DNA from: Nostoc sp. MG11
GTDB taxonomy: Bacteria > Cyanobacteriota > Cyanobacteriia > Cyanobacteriales > Nostocaceae
Assembly: GCF_014904695.1 (NCBI RefSeq)
Contig: NZ_JACXXN010000040.1
Coordinates: forward strand, 1-45,588
Length of the DNA: 45,588 nt
Direction of reading: 5' to 3'
The position numbers and the translations under genes were made by a program. Shown here piece by piece: positions 1-45,588 of the stretch. The notes beneath the pieces were generated by a model. The model was not told the origin of the DNA. It made no database searches and saw nothing but the letters and a program-made list of their open reading frames with translations. Each line of letters begins with the position of its first letter. Position 1 is the stretch's first letter.

Positions 1-290
1 TTCTGGCTTAAGGTTTTTTACCTTTTCGTACGTCATAGATGTCAAGAATGCTCTAACCTACTTGTCCCACCCTCATGGGACTTTTGCAAGAGGTCTAATC
101 TATTTTTCATCCAGACTTTTACTAATATATTTATATAACTTTACCATTGCCTCCCCAAAAGATTTGAAAAATCGAAACTGCTAAATGTTAATTGCTTGTG
201 TTGCCCAAGGTTCAATTTCTATCATAAGATTATGGTGGATATACTTACATAATTTCAGCAGAATCGTGTTATTCAAATCTAAGTTTCATT

Positions 291-1058
291 ATGACAACTA
301 GACCACTCTTAAATTGGCTTACTTGTCCCCGGCCTAATCCTCAAGCAAATTTGCGTTTATTCTGCTTTCCTTATGCTGGTGGTGGGGCTTCAACCTTTCG
401 TACTTGGTCTAAGAGTCTACCTGAAACTGTCGAAGTCTGTCCTGTGGAACTTCCGGGACGGGGATCTCTAATGAGGTTGCTTCCTTTGACGCGGTTAGAG
501 CCGCTTGTAAATGCGATCGCATCAGAGCTTGTACTATATTTAGACAAACCATTTGCCTTTTTCGGTCACAGTATGGGTGGACTAATTAGCTTCGAGTTAA
601 CCCGTCTACTCCGCTCTCAGTATAGTCTTACTCCATTTCACCTTTTTATATCTGCTCGCCTTGCGCCGCAAATTCCGTTAACAAAACCACCTCTCCACAC
701 ATTATCAGAACCGGAGTTATTAGAGAAACTTCGCAATTTCAACGGTACACCCGAAGCAGTGTTAGAAAACCAGGCATTGATGGAACTATTCCTGCCAATT
801 CTGCGAGCAGATTTTGCAATTGTGGAAACTTATGTTTATACTCAAGAACCGCCGCTAGAATGTCCAATTACTGTTTTTGGCGGTTTACAAGATCAAGAGG
901 TCAGTTATGAAGCTCTGCAAGCATGGCGACAGCAGACGATCGCTACTTTTTCATTACATATGTTCAACGGCGCACACTTTTTTATACACTCAAAGCAGGC
1001 GGTATTATTGAAAAGCATAGCCGAAGAATTACAGATGCGTAGGCCACTTCTCGGTTAA
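291..1058 (+). CDS. Type II thioesterase (GrsT/TesA-like, alpha/beta hydrolase)
   Basis: The 255-residue protein has the fold and length of stand-alone type II thioesterases, which remove wrongly loaded acyl groups from carrier domains of non-ribosomal peptide and polyketide synthases in the cytoplasm. Visible motifs are the N-terminal FPYAGGGAS segment, the nucleophile elbow GHSMGG with Ser94, Asp201 in GGLQDQEV and His229 in NGAHFF, which form the expected catalytic triad. The ATG lies in AT-rich leader DNA with no clear ribosome binding site. No synthetase gene is in the window, so its partner lies upstream of base 1 or elsewhere; the 290 bases before it hold no recognised gene. The stop codon lies inside the first copy of a tandem repeat, so the end of the gene touches repetitive DNA. 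Family is secure, partner unknown. Confidence 0.9.
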   Translation: MTTRPLLNWLTCPRPNPQANLRLFCFPYAGGGASTFRTWSKSLPETVEVCPVELPGRGSLMRLLPLTRLEPLVNAIASELVLYLDKPFAFFGHSMGGLISFELTRLLRSQYSLTPFHLFISARLAPQIPLTKPPLHTLSEPELLEKLRNFNGTPEAVLENQALMELFLPILRADFAIVETYVYTQEPPLECPITVFGGLQDQEVSYEALQAWRQQTIATFSLHMFNGAHFFIHSKQAVLLKSIAEELQMRRPLLG

Positions 1059-1200
1059 GCCTAAGAGTCTGGGGTCTGGGAAAAGGGTAAGGGTGAAGGG
1101 GTAAAGGGTAACTTCAAACCTTAATGCTTTTTGGTTAAGCCTAAAAATCTCCCTGATAGTCTGGGAAAAGGGTAGGGGGAAGGAGTGAATTCAAACCTTT
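1053..1200. repeat. Two-copy tandem repeat downstream of thioesterase
   Basis: Two diverged copies, about 1053-1122 and 1133-1200, each begin with GGTTAAGCCTAA, continue with GTCTGGGAAAAGGGTA and end with TTCAAACCTT. The first copy contains the thioesterase stop codon. The purine-rich AAGGGTAAGGG stretches and the pyrimidine-rich run at 1195-1216 could pair as a loose hairpin. This resembles the short dispersed repeats common in Nostoc intergenic DNA; no function is evident. Confidence 0.7.
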
Positions 1201-1327
1201 CCCCTTTCGCCTTTCCCCAAGAACTATTGGTACAGGCTGAGAATTTTATTGAGTCTTTTTGCTACTAAATGTGGGCAATTGTTAACATAATCGCCCGACA
1301 ATTATTTATTATGAGCTAATATCTACA

Positions 1328-1753
1328 TTATGGTTTTTGAGTGGCGATCGCTAATTTTGCTCCTTCAACTTGACGTACCCGATCCATTACCGTTACTACT
1401 TCGCCATAACCGACTTTTTCATCAGCATTAATAATCACCAAAACTTCTGAGTTAGAACCAACTAAAGCTTTTACTTGCTGTGTCAAATTATCAATTGCAA
1501 CTGGTTTACGATTGAGGCTAATCTGTCCTTTGTCATCAACCGTAACGGTAATTTTAGTAGGAACTTGCTGTTGTTTTGCCGTGGCTGCTTTCGGTAAATT
1601 TACTGGTAATCCTTCTGATCGCGTTAAAAATAGAGTTGACATGATAAAAAATGTCAAAATCGCAAATACCACATCAATCATCGGTACAATGTTAATCTGT
1701 GCTGGGATCTCTGGCTCATCTTGTAGGCGCATAAGTTTTTTCTCCTCGTTCAT
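1328..1753 (-). CDS. exbD: ExbD/TolR-family biopolymer transport protein
   Basis: The 141-residue protein has one transmembrane segment at about residues 22-42, with the conserved membrane aspartate (Asp27) in the VPMIDVVF motif that carries protons in this family, followed by a periplasmic domain of normal length. With ExbB it forms the inner-membrane proton channel that energises TonB. The start codon lies 38 bases inside the end of exbB, so the two are probably translated together. The divergent neighbour encodes a TonB-like protein, which supports an ExbBD-TonB role rather than TolQR; no tolA or pal is seen. The last codons lie beside a HIP1 site. Confidence 0.92.
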   Translation of the reverse strand: MNEEKKLMRLQDEPEIPAQINIVPMIDVVFAILTFFIMSTLFLTRSEGLPVNLPKAATAKQQQVPTKITVTVDDKGQISLNRKPVAIDNLTQQVKALVGSNSEVLVIINADEKVGYGEVVTVMDRVRQVEGAKLAIATQKP

Positions 1754-2369
1754 AGCGACGGCGATAGAGTAATTCTAGTTGTCCTCCATACTCTTGAATC
1801 AATGCTATTTGGCGCTGGTACAGTCCTCGGAAAATACTTGCGAAGAAGAGTACAAATATAGCAACTATCAATCCTGATGCTGTTGATACCAAGGCTTCAC
1901 TAATCCCGGATGTAACACCAGCTGTTTTAGTACCTCCCACATCACCAAGGTTTAGGGAGGCAAAGGAGACTATTAATCCTAACACCGTACCGAGAAGACC
2001 AAACAGTGGGGCTAGACCGACGACTGTCTCGAAAAAGTTTTGAAAGCGTTTGAGTACAGGAATTTCAGCCTGCGCTTCACTTTCTAATGCTAAACGAAAT
2101 TCTTCTGGATTTGGCTCCTCCAATTCTAAAGCCGCAAGAAAAATACGGGCGAGCGGCAAATCTGCATTTTTCTGAAGTTTATCCATTGCACCGACAACGT
2201 TATCGAGTCGATAAAGATTCAACACATCTCGCACTACCCGGCTTTGTCGTTTATTAATCCGTACCCAAAAAGCTATACGCTCAATTATCAGCGCCACTGC
2301 TAACACCGAAAACACCAGCAGGGGCCACATGACCACACCACCTGCTGCAAACAGATTTTGAATTCCCAT
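1716..2369 (-). CDS. exbB: MotA/TolQ/ExbB proton channel family protein
   Basis: The 217-residue protein has three hydrophobic segments, at about residues 9-30, 114-138 and 156-180. The conserved MotA/ExbB region reads LAPLFGLLGTVLGLI and later SEALVSTASGLIVAIF, with the Thr and Gly positions typical of the channel lining. It should form the multimeric ring through which ExbD couples proton flow to TonB. The gene leads a two-gene operon with exbD (38-base overlap). Its promoter must lie in the 327-base AT-rich region shared divergently with the TonB-like gene. Length and topology are normal. Confidence 0.92.
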   Translation of the reverse strand: MGIQNLFAAGGVVMWPLLVFSVLAVALIIERIAFWVRINKRQSRVVRDVLNLYRLDNVVGAMDKLQKNADLPLARIFLAALELEEPNPEEFRLALESEAQAEIPVLKRFQNFFETVVGLAPLFGLLGTVLGLIVSFASLNLGDVGGTKTAGVTSGISEALVSTASGLIVAIFVLFFASIFRGLYQRQIALIQEYGGQLELLYRRRYERGEKTYAPTR

Positions 2370-2696
2370 GTAGTGCCTCTAAACGTCAACAATAACACAC
2401 AGTCAGACTACCAGAATCTTGTAAAAAGCTGATAGTTTTTCTCAATTAAATTTAAAATATAATGATAATTTTTTTAAATCAATCAGTCATGATTTTTATT
2501 TACCTATTTGCTCATTTTATATAAAAAAAAATAATTTAATTAAATTAAATAAAAATTAATATTATCCAAAAACCCTGATATTAAGGGATGTTTTTTATAT
2601 ATGTACAGTTCCCAAATAATTTTAATTTTTTACTTGCGTATTTGCACCAGTACGTCCTAATATGACTAAATTAGTGAGAATAGGTAGCAATAGACT
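2370..2696. other. AT-rich divergent promoter region of exbBD and tonB
   Basis: This 327-base stretch separates two divergent transcription units of one predicted complex, so it should hold both promoters. It is very AT-rich, with a long A/T run at 2518-2568. No gene is seen. A Fur-like 19-mer sits at 2458-2476 (separate entry). Confidence 0.6.
2458..2476. promoter_or_regulatory. Candidate Fur box
   Basis: The 19-mer TATAATGATAATTTTTTTA matches the Fur consensus GATAATGATAATCATTATC at 14 of 19 positions by hand count. It lies between the divergent exbBD and tonB genes, where iron control would be expected. The local A/T bias makes a chance match quite possible. Confidence 0.25.
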
Positions 2697-4118
2697 ATGA
2701 GCTTTTCTGGCATCACTGGTGAGCAACGTTCTAAAGAAGTTGAGGCTCTTAAGTCTTTTCTGACTTACAGTTTGATTGGCTCGCTAGCGCTGCATATCGG
2801 CGCACTGTCATCAGGCATAGGTAACTTTTTGACACGAGTGCCTGAACTAGAAGAAGAACCAATAGAGTTGGCGATCGTTGATTCTCCGACAGAAGAAATA
2901 GTCAAACCACTAGCAGAAACTCCAGAAGAACCGAAAAAAGAGCCAGAAGTTATACAAAAACAGCCCATAGTAACTGAACCAATACAAAAGTTGATTGAGA
3001 AGCCCAATACTACGCCAGTTCAACGGCAACCAGAAAAGACTGTTGAAAAACCACAGCAGATAAATACTCCACCAAAAGAAATCGTTGCTAAACCAGAAGT
3101 TCCTCAAAAAACAAATCCAAGCGGTGGTGGAGGTGGAAGTGATAGTGCAGTACCGTCAAGTAACCCTGAACCTAATGGTTATGGTTCCGGTGTTGCTGTA
3201 GGTAAAGGTACTGGTATTGCTGTAGGTAGAGGTAATGGTGTCGCTTTCGGTACAGGTTCAGGCACAGGTAGAGGAACAGGCATAGGTATTGGTAAGGGTA
3301 CAGGTATAGGTACAGGCATAGGTAATGGTAGGGGCACAGGCACAGGTAACGAATCAGGAAACCGTTCGATAGTAGGGACAGCACCGACAGCGCCAACGCC
3401 TCCAAAAATTAACAATTCCGGTACTGGTAATGGTCGTGCAGCTTGTCGCGAATGTGCTGCTAAGTATCCAGAGGCGGCAAGACGAAGAGGAATCGAAGGG
3501 AGAGTAGAGGTAGCTGTTGATACTGATGAAAAAGGTAATGTTACTAATGTGCGGGTTGCTAAATCCAGTGGAAACCGCGACTTGGATGAAGAAACCCTAA
3601 GACAAGCGCGTGACTGGAAATTAAAACCTGCATCTGGTGGTAGACAAGGAGTGTCGATCGCAACTGAATATGCCATACAAGGCTCACGGCGACACCGCCA
3701 GGCCCAAGAACAGAAAAAACGCAGAGAAGCGCAAGAAAGAAACCAGCAAACAGCGACTTCAAACACCGATACAAACACAACTCGCAGACGTAGGCGATCG
3801 CTAACACCTACAATTACAGATGTTCCCCCCGAAAGACCAGCAGAATCTAGGGTTACTCCTCAGATCCGCCGTCCAAGAGGAGAAAACACTGCCGCAGGTT
3901 CAACATCCGAACCTAGGACAACTCGCACTCAGGGAAATGCCAGAGAATCCCTACGCAGCATCCGGCGTGAGCAAGTGAATTCATCACCACAGCCACAAGC
4001 AACCCCAAATCGACGGCGGCGAAGAGAAAACACCAACACTAGTCAAAGTCAAAACAAGTTACGGCAGTCTCTACGTCAGTTGCGCTCACAACCATCTACT
4101 GGTACAAATCAAGAATAG
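2697..4118 (+). CDS. TonB-like energy transducer with Gly-rich linker and basic C-terminal extension
   Basis: The 473-residue protein has a single N-terminal transmembrane segment (about residues 22-45) containing Ser29 and His33, which match the S-x-x-x-H arrangement of TonB. A Pro/Glu/Lys-rich periplasm-spanning stretch follows (about 48-140), then a low-complexity Gly repeat (about 142-222, units such as GTGIGIGKGTGIG). The TonB C-terminal domain (about 247-327) shows YPEAARRRGIEGRVEVAV and DWKLKPA. Unusually, about 145 residues follow it, rich in Arg, Gln, Ser and Thr with RRRRR clusters, whereas TonB normally ends near this domain. The start is the first ATG of the frame. It is divergent from exbBD, its presumed partners. 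Family is secure; the role of the tail is unknown. Confidence 0.88.
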   Translation: MSFSGITGEQRSKEVEALKSFLTYSLIGSLALHIGALSSGIGNFLTRVPELEEEPIELAIVDSPTEEIVKPLAETPEEPKKEPEVIQKQPIVTEPIQKLIEKPNTTPVQRQPEKTVEKPQQINTPPKEIVAKPEVPQKTNPSGGGGGSDSAVPSSNPEPNGYGSGVAVGKGTGIAVGRGNGVAFGTGSGTGRGTGIGIGKGTGIGTGIGNGRGTGTGNESGNRSIVGTAPTAPTPPKINNSGTGNGRAACRECAAKYPEAARRRGIEGRVEVAVDTDEKGNVTNVRVAKSSGNRDLDEETLRQARDWKLKPASGGRQGVSIATEYAIQGSRRHRQAQEQKKRREAQERNQQTATSNTDTNTTRRRRRSLTPTITDVPPERPAESRVTPQIRRPRGENTAAGSTSEPRTTRTQGNARESLRSIRREQVNSSPQPQATPNRRRRRENTNTSQSQNKLRQSLRQLRSQPSTGTNQE

Positions 4119-4149
4119 AGCTACAAATATGCAGCTTTGATTTTACTTA

Positions 4150-4223
4150 GTGTCTTAGTGTCTTTGTGGTTAATTAAATTAATTTTTGTCACCACAAAGC
4201 CACAAAGGCACAAACGCTGACAC
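4150..4223. terminator. Long imperfect inverted repeat between convergent genes
   Basis: GTGTC...TCTTTGTGGT on the left pairs with ACCACAAAG...GACAC on the right around an AT-rich loop, filling the gap between the convergent tonB-like and kinase genes. The sequence belongs to a common cyanobacterial dispersed repeat. A bidirectional terminator role is inferred from position. Confidence 0.5.
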
Positions 4224-4225
4224 GG

Positions 4226-5974
4226 TTATTCCCCTTTCTTCTTCCAAGGAAGTTTGACTGTAAATCGACTACCTCTTCCTAATGCACTTTCGGCATGGAC
4301 ACTACCACCATGCAACTGTACAATTCGTTGCACCATTGCTAATCCTAAACCTGTGCCTGCTTGACGACGGGTGTATGAATTATCAACATACACAAAAGGT
4401 TGAAATAATTTGGAGAGGTCGTCTGAAGAAATACCAATACCCGTGTCTACCACGCTGATAAAGATATATTCGTTTGTTGGATTTGGCTGAACTTCAATCC
4501 AGACTTCGCCATCGTCTAGAGTAAACTTTATAGCGTTATTTAACAGATTAACGAGCATTTGCCTAATGCGGTATTCATCGACTTGAATAGGTTCGAGTCC
4601 TTCAGGTACTTGTGAACTCAGTCGGATATTTTTCTTGAATGCTTGCTGTTTTACAAAACTGAGGCTGGAGTTACATAATTCTTGGATAGAAGTGGGAGCC
4701 AGTTGCAGTTCTATTTTACCGGATTCGATTTTGGCAAAGTCAAGGATGTTATTGATCAGTTCTTGTAGGTGCTTACCGTTAAGTTCTAGATTATTTAGAG
4801 ACTGGCGCTGTTCTTCTGTGAGAGGGCCGGATACATCATTTTGAAGTGCTGCGGCGATCGCTAGAATTGAGTTAAGGGGAGTCTGAAGTTCATGGCTCAT
4901 ATTTGCGAGAAATGTATTTTTGGCACGATTTGCCACTTCGGCAACTTCTTTAGCCTCACGCAGAGCAGATTCGGCGCGGATGCGATCGCATACTTCCAAA
5001 GTTAGCGCCACAAAGTCAGCAATGGAACCTACAAAGTTTTGCTCAATCAGTTCCCACTGGCGGGGGGTTCCAACCTGTTCATGACATACCATTCCCACCA
5101 CTTCACCCCCAACCCAAATGGGAGCATTAATTAAAGATATGATGTTTTGTGGTTCTAGCAGTTTAGCTAGTAATTCCTTGACCCGTAGATCATTGCGCGT
5201 GTCAGTGACAATGAGCGTACTGGTAGTTGCCAGCGCTTTAAAGTAGATTGGATAGTCTTTCCGCTTGAGTTCCATACCTGCGGTAAATCTCTGTTTGCTA
5301 CGTTCGTAGAGATTTACACATTGTAGTTTGGTGCGATCGCCATTATAGATCCACACGCTGACTCGCTCAACTTCTAAAGCATTCGCTGCTGTTTCCGTGA
5401 TTACTTTGAATGCTGTTTCCAAATCTCCGTCTGAAACCGCCCTGTGATTTGCTAATTCTGCCAATGCCCGACTATGCTGTCCTAGTCTGCGTTCATTCTG
5501 GATACGTTGTTGAATTTCCTGCTGTAACTCTTGAGTTCGCTGTTCTAAATCTTCCTTCGCAGTTGCCAGTTTTGCAAAAGATTCGCGTAACTGCTGCACT
5601 ATCTGGTTAAAAGAGCCAGCCAACACCTCCAGTTCATCGATACCTTGTACTATAACTGCATCTTCTGCATTGATGAAATCGGCTAAAGTTGTGCCTTTGG
5701 CTAAAGCTTTTACCGCTGTACTTAAGTCGATAATTAGTTGAGCTATCCAGCGGATGGTAAGAATCCCCACCAACGCAGCCAGTCCAAAGGCTGCCAAACA
5801 GAACCAAATTATGGTTTGAGTATTGCGATCAATTTGCCCATTATGAAGGGATAAATATATAGTCAATCCTACCGTTAGCGAGATTTGTAGCAAAAACGGC
5901 ACAAAGACAACGCGGCTTAACGGCACGCCTTTAATTAAGGAAGAAAGCCAACTTTGCCCAATTTTTTGGATCAT
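4226..5974 (-). CDS. Membrane histidine kinase, HAMP-GAF-HisKA-HATPase, lacking a periplasmic sensor
   Basis: The 582-residue sensor kinase has two transmembrane segments (about 21-43 and 54-77) separated by only about ten residues, a HAMP linker (78-132), a coiled coil (130-165), a GAF domain (about 180-330), HisKA with the phospho-accepting His361 in NMSHELQTPLN, and a HATPase domain with NLLNNAIKFT (N box), DTGIGIS (G1) and GTGLGLAMV (G2). All catalytic motifs are intact. The N-terminus (PFLLQISLTVGL ... LSLHNGQ) closely resembles that of the kinase at 14791 (PFILQICGAVGL ... LSFKNGQ), which carries a large sensor between its two membrane segments; that sensor is missing here. Sensing is therefore probably by GAF or through the membrane. 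No response regulator is adjacent. Confidence 0.92.
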   Translation of the reverse strand: MIQKIGQSWLSSLIKGVPLSRVVFVPFLLQISLTVGLTIYLSLHNGQIDRNTQTIIWFCLAAFGLAALVGILTIRWIAQLIIDLSTAVKALAKGTTLADFINAEDAVIVQGIDELEVLAGSFNQIVQQLRESFAKLATAKEDLEQRTQELQQEIQQRIQNERRLGQHSRALAELANHRAVSDGDLETAFKVITETAANALEVERVSVWIYNGDRTKLQCVNLYERSKQRFTAGMELKRKDYPIYFKALATTSTLIVTDTRNDLRVKELLAKLLEPQNIISLINAPIWVGGEVVGMVCHEQVGTPRQWELIEQNFVGSIADFVALTLEVCDRIRAESALREAKEVAEVANRAKNTFLANMSHELQTPLNSILAIAAALQNDVSGPLTEEQRQSLNNLELNGKHLQELINNILDFAKIESGKIELQLAPTSIQELCNSSLSFVKQQAFKKNIRLSSQVPEGLEPIQVDEYRIRQMLVNLLNNAIKFTLDDGEVWIEVQPNPTNEYIFISVVDTGIGISSDDLSKLFQPFVYVDNSYTRRQAGTGLGLAMVQRIVQLHGGSVHAESALGRGSRFTVKLPWKKKGE

Positions 5975-6088
5975 CTGCCTGCTTCACTCCCTTTTTCAAC
6001 CGCTCCCAGTGCTTTTAGCTTGCTCGTTGAAATGACTTGATGCCATTTACACCTATGATATCTATCCTTTTGTAGGCTGATTGAGACT

Positions 6089-6399
6089 ATGAATTTGTGT
6101 CACGCAGAGGCGCAGCGAAAAGTTCTGTAGGCGGGTTTCCCGCCGTAGGAAACTTTTCAAGACAGAGGCACAGAGAAGAGGAGTTTGAGAAACTGAATTT
6201 CATACTTTTATTCTGCAACGCCTGCTGGTTAAACCAAGTGCCAATATACCATTTCATTAATACCTTTGTTGAATAGACCTGTCTTAAAAGTCTACTTTCC
6301 AGACAAGTCTATTGAGTTGATACCGCATTAAGTGCAAAAATCAAACATTCTAAACTCTTACTCTCCGCGTCTCTGCGCCTCTGCGTGAGACAAATTCAT
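6089..6399. repeat. Segment bounded by 27-base inverted repeats, with internal palindrome
   Basis: The left end (6089-6115, starting ATGAATTTGT) and the right end (6373-6399, read in reverse) match at 26 of 27 bases. Inside, 6118-6157 is a palindrome, AAAAGTTCTGTAGGCGGG paired with CCCGCC...GGAAACTTTT. The rest of the segment has no recognised gene. The outer ends carry the CTCTGCGTGA/TCACGCAGAG motif of a widespread cyanobacterial repeat, of which a related copy lies at about 38951-38980. It is either a non-autonomous mobile element or two repeat copies in opposite orientation. The remaining part of the gap, 5975-6088, holds the kinase upstream region. Confidence 0.6.
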
Positions 6400-6734
6400 A
6401 TTCTTAATCGTAACGCCTTGTTCGTGGGAAACTAGCCCGACTTCTTGCGCGAGTTCGTCAAATTCTGGCGTGGTGCAGATTAAGCAGCGCGTTGTACTAT
6501 GTCATTGAAGTAGCGATCGCTTGCTGTTAATCGTGGTACAGGTAGCAAACCAGTAATTTTTGTTTGATTAAACAACATCTCCCGTAATTGCTTAGTTCCC
6601 AAATCAGTGTAGATACCGCTAGGGATCACAATTCCACACTCACCACCTGGACGCAGAAGATTAAAACGACAAGACAACAACATTATATTCCCTATAGCGG
6701 TTTGTGCTTGTGTGCAACACAACTCATAGAGCAA
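6400..6734 (-). pseudogene. Fragment of an adenine-specific DNA methyltransferase (type IIG/Eco57I-like)
   Basis: An 84-codon open frame (6480-6734) contains LLRPGGECGIVIPSGIYTD and TKQLREMLF, which look like the part of the catalytic fold that follows the methyltransferase active site in large N6-adenine restriction-modification enzymes. Immediately downstream, a different frame (about 6400-6494) continues with LICTTPEFDELAQEVGLVS, consistent with the same gene after a frameshift. No NPPY/DPPY motif and no complete domain are present, and the fragment ends where the 6089-6399 inverted-repeat segment begins. This is most likely a relic of a lost restriction-modification gene. The family assignment is by pattern and moderately sure. 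Confidence 0.55.
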
Positions 6735-6775
6735 GGGGAAAGGGTAAAAGGGGGAATGTTTCTACGTACAATTAG

Positions 6776-7267
6776 CTACATCTGATACGAAGCCGTCAAA
6801 GCTACCGCTAAAGCATCTGCCGCATCATCTGGCTTCGGAATCTTATCTAAATCCAACTCTCGTGCTACTGCCTCTTGCACCTCAGACTTATCGGCATTAC
6901 CGTACCCTGTTAAGGCTTGTTTAATTTGGGCAGGAGTAAACTCAACATACGGAAGACGACGCTGTCCCAATACCAAAATTAGTACACCCCGCGCCTGTGC
7001 AACAAGGATAGTGCTTGACATACGATAGAAGAATAGTTTTTCGATCGCAACCAAATCCGGTTGCAACTCCTCAATCAGGGCGTGCAAATCATCAAACAAG
7101 GTACACAAACGCTGTCCCATTTCTGCATCTGCCGATGTGCGGATTATACCAAAATCCAGCATATTTACTGTAGTATGTTGTACTTTGGTAGAACTTTGTG
7201 TGCAAGTAATTGCTCCAAAACCTAAAATCGCCAGTCCCGGATCTAATCCTAAAATTCGTTTTTCCAT
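6776..7267 (-). CDS. ruvC: Crossover junction endodeoxyribonuclease RuvC
   Basis: The 163-residue protein matches RuvC, the dimeric endonuclease that cuts Holliday junctions at the end of recombinational repair. It shows the acidic catalytic residues of the RNase H-like fold: Asp9 in [14 protein letters not shown], a Glu in LVAIEKLFF, and the C-terminal pair in [13 protein letters not shown]. Length is normal for the family. It starts 167 bases from the divergent YvcK-like gene, so the two share a promoter region. ruvA and ruvB are not in the window, as is usual in cyanobacteria where ruv genes are scattered. Confidence 0.95.
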
Positions 7268-7434
7268 TAAATCACTTTACTAAACCAGGCTGTTATTTAA
7301 CTAAGAAGGCTGGCGTGACGACTTGCTCTCAATTGAATGGAATTGAAAAATATAATAGTTCCACACTTGGTGTTTAAATCAGGTGGTATACATTTTCTGT
7401 TAATCATTGTTTGTAGCACTGCTCCAAATCAGGT

Positions 7435-8805
7435 ATGTCAATCGGTTTTTTCAGACAAGCCCTCAACGCCCTGCAAAAGCAGTCGCGCTCTCGAACTTCC
7501 CATCGAGTTAACCAGTGGTTTAAGTGGTTATCTCCTGGGCTATCGATAAAACGTTGGTTGCTAATCAGTGTTGGAGGTGTACTGCTGGCGAGTCTGGGGT
7601 TGGCTATTTGGGTTAAGTTGACCCCAATTTTTTGGATGATTGAGTTACTTAGGGGTTTTCTGGGGGTAATCACCAACATCTTACCCAACTATATCAGCGG
7701 GCCTTTAGTGTTGCTTTGCGGGTTTCTGCTGCTGCTTTGGGGGCAAACTCGCACCGTAGGCTCAATTACTAGGGTATTAAGACCAGAAGGTGAAGAGGAA
7801 CTTATTGATGTTCTGTTGGCGCATCGGCGATTGTATCGAGGCCCCAAAATAGTGGTGATTGGTGGCGGTACAGGACTCTCTACATTGTTGAGGGGACTCA
7901 AAACCTACAGCGCCAATATTACTGCTATTGTCACAGTAGCCGATGATGGCGGGTCTTCTGGACGGTTGCGCCAAGAGTTTGGAGTGCTACCACCAGGGGA
8001 TATTCGCAATTGTTTAGCAGCCCTAGCAGATGAAGAAAAGTTATTAACAGAATTGTTTCAATACCGCTTTCGTGCTGGCGATGGGTTAACGGGTCACAGT
8101 TTTGGTAATTTGTTTTTAACTGCAATGAGTGACATTACTGGAGATTTGGAACAGGCAGTTGCGGCCAGTTCCAAAGTGCTCGCGGTACGAGGACAAGTAT
8201 TACCAGCGACTCTCAGCGATGTTCGCCTCTGGGCAGAATTAGCCGATGGTCGCCGCATTGAAGGCGAGTCTAGCATTCCCAAAGCTGGGGGTAAAATTGT
8301 CAAACTTGGCTGTATTCCTGCTAATCCGCCAGCAGTACCAGCAGCTATTAAGGCACTTAAGGAAGCTGATTACATTATTATTGGCCCGGGTAGCCTTTAT
8401 ACTAGTTTAATTCCTAATTTGTTAGTACCAGAGATTGCCGACGCGATCGCCAAAACAGACGCCCCCCGTATTTATGTCTGCAATATCATGACTCAACCTG
8501 GAGAAACTGAAGGATACACTGTTGCTGACCACATCAGAGCTATTGATGCGGCTTGCGGGCAAAGACGACTATTTGATGCTGTGTTAGTACACAAAAAATC
8601 TCCCTCAGAGCAATCACTTATCCGCTATGCTCAACAAAATTCTCATCCCGTTTTCCTAGATAGAGAAGCCATATCTCAGCTAGGACGGCGGATTGTCCCA
8701 GCTAATGTTTTGTATGAAGATGAAATGGGTATCGTACGTCACAATCCGCAGAAACTAGCACGAGTGTTGTTACGGTGGTACGGTGGAGCTCATCATGGGA
8801 GATGA
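7435..8805 (+). CDS. YvcK/CofD-like protein (gluconeogenesis factor family) with membrane N-terminus
   Basis: The 456-residue protein carries a C-terminal YvcK/CofD-like domain from about residue 139, beginning [19 protein letters not shown] and including [20 protein letters not shown] and [11 protein letters not shown]. This domain binds a UDP-sugar or similar nucleotide in YvcK proteins and is linked to carbon metabolism and cell shape in other bacteria. About 135 extra N-terminal residues contain two or three hydrophobic segments (about 43-64, 68-88, 90-107), so the protein is likely membrane-anchored, an arrangement usual in cyanobacterial homologues but absent from Bacillus YvcK. The ATG is preceded only by a weak CAGG. 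Molecular function is not settled by sequence. Confidence 0.9.
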
Positions 8806-8811
8806 ATCAAT

Positions 8812-8920
8812 AGTCCAAAGTCAAATGTTCAGGGTCAAATGTCCAAAGTTAAATATCCAAAGTTAAATATCCAAAGTCTACTTTCCCTTGACTCTTGACC
8901 CCTGACCCTTGACTCTTGAC
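8812..8920. repeat. Short tandem/inverted heptamer-type repeat
   Basis: The gap before tsaE is filled with repeated units such as AAGTCAAATGT and AAGTTAAATATCC, followed by their complement CTTGACTCTTGACCCCTGAC. The two halves can fold on each other. It resembles the short tandemly repeated sequences known in heterocystous cyanobacteria. It ends five bases before the tsaE start and may sit in the leader of its transcript. Confidence 0.7.
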
Positions 8921-8925
8921 TAATT

Positions 8926-9381
8926 ATGAAAATTTTTCTTGCAGATGCAGAGGCGACGCTACGCTTAGGTATTGCTCTCGGTGAATCCCTGAGCGCGGGT
9001 AGTGTAATTTTACTAGAAGGTGATTTAGGCGCTGGTAAAACTACCCTAGTTCAAGGTATTGGCAAAGGTTTAGGAATTACTGAACTCGTTGTTAGTCCCA
9101 CTTTCACCCTGATTAATGAGTACACCGAAGGACGCCTTCCTCTTTACCACCTGGATTTATATCGCTTAGAACCACAAGAAGTTGCAGCCTTGAATTTAGA
9201 AACCTACTGGGAAGGGGTTGAGGTCATCCCAGGAATTGTGGCGATTGAATGGGCAGAACGAATGCCTTACAAACCAGATAGTTATCTCAGCATCAATTTG
9301 ACTTATGAGCATGAGGTTACTCGTCAAGCCGAAATTACGCCATTCAATTGTGCCATTAGCGAAGCGATCGCCTCCATATAA
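8926..9381 (+). CDS. tsaE: tRNA threonylcarbamoyladenosine biosynthesis ATPase TsaE
   Basis: The 151-residue P-loop ATPase has Walker A GDLGAGKTT (Lys38), SPTFTLINEY and the HLDLYRL segment typical of TsaE (YjeE family). It works with TsaB and TsaD to add the threonylcarbamoyl group to A37 of tRNAs that read ANN codons. Length is normal. The gene follows the YvcK-like gene on the same strand after 120 bases of repeat DNA, so co-transcription is possible. The C-terminus ends in a HIP1 site (AIASI). Confidence 0.93.
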   Translation: MKIFLADAEATLRLGIALGESLSAGSVILLEGDLGAGKTTLVQGIGKGLGITELVVSPTFTLINEYTEGRLPLYHLDLYRLEPQEVAALNLETYWEGVEVIPGIVAIEWAERMPYKPDSYLSINLTYEHEVTRQAEITPFNCAISEAIASI

Positions 9382-9430
9382 TGTCATTTCCAGTTTATAA
9401 CTGTGTTTAATTTAAGTTGTTTATTTCTCA

Positions 9431-9496
9431 TTAGGGTTGCCATTAGACATTTGTCATTAGTTTTTTGTAATCACAAATAACTAATGACAGCCCTAA
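9431..9496. terminator. Hairpin downstream of tsaE
   Basis: GTCATTAGTT (9453-9462) pairs exactly with AACTAATGAC (9479-9488), and outer TTAGGG pairs with CCCTAA. This is a strong stem-loop about 50 bases after the tsaE stop. It has no clean T-tract and belongs to the TCATTAG dispersed repeat class, so termination is inferred. Confidence 0.45.
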
Positions 9497-9505
9497 CAAA
9501 AAATT

Positions 9506-9655
9506 ATGCAACTTGTATGCAAATTAGTTGATCAAAACACTAGAATATTTCTGCAAACAGTCGAGGGAAAATTCCACACTCGTCCTATCTACCACTACCA
9601 CGCTCACCATCAAAAATTGCTAACATTGTTATCTCAATTATCTAAAGATTATTGA
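9506..9655 (+). CDS. Small hypothetical protein (49 residues)
   Basis: An ATG-initiated frame of 49 codons encodes MQLVCKLVDQ...FHTRPIYHYHAHHQ...LSKDY. It has no low-complexity or repeat-like sequence, and its composition (His/Tyr cluster YHYHAHHQ, Leu-rich helix LLTLLSQLS) looks protein-like. It is the only plausible gene in the 858-base gap between tsaE and pyrC. No ribosome binding site stands out; it lies just after the hairpin at 9431-9496. Function is unknown and reality is uncertain. The remainder of the gap (9656-10098) shows no gene. Confidence 0.45.
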   Translation: MQLVCKLVDQNTRIFLQTVEGKFHTRPIYHYHAHHQKLLTLLSQLSKDY

Positions 9656-10098
9656 ACAGCAGATATATTCAGGATTGACATCTACTAGCTTTCAGCCAGC
9701 AATAATTAGTTAAAAACCTGATTTTAATGGTGTGTAAATTAAAGACTTGTAAACTGTTGTTGGGTTAAATGATAGTTGTTACAGAACTTAGCCAGTTTGG
9801 TTTAACCCAAATGATTCTCTACAATTATCTAGAGAACCAATCGGAATTATTGAGCACTAAACGCTAGTAGAGAAAAGTTAAACAACAATCAAGTTCTGCA
9901 TAAGTCGTTTAACTTATCCTTGTACTCAGTATTCCCAAGGCTAAGTTAATATCTATACATAAAAACACTGATTATTATTGATCAAATAAACTAACTTCAA
10001 TAAATTTTATTGAATAGTTTTTTAGGTTTATATCTGTAGCTAACACGGTTGTCAATATAGATTTATACAACTATTCCTGTATTTATACAGTAATAATT

Positions 10099-10211
10099 AG
10101 GACTTACGCACTGAAGCCTGAAACCCTGATCCCCCTAACCCCCCTTAAAAAGGGGGGAACGTCTAAAGCCCCCTTTCTAAGGGGGTTGGGGGATCTGAGT
10201 GCGTAAGTTCT
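10099..10211. mobile_element. MITE-like palindromic element, copy A
   Basis: The 113-base element is bounded by AGGACTTACGCACT and AGTGCGTAAGTTCT (13 of 14 complementary) and contains two GGGGG/CCCCC hairpins. A second, nearly identical copy lies in reverse orientation at 27843-27956. No coding capacity. It sits just past the 3' end of pyrC and may act as a terminator. Confidence 0.8.
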
Positions 10212-10239
10212 GATAATTATAAAGATGCGATAGTAATAT

Positions 10240-11562
10240 TTACGAGGAAAAAGTTAAAGCTTGACCCCGTACTTGCGTATTTAACTGACCTTTATCATAA
10301 ACAACCTCACCGCCGACAATGGTTGTTACAGCCCATCCTGTGAGGTTCCAACCTTCAAAAGGACTCCAACCACATTTGGTTAACAGTTCCTCACGCCGGA
10401 CTGGACGGTATGTATTTAAGTCTACAAGCACTAAATCGGCATCATAACCAGGTGCGATCGCCCCTTTATTAGGAATACCGTAAGCCACAGCTACGTTTTT
10501 AGACATCCAGTTAACAACTTGGGATACAGTACACCGTCCCTCCATTGCCGCAGTCAACATCAAAGCCAGAGAAGTTTCCACCCCAGGCATACCCGAAGGA
10601 CTGTTGGGATATTCTTGAGTTTTTTCTTCTAGGGTGTGCGGTGCGTGATCTGTGGCGATAAAATCAAGTACGCCATCACGCAAAGCTTGCCAGAGGACTT
10701 CGTTATCATGGGGCGATCGCAACGGTGGATTCATCTGTGCTAAAGTGCCAATCTTTTCATAAGCGCTGGTATTCAACAACAAATGCTGTGGTGTCACCTC
10801 TGCTGTTACCCAACTCGGTTTATCTTGACGCAGCAACTCTGCTTCTTCGGCTGTTGACATGTGCAGAATATGCAGACGACGCTGATATTTTTGAGAAAGT
10901 TTTAATGCTAATTGAGTTGCTAGTAATGCCGCCTGATTATCTTGAATCTGAGAGTGAACTGCTGGATCGTGAATACCAGCAAATTCTTGACGGCGCTGGT
11001 TGATTCTGGCTTGGTCTTCGGCATGAACAGCAATTAAGCGATTGCCATTGGCAAATATTGCCTCTAGTGTTGCCTCTCCATCGACCAACAACTGACCATG
11101 CATCGACCCCATGAAAATCTTAATCCCCGGTGTAGGATTTGCTAAAAGCAAATCTGGTAGATTCTCTGCTGTTGCCCCAATAAAAAAGCCATAATTAACT
11201 AAGCATTTGTTAGAGGCACGTTGTAGCTTGTCGTCTAAAGCTAGCTGTGTAGTTGTCAGAGGGCGCGTATTGGGCATTTCCAGAAAGGAAGTAACTCCGC
11301 CTTTGGCACAGGCACAACTGGCAGTGAATAAATCTTCCTTGTATTCTAGTCCTGGTTCCCGGAAATGCACTTGCGGGTCAATGACTCCTGGCAACAAAGT
11401 TAAACCTTGTGCGTCAATCTCTGTGGTTACTATTGCTTGGGAGATTGTTGGTGCAACTTCGACTATTTGGCGATCGCGCGTCAGCACATCCCCAATCATC
11501 AATTCACCATTGGGTAGAATTATGCGAGCGTGGCGAATCAGTAAACTTTTTGGAGATGACAT
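10240..11562 (-). CDS. pyrC: Dihydroorotase (class I type)
   Basis: The 440-residue amidohydrolase should catalyse ring closure of carbamoyl aspartate in pyrimidine synthesis. Metal-site motifs visible are DPQVHFREPG (Asp62, His66), GIKIFMGSMHG with the lysine that is usually carbamylated, a His in IAVHAEDQ, LHILHMST, and the catalytic Asp in FIATDHAPHTLEEK. The first histidine of the usual D-x-H-x-H motif is Gln64 here. That variant occurs in some bacterial dihydroorotase groups, but an inactive paralogue cannot be ruled out without knowing whether the genome has another pyrC. Length is normal. The gene is isolated, with MITE copy A downstream. Confidence 0.87.
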   Translation of the reverse strand: MSSPKSLLIRHARIILPNGELMIGDVLTRDRQIVEVAPTISQAIVTTEIDAQGLTLLPGVIDPQVHFREPGLEYKEDLFTASCACAKGGVTSFLEMPNTRPLTTTQLALDDKLQRASNKCLVNYGFFIGATAENLPDLLLANPTPGIKIFMGSMHGQLLVDGEATLEAIFANGNRLIAVHAEDQARINQRRQEFAGIHDPAVHSQIQDNQAALLATQLALKLSQKYQRRLHILHMSTAEEAELLRQDKPSWVTAEVTPQHLLLNTSAYEKIGTLAQMNPPLRSPHDNEVLWQALRDGVLDFIATDHAPHTLEEKTQEYPNSPSGMPGVETSLALMLTAAMEGRCTVSQVVNWMSKNVAVAYGIPNKGAIAPGYDADLVLVDLNTYRPVRREELLTKCGWSPFEGWNLTGWAVTTIVGGEVVYDKGQLNTQVRGQALTFSS

Positions 11563-11812
11563 GGCTTTAAAAGAGTTACAACACAGAGCTATACCTGACA
11601 GATAACTCTCCTTTTAGGTTAAACTTGGTTGCGCTCTGAGTAGCCAATTTTTTGCTGCACGCTAAAAAAAAGTTTATTTTTAATTTATGAATATCTCTGT
11701 AAACATGCCCACATGACCAGGAAATCAAAGTTATCCCTCTCGTTAAGATTAACAAACAAAGTCTTCCCAGGCGAGTTAATTACCTGCATCCTTCCCTTAG
11801 TTAAGTACTTTC

Positions 11813-12454
11813 ATGCAAAATCAAGTGTCTGATAACAACTCTAGCCAACAACCTGACAATTCCTGGATCGCTGAGCTAGGTAGAACAATTATCTTGAGTA
11901 TCGTTCTAGCCCTGGGAATTCGTACCTTTGTTGCCGAAGCACGCTGGATTCCTTCTGGCTCAATGGAACCTACGCTGCACGGTACACCCAACCAGTGGGA
12001 GGCAGACAAAATCATTGTCGATAAGTTGAAGTATAAATTTTCTGACCCGCAGCGGGGAGATATTGTAGTTTTTTCACCTACGCTAGAACTACAAAAAGAA
12101 CAATACCAGGATGCTTTTATTAAACGTATAATTGCCCTACCTGGAGACAGAGTAGAACTCAGGAATGGCAGAGTTTATATTAACAACAAACCTCTACAGG
12201 AAAGAAATTACCTACCCTCCACACAGCGGACAGTCATTGATGTTTGCACATCAGGACAGCAACCGCCTTTTTTAGCAAAACCCCAGACCATACCACCCAA
12301 CTCATACTTAGTGTTAGGTGATAACCGTAATAGTAGCTATGATAGCCGCTGCTGGGGTGTTGTCCCTCGCAATAATATTATTGGACGTGCTGTAGTTCGT
12401 TTCTGGCCCCTAAATAATATTGGAGGAATTGATAAGTCACCACTATATCCATAA
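11813..12454 (+). CDS. lepB: Signal peptidase I (first of tandem pair)
   Basis: The 213-residue membrane protease removes signal peptides from secreted and thylakoid-lumen proteins. One transmembrane segment (about 22-42) is followed by the catalytic Ser50 in PSGSMEPTL, the general-base Lys104 in FIKRIIALPGD, and the conserved GDNRNSSYDSR box. The protein has the short bacterial/plastid form with a single membrane anchor. It lies 32 bases before a second signal peptidase gene with which it is strongly similar, so the pair arose by tandem duplication and is probably co-transcribed. It carries an extra short insertion (HGTPNQWEAD) after the catalytic serine that the second copy lacks. Confidence 0.95.
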   Translation: MQNQVSDNNSSQQPDNSWIAELGRTIILSIVLALGIRTFVAEARWIPSGSMEPTLHGTPNQWEADKIIVDKLKYKFSDPQRGDIVVFSPTLELQKEQYQDAFIKRIIALPGDRVELRNGRVYINNKPLQERNYLPSTQRTVIDVCTSGQQPPFLAKPQTIPPNSYLVLGDNRNSSYDSRCWGVVPRNNIIGRAVVRFWPLNNIGGIDKSPLYP

Positions 12455-12486
12455 TTAACGATTATCTACGTGGGAAATATACTTTA

Positions 12487-13140
12487 ATGAGTCGCAGGCA
12501 ACATCAAGCATCGCTGTCTTCAAGCCAGCAGAATTTCTGGATAGAGGTAGCTAAGACGATTGGGCTAAGTCTGATTTTTGCTTTTAGTATACGTACATTT
12601 GCGGCACAAGCTTTCAATATTGTTTCTGGGTCAATGGAGCCGACTTTACAAATTAATGATAAGTTTCTTGTAGACAAGGTAAGATACTACTTTGGTGAGC
12701 CGCAGCGAGGAGAAATTGTAGTATTTTCGCCTACGGAGGAGCTACAAAAAGAACAATACCAGGATGCCTTCATTAAGCGTGTGATCGCCTTACCCGGAGA
12801 AAGAGTAAAAATTAAGGATGGTAAAGTTTACGTCAATAACAAACCTCTGCGGGAAGATAAATACCTGATCTCAGAAGAGTGGACATCGATTGATATTTGC
12901 AAAACAGGAAAACAGCCACCGTACCTATCCCAACCAGTAACTATACCGCCCAACTCATATTTGGTACTGGGTGACAACCGTATCAATAGCTATGATGGAC
13001 GCTGTTGGGGTATTGTCCCCCGCAACAATATCATCGGTCGTGCCGGAGTTCGCTTCTGGCCTTTAAATAATATTGGTAAAGTGAACAAGCGACTGAGCAA
13101 TTTGAGATTTAAGATTTCAAACTGGGGACTAAGTAGGTAG
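12487..13140 (+). CDS. lepB: Signal peptidase I (second of tandem pair)
   Basis: The 217-residue paralogue of the preceding gene has a transmembrane segment (about 22-41), catalytic Ser49 in VSGSMEPTL, Lys97 in FIKRVIALPGE and the box GDNRINSYDGR, so it should be active. The domain ends near FWPLNNIGKV; the last 20 or so residues (ending LRFKISNWGLSR) are encoded by DNA resembling the AATTTGAGATTTAAGATT dispersed repeat of these genomes, so the tail was probably acquired by read-through into a repeat. A small hairpin, GAGCGATAAATCGCTC, at 13178-13193 follows the gene. Confidence 0.94.
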   Translation: MSRRQHQASLSSSQQNFWIEVAKTIGLSLIFAFSIRTFAAQAFNIVSGSMEPTLQINDKFLVDKVRYYFGEPQRGEIVVFSPTEELQKEQYQDAFIKRVIALPGERVKIKDGKVYVNNKPLREDKYLISEEWTSIDICKTGKQPPYLSQPVTIPPNSYLVLGDNRINSYDGRCWGIVPRNNIIGRAGVRFWPLNNIGKVNKRLSNLRFKISNWGLSR

Positions 13141-13305
13141 ACGTAATTAAATGTAAGCTAAAATTTTTGTTCGTAGTGAGCGATAAATCGCTCAATATTC
13201 TTAATATAAAGATTTTATGCAATGAGATAGATGATGTTATGGTTCATCCAGCAAGGTTAAACTTGCAAACTGGCTAATGGATGTTTTTCCATAAAACTAG
13301 ATACT

Positions 13306-14103
13306 ATGATGCCCTATTTAGCTAAAATTTTACTTTACCCAATTAAGTCACTTGATGGCATTGAAGTTGAGAATGCCAGAGTGCTTGCCAGTGGCGCACT
13401 ACAGCATGATCGAGAGTTTGCCATTTTTGATAAAGTTCAGAAGTTGGTAAATGGCAAGCGTCATCCCAAAATCCATTTACTGCGGGCGTCTTACGCAAGC
13501 CCTGGGGCATTGCAATTTACACCTTTTAATAGAACTATCTCACTACAATTCCCAGGTAGCGACTCACAACAATTTCATCTGGATGAGCAAAGGCAAGCCC
13601 TAGAAGCGTCTTTGAGTGATTTCTTCGGCTTTGCTGTCACATTAGCACAAAACTCTGTAACGGGCTTTCCTGACGATACACACTCACCTGGCCCGACAGT
13701 AGTTAGTACAGCAACACTAGCGGAAGTTGCTTCCTGGTTTCCCGGTTTGAACATTGACGAAATGCGCCGTCGGATACGTGCCAACATCGAAATTGACGGT
13801 GTACCACCATTTTGGGAAGATCGGTTATTTAGCGAACAAGGCGATGTAGTCTCCTTTCGAGTGGGAGATGTTTGCTTTTATGGAGTTAATCCCTGTCAGC
13901 GTTGTGTAGTTCCAACACGTGATTCTTATTTAGGGAAAGCTTACCCAAACTTTCAAAAAATTTTTGTGAAACAACGGCAAGCAACATTGCCAGAGTGGGT
14001 TACCTCATCTCGTTTTAATCATTTTTTCAGATTGAGTGTCAATACACGATTACCCGCCTCAGAAGCCGGAAAAATTTTACAAACAGGCAACGAAGTTGCG
14101 TAA
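13306..14103 (+). CDS. MOSC domain protein (YcbX/mARC-like)
   Basis: The 265-residue protein has an N-terminal MOSC beta-barrel (ILLYPIKSLDGIEV, GALQHDREFAIFD) and a C-terminal MOSC domain with RIRANIEIDG, PPFWEDRLF and GVNPCQRCVVPTRD. The cysteine pair in the last motif is where molybdenum cofactor is ligated in mitochondrial amidoxime-reducing component and in YcbX. A reductase of N-hydroxylated compounds is therefore a plausible role, but the ferredoxin domain of YcbX is absent, so an electron donor must be separate. The ATG follows a 165-base spacer after the second signal peptidase. Family sure, substrate unknown. Confidence 0.87.
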   Translation: MMPYLAKILLYPIKSLDGIEVENARVLASGALQHDREFAIFDKVQKLVNGKRHPKIHLLRASYASPGALQFTPFNRTISLQFPGSDSQQFHLDEQRQALEASLSDFFGFAVTLAQNSVTGFPDDTHSPGPTVVSTATLAEVASWFPGLNIDEMRRRIRANIEIDGVPPFWEDRLFSEQGDVVSFRVGDVCFYGVNPCQRCVVPTRDSYLGKAYPNFQKIFVKQRQATLPEWVTSSRFNHFFRLSVNTRLPASEAGKILQTGNEVA

Positions 14104-14790
14104 AGAGTAGTTTTGAGTACTCTTGTTGTTATTCAGCACGGGCTAAACGCCCCGTTGGCGCAGCCGACTCAAGAGAAGAAAGCTAACAGCACTGAGTAAG
14201 TAAAGTTCAAGCACCGACTTCTGGCGCTCAGAAATTTCTAATAGAGAAGTACTCGTTCAAAAAAATTAACCTTGTGCCAAAGGAAAACGTAAAAAATCTT
14301 TTGATTTTTTTTACTTTTTGCTATCTATTGATGATGGCAATTTTAAGATTATTGTGGTCAAATGTAAATTTCTGCATCTGAAACTGAAATACTCAAACAT
14401 CAGCAATTAAAAATTTAATTTAGAACCTGATGCCAATAGCAACCAGTACCCTAAAACCCCATACTGTAGCTTGGTAGTTAAATTTCAACAAATAGAGTTG
14501 GGATTATGAATGAGTGTAAATATATTTTGTGGTTCATCCAATAAATGTTGATACATTGTCAGATGAAACTTGGCAAAATAAGGTGCTATAACAAAGTCTG
14601 AAGATTAAGATTTGGAGGAACTCAGTCAGTCTAACAAGTATACTGGTTATGTATATAGTATGTTGTTATACTTCCTTGTAAAGAAGTAGCTTATAGTTTT
14701 AGATGTGGTAAGTAGTACTTACCCTTATATTGAATGTAGCTGATATAACAAAAATACTCCAAGTTGAATTTTGGAGAAAATCAAACAACA
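14104..14790. other. Gene-free region upstream of the two-component cluster
   Basis: This 687-base stretch holds no convincing gene on either strand. It contains a GC-rich hairpin (ACGGGC paired with GCCCCGT, from 14138) shortly after the MOSC gene, A/T-rich DNA at 14270-14420, and a perfect inverted repeat at 14707-14723 (separate entry). It should hold the promoter of the signalling genes that follow. Confidence 0.6.
14707..14723. promoter_or_regulatory. Perfect 8-base inverted repeat upstream of hybrid kinase
   Basis: GGTAAGTA and TACTTACC flank a single G, 67 bases before the chosen start of the hybrid kinase. Size and symmetry fit a dimeric repressor or response-regulator site. The regulator is unknown. 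Confidence 0.4.
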
Positions 14791-17700
14791 ATGTTATCGA
14801 AAATTCAGCTTGTCAAATCTCTCAATCACTTATTTGGCATGGATTATGCCAAGATGTCCCTAAAATATGTTCTAATTTTGCCCTTTATATTGCAAATTTG
14901 CGGGGCGGTGGGACTTGTGGGCTATCTTTCGTTTAAAAACGGGCAAAAAGCTGTAAAGGAGCTTGCTACTCAGTTAGAAAATGAAATCTGCGATCGCATT
15001 GAACAGCATCTCAATAGCTATTTAACAACCCCCAAGCAAATCAATCAAATCAATTTAGATGCTATTGAGCTAGATTTACTCAACCTTTTTGATTTTAAAA
15101 CTACAGGACATTTCTTTTGGAAACAAATGCGGGTTTTTAATGTTGGCTATTACAACTTTGCTAACCCTAAAGGTGAATTTATCGGTATTGAACGCCTAAA
15201 TAATGGCAATCTGTTGATTAATGAAGTTACCGAAAAGCATGGCATCGGTAAACTTTATGTTTACACTACAGACAACCAAGGGAATCGCCGCCAGCTCAAA
15301 GAAATCAAAAATTACGATCCTCGCTTAGAAGCGTGGTATACAGATGCACTCAAAGTAGGCAAACCCGTGTGGAGTCAAATCTATCAATGGGAATATAAAC
15401 CAGAGGTTTTATCTATATCTTCCAGTTATCCTATTTACGATCGCACTAATAAACTTGTTGGGGTAATTAGTGTCAATGTTGTACTGGCGCAAATTAGCAA
15501 TTTTTTAGCCAATTTAAAAGCTGGTCAGTGGGGCAAGACTTTTATTATAGAACGTTCCGGGTTAATGGTGGCTTCTTCTACTAACGAGTTACCATACACA
15601 CTCATTAATGGTCAAGCAAAACGCCTATCGGGATTAGATAGTCAAGATTCTTCAATTCGACTCGCAACGCAGTATTTAATCAACTTTGGTCATCTCAAAT
15701 CTTTTGTGGGGAAGCAACAGCTAAGTTTTACCACCGATGGAGTACGTTATTTTGTGCAAATCAAAAGCTGGAGAGATGAACTAGGTCTTGATTGGCTAAT
15801 CGTGGTAGTAATTCCCGAAGGCGATTTTATAGAGCAGATTCACGTTAACACCCACACTACCATCTTGCTGTGCATAGTTACCTTCTTATTGGCTATACAA
15901 ATTAGTATTTTGATTGCACGCTGGATAATCAAGCCGATTTTGAGAGCATTGCAAAAAGATGTTTTTGCGTTAACGCATAGACGCTGTTCGGGCGTCTTCT
16001 CCCAAAGTAGCGGCTTGTCTTTAGACATTACCTCTTTTCTTGATATAGCTAAACACCAACAAGCAGAAAAATTACTAGCAGAATACAATCACGTCTTAGA
16101 AGCTCAAGTAAAAAAGCGCACTGAAGAACTTCTGCAAGTTATTAAAGAACTGCAAATCACTCAACAAAAACTGATTGAATCACAAAAAAACGCTGCACAA
16201 AAACAACAAGCAGCCGTTCGTGAAGCGGCGCGAAGCGCCGCTGCAAACCGCGCTAAAAGCGAATTTCTCGCCAATATGAGCCACGAGGTACGTACTCCAC
16301 TCAACGCCATTCTCGGTTTCACCCAAATCATGAGCCGAGATCATTCCCTATCTAGTAAACAGCAAGAAAACTTGGCAATTATCAATCGTGCTGGTGAGCA
16401 TTTGCTCAATTTAATCAACGACATTCTAGAAATGTCTAAAATCGAAGCTGACCGAGTCACACTGAATCTTACAAGTTTTTACTTAACTAATCTATTGGAA
16501 AACTTAGAAGAGATGTTGCGTTTGCGTGCTACATCCAAAAACTTAAAGCTAGTGTTTGAATATTCACAAGATATTCCCCCATACATACAAACTGATGAAA
16601 GTAAACTGCGTCAAGTCTTACTGAATCTGTTGGGAAATGCCATTAAATTTACTGATACTGGAAGTGTAAGGCTGTGTGTGAGATGGGAGGAACAAAAGGA
16701 GGGGGAAAGAGCGAGAAACAGAGAGAGGAAGGACGCAATTCAAAATCCCTCCACTCCCCTACTCCCTCGTCTTTTCTTCGAGGTACAAGATACTGGTTCT
16801 GGGATTGCTACTTCGGAAATAGGCTTGTTATTTAAAGCTTTTGAGCAAACCGAAACCGGGAGAACATCACAACAGGGAACAGGACTAGGTTTAGCAATTA
16901 GCCGCAGATATGTGCAACTGATGGGGGGAGATATTGCTGTTAATAGTACTCCTGGTATTGGTAGTACATTTGCCTTTAATATTCAGGTTGGTCTAGCTTG
17001 TCCTAATAAAATCCAAAGAAATCAAAGTAAATGCCAGATTCTTACTTTAGCACCTACTCAAAGCAAATACCGCATTTTAGTAGTTGACGACGCTAGAGAT
17101 AGCCGTTTGTTGTTAGTTAAAATTCTCACATCTATAGGCTTTGAAGTCAGGGAAGCTACAGACGGGAAGGAAGCAGTTGCTAGTTGGGAATCTTGGCAAC
17201 CGCATTTAATATTCATGGATATGCGAATGCCAGTTATGAACGGCTATGAAGCCACAAAAGTAATTAAAATTCGACAAAGTATGCATGGGAAAGAATTGCC
17301 TGATAATACCAGGTCGATACCAATTGCTTCAACTGGTAGAATCTCGGCAACGCATTGCTTACCCATACAACTAGCTCCCCAATGCTTAATCTCGAATACC
17401 CCTACTATTATTATTGCCCTAACTGCTAGTGCTTTTGAGGAAGAACGACAGAAAATTTTGTCAATTGGCTGCGATGATTTTATTCGCAAGCCATACACTC
17501 AGGAAATATTACTCGAAAAACTGAGCGAACATCTGGGTGTAAAATATATCAACCAAGCAGAAATCACAAACCAATCAGTTATAGGTCAAACAGCACAGAT
17601 GTTTGCTAGCGAAGCTGAACTGTTGGGAGTTTTGTCACGAATGTCACCTGAGTGGCTGGGAAAGATGCACCATGCCGCAGCTAGCTGTAGCGATGACCTA

Positions 17701-17823
17701 ATTTTAGAGTTAATTAAACAAATTCCACCAAACAAGAGTCAAATTTTCCAATTTCTCAGGGATTTAGCAAACAACTATCAGTTTGAGAAAATCATGGAAT
17801 TGACTAAAACAAACGTAGAATGA
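14791..17823 (+). CDS. Hybrid sensor histidine kinase (Cache-type sensor, HisKA, HATPase, REC)
   Basis: The 1010-residue protein begins with a transmembrane segment (24-46), a large periplasmic Cache-like sensor (about 50-350, with WYTDALKVGKPVWS and a WGKTFIIERSG stretch), a second membrane segment (about 354-376), coiled coil, HisKA with His498 in NMSHEVRTPLNAI, HATPase (NLLGNAIKFT, DTGSGI, GTGLGLAISRR) and a receiver domain with Asp810 in IFMDMRMPVMNG. The ATG at 14791 is preferred over an upstream TTG at 14764 because GGAG precedes it at 14773. The HAMP region after the second membrane segment is largely replaced by unusual sequence (THRRCSGVFSQSS). Two further segments, about residues 633-660 and 828-871, look like in-frame repeat insertions. 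Its stop overlaps the next start by four bases. Confidence 0.92.
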   Translation: MLSKIQLVKSLNHLFGMDYAKMSLKYVLILPFILQICGAVGLVGYLSFKNGQKAVKELATQLENEICDRIEQHLNSYLTTPKQINQINLDAIELDLLNLFDFKTTGHFFWKQMRVFNVGYYNFANPKGEFIGIERLNNGNLLINEVTEKHGIGKLYVYTTDNQGNRRQLKEIKNYDPRLEAWYTDALKVGKPVWSQIYQWEYKPEVLSISSSYPIYDRTNKLVGVISVNVVLAQISNFLANLKAGQWGKTFIIERSGLMVASSTNELPYTLINGQAKRLSGLDSQDSSIRLATQYLINFGHLKSFVGKQQLSFTTDGVRYFVQIKSWRDELGLDWLIVVVIPEGDFIEQIHVNTHTTILLCIVTFLLAIQISILIARWIIKPILRALQKDVFALTHRRCSGVFSQSSGLSLDITSFLDIAKHQQAEKLLAEYNHVLEAQVKKRTEELLQVIKELQITQQKLIESQKNAAQKQQAAVREAARSAAANRAKSEFLANMSHEVRTPLNAILGFTQIMSRDHSLSSKQQENLAIINRAGEHLLNLINDILEMSKIEADRVTLNLTSFYLTNLLENLEEMLRLRATSKNLKLVFEYSQDIPPYIQTDESKLRQVLLNLLGNAIKFTDTGSVRLCVRWEEQKEGERARNRERKDAIQNPSTPLLPRLFFEVQDTGSGIATSEIGLLFKAFEQTETGRTSQQGTGLGLAISRRYVQLMGGDIAVNSTPGIGSTFAFNIQVGLACPNKIQRNQSKCQILTLAPTQSKYRILVVDDARDSRLLLVKILTSIGFEVREATDGKEAVASWESWQPHLIFMDMRMPVMNGYEATKVIKIRQSMHGKELPDNTRSIPIASTGRISATHCLPIQLAPQCLISNTPTIIIALTASAFEEERQKILSIGCDDFIRKPYTQEILLEKLSEHLGVKYINQAEITNQSVIGQTAQMFASEAELLGVLSRMSPEWLGKMHHAAASCSDDLILELIKQIPPNKSQIFQFLRDLANNYQFEKIMELTKTNVE
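16689..16772. repeat. In-frame repeat-like insertion in the kinase HATPase domain
   Basis: A purine-rich run (GGAGGGGGAAAGAGCGAG) followed by CCCTCCACTCCCCTACTCCC encodes about 28 residues (EEQKEGERARNRERK ...) between the N box and the G1 box. This strand asymmetry and low complexity match intergenic repeats and not kinase sequence; the open frame is kept. Confidence 0.6.
17276..17405. repeat. In-frame repeat-like insertion in the kinase receiver domain
   Basis: About 43 residues (from SMHGKELPDN to CLISN) interrupt the receiver between KIRQ and TPTIIIALTASAFEEE, which are adjacent in typical receivers. The ends carry an imperfect inverted repeat, CATGGGAAAGAATTGC against the complement of GCATTGCTTACCCATA. 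The frame stays open. Confidence 0.6.
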
Positions 17824-19655
17824 ATTACGAGCGATTAGACTCTGATAAAAAAGATATTTTGATCATTGACGATATGGCGATCAACCTGCGGGTTTTGTCC
17901 TCTATCCTGACTAAGGAAGGGTATAACGTCCGCAAAGCCTTGAACTGGCAAATGGCATTGACCGCTTGTCAAACAGTATTACCCGATCTGATTCTACTAG
18001 ACATTATGATGCCAGAAGTCGATGGTTATGAAGTTTGTCAGAGGTTAAAAGCTTGGGAGTTAACTGTAGATATTCCAGTGATTTTTATTAGTGCTTTAGA
18101 TGATGTTTTTGACAAAATTAAAGCTTTTAGAGTTGGCGGTGTAGACTATATTACTAAGCCTTTTGAGTTTGAAGAAGTTTTAGTGCGTGTGCAAAATCAA
18201 TTAGCTTTGAGGACGGCACGATTAGAAATATTAAACCTAAACGCCGAACTAGAACAAAGGGTAAAACAACGGACTAGAGAGCTAGAGAAAGCTTTACAAA
18301 TACTTCAAGAAGAAATAAGTTCTCGTCAGGAATTGCAAAATAAATTGCTAGATATAGCATTGCACGATTCACTAACTGGTTTACCAAATCGAGTGTTGTT
18401 TATTAGGCGGCTGGAAAAAGCTTTAAATCGTGCTCAGCAAAAATCAAATTATCAGTTTGCTGTATTGTTTTTGGACTGCGATCGCTTCAAAGTGATTAAT
18501 GATTCTCTTGGACATTTAGTGGGAGATGAATTGCTGATAGCGATCGCTCACCGTCTGCAAACATGTCTGATGCCTGTTGATACTTTAGCACGATTAGGAG
18601 GCGACGAATTTGGGATTCTCATAGAAAATCTCACAGATATTAGCATGGCAATCCAACTTGCTGAGCGGATTTTGCAACAGCTAGCACTGACTTTTAAACT
18701 ATCTAGATATGAAGTATTTATGAATGTTAGTATTGGTATTAGTTGGGGCAACAAAGATTATGAACGCCCAGAGTATTTGCTGCGGGATGCAGACACAGCA
18801 ATGTATCGTGCAAAGGCTCAAGGGAGAGCCAGATATCACGTTTTTGATCCAGTTATGTATCAGGAAGCTATCCAGCTTTTAGAATTAGAAAATGACCTAC
18901 GAAGGGCTGTTGAACGGCAAGAATTTCGCGTTTACTATCAGCCAATTATTTCCCTCGCCACAGGTAAAATTTCTGGATTTGAAGCATTGGTTCGTTGGCA
19001 ACATCCAATTCGTGGTCTAGTTGATCCTATAGAGTTTATTCCTGTTGCAGAAGAAACAGGTTTGATTAATGTTATCAACACCTGGGTATTGCATACGGCT
19101 TGCCATCAACTAAGCATTTGGCAACAGCACTCAGCAACACTAAAAAACTTAACTATCAGTGTTAATTTGAGCGCAAGGTTGTTTTCTCAACCCGATTTTA
19201 TCGCTCAAATTGATCAAATTATTGATGAAACTAAAATAAATCCTGCTAACTTAGAGTTGGAAATTACCGAAAGTGTAATTATGGAAAATACTAACGGAAT
19301 TAAAACAATTCTTCAACAATTAAAGCAACGAAGTATTAAATTAATTATGGATGATTTCGGTACAGGCTATTCTTCTTTGAGTTATCTATATAGCTTCCCT
19401 TTAAATGCACTCAAAATTGACAAATCTTTCGTCAAAAGGATGCAGGAAAATCAAGAAAATATGGGATTAGTGCCAGCAATGATTGGGATTGCTGACTCAA
19501 TGGGAATGACTGCGATCGCTGAAGGTGTCGAAACAAAAGAACAGTTAGCTCAACTGAGAAGTTTAAACTGTAATTTTGCTCAAGGATATTTATTTTCTAG
19601 ACCCCTCGAACAACAATTGGTTCTCAATTTGCTTGCAGCAGCACCTCAATGGTAA
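17820..19655 (+). CDS. Response regulator with GGDEF and EAL domains
   Basis: The 611-residue protein has a receiver domain with phospho-acceptor Asp61 (LILLDIMMPEVDG), a coiled coil, a GGDEF domain (from about 182, with GGDEF at 260-264 intact) and an EAL domain (EAL at about 388-390, then DDFGTGYSSL). Both catalytic signatures are present, so it could make or break cyclic-di-GMP under control of phosphorylation. The ATG shares bases with the stop codon of the hybrid kinase (ATGA), implying translational coupling and a direct phosphorelay. Its receiver is a close paralogue of that in the next gene at 20052. Confidence 0.94.
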   Translation: MNYERLDSDKKDILIIDDMAINLRVLSSILTKEGYNVRKALNWQMALTACQTVLPDLILLDIMMPEVDGYEVCQRLKAWELTVDIPVIFISALDDVFDKIKAFRVGGVDYITKPFEFEEVLVRVQNQLALRTARLEILNLNAELEQRVKQRTRELEKALQILQEEISSRQELQNKLLDIALHDSLTGLPNRVLFIRRLEKALNRAQQKSNYQFAVLFLDCDRFKVINDSLGHLVGDELLIAIAHRLQTCLMPVDTLARLGGDEFGILIENLTDISMAIQLAERILQQLALTFKLSRYEVFMNVSIGISWGNKDYERPEYLLRDADTAMYRAKAQGRARYHVFDPVMYQEAIQLLELENDLRRAVERQEFRVYYQPIISLATGKISGFEALVRWQHPIRGLVDPIEFIPVAEETGLINVINTWVLHTACHQLSIWQQHSATLKNLTISVNLSARLFSQPDFIAQIDQIIDETKINPANLELEITESVIMENTNGIKTILQQLKQRSIKLIMDDFGTGYSSLSYLYSFPLNALKIDKSFVKRMQENQENMGLVPAMIGIADSMGMTAIAEGVETKEQLAQLRSLNCNFAQGYLFSRPLEQQLVLNLLAAAPQW

Positions 19656-20051
19656 TGACTATCGTTATTTTCTGAGAAGCTTCTTAGATCTACGCTCCAA
19701 TTCAAAATTTACCAAAGTTCTGATAGTTGGAACCTGCTACTCAGACTTATCTCAAGATTCAAGCAATGAATGAGCAATTTTCTATATGCGGCTAGATAAA
19801 CTGTGTGTTATCTACTCTACTTACGTAGAGGACTATTAAACTTGCAAAGCTCTTAATATATAAGTAGTATAAGTAGCTTTGATAGATTAAAAAAATTTTG
19901 TCCCAAATTTAATTTTACTGAATATTAACATATAAGATATGAGTAGATATAAATGTAAGTATTTTAGTAAAATAGCTAAAAGAGTTTTTGCTGCTGATTG
20001 AAAATAAGCGTTTATATATCCAATTTTTATAAAAATAGTTATTTTTTCAAA
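19656..20051. other. Intergenic region between signalling genes
   Basis: This 396-base AT-rich stretch contains no convincing gene and no strong terminator. The frame of the next kinase extends back to a TTG at 19998, but the ATG at 20052 is preferred, so this region probably holds a separate promoter for that gene. Confidence 0.5.
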
Positions 20052-21428
20052 ATGGATTTAAATCAATCTAATCAACATAAAGGAAATATTTTAGTCGTCG
20101 ATGATACTCCAGATAATTTGCGTCTTTTGTCGGCGATGTTGTCTGCACAAGGTTTTGAAGTTCGCAAAGCTTTAAATGGGAAACTGGCATTGATTGCTTG
20201 TCAGATGCTTTTACCAGATGTGATTTTGCTGGATATCAATATGCCAGGAATGGATGGCTATCAGGTTTGTCAACAACTGAAATCTAACAGTAAAACTTGT
20301 GAAGTACCAGTGATTTTTATTAGTGCCTTGGATGATGTTTTAGATAAGGTAAAAGCCTTTGATGTTGGTGGCGTAGATTATATTACAAAACCTTTTTATG
20401 GAGCAGAGGTTGTATTGCGAATTGAAAATCAGATTAATTTACGTTTGCTCCAAACGAAGCTGCAAGAAAAGAATTTTTTATTACAACAAGCTCTTGATAA
20501 TTTAAAAGCTGCCCAAGTTCAACAGATTCAAAACGAAAAGATGGTGGCGCTGGGGCAGTTAGTGGCTGGGATTGCTCATGAAGTTAATAATCCTATTAGT
20601 TTTATTTATGGCAATCTCCAATATGCTGGTCAATATGTAGAAGATTTAGTAAATTTGATTGAGGTCTATCAACAAGAATATCCCAAACCCACACCAAAAA
20701 TTCAGCAAATAGTCAAGGATATAGATCTGAATTTTGTGATGAAAGACCTGCAAAGTCTCATAGGTGCTATGTATAGAGGCGCTGATCGGATTCGGGAAAT
20801 CGTACTGGCGCTACAAAACTTCTCTAGGCATGATGAAGCCGAAATGAAGCAGGTAAATATTCATGAAGGCATAGATAGCACTCTGGTGATGTTGCAGCAT
20901 CGACTGAGAGAAACAGCAGATCGTCCTGCTATTGTTGTAGTTAAAGAGTATGGTAATTTGCCCCCAGTGAATTGTTATGCTAGTGAGTTAAATCAGGTAT
21001 TTATGCATCTGTTGAATAATGCAATTGATGCTATGGAAGATTCATTTGTTACTAGTCTGTCATTAGTAGAGGACAAACAGAGAAGTCTGAGCGGAGGCTT
21101 CCTCCGCTCAGAACTTCTCCCAGGGGGAGACGCCAAGGGCGAACGGGGACAAAGGACAACTCCGCAAATTCGGATTCATACAGAAGTTCAAGACTCTGAT
21201 TTTGTCAGCATTGCGATCGCAGATAATGGCTCTGGTATAGATGAATCGTTGCGATCGCGTTTATTTGACCCATTTTTTACCACAAAACCTGTAGGCAAAG
21301 GCAGTGGGCTAGGATTGTCGATTAGCCATCAGATTATTGTGCAAAAACACCAAGGACAGATTACTTGCACCTCATCCCCAGGAAAAGGAGCGGAGTTTGC
21401 AATCAAAATTCCCATAAAGTTAAGCTAA
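20052..21428 (+). CDS. Receiver-histidine kinase (REC-HisKA-HATPase), soluble
   Basis: The 458-residue protein starts with a receiver domain (Asp61 in VILLDINMPGMDG), then a coiled coil, a HisKA domain with His176 in GIAHEVNNPISFIYG, and a HATPase domain with HLLNNAIDAM (N box), IADNGSGID (G1) and GKGSGLGLSI (G2). No membrane segment is present, so it should act in the cytoplasm and pass on a phosphoryl signal. The ATG at 20052 is chosen over TTG at 19998 because the receiver starts right after it. About 39 residues (about 333-371) between N and G1 boxes are encoded by a palindromic repeat. The receiver duplicates that of the upstream REC-GGDEF-EAL gene. Confidence 0.92.
   Translation: MDLNQSNQHKGNILVVDDTPDNLRLLSAMLSAQGFEVRKALNGKLALIACQMLLPDVILLDINMPGMDGYQVCQQLKSNSKTCEVPVIFISALDDVLDKVKAFDVGGVDYITKPFYGAEVVLRIENQINLRLLQTKLQEKNFLLQQALDNLKAAQVQQIQNEKMVALGQLVAGIAHEVNNPISFIYGNLQYAGQYVEDLVNLIEVYQQEYPKPTPKIQQIVKDIDLNFVMKDLQSLIGAMYRGADRIREIVLALQNFSRHDEAEMKQVNIHEGIDSTLVMLQHRLRETADRPAIVVVKEYGNLPPVNCYASELNQVFMHLLNNAIDAMEDSFVTSLSLVEDKQRSLSGGFLRSELLPGGDAKGERGQRTTPQIRIHTEVQDSDFVSIAIADNGSGIDESLRSRLFDPFFTTKPVGKGSGLGLSISHQIIVQKHQGQITCTSSPGKGAEFAIKIPIKLS
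21048..21165. repeat. In-frame palindromic repeat in the REC-kinase HATPase domain
   Basis: The core 21081-21118 is a near-perfect palindrome (AGAAGTCTGAGCGGAGG against its complement). It is flanked by GTCATTAG...GGACAAA and GGGGACAAAGGACAA, sequences typical of Nostoc intergenic repeats. It encodes an in-frame stretch (from about FVTSLSLVED to RGQRTT) between N and G1 boxes. Confidence 0.75.
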
Positions 21429-21510
21429 TACTGACATTATTAGGTAGCAATAGAAACTTAGTAACAAGAAGATGAAAGCTTTATTTACCTAATATTAAAG
21501 CCTGATCCGA

Positions 21511-21531
21511 TTGAGGTGGACTACCACTCAA
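21511..21531 (+). other. Hairpin in the ldpA leader
   Basis: TTGAGGTGG pairs with CCACTCAA around ACTA with one bulged G. It is followed at 21541-21556 by TGAGGAAATCCGGAC, which recalls the GAGGAAAGTCCGGGC box of RNase P RNA, but the rest of such an RNA is absent. It probably lies in the 5' leader of ldpA. Role unknown. Confidence 0.3.
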
Positions 21532-21608
21532 AACTCTGCATGAGGAAATCCGGACTTTTTATTGATTACAGGCTACTATTTTTAGTCGCATAAACGCATA
21601 ATAGAAAG

Positions 21609-22790
21609 GTGACTGATCTGTTCGCCCCTTTACAATCTCTCAAACAAGGCAACTGGTTTAAGCTCATCTGCGGAGCCAGCTTCCAACATTTGCCTGCGGT
21701 CAGAAGTTTAACATTAGCCTACACTTTGGCGGGCGCTGACTGCATAGATGTGGCAGCTGATCCAGCAGTGATTGCAGCAGCGCAAGCAGCGCTACAAGTA
21801 GCCAGAGATTTGGCTAGGGATGCCCAGGAGCGAGGGTTTGGCTACAAAGGCAACTCACCCTTTTTAATGGTCAGCCTAAACGATGGAGAAGACCCCCATT
21901 TTCGCAAAGCAGAGTTTAATTCTACAGAGTGTCCTACAGACTGCCCTAGACCCTGTGAAAGGATTTGTCCGGCACAAGCAATCGTGTTTAACCGTATAAA
22001 AGACGAATTTTCGGGAGTGGTATCCCAAAAGTGCTACGGCTGTGGCCGCTGCATACCAGTTTGTCCGTATGATATAATTTATACATCATCATACATGTCA
22101 ACGCCAGGAGCGATCGCGCCATTGGTAATGTCAACGGGAATAGATGCCGTAGAGATTCACACAAAAGTCGGGCGTTTAGAAGAATTTCAGCGATTATGGC
22201 AAGCAATTTCACCGTGGACAGATCAACTAAAGTTAATAGCCATTAGCTGTCCCGATGGCGAGGGAATGACTGACTATCTTCATGCAATTTATGAGTTAAT
22301 TACGCCGCTCAAGTGTGCTTTAATTTGGCAAACCGATGGTCGTCCCATGAGTGGAGATATTGGAGATGGCACTACTTTAGCAGCGGTGAAATTAGGACAA
22401 AAAGTTTTGGCAGCTAAGTTACCGGGATATGTGCAGTTAGCAGGTGGTACTAATAGCTACACCGTTGCCAAGTTAAAGGCAATTGGACTGCTCAACAGTG
22501 CTGAGTTCCGAGTTATGAGTGCTGAGAAAGACTCTATTACTCAGGACTTAAGACGGGGTAAACACGCCGCTACCGCTAACAGGACTCAGCACTATATTGC
22601 TGGAGTAGCTTACGGTAGTTACGCCCGTGTACTGCTGTCACCGATTCTCGATCAGTTGGAGAATAAGGAGGTGAGTAACACTAGTATTAAGGCAACTGTT
22701 CGCCTGGAAGAAGATGAAGTATTACTTTGGCAAGCTGTAGAACTTGCCCATTCTCTCGTTTCCCCACTCAAGTCACAGCAGGAGCGCTAA
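21609..22790 (+). CDS. ldpA: LdpA, iron-sulfur circadian input protein
   Basis: The 393-residue protein matches LdpA (light-dependent period), a cyanobacterial redox-sensing protein that copurifies with clock components and adjusts period length to light. It has two cysteine clusters for 4Fe-4S centres: CPTDCPRPCERICP and CYGCGRCIPVCP. The start is GTG at 21609, preceded by AGAAAG; no in-frame ATG precedes the conserved LFAPLQSLKQGNWFKL. Residues about 297-328 (from SAEFRVMSAEKD to NRTQ) are encoded by a palindromic repeat (22497-22593) inserted in frame. Without it the length would be near 360, close to the Synechococcus protein. The R3H ATPase gene follows on the same strand. Confidence 0.88.
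   Translation: MTDLFAPLQSLKQGNWFKLICGASFQHLPAVRSLTLAYTLAGADCIDVAADPAVIAAAQAALQVARDLARDAQERGFGYKGNSPFLMVSLNDGEDPHFRKAEFNSTECPTDCPRPCERICPAQAIVFNRIKDEFSGVVSQKCYGCGRCIPVCPYDIIYTSSYMSTPGAIAPLVMSTGIDAVEIHTKVGRLEEFQRLWQAISPWTDQLKLIAISCPDGEGMTDYLHAIYELITPLKCALIWQTDGRPMSGDIGDGTTLAAVKLGQKVLAAKLPGYVQLAGGTNSYTVAKLKAIGLLNSAEFRVMSAEKDSITQDLRRGKHAATANRTQHYIAGVAYGSYARVLLSPILDQLENKEVSNTSIKATVRLEEDEVLLWQAVELAHSLVSPLKSQQER
22497..22593. repeat. In-frame palindromic repeat inside ldpA
   Basis: AGTGCTGAGTTCCGAG at the left end and GGACTCAGCACT at the right end form inverted termini, and AGTGCTGAG recurs inside. This is the AGTGCTGA repeat class, also seen intergenically at 40915-41078. The coding frame remains open through it, adding about 32 residues. 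Confidence 0.8.
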
Positions 22791-22801
22791 TCGCTCGTTA
22801 C

Positions 22802-22827
22802 AGACACTTTTCTCAAAGGAAGTGTCT
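22802..22827 (+). terminator. Hairpin between ldpA and the R3H ATPase gene
   Basis: AGACACTT and AAGTGTCT form a perfect 8-base stem with a 10-base loop. No T-tract follows, so it may attenuate rather than stop transcription into the next gene 33 bases on. Confidence 0.35.
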
Positions 22828-22859
22828 TCGCTATCTCTAAAAACGTCACCATAGAAAGC

Positions 22860-24596
22860 ATGACGATTACAGACGATCTCCAAAAGTTGTTAGATATTTT
22901 GCCCCAAGACCTGCGACAAGTACTAGAGAATCATCCTAAACGAGATAGTTTAGTTGAAGTAGTCTTGGATCTGGGTCGTCGCCCAGAGGCTCGCTTTCCC
23001 AATCAAGCTGAGTATCTGAGCGAAACACCCGTTACTCAAGAACAGATAGATGATTGCATTGAGCGAGTCGGAATCTTTGGCGGAGATAATCGCGCAGGAA
23101 TTGAGCGAACTTTGCATCGGATCAGCGCCATCCGCAACCGCACCGGCAAGATTATCGGCTTGACCTGTCGCGTTGGTCGGGCGGTATTTGGAACCATTGG
23201 CATGATTCGTGATTTGGTAGAAACTGGTAAATCGATTCTCATGCTGGGGCGTCCAGGCGTGGGCAAAACTACCGCATTAAGGGAAATTGCTCGCGTTTTG
23301 GCGGATGATCTGCATAAACGTGTGGTGATTATCGATACCTCCAACGAAATTGCTGGGGATGGTGATGTTGCTCACCCCGCCATTGGTCGCGCTAGGCGGA
23401 TGCAAGTGGCTCATCCCAACGAACAGCATCAGGTAATGATTGAGGCAGTGGAAAACCACATGCCAGAAGTCATCGTGATTGACGAAATTGGCACAGAACT
23501 GGAAGCTTTGGCGGCTCGTACCATTGCCGAACGGGGTGTGCAATTGGTAGGAACTGCTCACGGGAATCAGATAGAAAACCTGATTAAAAACCCTACCCTT
23601 GCTGATTTAGTTGGGGGTATCCAGGCTGTGACGCTGGGAGATGATGAAGCCAGACGCCGGGGTTCTCAAAAGACCGTTTTGGAACGCAAAGCGCCTCCCA
23701 CATTCGAGATTGCTGTGGAAATGTTGGAACGGCAACGCTGGGTAGTACACGAAAGCGTTGCTGACACAGTAGATAATCTGCTCCGGGGACGTCAGCCTAG
23801 CCCACAAACGAGAACTGTTGATGACCAGGGCAAAGTTGCGGTTACACGGCAGTTGGCTGTTGTGAATGGTCGCGGTGGACAAATGACCACAGGGGAAGAA
23901 TCTTTCCCACCACCGCGACCGTCTAATGGCTGGCGTTCATCTGGACAGATGGTGGCACTGCCGGCATTGCCTATAGAGCGGGAGCGGGTGACTGGGAGAA
24001 GCGAGTTTGACCGCTTACTTGATGAATCTTTCAATTACTCAGAGAGCGTTGATTTCAGTGCCACTAGACAGGCCGGGCCAAATGGTGAAGATTTGCCATT
24101 GCACGTTTACCCTTATGGCGTCAGCCGCCACCAGTTAGAACAGGTAATCAGCGTGCTAACTCTACCGGTGGTATTGACAAAAGATATTGATAGTGCAGAT
24201 GCAATTTTAGCACTGCGATCGCACGTCAAAAACCACGCCAAATTACGCCAAATGGCAAAAGCCCGTCAAGTACCCATCCACATGATTAAATCCAGCACCA
24301 TTCCGCAAATTACCCGCGGCTTGCGGCGGTTGCTGAACATCGACGACCCGGAATTAGCCGATGACCGAGAACTGCAACTGTTTCTACACAGTGGTAGCGA
24401 TGACGAGATGGACGCCCTCGAAGAAGCTAGACTTGCTGTAGAGCAAATTGTGATTCCCAAAGGACAGCCAGTTGAGTTATTGCCCCGTTCTCCTCAAGTC
24501 CGCAAAATGCAACATGAGTTGGTAGAACACTATCGCCTCAAGTCGCACAGCTTTGGCGAAGAACCAAATCGGCGCTTAAGGATTTATCCGGCGTAA
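22860..24596 (+). CDS. Ycf45-like AAA ATPase with R3H domain (SpoIIIAA-like)
   Basis: The 578-residue protein has an N-terminal SpoIIIAA/secretion-ATPase-like P-loop domain with Walker A GRPGVGKTTALREIA (about residues 130-145) and Walker B EVIVIDEIG, a linker, and a C-terminal R3H single-strand nucleic-acid-binding domain (VRKMQHELVEHYRLKSHSFG). It corresponds to the Ycf45 family conserved in cyanobacteria and some plastids, whose molecular role is not established. It lies 69 bases after ldpA on the same strand and ends at a strong terminator, so the pair may form an operon. Length is normal for the family. Confidence 0.9.
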   Translation: MTITDDLQKLLDILPQDLRQVLENHPKRDSLVEVVLDLGRRPEARFPNQAEYLSETPVTQEQIDDCIERVGIFGGDNRAGIERTLHRISAIRNRTGKIIGLTCRVGRAVFGTIGMIRDLVETGKSILMLGRPGVGKTTALREIARVLADDLHKRVVIIDTSNEIAGDGDVAHPAIGRARRMQVAHPNEQHQVMIEAVENHMPEVIVIDEIGTELEALAARTIAERGVQLVGTAHGNQIENLIKNPTLADLVGGIQAVTLGDDEARRRGSQKTVLERKAPPTFEIAVEMLERQRWVVHESVADTVDNLLRGRQPSPQTRTVDDQGKVAVTRQLAVVNGRGGQMTTGEESFPPPRPSNGWRSSGQMVALPALPIERERVTGRSEFDRLLDESFNYSESVDFSATRQAGPNGEDLPLHVYPYGVSRHQLEQVISVLTLPVVLTKDIDSADAILALRSHVKNHAKLRQMAKARQVPIHMIKSSTIPQITRGLRRLLNIDDPELADDRELQLFLHSGSDDEMDALEEARLAVEQIVIPKGQPVELLPRSPQVRKMQHELVEHYRLKSHSFGEEPNRRLRIYPA

Positions 24597-24604
24597 TCAC
24601 AAAC

Positions 24605-24637
24605 AGCCCCTCTCCACAAATTGAGAGGGGCTATTTT
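24605..24637 (+). terminator. Rho-independent terminator
   Basis: AGCCCCTCTC (24605-24614) pairs exactly with GAGAGGGGCT (24623-24632) and is followed by ATTTT, eight bases after the R3H ATPase stop. Confidence 0.85.
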
Positions 24638-24764
24638 GAAAAGATAGACATCAATAAAAGTTGCCTCTACAAGAAAGCGAATTTATCTAGCCTAACCTTC
24701 CTTAAAATGGTGAAAAGGAGAGTTATACAGCAATCCTAAATTACATGAACTGAGTTGAAAACTG

Positions 24765-25484
24765 CTACAAAGCATTTCGCAGCCGCCCCACCATCTCGGC
24801 ACGATTGACAACTTCCAATTTACGAAATATCCTTTTCAAAGCTTGTTTGACGGAATTTTCTGTAATCCAAAGTTTTTCACCAATTTCTGCATTCGTTAAC
24901 CCCTGTGCTACCAACTCAGCAATTTGAATTTCACGCGGGGTTAAGCGACTAGCTACAGAATAATTCAATCTTGTTTGTCGCATCCCTAAAGTTGCTAGAC
25001 AAGCTGACAGATGAGTGCAAACAGCGCTTAGGTCAGAAATATTTTGGTGATTAAATGCTGTTGTATGACCCACACGGGCAAAGTAAACTGCACCGATTAG
25101 ACTACCACCGCCTACTATTGGCCCAGTCATGATATGTTCGTGGTCATAGTAGGCGCAACAATTTTGATAAAGTTCGCATTGCTTCCAACCTCCTGGAGGT
25201 AATACCATTTCCTCGTGTGCTGGAGCATGATGCTCAACTACGTAGTGCAGTACTGGATCAACATCTCTACCAACCTTTTCGTAGAGTTCCACGAATGTAT
25301 CAACATTGGGCATACCGTGGACATCTACCGCAGCATAGCGCGATGATCGCTCATTCAGAAGATAGATTCCCCAACGTTGGACGCCAAAATGCTTGCCAAC
25401 TCCATCCATAAAGCAAAGTCTTAATTCGCGCTGATCACGAGCAGAGGCTAAGGCTTGAAATAAGTTATGAAGAGAATTAGCCAT
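24765..25484 (-). CDS. GAF-LuxR transcriptional regulator (first of a flanking pair)
   Basis: The 239-residue regulator has an N-terminal GAF-like sensor (about 15-160) and a C-terminal LuxR-type helix-turn-helix (RLTPREIQIAELVAQGL, then ITENSVKQALKRIFRKLEV). The start at MANSLH is chosen because the paralogue at 26264 starts identically and because an upstream extension would run into the divergent gene. The sensor carries HAPAHEE, a cysteine run KQCELYQNCCAYYDHEH and the segment MTGPIVGG, which could bind a metal or cofactor. It is divergent, with an 87-base gap, from the isonitrile-hydratase-like gene and likely controls it. The signal is unknown. Confidence 0.87.
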   Translation of the reverse strand: MANSLHNLFQALASARDQRELRLCFMDGVGKHFGVQRWGIYLLNERSSRYAAVDVHGMPNVDTFVELYEKVGRDVDPVLHYVVEHHAPAHEEMVLPPGGWKQCELYQNCCAYYDHEHIMTGPIVGGGSLIGAVYFARVGHTTAFNHQNISDLSAVCTHLSACLATLGMRQTRLNYSVASRLTPREIQIAELVAQGLTNAEIGEKLWITENSVKQALKRIFRKLEVVNRAEMVGRLRNAL

Positions 25485-25571
25485 TGAAATTAAGTGTACT
25501 CGATTGAGGACTAGGCAGAATCGATACTCATTTTTACCATAGTCCGTAACAATCGTTAAGAGAATTTGATA

Positions 25572-26267
25572 ATGACAAATCCAGCAAAATATCACATTGG
25601 TCTAGTTATTTTCCCTGCTATGACTCAACTCGATATGACTGGGCCTTATCAGGTATTTGCCCTTATGCCTGAAACTTGCATTCATTTGTTGTGGAAGAAT
25701 TTGCAGCCAGTAACGAGCAATGAGGGGATGACGATTTTACCCACTACCACTTTTGATAACTGTCCATCGCTGGATGTTTTGTGTGTGCCTGGTGGCCCTG
25801 GACAGGTAGAAATGATGCGAGATACTGAAGTGCTGAATTTTCTCCAGCAACAGGGTAAAACCGCAAAATATACTACTTCGGTGTGTACTGGCTCTTTAAT
25901 TCTAGCGGCGGCTGGATTACTACAAGGCTATCGCGCTGCTTGTCATTGGGCATTTCGTGACCAGCTAGCAATGTTGGGGGTTGAGGTTGGAACTGAAAGA
26001 GTGGTAGTTGACCGCGATCGCATTACAGGCGGTGGTGTTACCGCTGGGATTGATTTTGGACTGATAGTTGCTGCTCATCTGTGCGGTGAAGAAACAGCCA
26101 AGCTGATTCAGCTATTGCTGGAGTATAACCCTGCACCACCTTTTAACGTCGGTTCGCCAGAAAATGCTGGGGAGGCTTTAGTTGAACAGGTGAAAAAAGT
26201 AGGGGAGCAGTTGATTAAAGTATCTCTTGCACAGACGAAGCAAACAGCCAAGTTGTTGGGTGTTTAA
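25572..26267 (+). CDS. DJ-1/PfpI family protein, isonitrile hydratase-like
   Basis: The 231-residue protein belongs to the DJ-1/PfpI class with nucleophile Cys in TTSVCTGSLILAAAGLL, plus VPGGPGQ, CHWAFRDQL, DRDRITGGGVTAGIDFGL and EYNPAPPFNVGSPE. The last two segments recall Pseudomonas isonitrile (cyclohexyl-isocyanide) hydratase InhA, which converts isonitriles to N-formamides. A related DJ-1-type amidase or glyoxalase role is possible. ATG at 25572 is preferred to TTG at 25566. It sits between two paralogous LuxR regulators: divergent from one, and overlapping the other by four bases at their convergent stops (TTAA). No isonitrile synthase is in the window. Confidence 0.85.
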   Translation: MTNPAKYHIGLVIFPAMTQLDMTGPYQVFALMPETCIHLLWKNLQPVTSNEGMTILPTTTFDNCPSLDVLCVPGGPGQVEMMRDTEVLNFLQQQGKTAKYTTSVCTGSLILAAAGLLQGYRAACHWAFRDQLAMLGVEVGTERVVVDRDRITGGGVTAGIDFGLIVAAHLCGEETAKLIQLLLEYNPAPPFNVGSPENAGEALVEQVKKVGEQLIKVSLAQTKQTAKLLGV

Positions 26268-26953
26268 TTGATTTGTTCGGACTGTTGAGGAGATATCGAA
26301 TGCAGCTTTGCTACCATCTCAGTACGCGCCGAAACCTCTAGTTTGCGAAACATCCTCTTCAAAGCTTGTTTGACGGAGTTTTGCGTAATCCAAAGTTTTT
26401 CACCAATTTCCGCATTTGTTAACCCTTGCGCTACTAGTTCAGCAATTTCTAACTCACGTGCTGTTAGTGGACTGATTAAAAAGGAGTTGGAGATTTTTGG
26501 TTTCGTCCGCAGGGTTGCCATTTTTGCTGACAAATGAAGGCATAAAGCGCTCAGGTCAGCTAAATCGTTGGCATTAAAGGCAGGATTCCCCTTGTCGCGG
26601 GTAAAGTTCAGCGTTCCTACCAGATGACCATCGCAAACAATTGGCCCTGTCATCACGTGTTCGTGGTCATGGCGCGGGCAAATATGCTTCCAGTCGCCTG
26701 GAGATAGTATTAATTGCTCATGAGCGGGTGCGTGACGCTCAACCACGTAGCGCCCGACGGGATTGCTTTCTAAGCATACTGCCGGAATGCCCGGAATATT
26801 AATCTCAGCCGTTGGCGGCTCATCTAGGAGATAGATACCCCAATTTTGCACGCCGAAATGTTCGCTAATTTTATCCACCAGAGCTAGTTTTAATTCTTGC
26901 TCATTACGGACATTAGCGATCGCATGAAATACGGCGTGAAGAGAATTAGCCAT
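26264..26953 (-). CDS. GAF-LuxR transcriptional regulator (second of a flanking pair)
   Basis: The 229-residue paralogue of the regulator at 24765 has the same plan: a GAF-like sensor with HFGVQNWGIYLLDE, VVERHAPAHEQ, CPRHDHEHVMTGPIV, and a LuxR helix-turn-helix (PLTARELEIAELVAQGL, then ITQNSVKQALKRMFRKLEV). It has one cysteine where the first copy has a cluster of three, so ligand properties may differ. The start at MANSLH (26953) matches the paralogue; both starts are preceded by GTACACTTA. It converges on the isonitrile-hydratase-like gene with overlapping stop codons. It is divergent from the DUF3386 gene, which it might also control. Confidence 0.86.
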   Translation of the reverse strand: MANSLHAVFHAIANVRNEQELKLALVDKISEHFGVQNWGIYLLDEPPTAEINIPGIPAVCLESNPVGRYVVERHAPAHEQLILSPGDWKHICPRHDHEHVMTGPIVCDGHLVGTLNFTRDKGNPAFNANDLADLSALCLHLSAKMATLRTKPKISNSFLISPLTARELEIAELVAQGLTNAEIGEKLWITQNSVKQALKRMFRKLEVSARTEMVAKLHSISPQQSEQIN

Positions 26954-27052
26954 AAGTGTACCCAGTTGGGGTCTATCCAAGGCTCAACAATTACTTCTAT
27001 GCTAATACCAAGAAAACTAAAACGCTAATTACAGTGGCGATAGGAGAAGCAC

Positions 27053-27706
27053 ATGACAGTTACACAACTCTCTGCTCAGGAACTTTTCCGGGCTGCTTAT
27101 GAGAACCGCTATACGTGGGATAAGAATTTCCCCGGTTACACTGCAAATATTACCTATAAGCATGACGATAAGGTGTTTACAGGCAAAGTTCTCGTCAACG
27201 CTAATCTCAAGGCGGAAGTTTTGGATGTAGACGATGAGCAAGCAAAACAGGCAATTCACGGTCAAGCTTGGGAGATAGCAATTCACCGCATCCGCCGCAG
27301 CTTTGAAGACACCCACAGCACAAATACTTTTAGCTATGGCAAAACTGACGAAACTGGTGCGGTTGAGCTTTTAGTTGGTGGTAAGGCTGAGGGCGATAAA
27401 TACAAAGTCCGCAATAATGAGGTGTGCCATGTTCACCGTCTCATCCACGGTACTTTTGTGACAATTGACACTTTCAGCAGTCACGATACTGGCGAAGGCT
27501 ACCTGTCTCACACTTATGACTCCGTGTATCATGACCCCAAAACTGGGGAACAAAAGGGTGGAAGAAGCGAATTTACAGATGAGTATGAAAAGGTTGGTAA
27601 CTATTTCATTCTGAATCGTCGAGAAATTCGCACTGAGATAGAAGGACAAATATCTGTTCAGGAATTTGTGTTCTCTGATATCAAATTGTTAGAGCCTGCT
27701 GCTTAA
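27053..27706 (+). CDS. DUF3386 family protein
   Basis: The 217-residue soluble protein resembles the cyanobacterial DUF3386 family (LSAQELFRAAYENRYTWD, FPGYTANITY, EVCHVHRLIHGTFVTI, HTYDSVYHDPKTGEQ). No signal peptide, membrane segment or catalytic motif is evident; the pattern of alternating strands suggests a lipocalin-like or outer-membrane-lipoprotein-carrier-like beta fold, which is inference. A good ribosome binding site (AGGAG) precedes the ATG. It is divergent from the second LuxR regulator with a 99-base gap, and a terminator follows. Function unknown. Confidence 0.75.
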   Translation: MTVTQLSAQELFRAAYENRYTWDKNFPGYTANITYKHDDKVFTGKVLVNANLKAEVLDVDDEQAKQAIHGQAWEIAIHRIRRSFEDTHSTNTFSYGKTDETGAVELLVGGKAEGDKYKVRNNEVCHVHRLIHGTFVTIDTFSSHDTGEGYLSHTYDSVYHDPKTGEQKGGRSEFTDEYEKVGNYFILNRREIRTEIEGQISVQEFVFSDIKLLEPAA

Positions 27707-27732
27707 ACTGCATGTCTTGAATATAAATATAG

Positions 27733-27775
27733 GCGATCGCTCTTTTAATTAAGGAGGTGATCGCTTTTCTTTTTA
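27733..27775 (+). terminator. Rho-independent terminator built on a HIP1 site
   Basis: GCGATCGCTC pairs with GAGGTGATCGC around an AT loop and is followed by TTTTCTTTTT, 27 bases after the DUF3386 stop. The stem incorporates the HIP1 octamer. Confidence 0.65.
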
Positions 27776-27842
27776 GTGTTCCAAGTTCTCAGCATGAACT
27801 TTCGAGAAAAAAGCTTGATGTTCCAAGTTCTGAGATGAAATC

Positions 27843-27956
27843 AGAACTTACGCACTCAGATCCCCCAACCCCCTTTTTAAGGGGGCTTTAGAAGTTCCCC
27901 CCTTAAAAAGGGGGGCTAGGGGGGATCTAGGTTTCAGGCTTCAGTGCGTAAGTCCT
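27843..27956. mobile_element. MITE-like palindromic element, copy B
   Basis: The 114-base element has ends AGAACTTACGCACT and AGTGCGTAAGTCCT and two C/G-run hairpins. It is nearly identical to the reverse complement of copy A at 10099-10211. Nearby, TGTTCCAAGTTCT is repeated at about 27777 and 27819. The remainder of the 417-base gap (27957-28123) shows only short repeats and a HIP1 site. Confidence 0.8.
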
Positions 27957-28123
27957 AGAAATGATGAAGTTTAAAAGGCAATTATCCTTGTGGTAAATGG
28001 TGCGATGGCGCGGAGCGCCCGCTGGAAGCGATCGCCTGACACTGATTGCAGTAAAGAAAATGCCCCCAGATATAATCAAAATATAATAAGCCAATCACAG
28101 CAATCGAAAAGATAGTCAACAAA

Positions 28124-28441
28124 ATGACACAACTTTCTTCTAATCACAGGCCACGTCGAGGAAGAGTATTCCCAGAACGCCAACTTTCGCCTGAAGAGAA
28201 GGCACAACGGAAAGCTGAAGATGAAGTATTTTATCAGCGTTGTCGAGTGATATTTAACCAAGTTCAACCAGAACTAATTAAGGATCACTACGATTGGTTT
28301 ATAGTCATTGAGCCTAATAGTGGAGATTATATTATTGATTCCGATGAAACAGTTGCTAGACAGAAGGCTCGCGATCAATTTGGTGATACCCTGCGTCTCA
28401 TGATGCGAATCAACGAGACTGGAACCTGTGGCAGAATATGA
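28124..28441 (+). CDS. Conserved hypothetical protein paired with aspartyl protease-like gene
   Basis: The 105-residue protein has a basic N-terminus (NHRPRRGRVFPERQ), a charged helix (LSPEEKAQRKAEDEVF) and a compact core with YDWFIVIEPNSGDYIIDSDE followed by a helix (RQKARDQFGD). This core pattern is seen in small cyanobacterial proteins encoded just upstream of retropepsin-like genes. Its stop overlaps the start of the next gene in ATGA, so the two are translationally coupled and may form a complex or a two-gene module. Function not known. Confidence 0.65.
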   Translation: MTQLSSNHRPRRGRVFPERQLSPEEKAQRKAEDEVFYQRCRVIFNQVQPELIKDHYDWFIVIEPNSGDYIIDSDETVARQKARDQFGDTLRLMMRINETGTCGRI

Positions 28442-28803
28442 TTTCAGGCGAGTTTAACAGTAAGGGAGAATTAATTTTTGAAATTGGTCTGATTGCTGCT
28501 GATGGTGATATCGTTCCAGTCCAGGCACTACTAGATACAGGATTTACTGGCTACTTGGCGATTGATAATCAAGATGCTCTTAGTTTGGGATGGTTGAGGG
28601 ACAGTCAAACAGAAGATATGCAGACAGCGAGGGGAGAAGCACGATTTAACCTATATCAGGGAAATGTGCTGCTGGATGAAGAGGAGTTTGCAATTCCAGC
28701 ATTGGGTGGAGATGAACTGCAAGACATTCTTTTAGGTGTACTTTGGTTACAGATAAAGCGGTTGGTGGCAGATTTTTCAGCAGGAATATTGACGCTGGCA
28801 TGA
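28438..28803 (+). CDS. Retropepsin-like (clan AA) aspartic protease family protein
   Basis: The 121-residue protein has the active-site signature ALLDTGFTGYLAI, matching the D-T-G motif of single-domain retroviral-type aspartic proteases, and a later hydrophobic-Gly segment (LQDILLGVLWLQ) that could be the second strand pair of the fold. Such enzymes work as dimers. The start codon overlaps the stop of the 105-residue partner gene (ATGA). Substrate unknown; pairing suggests the partner is a substrate, inhibitor or cofactor, which is inference. Confidence 0.72.
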   Translation: MISGEFNSKGELIFEIGLIAADGDIVPVQALLDTGFTGYLAIDNQDALSLGWLRDSQTEDMQTARGEARFNLYQGNVLLDEEEFAIPALGGDELQDILLGVLWLQIKRLVADFSAGILTLA

Positions 28804-28847
28804 GGCGATCGCTTTACTGTTAATTTAAGGAGCGCATTGTTTCTATA

Positions 28848-30341
28848 CTAAATACTATGAGCAAGCGGTTGATAATTAGATATCCGCTCATATCCTCTGT
28901 AAATATACTTTTTAAGTAATTTTCCTACAATCGAAATACTTTGCTCAATCTCTTCTGGTGAGAGGCAAAAAGTTAGACGCATAGCCGGATAACCCTGCTT
29001 ATCTGTAAAAAACGCCGAACCACACGCCAGGTAAACATTTTGTGCAAAAGCTTCATTACGAATTGTTTGAATAGAAAGATCATCCGGTAGCTGCACCCAG
29101 AGAAATAATCCTCCCGTGGGAACTGTCCACCGTGCCTCTTGGGGAAAATAACGCTCTAAAGCTTGCAGCATTGCATTACGACTTTGCAGATTATCTGTGC
29201 GAAGTCGGCTGAGGTGTCTGCGGTAATGTCCTGAAGCGAGATACTCACTTACTATTGCTTGAGAAATACTAGATGTGTGCAAATCATGGAGCAATTTCTG
29301 CTCAATAATTGCTTGATGATGCTTACCTGTAATTACCATATAACCCACTCGTAAACCAGGCATCAAAGTTTTAGAAAAGGTACTTAAATAAGTTACTAAA
29401 TCATTTTTATCTAAAGCTTTAATTGGTGCTGGTACAGGCTGGAAACTTATTCCTTCATAGGCGTTATCTTCTAAAATTGGACACTCGTATTTTTCGGCTA
29501 GTGCTAGCAATTGTTGGCGATGTGCTTGTGTTGTTGTTAATCCAGTGGGATTGTGGAAAGTGCTGATCGTATAAATTAATTTGGGGCGGTGGCTGTGTAA
29601 ATATTGTTCTAATAATTCTAGATTCATTCCCTCTGCTGTCATGGAAATGCCAATAATTCTGGCTCCTAAGTTTTCTAAAATGGATATTGCACCATAATAT
29701 GTGGGTGCTTCTACAATCACCCAATCACCAGGTTTTACATAATAGTTCATCGCTAATGACAACCCTTGCTGAGAGCCATTAGTAATAATCAAATCTTCTG
29801 GAAAAACCTCTAATCCTTGTTGCACTAGCATCTGAGCAATTTGTCTGCATAAAGTTAGTTGTCCTTGAGGCATATCATGAGAAAAGAAAAGATCAGGGTT
29901 TTCTTGTCTTAATGCTCGTCTAGCAATGAGGTTGATATCTTTTGGTGGATGAGGATAACCGTAGCCTAAATTAATTACTCCTGGCTGCGTTTTGGCTTGC
30001 ACCAAGGGAGTGTACATATCATAAAAAGAACTCTTGTCTGGCTCTAGAATTGTGACATTTTGGGCTGGGGAAAATGTAGATTTCAGGTTGGTACAGTGAA
30101 GAGAAACGCTGTTGACAAAATATCCAGATCCCTGACGAGCCAAAACAATACCATCGGCTTCTAAAACGCTATACGCTTCAATAATCGTGAGTTTATTGAC
30201 CTGCAAACTTTCTGCAAGTGAGCGAATAGAAGGGAGGCGATCGCCACTTTTCAGTGCGCCAGATTTGATAAGATGACTAATGCGATCGCGTATCTGTAAA
30301 TAAATAGGTTTGTGTGCTTGCCGTTCTAAAATAATATTCAT
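28848..30341 (-). CDS. MocR/GntR-type regulator with aminotransferase domain
   Basis: The 497-residue protein joins an N-terminal GntR winged helix (LQIRDRISHLIKSGALKSGDRLPSIR written in part: SGALKSGDRLPSIRSLAES, about 15-75) to a class I aminotransferase fold (about 110-480) with the PLP lysine in LSTFSKTLMPGLRVGYM. MocR regulators use PLP or an amino-acid adduct as ligand, often to control vitamin B6, GABA or taurine genes. It could also act as a genuine aminotransferase. It is divergent from the small gene at 30558 and a matching inverted repeat lies in between. Length is usual. Confidence 0.9.
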   Translation of the reverse strand: MNIILERQAHKPIYLQIRDRISHLIKSGALKSGDRLPSIRSLAESLQVNKLTIIEAYSVLEADGIVLARQGSGYFVNSVSLHCTNLKSTFSPAQNVTILEPDKSSFYDMYTPLVQAKTQPGVINLGYGYPHPPKDINLIARRALRQENPDLFFSHDMPQGQLTLCRQIAQMLVQQGLEVFPEDLIITNGSQQGLSLAMNYYVKPGDWVIVEAPTYYGAISILENLGARIIGISMTAEGMNLELLEQYLHSHRPKLIYTISTFHNPTGLTTTQAHRQQLLALAEKYECPILEDNAYEGISFQPVPAPIKALDKNDLVTYLSTFSKTLMPGLRVGYMVITGKHHQAIIEQKLLHDLHTSSISQAIVSEYLASGHYRRHLSRLRTDNLQSRNAMLQALERYFPQEARWTVPTGGLFLWVQLPDDLSIQTIRNEAFAQNVYLACGSAFFTDKQGYPAMRLTFCLSPEEIEQSISIVGKLLKKYIYRGYERISNYQPLAHSI

Positions 30342-30413
30342 TTTAACGCACTCATTTCAAGAGTGCAAAATCATCAATACTGGCAATATAAACGATTTTT
30401 ACTAAATTTATCT

Positions 30414-30467
30414 AGTACAGTTGGCTGATTTTTTACTATAACAGTTGCAATGGCGCATAACTGTACT
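30414..30467. promoter_or_regulatory. Candidate MocR operator
   Basis: AGTACAGTT (30414-30422) and AACTGTACT (30459-30467) form a perfect 9-base inverted repeat with 36 bases between, and a third half-site AACAGTT lies at 30440-30446. Position between the MocR gene and the divergent small gene fits autoregulation. Confidence 0.45.
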
Positions 30468-30557
30468 ATCTCCAATTGGCTAGAAGTGTACCTTCTCAGT
30501 TACAAACTTTTGAATAAAAGTAAAAATAATAGTTTATTGCGAGTAGGTGTTTTAATT

Positions 30558-30773
30558 ATGAATAAATTTAATTTTCTGTTATCTTTTCAAAGAATTTGGC
30601 AATATTTTGTCATCTGGATGAATAGTAGTTCTGACCTTCAAGTTTGGCAAGAATCAGATCGTCATGGTCATGCTTATTGTTGGCACGCTTACGACCCGAT
30701 AACAGGACGTTCTGCCTGTTTTGGCTCTGAGGAAGAAATGCGGATTTGGATTGATAAATGTTACTACAGATAG
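30558..30773 (+). CDS. Small conserved hypothetical protein (71 residues)
   Basis: The protein is chosen from the internal ATG at 30558 because upstream codons overlap the candidate operator and look non-coding. It contains WQESDRHGHAYCWHAYDPI, TGRSACFGSEEEMRIWIDK, a motif set that appears in short cyanobacterial proteins of unknown role. The composition is rich in Trp, His and Tyr. It lies divergent from the MocR regulator and may be its target. Function unknown. Confidence 0.6.
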   Translation: MNKFNFLLSFQRIWQYFVIWMNSSSDLQVWQESDRHGHAYCWHAYDPITGRSACFGSEEEMRIWIDKCYYR

Positions 30774-30798
30774 CATACATCGCTAATTAAATAGTGTC

Positions 30799-31191
30799 CT
30801 ATTTTCGTAACTTGTCTATATTCTGCTCCCAATTTGCCCCATCAAAAGGTACAATTTCAAAATTCGATATTACATCCCCATCCAAACAGCGCACATTCAC
30901 ATCAATACAATCAGGATGACTCCGCGGAATATAAAAAGGATGCATTCCACAAATAGAGCAAAACTTATGCTGAGCAACTCCTGTATTAAATCTGTAAGTT
31001 GTCAACTTATCTTCACCTTGCAATAATGTAAACTGCTCTTGCTGCACAATTAAATGTAAAAATCCCTTTTTTCGGCAAATTGAACAGTTGCAATCATCAA
31101 CTTTGTGTTGTTCAACCACTACCATAAAACGCACCGTACCGCAGTGACATCCACCTTCGTAAGTGATTGGTTCATTGATATTTGTTGTCAT
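30799..31191 (-). CDS. GFA/CENP-V family zinc protein
   Basis: The 130-residue protein has the cysteine pattern of the glutathione-dependent formaldehyde-activating (GFA) fold: GGCHCGTVRF, DDCNCSICRKKG and HKFCSICGMHPFYIPRSHPD, enough for two zinc sites. Members are often called S-(hydroxymethyl)glutathione synthase-like, but few have proven activity. It is a single-gene unit on the minus strand. The small gene at 30558 ends 25 bases from its stop, convergently. Confidence 0.87.
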   Translation of the reverse strand: MTTNINEPITYEGGCHCGTVRFMVVVEQHKVDDCNCSICRKKGFLHLIVQQEQFTLLQGEDKLTTYRFNTGVAQHKFCSICGMHPFYIPRSHPDCIDVNVRCLDGDVISNFEIVPFDGANWEQNIDKLRK

Positions 31192-31317
31192 GTAAAGGTA
31201 GCTGAAAAATTGATTAACTTTGATATTTTACACCCATCACACTTACTAGCCAGAAAATAAATTATCTGAGTAAGTGTCACTGAATGAGCACATTCCAGAA
31301 TGTCATTTAAATAGGAA

Positions 31318-31665
31318 TTAGCGTGACTCTATTTTAGAAACTCGCTCCTCCAATTTGTTGACTTGTTGCTTCAATTCAACCACCAAAGTTGCTAGCCGAT
31401 CAAACATACGATCTTGCTGTGATAAGTTACCTCTAGAACGAGTTGATTGTCGTGGGGTAAGTGTTGTTCTTGAGGATGGAGACTGGCGACTTTGACCCAA
31501 TTGAGATTCTAACTGGTTTAACCGCGACTCGACACGATTAAAGTCCGCTTCTAGATTGTTGAGGCGGGACTCCACTTGTTGCGATGAGGCAGTTTTAGGA
31601 AACAACCCCATCGAGATAATCATTACTAAAATCCCGGCGAGAACTAGCACCTTGATTTTTTTCAT
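31318..31665 (-). CDS. Hypothetical secreted or membrane-anchored coiled-coil protein
   Basis: The 115-residue protein has an N-terminal hydrophobic segment (VLVLAGILVMIISMGLF) that may be a signal peptide or anchor, then two coiled-coil stretches: VESRLNNLEADFNRVESRL, and LVVELKQQVNKLEERV near the C-terminus. A Ser/Thr/Arg-rich linker joins them. The heptad spacing suggests a trimer or dimer stalk in the periplasm. No homologue recognised. It lies just upstream, on the same strand, of the CIA30-SDR gene. Confidence 0.65.
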   Translation of the reverse strand: MKKIKVLVLAGILVMIISMGLFPKTASSQQVESRLNNLEADFNRVESRLNQLESQLGQSRQSPSSRTTLTPRQSTRSRGNLSQQDRMFDRLATLVVELKQQVNKLEERVSKIESR

Positions 31666-31748
31666 GTCAATAGCTAACTTTTGACAACAGCTTTTGTAAG
31701 CAAGCTTTTTGGCTATGACTACAGACTAATAATCTGAGGACATTTCAT

Positions 31749-33233
31749 TTATTTATCCCGTTGCAAGTTAGAAAATAACCTCTGCCAATCGATAGAGTTG
31801 ACACTATTCTCTCCCTCTTTAACTTCAAACGTAACATTACAAGCATTTGCTAGTTTCAGTGCTTGCACACAAATTTTTGCAACATCCTCACGGCTGATTT
31901 TGCCTCTAATGTTGTCACCTTGCTCGAATATTAATTCTTTGCCTCCGGCTTCTTCTGTTAAGGCACAAGGTCTAATAATTGTGTAAGATATTCCACTTTC
32001 TCTTAAACTATCTTCTCCCTTTAATTTCCATGTTAAAATTCCTCCTAATTGGTCATTTAATTTGACCGCTGGTGGTTCTTCATCTAAATTAATGCCGGGA
32101 CGACCGGGACGAGTCACACCTGCTGAACTGACAAGGACGAACTGTGGTAAAGTTGTCCCACCATAAGCTTTTATAGATTCTACTTGTAAAGAAAAACCAC
32201 CAGGTGTGAATTTAGGATTTAATGCATTATCGTATTCAAATTTGCTCAACATTAGTTGAAACGAGCAAATTTTGCTAGAGTCAATTGGGGGAGCATCTTT
32301 GACAGTTTTTGCTCGAAATACGGGAATTAAATCTGCAAAAGGGACGTGAATATCTATCCAGGTATTTGCTTCGGTATCAAAAGAATAGCCATAACCAACA
32401 CCGTCCCATTGTGCTTCTGTCCGCAGAAAGATTTTATAGCGCTGACCGTCACCTTTGACGCGCAATTTCACACCTTGGGAATCAGATAAGTCGAAGGGTG
32501 GATCAAAGTTTTTAGTTCTTACCGAAGCAAATCCTCCAGAGTTAGCAGTGGAGACATTACCTGCAAATAAAGCTGTATTTTCCACAAATTGCATATTACT
32601 TGCACTCACACCACCCATTACAACATCATCGACAGCACCCCAAATGTTTTTTAATTCTATTGATGGATTCGTGAAGTCAAATATCAGTTTTTCACTTGCT
32701 TGGGGTAGATATTTGGTTGCTGCTTGTACTAAGTTTTTAACACCTTGATATTCTACGTTTTCAGGGGTATCGCCGACAATTTCTGGCTGGTAAAATTTAA
32801 CACCTTGATAGTATTTGGCTCTATCTGCTGTGTCTCCTTCTACTGGTTGTACACGCACTGCTGTGCAACAAATGACAGCTTGGACATCAGCCATAACTAT
32901 AGAAGTCAAAGTTTCTGGTTTAGTGATATCCGCAACTACTAAGTCAACATCATCACCAATAATTGAGCGTGCTCTGTCGATATCTCGCACGATCGCCCGC
33001 ACTTTATAACCCCGTTCTAGCGATCGCCGCACTACTCTTTTGCCAACGCCACCCGTTGCGCCTGCTACCAGTATTACACCCATGTTTCTTCCTCCATTGG
33101 GTTTAGTTTGATTATCCTTGGGACGACCTTGGATTAACTCTTGTACCCAGTTAAGCAAAGGAATTACCTCAAAGTAAGTCAGGGTTTCGATAAACCTGCC
33201 TAAGTCCCATTGAGAACGATTTTTGTCAGTCAC
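31749..33233 (-). CDS. SDR NAD(P)-binding protein with inserted CIA30 domain (HCF173-like)
   Basis: The 494-residue protein starts with a hydrophilic leader (1-50) and an atypical short-chain dehydrogenase fold with the NAD(P) loop GATGGVGKRV (58-67) that is interrupted after about residue 180 by a CIA30/NDUFAF1-like domain (about 183-356, IWGAVDDVVMGGVS, with GGFASVRTKNF and YKIFLRT), then resumes at QFVLVSSAGVTRPGRP. The same plan is known in plant HCF173, a factor for psbA translation and photosystem II assembly, and in cyanobacterial homologues. A role in photosystem assembly is inferred from that. The usual catalytic YxxxK is not evident. Confidence 0.85.
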   Translation of the reverse strand: MTDKNRSQWDLGRFIETLTYFEVIPLLNWVQELIQGRPKDNQTKPNGGRNMGVILVAGATGGVGKRVVRRSLERGYKVRAIVRDIDRARSIIGDDVDLVVADITKPETLTSIVMADVQAVICCTAVRVQPVEGDTADRAKYYQGVKFYQPEIVGDTPENVEYQGVKNLVQAATKYLPQASEKLIFDFTNPSIELKNIWGAVDDVVMGGVSASNMQFVENTALFAGNVSTANSGGFASVRTKNFDPPFDLSDSQGVKLRVKGDGQRYKIFLRTEAQWDGVGYGYSFDTEANTWIDIHVPFADLIPVFRAKTVKDAPPIDSSKICSFQLMLSKFEYDNALNPKFTPGGFSLQVESIKAYGGTTLPQFVLVSSAGVTRPGRPGINLDEEPPAVKLNDQLGGILTWKLKGEDSLRESGISYTIIRPCALTEEAGGKELIFEQGDNIRGKISREDVAKICVQALKLANACNVTFEVKEGENSVNSIDWQRLFSNLQRDK

Positions 33234-33370
33234 AATCGCGTCCTCGCAACTTTTCTTAAGTCTAGCTTAAGGAGAAGACAAAATAACAAGCCTTGACTTA
33301 CTAATTCGTAATTAGCACAATTACAAATTATGTTGACACTAAATTATAATGAGTTCTTAATTTTGAATTC

Positions 33371-33631
33371 CTATTGTGGGTTTTTGATTCGTAATCTGAT
33401 ACTTTCAACAGTATAAAATATAGAGGTCGCAGCCAGTAAAATTAAACTAAATTGTGGCAATTCATCTAAATATTTACCTTTAAATAAAAGATTCAAACCG
33501 GAAATAAAAAACGCTATAATTAACAAAATGTCTTGACGTTTAAATATTTTGGGACGTAATAAAGGTGTAACACACAAAGAGAGCGCTGCAACTATTAAAG
33601 TATTACCTATGAGATTAGTTGAGTTATTCAT
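33371..33631 (-). CDS. Ycf66-like small membrane protein
   Basis: The 86-residue protein has three hydrophobic segments and the motif set RQDILLIIAFFISGLNLLF, then PQFSLILLAATSIFYTVES and IRLR, which resembles the Ycf66 family of cyanobacteria and plastids (function unknown). It lies 37 bases downstream of the Ser/Thr kinase gene whose C-terminal membrane region shows the same pattern, so the pair looks like an operon with a shared domain. Family assignment is from recalled pattern. Confidence 0.6.
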   Translation of the reverse strand: MNNSTNLIGNTLIVAALSLCVTPLLRPKIFKRQDILLIIAFFISGLNLLFKGKYLDELPQFSLILLAATSIFYTVESIRLRIKNPQ

Positions 33632-33668
33632 TATTAATTATTTAATGCGAATTTAACCCTGTATTGTA

Positions 33669-34931
33669 TTATTTAATTCCTCGCCAACGGATACATTCTG
33701 CGGCTGAGAAAATACTCACTCCTGCTAATAAGAATTGACTAAGTTGTATTTCTGGCTTGATATACTGATTTTGAAATAATAGCAGTATGCCACAGATACA
33801 GAAAATAACCGCAAAGATAACATCATAATCTCTTGCAATATTCGAGTACCAAGAGCGGAGAAAAAACCAACCTGCTCCAAAAGCTGCCAGACCAACACCT
33901 AGCAAAATTATCCAAGTAGTTGACTTAAAGAAAAATAGTCCAGCCGCGCCGACAAACGGTATAAATTTGATTACAGATAATATTTTGTTAAGGAAAGATA
34001 GTGATGTAGCTTGAGGCTTGGGGTGGTCAAGAAAATCAGAAGCGGGTGTTGATGATTGTGTAGGGGTATATGTGCCTACAGGCGGAATTGAAGGTTGATT
34101 TGGTGCGAAGGGACTTAATAATTCCCGGAGATCTTGTAGTACTTCTGTGGCAGACTGATAGCGATCGCGGTAGTGATAACGCACCATCTTTTGTACAACC
34201 TCTGCCAGTCGCAGGGAAACCTGTGTTTGATTTTGCCACACGACCTCACCTGTTTCCAAATTCTCCTGTAATTGTGACGGCAGTATTCCCGTTAACGCCT
34301 GAATAGCAATCATTCCTAACGCATATATATCACTATTGTGGCGTGGTTTTCCTTGTGCCTGTTCTGCTGGCATGTATCCAGGAGTACCAATAGCCACAGT
34401 AGCCGCTATTTGGCTATCTGCGGCTACTTGCGTTTGCATTTGTTTAACTGCACCAAAGTCAATTAAAACTAACTTGCCATCATAATCCCGTCTAATTAAA
34501 TTATCAGGCTTGATGTCACGATGAATTACCCCGTAGCTATGAACAAACTCCAAAACTCCCAAAACATCTTGTAGCATCTGAATGACTTGGTTTTCATTCC
34601 AGCATTCATCAGGACGCATTTCTGTGCTGAGTGGATGCCCAACAATTAACTCTTGCACCAAGCAAAATTCTTGATTTTCTTCAAAGTAAGCTAAAAGCCG
34701 AGGAATTTGGTCATGGTTGCCCAACTGTTCTAAAATCTCTGCCTCACTATTAAATAGGCGTCTAGCAACTTGCAAGTAGTAGGGTTCAGAAATAGCAGGT
34801 TTTAGTAGCTTCAAAACACATTTGGGATTACCCGGTCGGCGGGTGTCTTCCACAATGTATGTTTCTCCAAACCCTCCGGCACTCAAAACTTGGATAACTT
34901 TGTAACGCCCATCTAATAGCTTTCCTAGCAT
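33669..34931 (-). CDS. Serine/threonine protein kinase with Ycf66-like C-terminal membrane domain
   Basis: The 420-residue protein has a complete Hanks-type kinase domain (about 10-275): glycine loop SAGGFGETYIVED, ATP-binding Lys41 in CVLKLLKP, catalytic HRDIKPDN, DFG in LIDFGAVKQM and GTPGYMPAEQ. A Pro/Ser/Thr-rich linker follows (about 275-310). The C-terminus has four hydrophobic segments (about 320-415) with DYDVIFAVIFCICGILLLF and QLSQFLLAGVSIFSAAECI, which matches the Ycf66-like protein encoded next to it. The kinase domain therefore should sit in the cytoplasm on a membrane anchor. Substrates unknown. Confidence 0.88.
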   Translation of the reverse strand: MLGKLLDGRYKVIQVLSAGGFGETYIVEDTRRPGNPKCVLKLLKPAISEPYYLQVARRLFNSEAEILEQLGNHDQIPRLLAYFEENQEFCLVQELIVGHPLSTEMRPDECWNENQVIQMLQDVLGVLEFVHSYGVIHRDIKPDNLIRRDYDGKLVLIDFGAVKQMQTQVAADSQIAATVAIGTPGYMPAEQAQGKPRHNSDIYALGMIAIQALTGILPSQLQENLETGEVVWQNQTQVSLRLAEVVQKMVRYHYRDRYQSATEVLQDLRELLSPFAPNQPSIPPVGTYTPTQSSTPASDFLDHPKPQATSLSFLNKILSVIKFIPFVGAAGLFFFKSTTWIILLGVGLAAFGAGWFFLRSWYSNIARDYDVIFAVIFCICGILLLFQNQYIKPEIQLSQFLLAGVSIFSAAECIRWRGIK

Positions 34932-35067
34932 AGTGTGGCTGACGCAATGATTTTTACAACATCTTGCTACATAATAACGGAACGGTTGCTAAAGGTAGGA
35001 GGGGGGGCAGGGGAAGCAGGGGAAGAAAAATTACAATTGACTAATGACTCTTGACTTTTGACTTTTG

Positions 35068-35093
35068 TACAGACGCAATTAATCGCGTCTGTA
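35068..35093. repeat. Palindromic dispersed repeat
   Basis: ACAGACGC and GCGTCTGT flank AATTAATC, giving a strong hairpin 75 bases before the HugZ-like gene. It belongs to the GTACAGACGCGATTAATCGC repeat class common in Nostoc. A run of G-rich sequence (34997-35020) precedes it. Confidence 0.7.
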
Positions 35094-35169
35094 TTGTTTG
35101 CATTCCATCCTATCGCTCAATAACGTTAGGATATTGACGAACTGTTACTCATCGCTACAGTAATTTTTT

Positions 35170-35679
35170 ATGAGTCAATTGGAAAAAGTTCAATCAGAGT
35201 ACGAAAAATTTACTGAAGAAATTCAAAGTGTAATCATTAGCACTGTGAGCGCACAGGGGATACCCAACTCTAGTTACGCTCCCTATGTGATGGATGATGC
35301 CAAAAATATTTACATCTACGTCAGCGGTCTTGCGAGCCATACCAAAAATATTTATATCAATCCTCATGTTAGTGTCTTATTTATTGAGGATGAAGCTCAA
35401 ACTAACCAAATTTTTGCCCGTCACCGTTTAAGTTTTGATTGTACGGCAACTTTAATAGAACGTGAAACTGAGAAGTGGAATGAAATTGTTGAGCAATTTC
35501 AAGAGCGGTTTGGTCAAATTATTGAGGTTTTGCGCGGCTTGGGTGACTTTCGGATTTTTCAGCTAACTCCTAGTGAAGGTCGTTTTGTAATTGGTTTTGG
35601 AGCAGCTTATCACATCAGTGGTGATAACCTCCATCAACTCGTTCAACTTACAGGAGATAGTGACCAAAAGCCAGCATAA
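35170..35679 (+). CDS. HugZ-like heme utilisation / PNP oxidase-fold protein
   Basis: The 169-residue protein has a split-barrel flavin-reductase-like fold with NSSYAPYVMDDAKNIYIYVS near the start and FVIGFGAAYHISG near the end, the latter a signature of HugZ heme oxygenases. HugZ degrades heme to release iron; a flavin or heme ligand is possible here. It is shorter than Helicobacter HugZ, lacking its N-terminal part, as is common in cyanobacterial members. Alone on the plus strand. Confidence 0.75.
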   Translation: MSQLEKVQSEYEKFTEEIQSVIISTVSAQGIPNSSYAPYVMDDAKNIYIYVSGLASHTKNIYINPHVSVLFIEDEAQTNQIFARHRLSFDCTATLIERETEKWNEIVEQFQERFGQIIEVLRGLGDFRIFQLTPSEGRFVIGFGAAYHISGDNLHQLVQLTGDSDQKPA

Positions 35680-35790
35680 AAAACGAAAGAATAGCAGACA
35701 AAAACGTACTAACTCCCGGATTTATCGGTAAGCTTTACTTTATACTTTTGGCGTCAGGCTAAGTGCAATTAAACTAAACTTTTGAATTTT

Positions 35791-36678
35791 ATGCTTCAGT
35801 TTCAACCTCCTGGCTTTGGACATAAAGTCATCCATACATCCTTGGGGGCAATGGTTTACTATACCCAAACGAATGCACCTTGGGCGATCGCTGACACTGA
35901 AGATTTACCCCCATTACTATTTCTTCACAACTTTGGTGGTGGGGCCTCTGCTTATGAATGGTCTAAAGTTTACCCGGCTTTTGCCTCTACTTATCATGTT
36001 TTAGCTCCCGATTTAATCGGTTGGGGAGAGTCGGCTCATCCACCCAGAGACTATCAAATTAGGGATTATCTCAGCACGATCGCAGAGTTTATCATTCAAA
36101 CTTGTCGTCGGCCTGTGACGGTGGTAGCCTCGTCTCTGACAGCTGCTTTCGCTATCCGCTTGGCTATTGTCCAACCCAACTTATTCAAAACACTGTTCTT
36201 GGTCTGTCCCTCTGGGTTTGATGACTTTGGCCAGGGTGCTGGACGCAGACTTCCACTTTCAGTAATTAATACACCCTTATTAGACAGTTTAATTTATACT
36301 CTTGGTGCTGAAAATGAAATTGCAGTGCGAAACTTTTTGCAGAGTTTTCTCTTTGCTAAAACCCAACGAGTATCTCAGGAAATGGTAGAGGCTTATTTAA
36401 CCTCTGCACAACAGCCTAATGCGAAGTTTGCCGCTTTGTCATTTTTACGGGGCGACCTTTACTTTGATCTAAGTTTGTATATTCAGCAACTAATAGTTCC
36501 CACTGTCATTTTTTGGGGTGAGAAGGCACAATTTACCAGTATCAAACTGGGGCGACGCTTGGCAAATTTGAATATAAGTGCAATTCGAGATTTTTATGCG
36601 ATCGCAGATGCAGGAATACTACCTCATCTAGAAATACCAGAAGTTGTAATTGGTTTATTGCAACGGTATTTAAAGTAA
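35791..36678 (+). CDS. Alpha/beta hydrolase with atypical nucleophile elbow
   Basis: The 295-residue protein has the alpha/beta hydrolase fold: oxyanion-loop HNFGGGASAYEWSKVYP, DLIGWGES, and a late His in GILPHLEIPE. The elbow reads VVASSLTAAF, so it lacks both glycines of the G-x-S-x-G motif; the second Ser would be the nucleophile. ATG at 35791 is preferred over TTG at 35782. Its stop is three bases from the convergent Uma2 gene. Substrate unknown. Confidence 0.82.
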   Translation: MLQFQPPGFGHKVIHTSLGAMVYYTQTNAPWAIADTEDLPPLLFLHNFGGGASAYEWSKVYPAFASTYHVLAPDLIGWGESAHPPRDYQIRDYLSTIAEFIIQTCRRPVTVVASSLTAAFAIRLAIVQPNLFKTLFLVCPSGFDDFGQGAGRRLPLSVINTPLLDSLIYTLGAENEIAVRNFLQSFLFAKTQRVSQEMVEAYLTSAQQPNAKFAALSFLRGDLYFDLSLYIQQLIVPTVIFWGEKAQFTSIKLGRRLANLNISAIRDFYAIADAGILPHLEIPEVVIGLLQRYLK

Positions 36679-36681
36679 ACA

Positions 36682-37464
36682 TTAATCTGAAATACTCAGT
36701 TCCTCAACCACAGATTCCGGCAAACCTGTTAACTCTGCTACCTGTTTTACTGTCATCCCTAATTGAAGTAGCTTTCGTGCTGTTTGTTGCAACTGCAAAT
36801 TTACCTGATCTGCTCGTTGTTGTGCTTGGTCTGCTCGTTGACGTTGCTTTTCTTCTGCTGTTGGCAACAATTCTCCATCCATTGTTGCCCAACGCAACCA
36901 AGTTGTATTAACGTTTTTGTAGCTACCTTGCCAACGTAGCAATACTAAACCTAATGCTTGACTCACCAATTGATTTTCCGCATTAGGTGTTATTGATTGA
37001 TACACACCACTACCAAGAGAAAAACCAGCCCAGTCATCAGGGTTGAAAGGATCAAACCAGAAATATTCTGGAACGCGCATCTGATTTTGATAAATCAGCT
37101 TTTTCTCATTTTTATCGGTTGCAGATGTACCCGGCGAAAGCAATTCAATTACGACATCAGGGCCTTTACCTTCTTCCCAAACAACCCAACTGCGGCGTTC
37201 TCCTTTGGGGACTCCCAGCACAGCAAAAAAGTCTGGGCCTCTAAAATCTTGGTTTTTTACCTGAGCCAGGCTGAAATAGACGAACATATTACCGCTTGCA
37301 TATCCATCCTCCCGTTGTTCCATCCAAGTCTCCACGACATCAATTAACAATTCCATTTGCATTTTGTGCCGTTGACTTTCCATCGGGATACCGTCATCGT
37401 AGGGTAGTTCCGCCTGGGTAGGCGGGAGCGTTATGTCTGGTGTAGCGAGGGTAGTTTCTGACAT
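36682..37464 (-). CDS. Uma2 family (DUF820) protein with coiled-coil tail
   Basis: The 260-residue protein has the PD-(D/E)XK-like Uma2 fold (about 20-195), with GPDFFAVLGVPKGER, VVWEEGKGPDVVIELLS and the catalytic-type E-x-x-S segment, and a Gln/Arg/Ala-rich coiled coil (about 205-250) ending in a HTH-like tail GMTVKQVAELTGLPESVVE. Uma2 genes are strongly amplified in cyanobacteria and nearly always of unknown role. The tail could bind DNA or recruit partners. A decayed Uma2 tail lies directly upstream on the same strand. Confidence 0.82.
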   Translation of the reverse strand: MSETTLATPDITLPPTQAELPYDDGIPMESQRHKMQMELLIDVVETWMEQREDGYASGNMFVYFSLAQVKNQDFRGPDFFAVLGVPKGERRSWVVWEEGKGPDVVIELLSPGTSATDKNEKKLIYQNQMRVPEYFWFDPFNPDDWAGFSLGSGVYQSITPNAENQLVSQALGLVLLRWQGSYKNVNTTWLRWATMDGELLPTAEEKQRQRADQAQQRADQVNLQLQQTARKLLQLGMTVKQVAELTGLPESVVEELSISD

Positions 37465-37471
37465 GGTTTTC

Positions 37472-37665
37472 TTAAAGCTGATCTGGTGGAGCTTCTCCCA
37501 ATTTCTGTAACCGAGCTGTTAATCCCTCTGTACGTTATTGTGCATCAGCCCGTCGTTCTGCTTCCTCCGGTAATAGTACCAAATTACCTGCTTCCTCAGA
37601 AAACTTGAATACATTACCGAACCAGCATCCAACAATAGCCCGAACGTCTGACACCACAACTAATG
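37472..37665 (-). pseudogene. Decayed Uma2-family tail
   Basis: Read on the minus strand, the sequence encodes NVFKFSEEAGNLVLLPEE, AERRADAQ, an in-frame TAA, then TEGLTARLQKLGEAPPDQL and stop. The helix-rich ending matches the usual C-terminus of Uma2 proteins. The internal stop and the absence of the main domain upstream mark a remnant. The rest of the 359-base gap before 37824 shows no gene. Confidence 0.5.
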
Positions 37666-37823
37666 GAGAAGACTAATATTTCTATATTGCTTGATTACTT
37701 GGAGGCTATGATTCACTTAGATATTAGCTTGCGATCGCTCAGTTCAAGTGTGATAGCTACTTTTTATTACTGTACTTTGCAGACACCTCAATTTACAACT
37801 TAACAAAATTTTAACTTACGTCT

Positions 37824-38951
37824 ATGCGTCTGACCTCACTTGATGTTTTTCGTGGCATTACCATCGCTGGCATGATTCTCGTCAACATGATGGGAGTTGC
37901 AGATGACGTGTATCCTCTGTTGGCTCACGCCGACTGGAACGGTTGTACACCAACAGATTTGGTATTTCCCTTCTTTTTGTTCATTGTCGGGGTGGCGATG
38001 ACTTTCTCTTTGTCAAAGTACACCGAAGCCAACAAACCGACTTCAGCAGTTTACTGGCGCATCTTGCGCCGCGCTGCCATTCTCTTTGCTTTGGGGTTGC
38101 TGCTAAATGGCTTTTGGAATAAAGGTGTTTGGACTTTCGACTTGAGTAGCATCCGCATGATGGGAGTGTTGCAGCGCATCAGTCTTACCTACCTCTTTGC
38201 CTCTTTAGCAGTCCTCAACTTGCCGCGTAAAGGGCAATGGATACTTGCAGCGGTACTACTCATCGGCTACTGGTTGACGATGATGTATGTACCAGTACCC
38301 GATTATGGCGCTGGCATTCTCACGCGGACAGGAAACTTCGCCGCTTACATTGACCGCCAAATTATACCCCAAGCGCATCTTTATGCGGGCGATGGTTTTA
38401 AAAAGTTGGGAGATCCAGAAGGGCTTTTCAGCACCATTCCTGCTATAGTTAGCGTCCTCGCTGGTTATTTTACTGGGCAATGGATACGCAGTCAGCCAGT
38501 GCAATCACGTACGAGTGTCGGTTTAGGATTATTTGGCATTGGTTGCTTAATTATTGGTTGGGTGTGGGGGTGGACATTTCCCATCAATAAAAAGCTGTGG
38601 ACGAGTTCCTACGTTGTCTTTACTAGCGGTTGGGCATTACTTTTGCTAGCAGCTTGTTACCAACTGATCGAAGTGCGGCTGATACGTCGCTGGAGTAAAC
38701 CCTTTGAAATTATGGGCTTAAATGCGATCGCACTTTTCGTTGCATCTGTTTTATTAATTAAAATACTAGTCAAAACCCATATCGGCAACGGAGAAAACGC
38801 TCCCAGCACCTACAATTGGATTTACCAGAATCTTTTCGCCTCTTGGGCAGGTGCGCTAAATGGTTCTTTATTATTTGCCCTAGTCACTGTACTATTATGG
38901 TTTGCAGTTGGCTTCTTAATGTATCGCCAACGCTGGTTTATCAAAATCTAA
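37824..38951 (+). CDS. Multi-pass membrane acyltransferase-like protein (DUF5009/HGSNAT-like)
   Basis: The 375-residue protein has about ten hydrophobic segments and begins RLTSLDVFRGITIAGMILV, then NGCTPTDLVFPFFLFIVGV, a pattern of the heparan-alpha-glucosaminide N-acetyltransferase-like family in bacteria. Such proteins are thought to transfer acyl groups to sugars across the membrane. Conserved Asp and His positions (DLSSIRMMGVLQRI) are present. Isolated on the plus strand; substrate unknown. A dispersed-repeat end (CTCTGCGCCTCCGCGG) follows the stop. Confidence 0.85.
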   Translation: MRLTSLDVFRGITIAGMILVNMMGVADDVYPLLAHADWNGCTPTDLVFPFFLFIVGVAMTFSLSKYTEANKPTSAVYWRILRRAAILFALGLLLNGFWNKGVWTFDLSSIRMMGVLQRISLTYLFASLAVLNLPRKGQWILAAVLLIGYWLTMMYVPVPDYGAGILTRTGNFAAYIDRQIIPQAHLYAGDGFKKLGDPEGLFSTIPAIVSVLAGYFTGQWIRSQPVQSRTSVGLGLFGIGCLIIGWVWGWTFPINKKLWTSSYVVFTSGWALLLLAACYQLIEVRLIRRWSKPFEIMGLNAIALFVASVLLIKILVKTHIGNGENAPSTYNWIYQNLFASWAGALNGSLLFALVTVLLWFAVGFLMYRQRWFIKI

Positions 38952-38990
38952 CCTCTGCGCCTCCGCGGCTCTGCGTGAATTAATTACACC

Positions 38991-39572
38991 CTACTCCTCC
39001 ACATTAAAATCCACTTTATCGTAAATATCCGCCAGCAAAATTTGGCAAGGAATAGAAGCCAAGTTTAAACTGTCTTCCCCATCTTCAAATTCCGAAAATA
39101 TCCATCTATTATTATCCGTTTTAAAGTACTGCTCAACGTGCATTTTGTACTGGTCAATTAGAACATACTCCTGAAAGTTAGAAATCGTCCGATAAGCAGC
39201 AAACTTTTCATCTCTGTCATAACTCTTAGTAGATTTTGACAGCACCTCAGCAATAAATACTGGATTAATCAGGGTATCTCGTCTTCCTTCTTGATACTCC
39301 AAAGGAGTTTTCACCACCATCACATCAGGATAAGTGTAAATTTGCTTGTTAGGAATCCAAAGACGCTGGTCTGTTACAAAGACTCGATAAGGCTGACGCT
39401 TAAGAAGAAAATTTAGTGTACCACTTAAGTTAAGTGCAATTTGGTTGTGATTCGGTGTTCCGCCTGTCATTAGGATAATTTGTCCATCAATATATTCATA
39501 GCGTTCCTCTGAATTAATTTCTACTTCTAGATATTCTTCGGGTGAATAATAGCGTTGTTCTTGTAATTGCAT
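38991..39572 (-). CDS. Uma2 family (DUF820) protein
   Basis: The 193-residue protein is a typical short Uma2: RYYSPEEYLEVEINSEERY, YIDGQIILMTGGTPNHNQI, then YPDVMVVK and PVFIAEVLSKSTKSYDRDEK, which carry the acidic and Lys residues of the restriction-endonuclease-like site. The ATG at 39572 is chosen because GAGGA lies six bases upstream of it but overlaps too closely with the ATG at 39578. No recognised partner nearby. Function unknown, as for the family. Confidence 0.85.
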   Translation of the reverse strand: MQLQEQRYYSPEEYLEVEINSEERYEYIDGQIILMTGGTPNHNQIALNLSGTLNFLLKRQPYRVFVTDQRLWIPNKQIYTYPDVMVVKTPLEYQEGRRDTLINPVFIAEVLSKSTKSYDRDEKFAAYRTISNFQEYVLIDQYKMHVEQYFKTDNNRWIFSEFEDGEDSLNLASIPCQILLADIYDKVDFNVEE

Positions 39573-39768
39573 AATCATTCCTCATTTTTGGGTAAACCAT
39601 ATAACTAGACGGAATCAAACCTGAATACCATTCGTCTCTGGGATTCAAGTAAAATGTATCTGCGAAAACCGTTCTCATGATTCATCTTGTTTTGATTTCC
39701 CATAGAGATAATGGTCAAATAGCGGCGAGATTAGGCTTTGAGTGTTTATTCAATTAGCTCAACGCCGA

Positions 39769-39794
39769 GAAGTTCCAGAAATACTGGAACCTTC
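39769..39794. promoter_or_regulatory. Palindrome between obg and Uma2 genes
   Basis: GAAGTTCCAG and CTGGAACCTTC flank AAATA, with a perfect 7-base core (GTTCCAG / CTGGAAC). It lies downstream of obg and upstream of the Uma2 gene, so it may be a terminator stem or an operator. No T-tract. Confidence 0.35.
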
Positions 39795-39870
39795 AGGCTA
39801 GATAGCTGAATTAGTATAAAACTCAGCCTTAGAGTTTGAGCCAGTCAGCTTATTTTTTTACTTTAGTCAA

Positions 39871-40899
39871 TCACCCCAACACCTCTACTTCTTCAACAGC
39901 ATTAAGTTCGTCAAGAATTCGCCAAAGTTCCTGTAACATTGGCTCTAAACCAGTGCGCGTCACTGCTGAAATTATAAAAACTGGGGCGTAGGAAAGGTGA
40001 TTAAGTTGGGTAGCTAGCGCCTCCAAATCCACTGTCTCTCTATCAACTGCATCAATTTTGTTCAGAGCCAAAATTTGGGGACGCTTGGCTAAACCTTGTC
40101 CATAAGCTTGTAATTCTTGCTGAATTGTATTGTAATCTCTGACTACATCATCACTGGTGGCGTCAATTAAGTGCAATAGCACCCGCGTGCGCTCGATGTG
40201 CCGCAAGAAATCGTGTCCCAGTCCAGCACCATGAGATGCTCCCTCAATTAGTCCGGGAATATCAGCGAAAACTGTACCATCGCCGGTGGGTTTGCGTACT
40301 ACACCCAAATTTGGTATGAGGGTAGTAAAAGGATAATCGGCAATTTTTGGACGTGCGGCTGACAAAGATGAAATTAAAGTGGATTTCCCCGCATTTGGTA
40401 ATCCAATAATTCCCACTTCTGCCAAAAGTTTTAACTCTAAACGCAGCACCTTCATTTCCCCTGGTAGTCCGGGGAGAGCGTATTCTGGGGCGCGGTTGCG
40501 GTTACTCAAGAAATGCTGATTTCCCAATCCACCTTTACCGCCTTCAACAACCCGAAATCTTTGTCCAGGCTCGATTAAATCTTCCAGCAAAGCACCTGTT
40601 CCTGCATCATAAATAGCAGTACCACAAGGAACTTCGATGATTAAATCCTTTCCTGATGCTCCAGTGCAGTTATTTGGCCCACCACGAGCACCGTTTTCTG
40701 CTTGAAAGCGATGGTTATATCTAAAATCCAGCAAGGTTTGCAGGTTCTCATCGGCAACGAAAATTACCGAGCCGCCTCGTCCGCCATTACCACCGGAGGG
40801 ACCGCCTGCTGGTACATACTTCTCGCGCCGGAAGGCGACAATGCCATCGCCACCTTTGCCAGCTTCAACTTCAATTACTGATTGGTCGATAAATTGCAT
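39871..40899 (-). CDS. obgE: GTPase Obg/CgtA
   Basis: The 342-residue GTPase has the glycine-rich Obg fold (about 1-158, [20 protein letters not shown]) and a G domain with GLPNAGKST (G1), DIPGLIEGA (G3) and NKID (G4). It acts in ribosome large-subunit assembly and stress control. It lacks the C-terminal OCT domain, as is usual in cyanobacteria. Repeat DNA (40915-41078) precedes its start and separates it from the Mo-nitrogenase-domain gene. Confidence 0.95.
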
Positions 40900-40914
40900 A
40901 TTTTTAGAGTCTTG

Positions 40915-41078
40915 AGTGCTGAATGGTGAGTTATAAATTATAAGTTTTAATTAACTATTCATTCCTCACTCTTTACTTGTAACTCTCCGAGAACTCTGAA
41001 CAGCATTTTTTGCCGTAGACGCCCATAGAACAATTTGGCATCAGATATCAGAAGTTCGGTAACTCCCCATTCAGCACT
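40915..41078. repeat. AGTGCTGA-class element with inverted ends
   Basis: Left end AGTGCTGAATGGTGAGTT and right end AACTCCCCATTCAGCACT are complementary at 17 of 18 positions and bound about 164 bases with no gene. Further AGTGCTGA-like units follow to 41100. The same repeat class is found inside ldpA. Confidence 0.75.
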
Positions 41079-41106
41079 TCATTACTCAGCACTCCTCACT
41101 CAATCT

Positions 41107-41775
41107 TCAAATGTATGGTGAAATATCTTCACCACATTCATCTGCTAGATAGGAGAGGGCGCGGAAACGTAAGCCCACTAGTTGCTCATACAGGGGGTTA
41201 ATTTTGCACATCGGCGGAATATGAACAATCTTACGTCCAAACAGTTTGACATCCCGCTCAAAGGGACACTGAGAAGGAATCATTTTGCACAAAAAGCGGG
41301 CTACTCTTGGATCTTGGATGTCTAGCCCGTCCAGCCATTGACGCAGAGGGTGTAGCGCGTTAATTTGTCGCTTTGTCAGCCCGGTTGTGGGAGTAATTTG
41401 CTGTGGATGTTCCAGGGTGTGACGAAGGGCTTCTAGTACATTCTGTGGCTGTTCCAAGGCTTGGCACAATTGTTGTAAAACCTTGTCTTCGCTGGGAGAA
41501 TAAGTACCATCTGCGATCGCTACCATCACGGCTGTACGCAAGAAATTTTCCGCTGCTGGTGTACCTTTACCCAATACTGCGGCTAATTCCTCTGGTGTGA
41601 TTACCTCTAGTGACTCGAAGTTAATCCCAGGAGCTAATTCATCCTCTGTGATGCTGGCAATTAATTCCTGTTCTTGGGCGTCGAAATTACCATCAGCCCA
41701 AGCAATGGTGAGCAGTCCACGCAACCAAGCGGCAATTTGTTCGCTGCTGTAGGGGGATTGAACGGCACTTATCAT
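41107..41775 (-). CDS. Mo-dependent nitrogenase C-terminal domain protein with TerB-like N-terminus
   Basis: The 222-residue protein has an N-terminal helical TerB-like domain (LRGLLTIAWADGNFDAQEQ, and a second copy VMVAIADGTYSPSEDK) with acidic loops that may bind metal, and a C-terminal Mo-nitro_C domain (QCPFERDVKLFGRKIVHI, then PPMCKINPLYEQLVGLRFRA). The latter is named for proteins near nitrogenase genes, but members also occur elsewhere. ATG at 41775 (with GTGAG upstream) is preferred over TTG at 41805. No nif gene is in the window. Function not established. Confidence 0.82.
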   Translation of the reverse strand: MISAVQSPYSSEQIAAWLRGLLTIAWADGNFDAQEQELIASITEDELAPGINFESLEVITPEELAAVLGKGTPAAENFLRTAVMVAIADGTYSPSEDKVLQQLCQALEQPQNVLEALRHTLEHPQQITPTTGLTKRQINALHPLRQWLDGLDIQDPRVARFLCKMIPSQCPFERDVKLFGRKIVHIPPMCKINPLYEQLVGLRFRALSYLADECGEDISPYI

Positions 41776-42332
41776 AAACTCACGTCTCAAGCTTTCCTCA
41801 ATCAATACTAAGCTACCTTTAAGGTGGATAAACTGTTACACAGCTAACTTAAAGGCTCTGAAGATTTGTTTTTTATTGAAAGATAAAGGAAAGATTGACA
41901 GTTTACAGTTTCCTGTCTTTCCCTGTGATTTTTGACAGTGAAGCAATGTCTATGACGGGCTACGCCTACACCCTATTCAAAGAATCTTAAACCAGAAAAA
42001 TTTCAAAATCGCAACAGTACTATCTTGAGGTAAAATCCCTTTTGAGGTAATCTTGAGAATTTTTTCTACTTAAATTCATGAGTAAAACTAAAGTTAACGT
42101 CTGTATAATTCAAAAATTGTTATTAATTACCTCTGAGTAGCGACTTTCAAAGTTCAAAAAGCATAGCTTATCACACTAGATGCCAAATTTGCGGAGATTA
42201 AAACCAGCATTTAATGACGATTAGAATAAATTGTTACTGCTAAATAATCTCATATATGAGAATGCTTGCGTATCGATTGGCATTAGTTTCAATTAGGTTG
42301 ATCTCAAGTAATTGTAATTAAAGGTATATATA
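41776..42332. other. Gene-free region between divergent genes
   Basis: This 557-base stretch lies between the divergent Mo-nitrogenase-domain gene and the GCS2-like gene and should hold both promoters. It contains a short dispersed-repeat piece (GACGGGCTACGCCTACACC near 41955) and AT-rich DNA. I see no gene or RNA. Confidence 0.5.
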
Positions 42333-43433
42333 ATGTTTTATTTTGGCATTGAGCATGAAGTTGCTTTCCTTAACAAAGAAGGAAAATTTGCTGATTTTTT
42401 ATCCACGAAATTTGCTGAGTTCAATCAAATTGTTGAAAGGTTGCCTACATACCCTAATGACTATCCTCAACTGCGCGTCGGGGACGCTGGTATTAAACAA
42501 AAGAGATGGTACATTGAGGGTTTTGAACGGTTTGCGGATTCTGACAAAGTAATTGACTGTTTGCCTAAAGGCATCGAAATTAGAACGACCATACATTCTA
42601 ATATTCAAAGCGCTATTAGTGAATTGTCAGAAAGTTTTTGCTTGCTGCGCGAAGTTGCTGCTAGCTTTGGTTTCTCACCAGTTTTACTCAGCTTTAATCC
42701 TTATAATTGTGTTTTTGAACCTCAACCCCCATTAAACGATTATGAAATCAAACAGCTACAAGCTTATCCTGACGAACAAACTGCCAATATTTACATGGTG
42801 ACTTATGGCCCAGATTTAAACATTTCTGTGGCAGATTTATCTATTGAACGCATGATTGATATTGGCAAAAAGTTAACTTATTACAGTCCCTATATCGTTC
42901 CTTTTAGTTATAGTTCTCCTTTTTATCATGGAAGTCTCTGGGATGGGCTTTCGGTACGGACATTTATTAGAACGGGAAAAAGATCGGCAACATTAGTTTT
43001 TGTCGAGAAAGAGGAACAACTGATTAATAGCATTCCTTCACTCACAAAAATTGCTCGCATTCCATCTGAAGTGGGGCGCATCGAATTTAAAGCTTGTGAT
43101 AGTTGTGATGATTTTTCTATCTATGCAGCGTTATTAGCATTATTGAAAGGTCTGGTGTTAGATGAAACTTTGCTAGGTAGAGCAACTATACCCGACGCAG
43201 GTTTGCACCAACTTTCTGCAAAAGAAGGGTTTGATAATGAGGATATTCTGACAAACACTACAAAGATTTTACAAGCTGCTGAAGTTGCTCTTGGCAAAGA
43301 TCCAGATGTTGAGTTATTAACGCCATTAAAAGTTATGTTGGCGAACCGAAAAACCAAATCTCATGAACTAGTAGAAGTGTTTCGGTGTGTAGGTTCAATA
43401 GAAGAGGTACTAAAACAAACTTACCAAGTTTAA
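42333..43433 (+). CDS. Glutamate-cysteine ligase-like (GCS2 family) protein
   Basis: The 366-residue protein begins YFGIEHEVAFLNKEGKFA, resembling the glutamate-binding start of GCS2-type carboxylate-amine ligases, and includes KGIEIRTTIHSNIQSAI, SPYIVPFSYSSPFYHGSLW and VGRIEFKACDSCDDFSIYA (the last matching the E-R/K-R substrate region). Proteins of this type form peptide bonds between glutamate and an amine using ATP. It belongs to a cyanobacterial group whose product is not known to me; gamma-glutamylcysteine or a compatible-solute amide are possibilities. Confidence 0.7.
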   Translation: MFYFGIEHEVAFLNKEGKFADFLSTKFAEFNQIVERLPTYPNDYPQLRVGDAGIKQKRWYIEGFERFADSDKVIDCLPKGIEIRTTIHSNIQSAISELSESFCLLREVAASFGFSPVLLSFNPYNCVFEPQPPLNDYEIKQLQAYPDEQTANIYMVTYGPDLNISVADLSIERMIDIGKKLTYYSPYIVPFSYSSPFYHGSLWDGLSVRTFIRTGKRSATLVFVEKEEQLINSIPSLTKIARIPSEVGRIEFKACDSCDDFSIYAALLALLKGLVLDETLLGRATIPDAGLHQLSAKEGFDNEDILTNTTKILQAAEVALGKDPDVELLTPLKVMLANRKTKSHELVEVFRCVGSIEEVLKQTYQV

Positions 43434-43470
43434 ATTGGGGTAGGTAAGAGGCTTCTTACTATTTAAGCTA

Positions 43471-43628
43471 AGCTCGACTTTATCCATTTTTTGGCAACGC
43501 TCAAGCTGATGCTTAAACTTTTGGGGAACAGTAGTTTTACTTTTTCAATTTCACCGATATTAGTGACATGGAAAAAGTTTTTGCCGGATCAAAAGAACCA
43601 AGTTCTTAATTTTGGATAAAGTCGAGCT
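43471..43628. mobile_element. MITE with perfect inverted ends and TA flanks
   Basis: AGCTCGACTTTATCCA and its exact complement TGGATAAAGTCGAGCT bound 158 bases. TA precedes the left end and follows the right end, as expected for IS630/Tc1-mariner-derived elements. No transposase gene. It abuts the next element. Confidence 0.7.
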
Positions 43629-43630
43629 TA

Positions 43631-43793
43631 GAGGTTGTTTGTAAAGTGGTCGGCTGTGATACTAGGCACTTATTGATCCCCCCTAGCCCCCCTTTTTAAG
43701 GGGGGAAACGGAATCAAAGTACCCCTTTTTAAGGGGGATTTAGGGGGATCTAAAAGTGTTTGATACATCACCAAGGACTTTTTAAACATCCTC
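43631..43793. mobile_element. MITE with GAGG ends and TTA flanks
   Basis: GAGGTTGTTTGTAAAGTGG at the left and its imperfect complement (AAAGTCC...CATCCTC region: ACTTTTTAAACATCCTC) at the right bound 163 bases with an internal C/G-run hairpin. TTA precedes and follows the element, a 3-base target duplication typical of IS5-type elements. A second copy begins at 45359, also after TTA. Confidence 0.7.
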
Positions 43794-43875
43794 TTAGAGC
43801 GATGCCTACGGCTGGCTACGCCTACGCACTTTTGATAAGACAGTTAGTAAATAGAATAAGTGCGCTTTAATAATA

Positions 43876-44268
43876 CTAAGCAATTTGGTTCTTCACAGAT
43901 ACTTCCTCTAAGTCTACCTTCAAACGGCTGGCTGAGATTTTGCGGATGCGATCGCTTTTGCGAACAGCACCCGCCATTGCATATTCACGGCTGTCTTTGC
44001 CGTATTTAAAAGCAACTCCAATGAGCATTTTCTCAGTGAGATCATTTAAGATTTTATCTAATTCATCCATCTCGGTTTTAGAAGAGTCAATTACAGCTAA
44101 AGCAGTATTATAAGCATCTATCTTGGCACGGTACTGCTCAATGATTTGTGTCATATTTTGCAAGTTCCGAGTATCCCCAAAATCCATGTTAGGATCAATT
44201 GCTCTGAGTCCAGATGCTCTCAATTCAGCTTTTTCTAAAACGCGATATGTACGTTTTTGACGAGGCAT
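43876..44268 (-). CDS. Hypothetical protein (130 residues)
   Basis: The protein starts MPRQKRTYRVLEKAELRAS; an upstream extension to 44343 looks non-coding. It has a helical, charged body (MTQIIEQYRAKIDAYNTALA, KTEMDELDKILNDLTEK) and a conserved-looking segment VAFKYGKDSREYAMAGAVRK followed by SDRIRKI. This is coiled-coil-like in the middle. The proteins I recall of this type are cyanobacterial orphans. It lies between repeat-rich regions. Function unknown. Confidence 0.6.
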   Translation of the reverse strand: MPRQKRTYRVLEKAELRASGLRAIDPNMDFGDTRNLQNMTQIIEQYRAKIDAYNTALAVIDSSKTEMDELDKILNDLTEKMLIGVAFKYGKDSREYAMAGAVRKSDRIRKISASRLKVDLEEVSVKNQIA

Positions 44269-44390
44269 AAATATATTTTTTCTTAGTGTACTGGAGCTAG
44301 TTTGGCTTACTAAAGCTGCATTGTAGCTCAGTAAAATCCTCACAAATGAGTATTAGATAAAATGATAAGAATCAGTAGTTTTAACTAAAT

Positions 44391-44517
44391 ACGGTTCAGT
44401 TAAGAATAATTGTAGGTTGGGTTGAACGCAGTGAAACCCAACAAAGGCCTGCAAACGTTGGGTTTCGTTCCTCAACCCAACCTACATAATTTAATTTTTT
44501 GGGCTTAACTGAACTGT
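44391..44517. repeat. Long palindromic repeat element
   Basis: Outer GTTCAGTTAAG (44394-44404) and CTTAACTGAAC (44504-44514) are exact inverted copies, and inside TGTAGGTTGGGTTGA (44411-44425) and TCAACCCAACCTACA (44472-44486) pair exactly. A further GAAACCCAAC/GTTGGGTTTC pair lies inside. This GTTGGGTT palindrome is a common cyanobacterial repeat. No coding capacity. Confidence 0.8.
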
Positions 44518-44531
44518 ATTGACTTTTAACT

Positions 44532-44630
44532 AAATTGTGATTTAGTTGATGTAAATTGTGATTTAGTTGATGTAAATCATGATTTAGTTAATGTAAATCG
44601 TGATTTAGTTGATGTAAATCATGATTTAGT
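44532..44630. repeat. Array of about 4.7 direct repeats of 21 bases
   Basis: Units start at 44532, 44553, 44574, 44595 and 44616, each reading AAATYRTGATTTAGTTGATG with small changes. The spacing is exactly 21 bases, two helical turns, and each unit holds the near-palindrome AATCATGATT. It lies 215 bases upstream of the gene at 44845 and 264 bases upstream of the divergent gene ending start 44268. It may be a multi-site protein-binding array; a repeat motif GGCGGCACTTAACGTACCGCC follows. Confidence 0.85.
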
Positions 44631-44844
44631 AAGGTGCGCTATGGCGGCACTTAACGTACCGCCAGATAAAATAGTGCGTTAAGCTATTGACAAAAATGCT
44701 GTTATTACTAAAAGCTTGAAAAAGCAATATTGATTACCCAAATCCGAAACATAGCTAAATTTAAACCTATTAACTTGGTTGCGGAATTTAGAACAAAAGC
44801 GGTGTGTTAATAAGTAAATATGATACACATAGTCAAAATAGCAG

Positions 44845-45243
44845 ATGGAACCTTTAACTACTGCGGCGATCGCTGTTGGCACTATAATTGCCACTAAAGC
44901 CTTAGAAAAAACGGGCGAAAAAGTAGGTGAAGCTTTATGGGATAAGACTGGCAAGTTTCTCGTCACGCTCAAAAAGCAGTCTCCCCATACTGTAGCAGCT
45001 ATAGAGAAAGCACCAGAGCAACCACTCGATTATGGCAAAGCTGTACTAGAGGTTGAATCTGCCGCTAAAGCTAATCCTGAAGTGGCTAAAGCTGCACAAG
45101 AATTGGCCGCAGCAGCTAAAGCGGAGCCAAATCCTAAACTTGCTGAAATTCTGGCTATGCCTAACCTAGAAAAATTGGCAGACAAAATTGGTCAGGTAGT
45201 AATGCCAGGTGGGACAGGAAATATTCAAAATCAGTCTTTTTGA
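44845..45243 (+). CDS. Hypothetical protein with hydrophobic N-terminus (132 residues)
   Basis: The protein begins EPLTTAAIAVGTIIATKAL (a short hydrophobic helix), then EKTGEKVGEALWDKTGKFL, VAAIEKAPEQPLDYGKAVL, EVESAAKANPEVAKAAQEL and a Gly-rich end. Such N-terminal modules occur as adaptor-like starts of larger cyanobacterial proteins with repeat or protease domains, and also as stand-alone proteins. The rest of a larger gene is not seen; repeat DNA follows. Start at the first ATG. Function unknown. Confidence 0.55.
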   Translation: MEPLTTAAIAVGTIIATKALEKTGEKVGEALWDKTGKFLVTLKKQSPHTVAAIEKAPEQPLDYGKAVLEVESAAKANPEVAKAAQELAAAAKAEPNPKLAEILAMPNLEKLADKIGQVVMPGGTGNIQNQSF

Positions 45244-45358
45244 TCTGATAACTTACAGCATTTTCGGTTAGTCTCCCAACCCGCCTAGAAATAAATTTCC
45301 GGGCTAATAACTCAAGTCTACTCAAGTGGACTAAAACCATTTTTTTCAGTCTTCATTA

Positions 45359-45588
45359 GAGGTTGTTTGAAAAGTGGTCGGCTGTGATATTAGGCACTTA
45401 TTGATCCCCCCTAGCCCACGGCCAGTCGCTCCAGTTGGGGAGACCCCATCGCATGATTGCGTCTCCCCAACTCTTGGAGACGCTACGCGAAGGGAGAAGA
45501 CCGCGCTGGCTCCCCTTAAAAAGGCTACGGTGTACACACAAGTCTTTTAGAGTTGCCCCACAGGCTTTTGATCCCCCCAACCCCCCTT
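45359..45588. mobile_element. Second GAGG-end MITE, interrupted by a nested palindrome, cut by window edge
   Basis: The left end (TTA, then GAGGTTGTTTGAAAAGTGG) matches the element at 43631 for about 57 bases. At about 45416 the match breaks and a different palindrome begins (AGTTGGGGAGAC ... GTCTCCCCAACT, 45436-45475), followed by more repeat motifs and by CCCCCCAACCCCCCTT at the edge. The right end is outside the window. Confidence 0.6.

Follow-up and report, generated by a model that had tools for sequence, protein, structure and literature searches.

LuxR/FixJ/NarL-type activators, such as LuxR and TraR, bind a dyad next to the -35 region of their target, the class II position. Among cyanobacterial proteins, PedR (Synechocystis ssl0564) is a LuxR-type redox regulator that switches by a plain cysteine, activating some genes and repressing its own operon (PMC13421787, excerpt). 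Hik2 is a sensor kinase whose GAF domain carries a redox-active metal cofactor, [3Fe-4S] (PMC13421787, excerpt).

The regulators described here, RegA and RegB of Nostoc sp. MG11, resemble each of these systems in part. They share with LuxR-type activators the GerE-type helix-turn-helix (HTH), a dyad near an inferred position of -43.5 or -44.5, a local target and a divergent gene order, but their sensor is of GAF type with a set of His and Cys residues, not an autoinducer or receiver domain. PedR is likewise cyanobacterial with a LuxR-type HTH, but its NCBIfam model spans 74 positions, too short for a GAF domain, and its motif, RWWTRGGYNNYY, differs from the operator of the RegA/RegB family (PMC13421787, excerpt). 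Unlike the Hik2 kinase, RegA and RegB are one-component proteins; their sensor has five His and two Cys, and their cofactor is putative. Among open-licence PMC texts, mostly judged from listings of the best-ranked hits, we recognised no account of this regulator family. We interpret the locus as two independent divergent modules, RegA with a DJ-1/PfpI enzyme and RegB with a DUF3386 protein, that belong to one cyanobacterial one-component GAF-LuxR family and activate via a conserved dyad (probability about 0.72).

Layout of the locus and identity of the regulators

The window, that is, the whole stretch of 45,588 nucleotides that was analysed, contains the following features of the two predicted modules.

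24765-25484, minus strand: RegA, 239 aa; sensor domain (GAF by alignment to RegB) and C-terminal LuxR/GerE HTH, with Glu209 in the recognition helix
25495-25513, minus strand: operator A, TAGTCCTCAATCGAGTACA (Glu-type), between RegA and the enzyme gene
25535-25540, plus strand: inferred -10 box of the enzyme promoter, TACCAT, 31 nt from the centre of operator A (from sequence and offset)
25572-26267, plus strand: DJ-1/PfpI enzyme, 231 aa, close to isocyanide (isonitrile) hydratase
26264-26953, minus strand: RegB, 229 aa; GAF and LuxR/GerE HTH, with Gln191 as the equivalent of RegA Glu209
26957-26975, minus strand: operator B, TAGACCCCAACTGGGTACA (Gln-type), with 3 nt between it and the RegB start codon
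26998-27003, plus strand: inferred -10 box of the DUF3386 promoter, TATGCT, 32 nt from the centre of operator B (from sequence and offset)
27053-27706, plus strand: DUF3386 protein, divergent partner and likely target of RegB

An open reading frame check of the window bore out the groundwork of the preliminary description. The three genes it named are real, with coordinates, orientation, motifs and paralogy as first noted (RegA and RegB are 57% identical), and the enzyme gene is, as proposed, divergent from RegA (start codons 87 nt apart) and overlaps the 3' end of RegB with its own 3' end (by 4 nt). The arrangement of two regulators bracketing the enzyme is also present, but the block as originally drawn left out the DUF3386 gene, the divergent partner of RegB. 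Phage sequences gave no match to positions 24600-27800 of the window. Further along, at 28848-30341, lies a MocR/PdxR-like GntR-aminotransferase regulator, which scores 304.2 bits, just below the NCBIfam PdxR cut-off of 320.

The assignment of both regulators as GAF-LuxR proteins holds for the HTH of both and, by Pfam score, for the GAF domain of RegB alone. The GerE HTH (PF00196) is above the Pfam cut-off in RegA and RegB (53.2 and 50.9 versus 23.5 bits). The GAF model PF01590 gives 27.5 bits in RegB against a cut-off of 22.4 and no match in RegA at E 0.001, yet RegA aligns to RegB over its full length. We rejected the label of quorum-sensing LuxR protein and that of two-component response regulator, since the Pfam autoinducer-binding and receiver domains are absent from RegA and RegB at E 0.001. 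The PedR label was also rejected (NCBIfam NF052366, 37.9 and 36.3 bits versus a cut-off of 120).

Divergent partners in related genomes

Each regulator clade has its own divergent partners. We searched for RegA in the window's own genome and in 59 relatives, 60 genomes in all, 43 of which contained a match at E 1e-20, and fetched 12 loci from named relatives and 40 further stretches. In a tree of 85 regulator sequences, 17 rows grouped with RegA (clade A), 37 with RegB (clade B) and 29 in clade C, with two outliers. Partners were counted over 2.5 kb on the divergent side of the 79 unique upstream regions that were long enough. In all 16 clade A regions the regulator faced a DJ-1/PfpI gene, with an extra gene, an alpha/beta-hydrolase by eye, between regulator and DJ-1 in one of them (G059); clade B faced DUF3386 in 31 of 32. 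The 29 clade C regions were more varied (partner families by Pfam names): a tandem rhodanese stood opposite in 15, MAPEG in seven (one behind a second regulator) and DJ-1 in four, while the remaining three had DUF6220 alone, a response-regulator/kinase gene (by eye) alone, and none of these.

Two features of the clade C neighbourhoods stood out. A small DUF6220 gene accompanies 11 more clade C regions; it occurs near regulators of this clade in L054-L057, L061, L063, L066, L067, L070, L080-L082 and L197, mostly beside rhodanese, MAPEG or DJ-1, and this recurrence hints at a shared accessory role. One of these loci (L054:4959-6528) has two family regulators in tandem; the outer one, which lies opposite a MAPEG gene, has lost H86, C110 and H115.

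The two modules also occur apart. RegA and the enzyme were found without RegB in several fetched stretches, among them those of Calothrix, Tychonema and a Richelia MAG (L045-L047), and RegB and DUF3386 were found without RegA in many relatives (L018-L037). The three-gene block that had been put forward as a unit was retained in three of the four same-genus relatives (G001, G003, G004) but not in the fourth, G002, from which both RegA and the enzyme are missing. The RegA-enzyme-RegB arrangement recurs in some other genomes and stretches (G019, G014, G007, L043, L044), and G005 has the enzyme and RegB and lacks RegA (L033, L126). Since each pair occurs alone, we interpret the appearance of two regulators around one enzyme as juxtaposition. 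The earlier suggestion that the regulators control the enzyme thus stands for RegA, its local regulator, but not for RegB, which goes with DUF3386.

DUF3386 itself was present in 55 of the 60 genomes, the window's own included, and a literature search by that name gave nothing; its pairing with RegB would give a handle on DUF3386 function. The same genome has a second DUF3386 gene (C205:337560-338240), about 56 kb from the RegC-rhodanese locus.

Conserved His and Cys residues of the sensor domain

The sensor domain has a strongly conserved set of seven residues, which we consider the most interesting part of the system. H86, H90, C110, H115, H117, C156 and H158 were conserved at 96-100% across 81 full-length rows, with H117 and H158 in all 81, so the conservation of Cys/His residues on which the preliminary description depended is confirmed. 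Its HAPAHE and DHEH motifs were also found in both regulators. The cysteines it placed near DHEH are there, three in RegA (C103, C109, C110) and one in RegB, but only C110 is family-wide (98%); the other His and Cys of RegA, including C103 and C109, are not. Exceptions were few: C110 and H115 are both missing from two outlying proteins, of which one also lacks H86 and one also C156, and four further sequences each lack one of the seven. The 24 most conserved columns of the sensor, one of them a gap column, include all seven, moderately more than expected by chance (hypergeometric p 0.005).

This strong conservation makes a metal or cofactor site plausible, and the seven-residue set supports a putative metal or cofactor. 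We propose that these residues, five His that are invariant or nearly so and two Cys, probably bind a metal or a metal cofactor, or else form a metal/thiol switch. If the set binds metal, it would be a GAF cofactor type matching none that we know of. The signal may be a redox, electrophile or metal-linked stress, since such a stress suits the variety of targets more readily than isonitriles do.

That the residues act without metal, as a thiol switch or as structural residues of an organic-ligand pocket, is possible, although we lean against it. PedR offers a precedent for a plain cysteine switch in a cyanobacterial LuxR-type regulator (PMC13421787, excerpt), and Foldseek placed the RegB model nearest to quorum-sensing LuxR receptors, with GAF domains lower, in a comparison of a weak model at low TM-scores that supports a LuxR/GAF-like shape only. 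AlphaFold modelled the sensor domain of both regulators with low confidence (mean pLDDT 62.4 and 65.5), too low to place the residues. Against a reading without metal, a thiol switch would have no need of His, yet His makes up five of the seven residues, and two of these His are without exception in the full-length rows.

Operator and promoter geometry

A conserved dyad lies between regulator and target. The pattern TAGWCCYCRWNYRRGTACA, whose core is a 16-bp dyad, was found at two or fewer mismatches in 74 of the 79 upstream regions, 49 of them perfect, compared with 0.06% of single-base shuffles of the same regions. We note that this pattern was derived by visual comparison of the same regions side by side, so their fit is in-sample, and that the regions are related by descent. 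The operator was absent or poor in the other five, including the G059 clade A locus. Out of sample, operator and box were found in 22 of 22 loci, 19 from new genomes and three on plasmids; the new-genome loci came from 29 new loci (L090-L118), the best-scoring phylum matches, 19 of them in unused genomes, and 13 of the 22 were of RegB (Gln) type. One of the 29 new loci has a second perfect operator with a -10 box (L108:3019-3037), about 1.5 kb from the first.

The dyad stands at a fixed distance from a -10-like box. TAnnnT occurred 31-32 nt from the dyad centre, on the target side, in 73 of 73 testable regions, and at other offsets from 15 to 59 in at most 11. An alternative -10 score (at least four of six matches to TATAAT) gave a smaller secondary peak nearer the operator, at offsets 19-20 (13 of 74 and 24 of 73 regions). 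A -35 hexamer (at least four of six matches) was no more frequent than in shuffles (17 of 73 regions, or 23%, versus 19%). With the box beginning at -12, the dyad centre would fall at about -43.5 or -44.5, near where LuxR-type activators sit in the class II arrangement, which makes class II activation most likely. We therefore envisage that a regulator dimer would bind the 16-bp dyad in the shared intergenic region and most likely activate the target in the class II manner of LuxR-type proteins, from a promoter that has no recognisable -35. Judged from these features, the local regulatory system appears well defined, with activation its most likely mode.

The regulator probably also limits its own expression. 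The operator was usually close to the regulator's own start codon (within 19 nt in 65 of 74 regions), which suggests self-limitation, though in the other nine regions, at 25-96 nt, it is a poor fit to autorepression by covering the start. A different arrangement, in which the regulators repress their divergent targets until signal binding lifts the repression, would suit both this closeness and a dyad that covers the target's -35 region. We consider it unlikely, as a constant spacing across clades with different targets, together with the missing -35, points to activation.

The operator accompanies a divergent regulator and appears to serve the target gene. Of 25 enzyme loci fetched, 13 had a divergent regulator in the fetched stretch, all with an operator, compared with one of the 12 without; G059 was scored among the latter, its regulator lying beyond another gene. 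Similarly, among the 30 best-scoring DUF3386 loci, an operator was found in 24 of 24 with RegB and one of six without. Some of these enzyme and DUF3386 loci duplicate regions of the 79 set. In G024, the one exception among the six, RegB is located elsewhere without an operator (L084) and DUF3386 retains operator and box (L187); this split, in which the operator stays with DUF3386 and not with RegB, indicates that the site serves the target.

Residue 209 and probable insulation of the two modules

Operator variants covary with a residue of the recognition helix. Among variable HTH positions, residue 209 carried the most information about the operator (78 regions, three or fewer mismatches): T at operator index 11 was found in none of 37 regions with Glu209 and in 35 of 37 with Gln209. 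The 22 out-of-sample loci all fit (Glu with C in eight, Gln with T in 13, His with T in one), and clade A holds both the Glu and the Gln state. The tree provides two supported independent Glu/Gln contrasts, or three on all branches, too few for a sign test to reach significance. In the window, RegA has Glu and a Glu-type site, and RegB has Gln and a Gln-type site. Since the neighbours differ at a residue that covaries with the operator, cross-regulation is unlikely and the RegA and RegB modules are probably insulated from each other, if the covariation is causal.

Further operator sites in the genome

A larger regulon was considered but drew no support from numbers: sites matching the operator pattern were not in excess across this genome, where 19 occurred at two or fewer mismatches versus 29 for a reversed control. 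Four sites are at family promoters: two in the window, one at the RegC-rhodanese locus on C205, and one on C41. The C41 site is a Glu-type operator with a -10 box, orphaned in having no adjacent family regulator, beside a second DJ-1 gene (60% identical; C41:831-1577; L143, L148); L143 is also the sole operator-positive enzyme locus without a divergent regulator. The other one-mismatch sites (two on C99, one on C227) have no box at +31/32. Three of 12 two-mismatch sites (L156, L157, L158) have TAnnnT at +31/32, and sites of this type may mark further targets.

The enzyme and the isonitrile question

The enzyme resembles isocyanide hydratase. It scores 90.3 bits to PF01965 (cut-off 26.6), and its best solved relative is the isocyanide hydratase of Pseudomonas fluorescens (PDB 3non; 232.7 bits, 104 of 203 aligned residues identical). 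The nucleophile Cys, the Thr next to it, the active-site Asp and a Gly are retained, with Cys105 and Asp21 aligned to the catalytic Cys and Asp, which we take to be C101 and D17 of the known enzyme. The enzyme differs in having Val for I152, and its hydratase activity is putative. We rejected the identities of DJ-1 glyoxalase III and PfpI/YhbO deglycase, whose NCBIfam scores were far below the cut-offs (58.7 versus 131.25 and 39.8 versus 139.05 bits).

The isonitrile-synthase family PF05141 was not detected in this genome. The search was equally silent on its 14 named controls but gave matches in four of 59 relatives; of the nine relatives that carry a clade A gene, G059 alone had one. A single isonitrile circuit with two regulators was rejected, because RegB pairs with DUF3386 and the synthase was undetected here.

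A gene annotated inhA (cyclohexyl-isocyanide hydratase) in Chlorogloeopsis fritschii PCC 6912 was among six genes upregulated, with log fold changes of about 3-6, only under far-red light with a modified, anoxic atmosphere (PMC10830646, excerpt). If that gene bears the operator, this response might point to a redox or oxygen signal, but it is only a lead.

A broader ligand range is also conceivable, though we hold it to be very unlikely. RegA and RegB would here represent a new one-component sensor class, in which a five-His/two-Cys metal centre in a GAF domain would read small ligands such as cyanide, isonitriles, NO or CO. The copies would share one DNA-binding code, differ in their operators and each turn on a single detoxifying gene. 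Such a sensor of strong-field ligands, if true, would explain the recurring isocyanide-hydratase-like and tandem rhodanese (cyanide chemistry) targets.

The isonitrile link is the weakest part of the original proposal: that a pair of metal-GAF isonitrile sensors induces an isonitrile-degrading enzyme agrees with the hydratase-like active site, the conserved His/Cys sites and the DJ-1 gene opposite every clade A regulator, but we give it scarcely any credence, as the synthase is undetected in this genome (with the caveat that isonitriles may come from neighbouring organisms) and regulators with the same His/Cys set face DUF3386, in the case of RegB, or rhodanese, MAPEG and DUF6220.

Distribution

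The preferred reading of two activating modules gives a testable family in Nostocales and some other cyanobacteria, defined by its operator, promoter geometry, one-residue specificity rule and target list. Of 386 phylum genomes, this one included, 58 contained a match at E 1e-25, and 42 of those 58 belong to the window's family. Seven plasmid records matched at E 1e-30, five of which are from Synechococcus elongatus PCC 7942 or 6301. On pANL of S. elongatus PCC 7942 (L195:5981-8708, with the divergent pair at 7183-8708), the regulator faces a DJ-1 gene, behind which comes a gene for an NAD(P)-dependent alcohol dehydrogenase; judged by its insert and partner, the regulator looks RegA-like. This pair, which has a perfect operator and box, makes the family accessible in a model strain.
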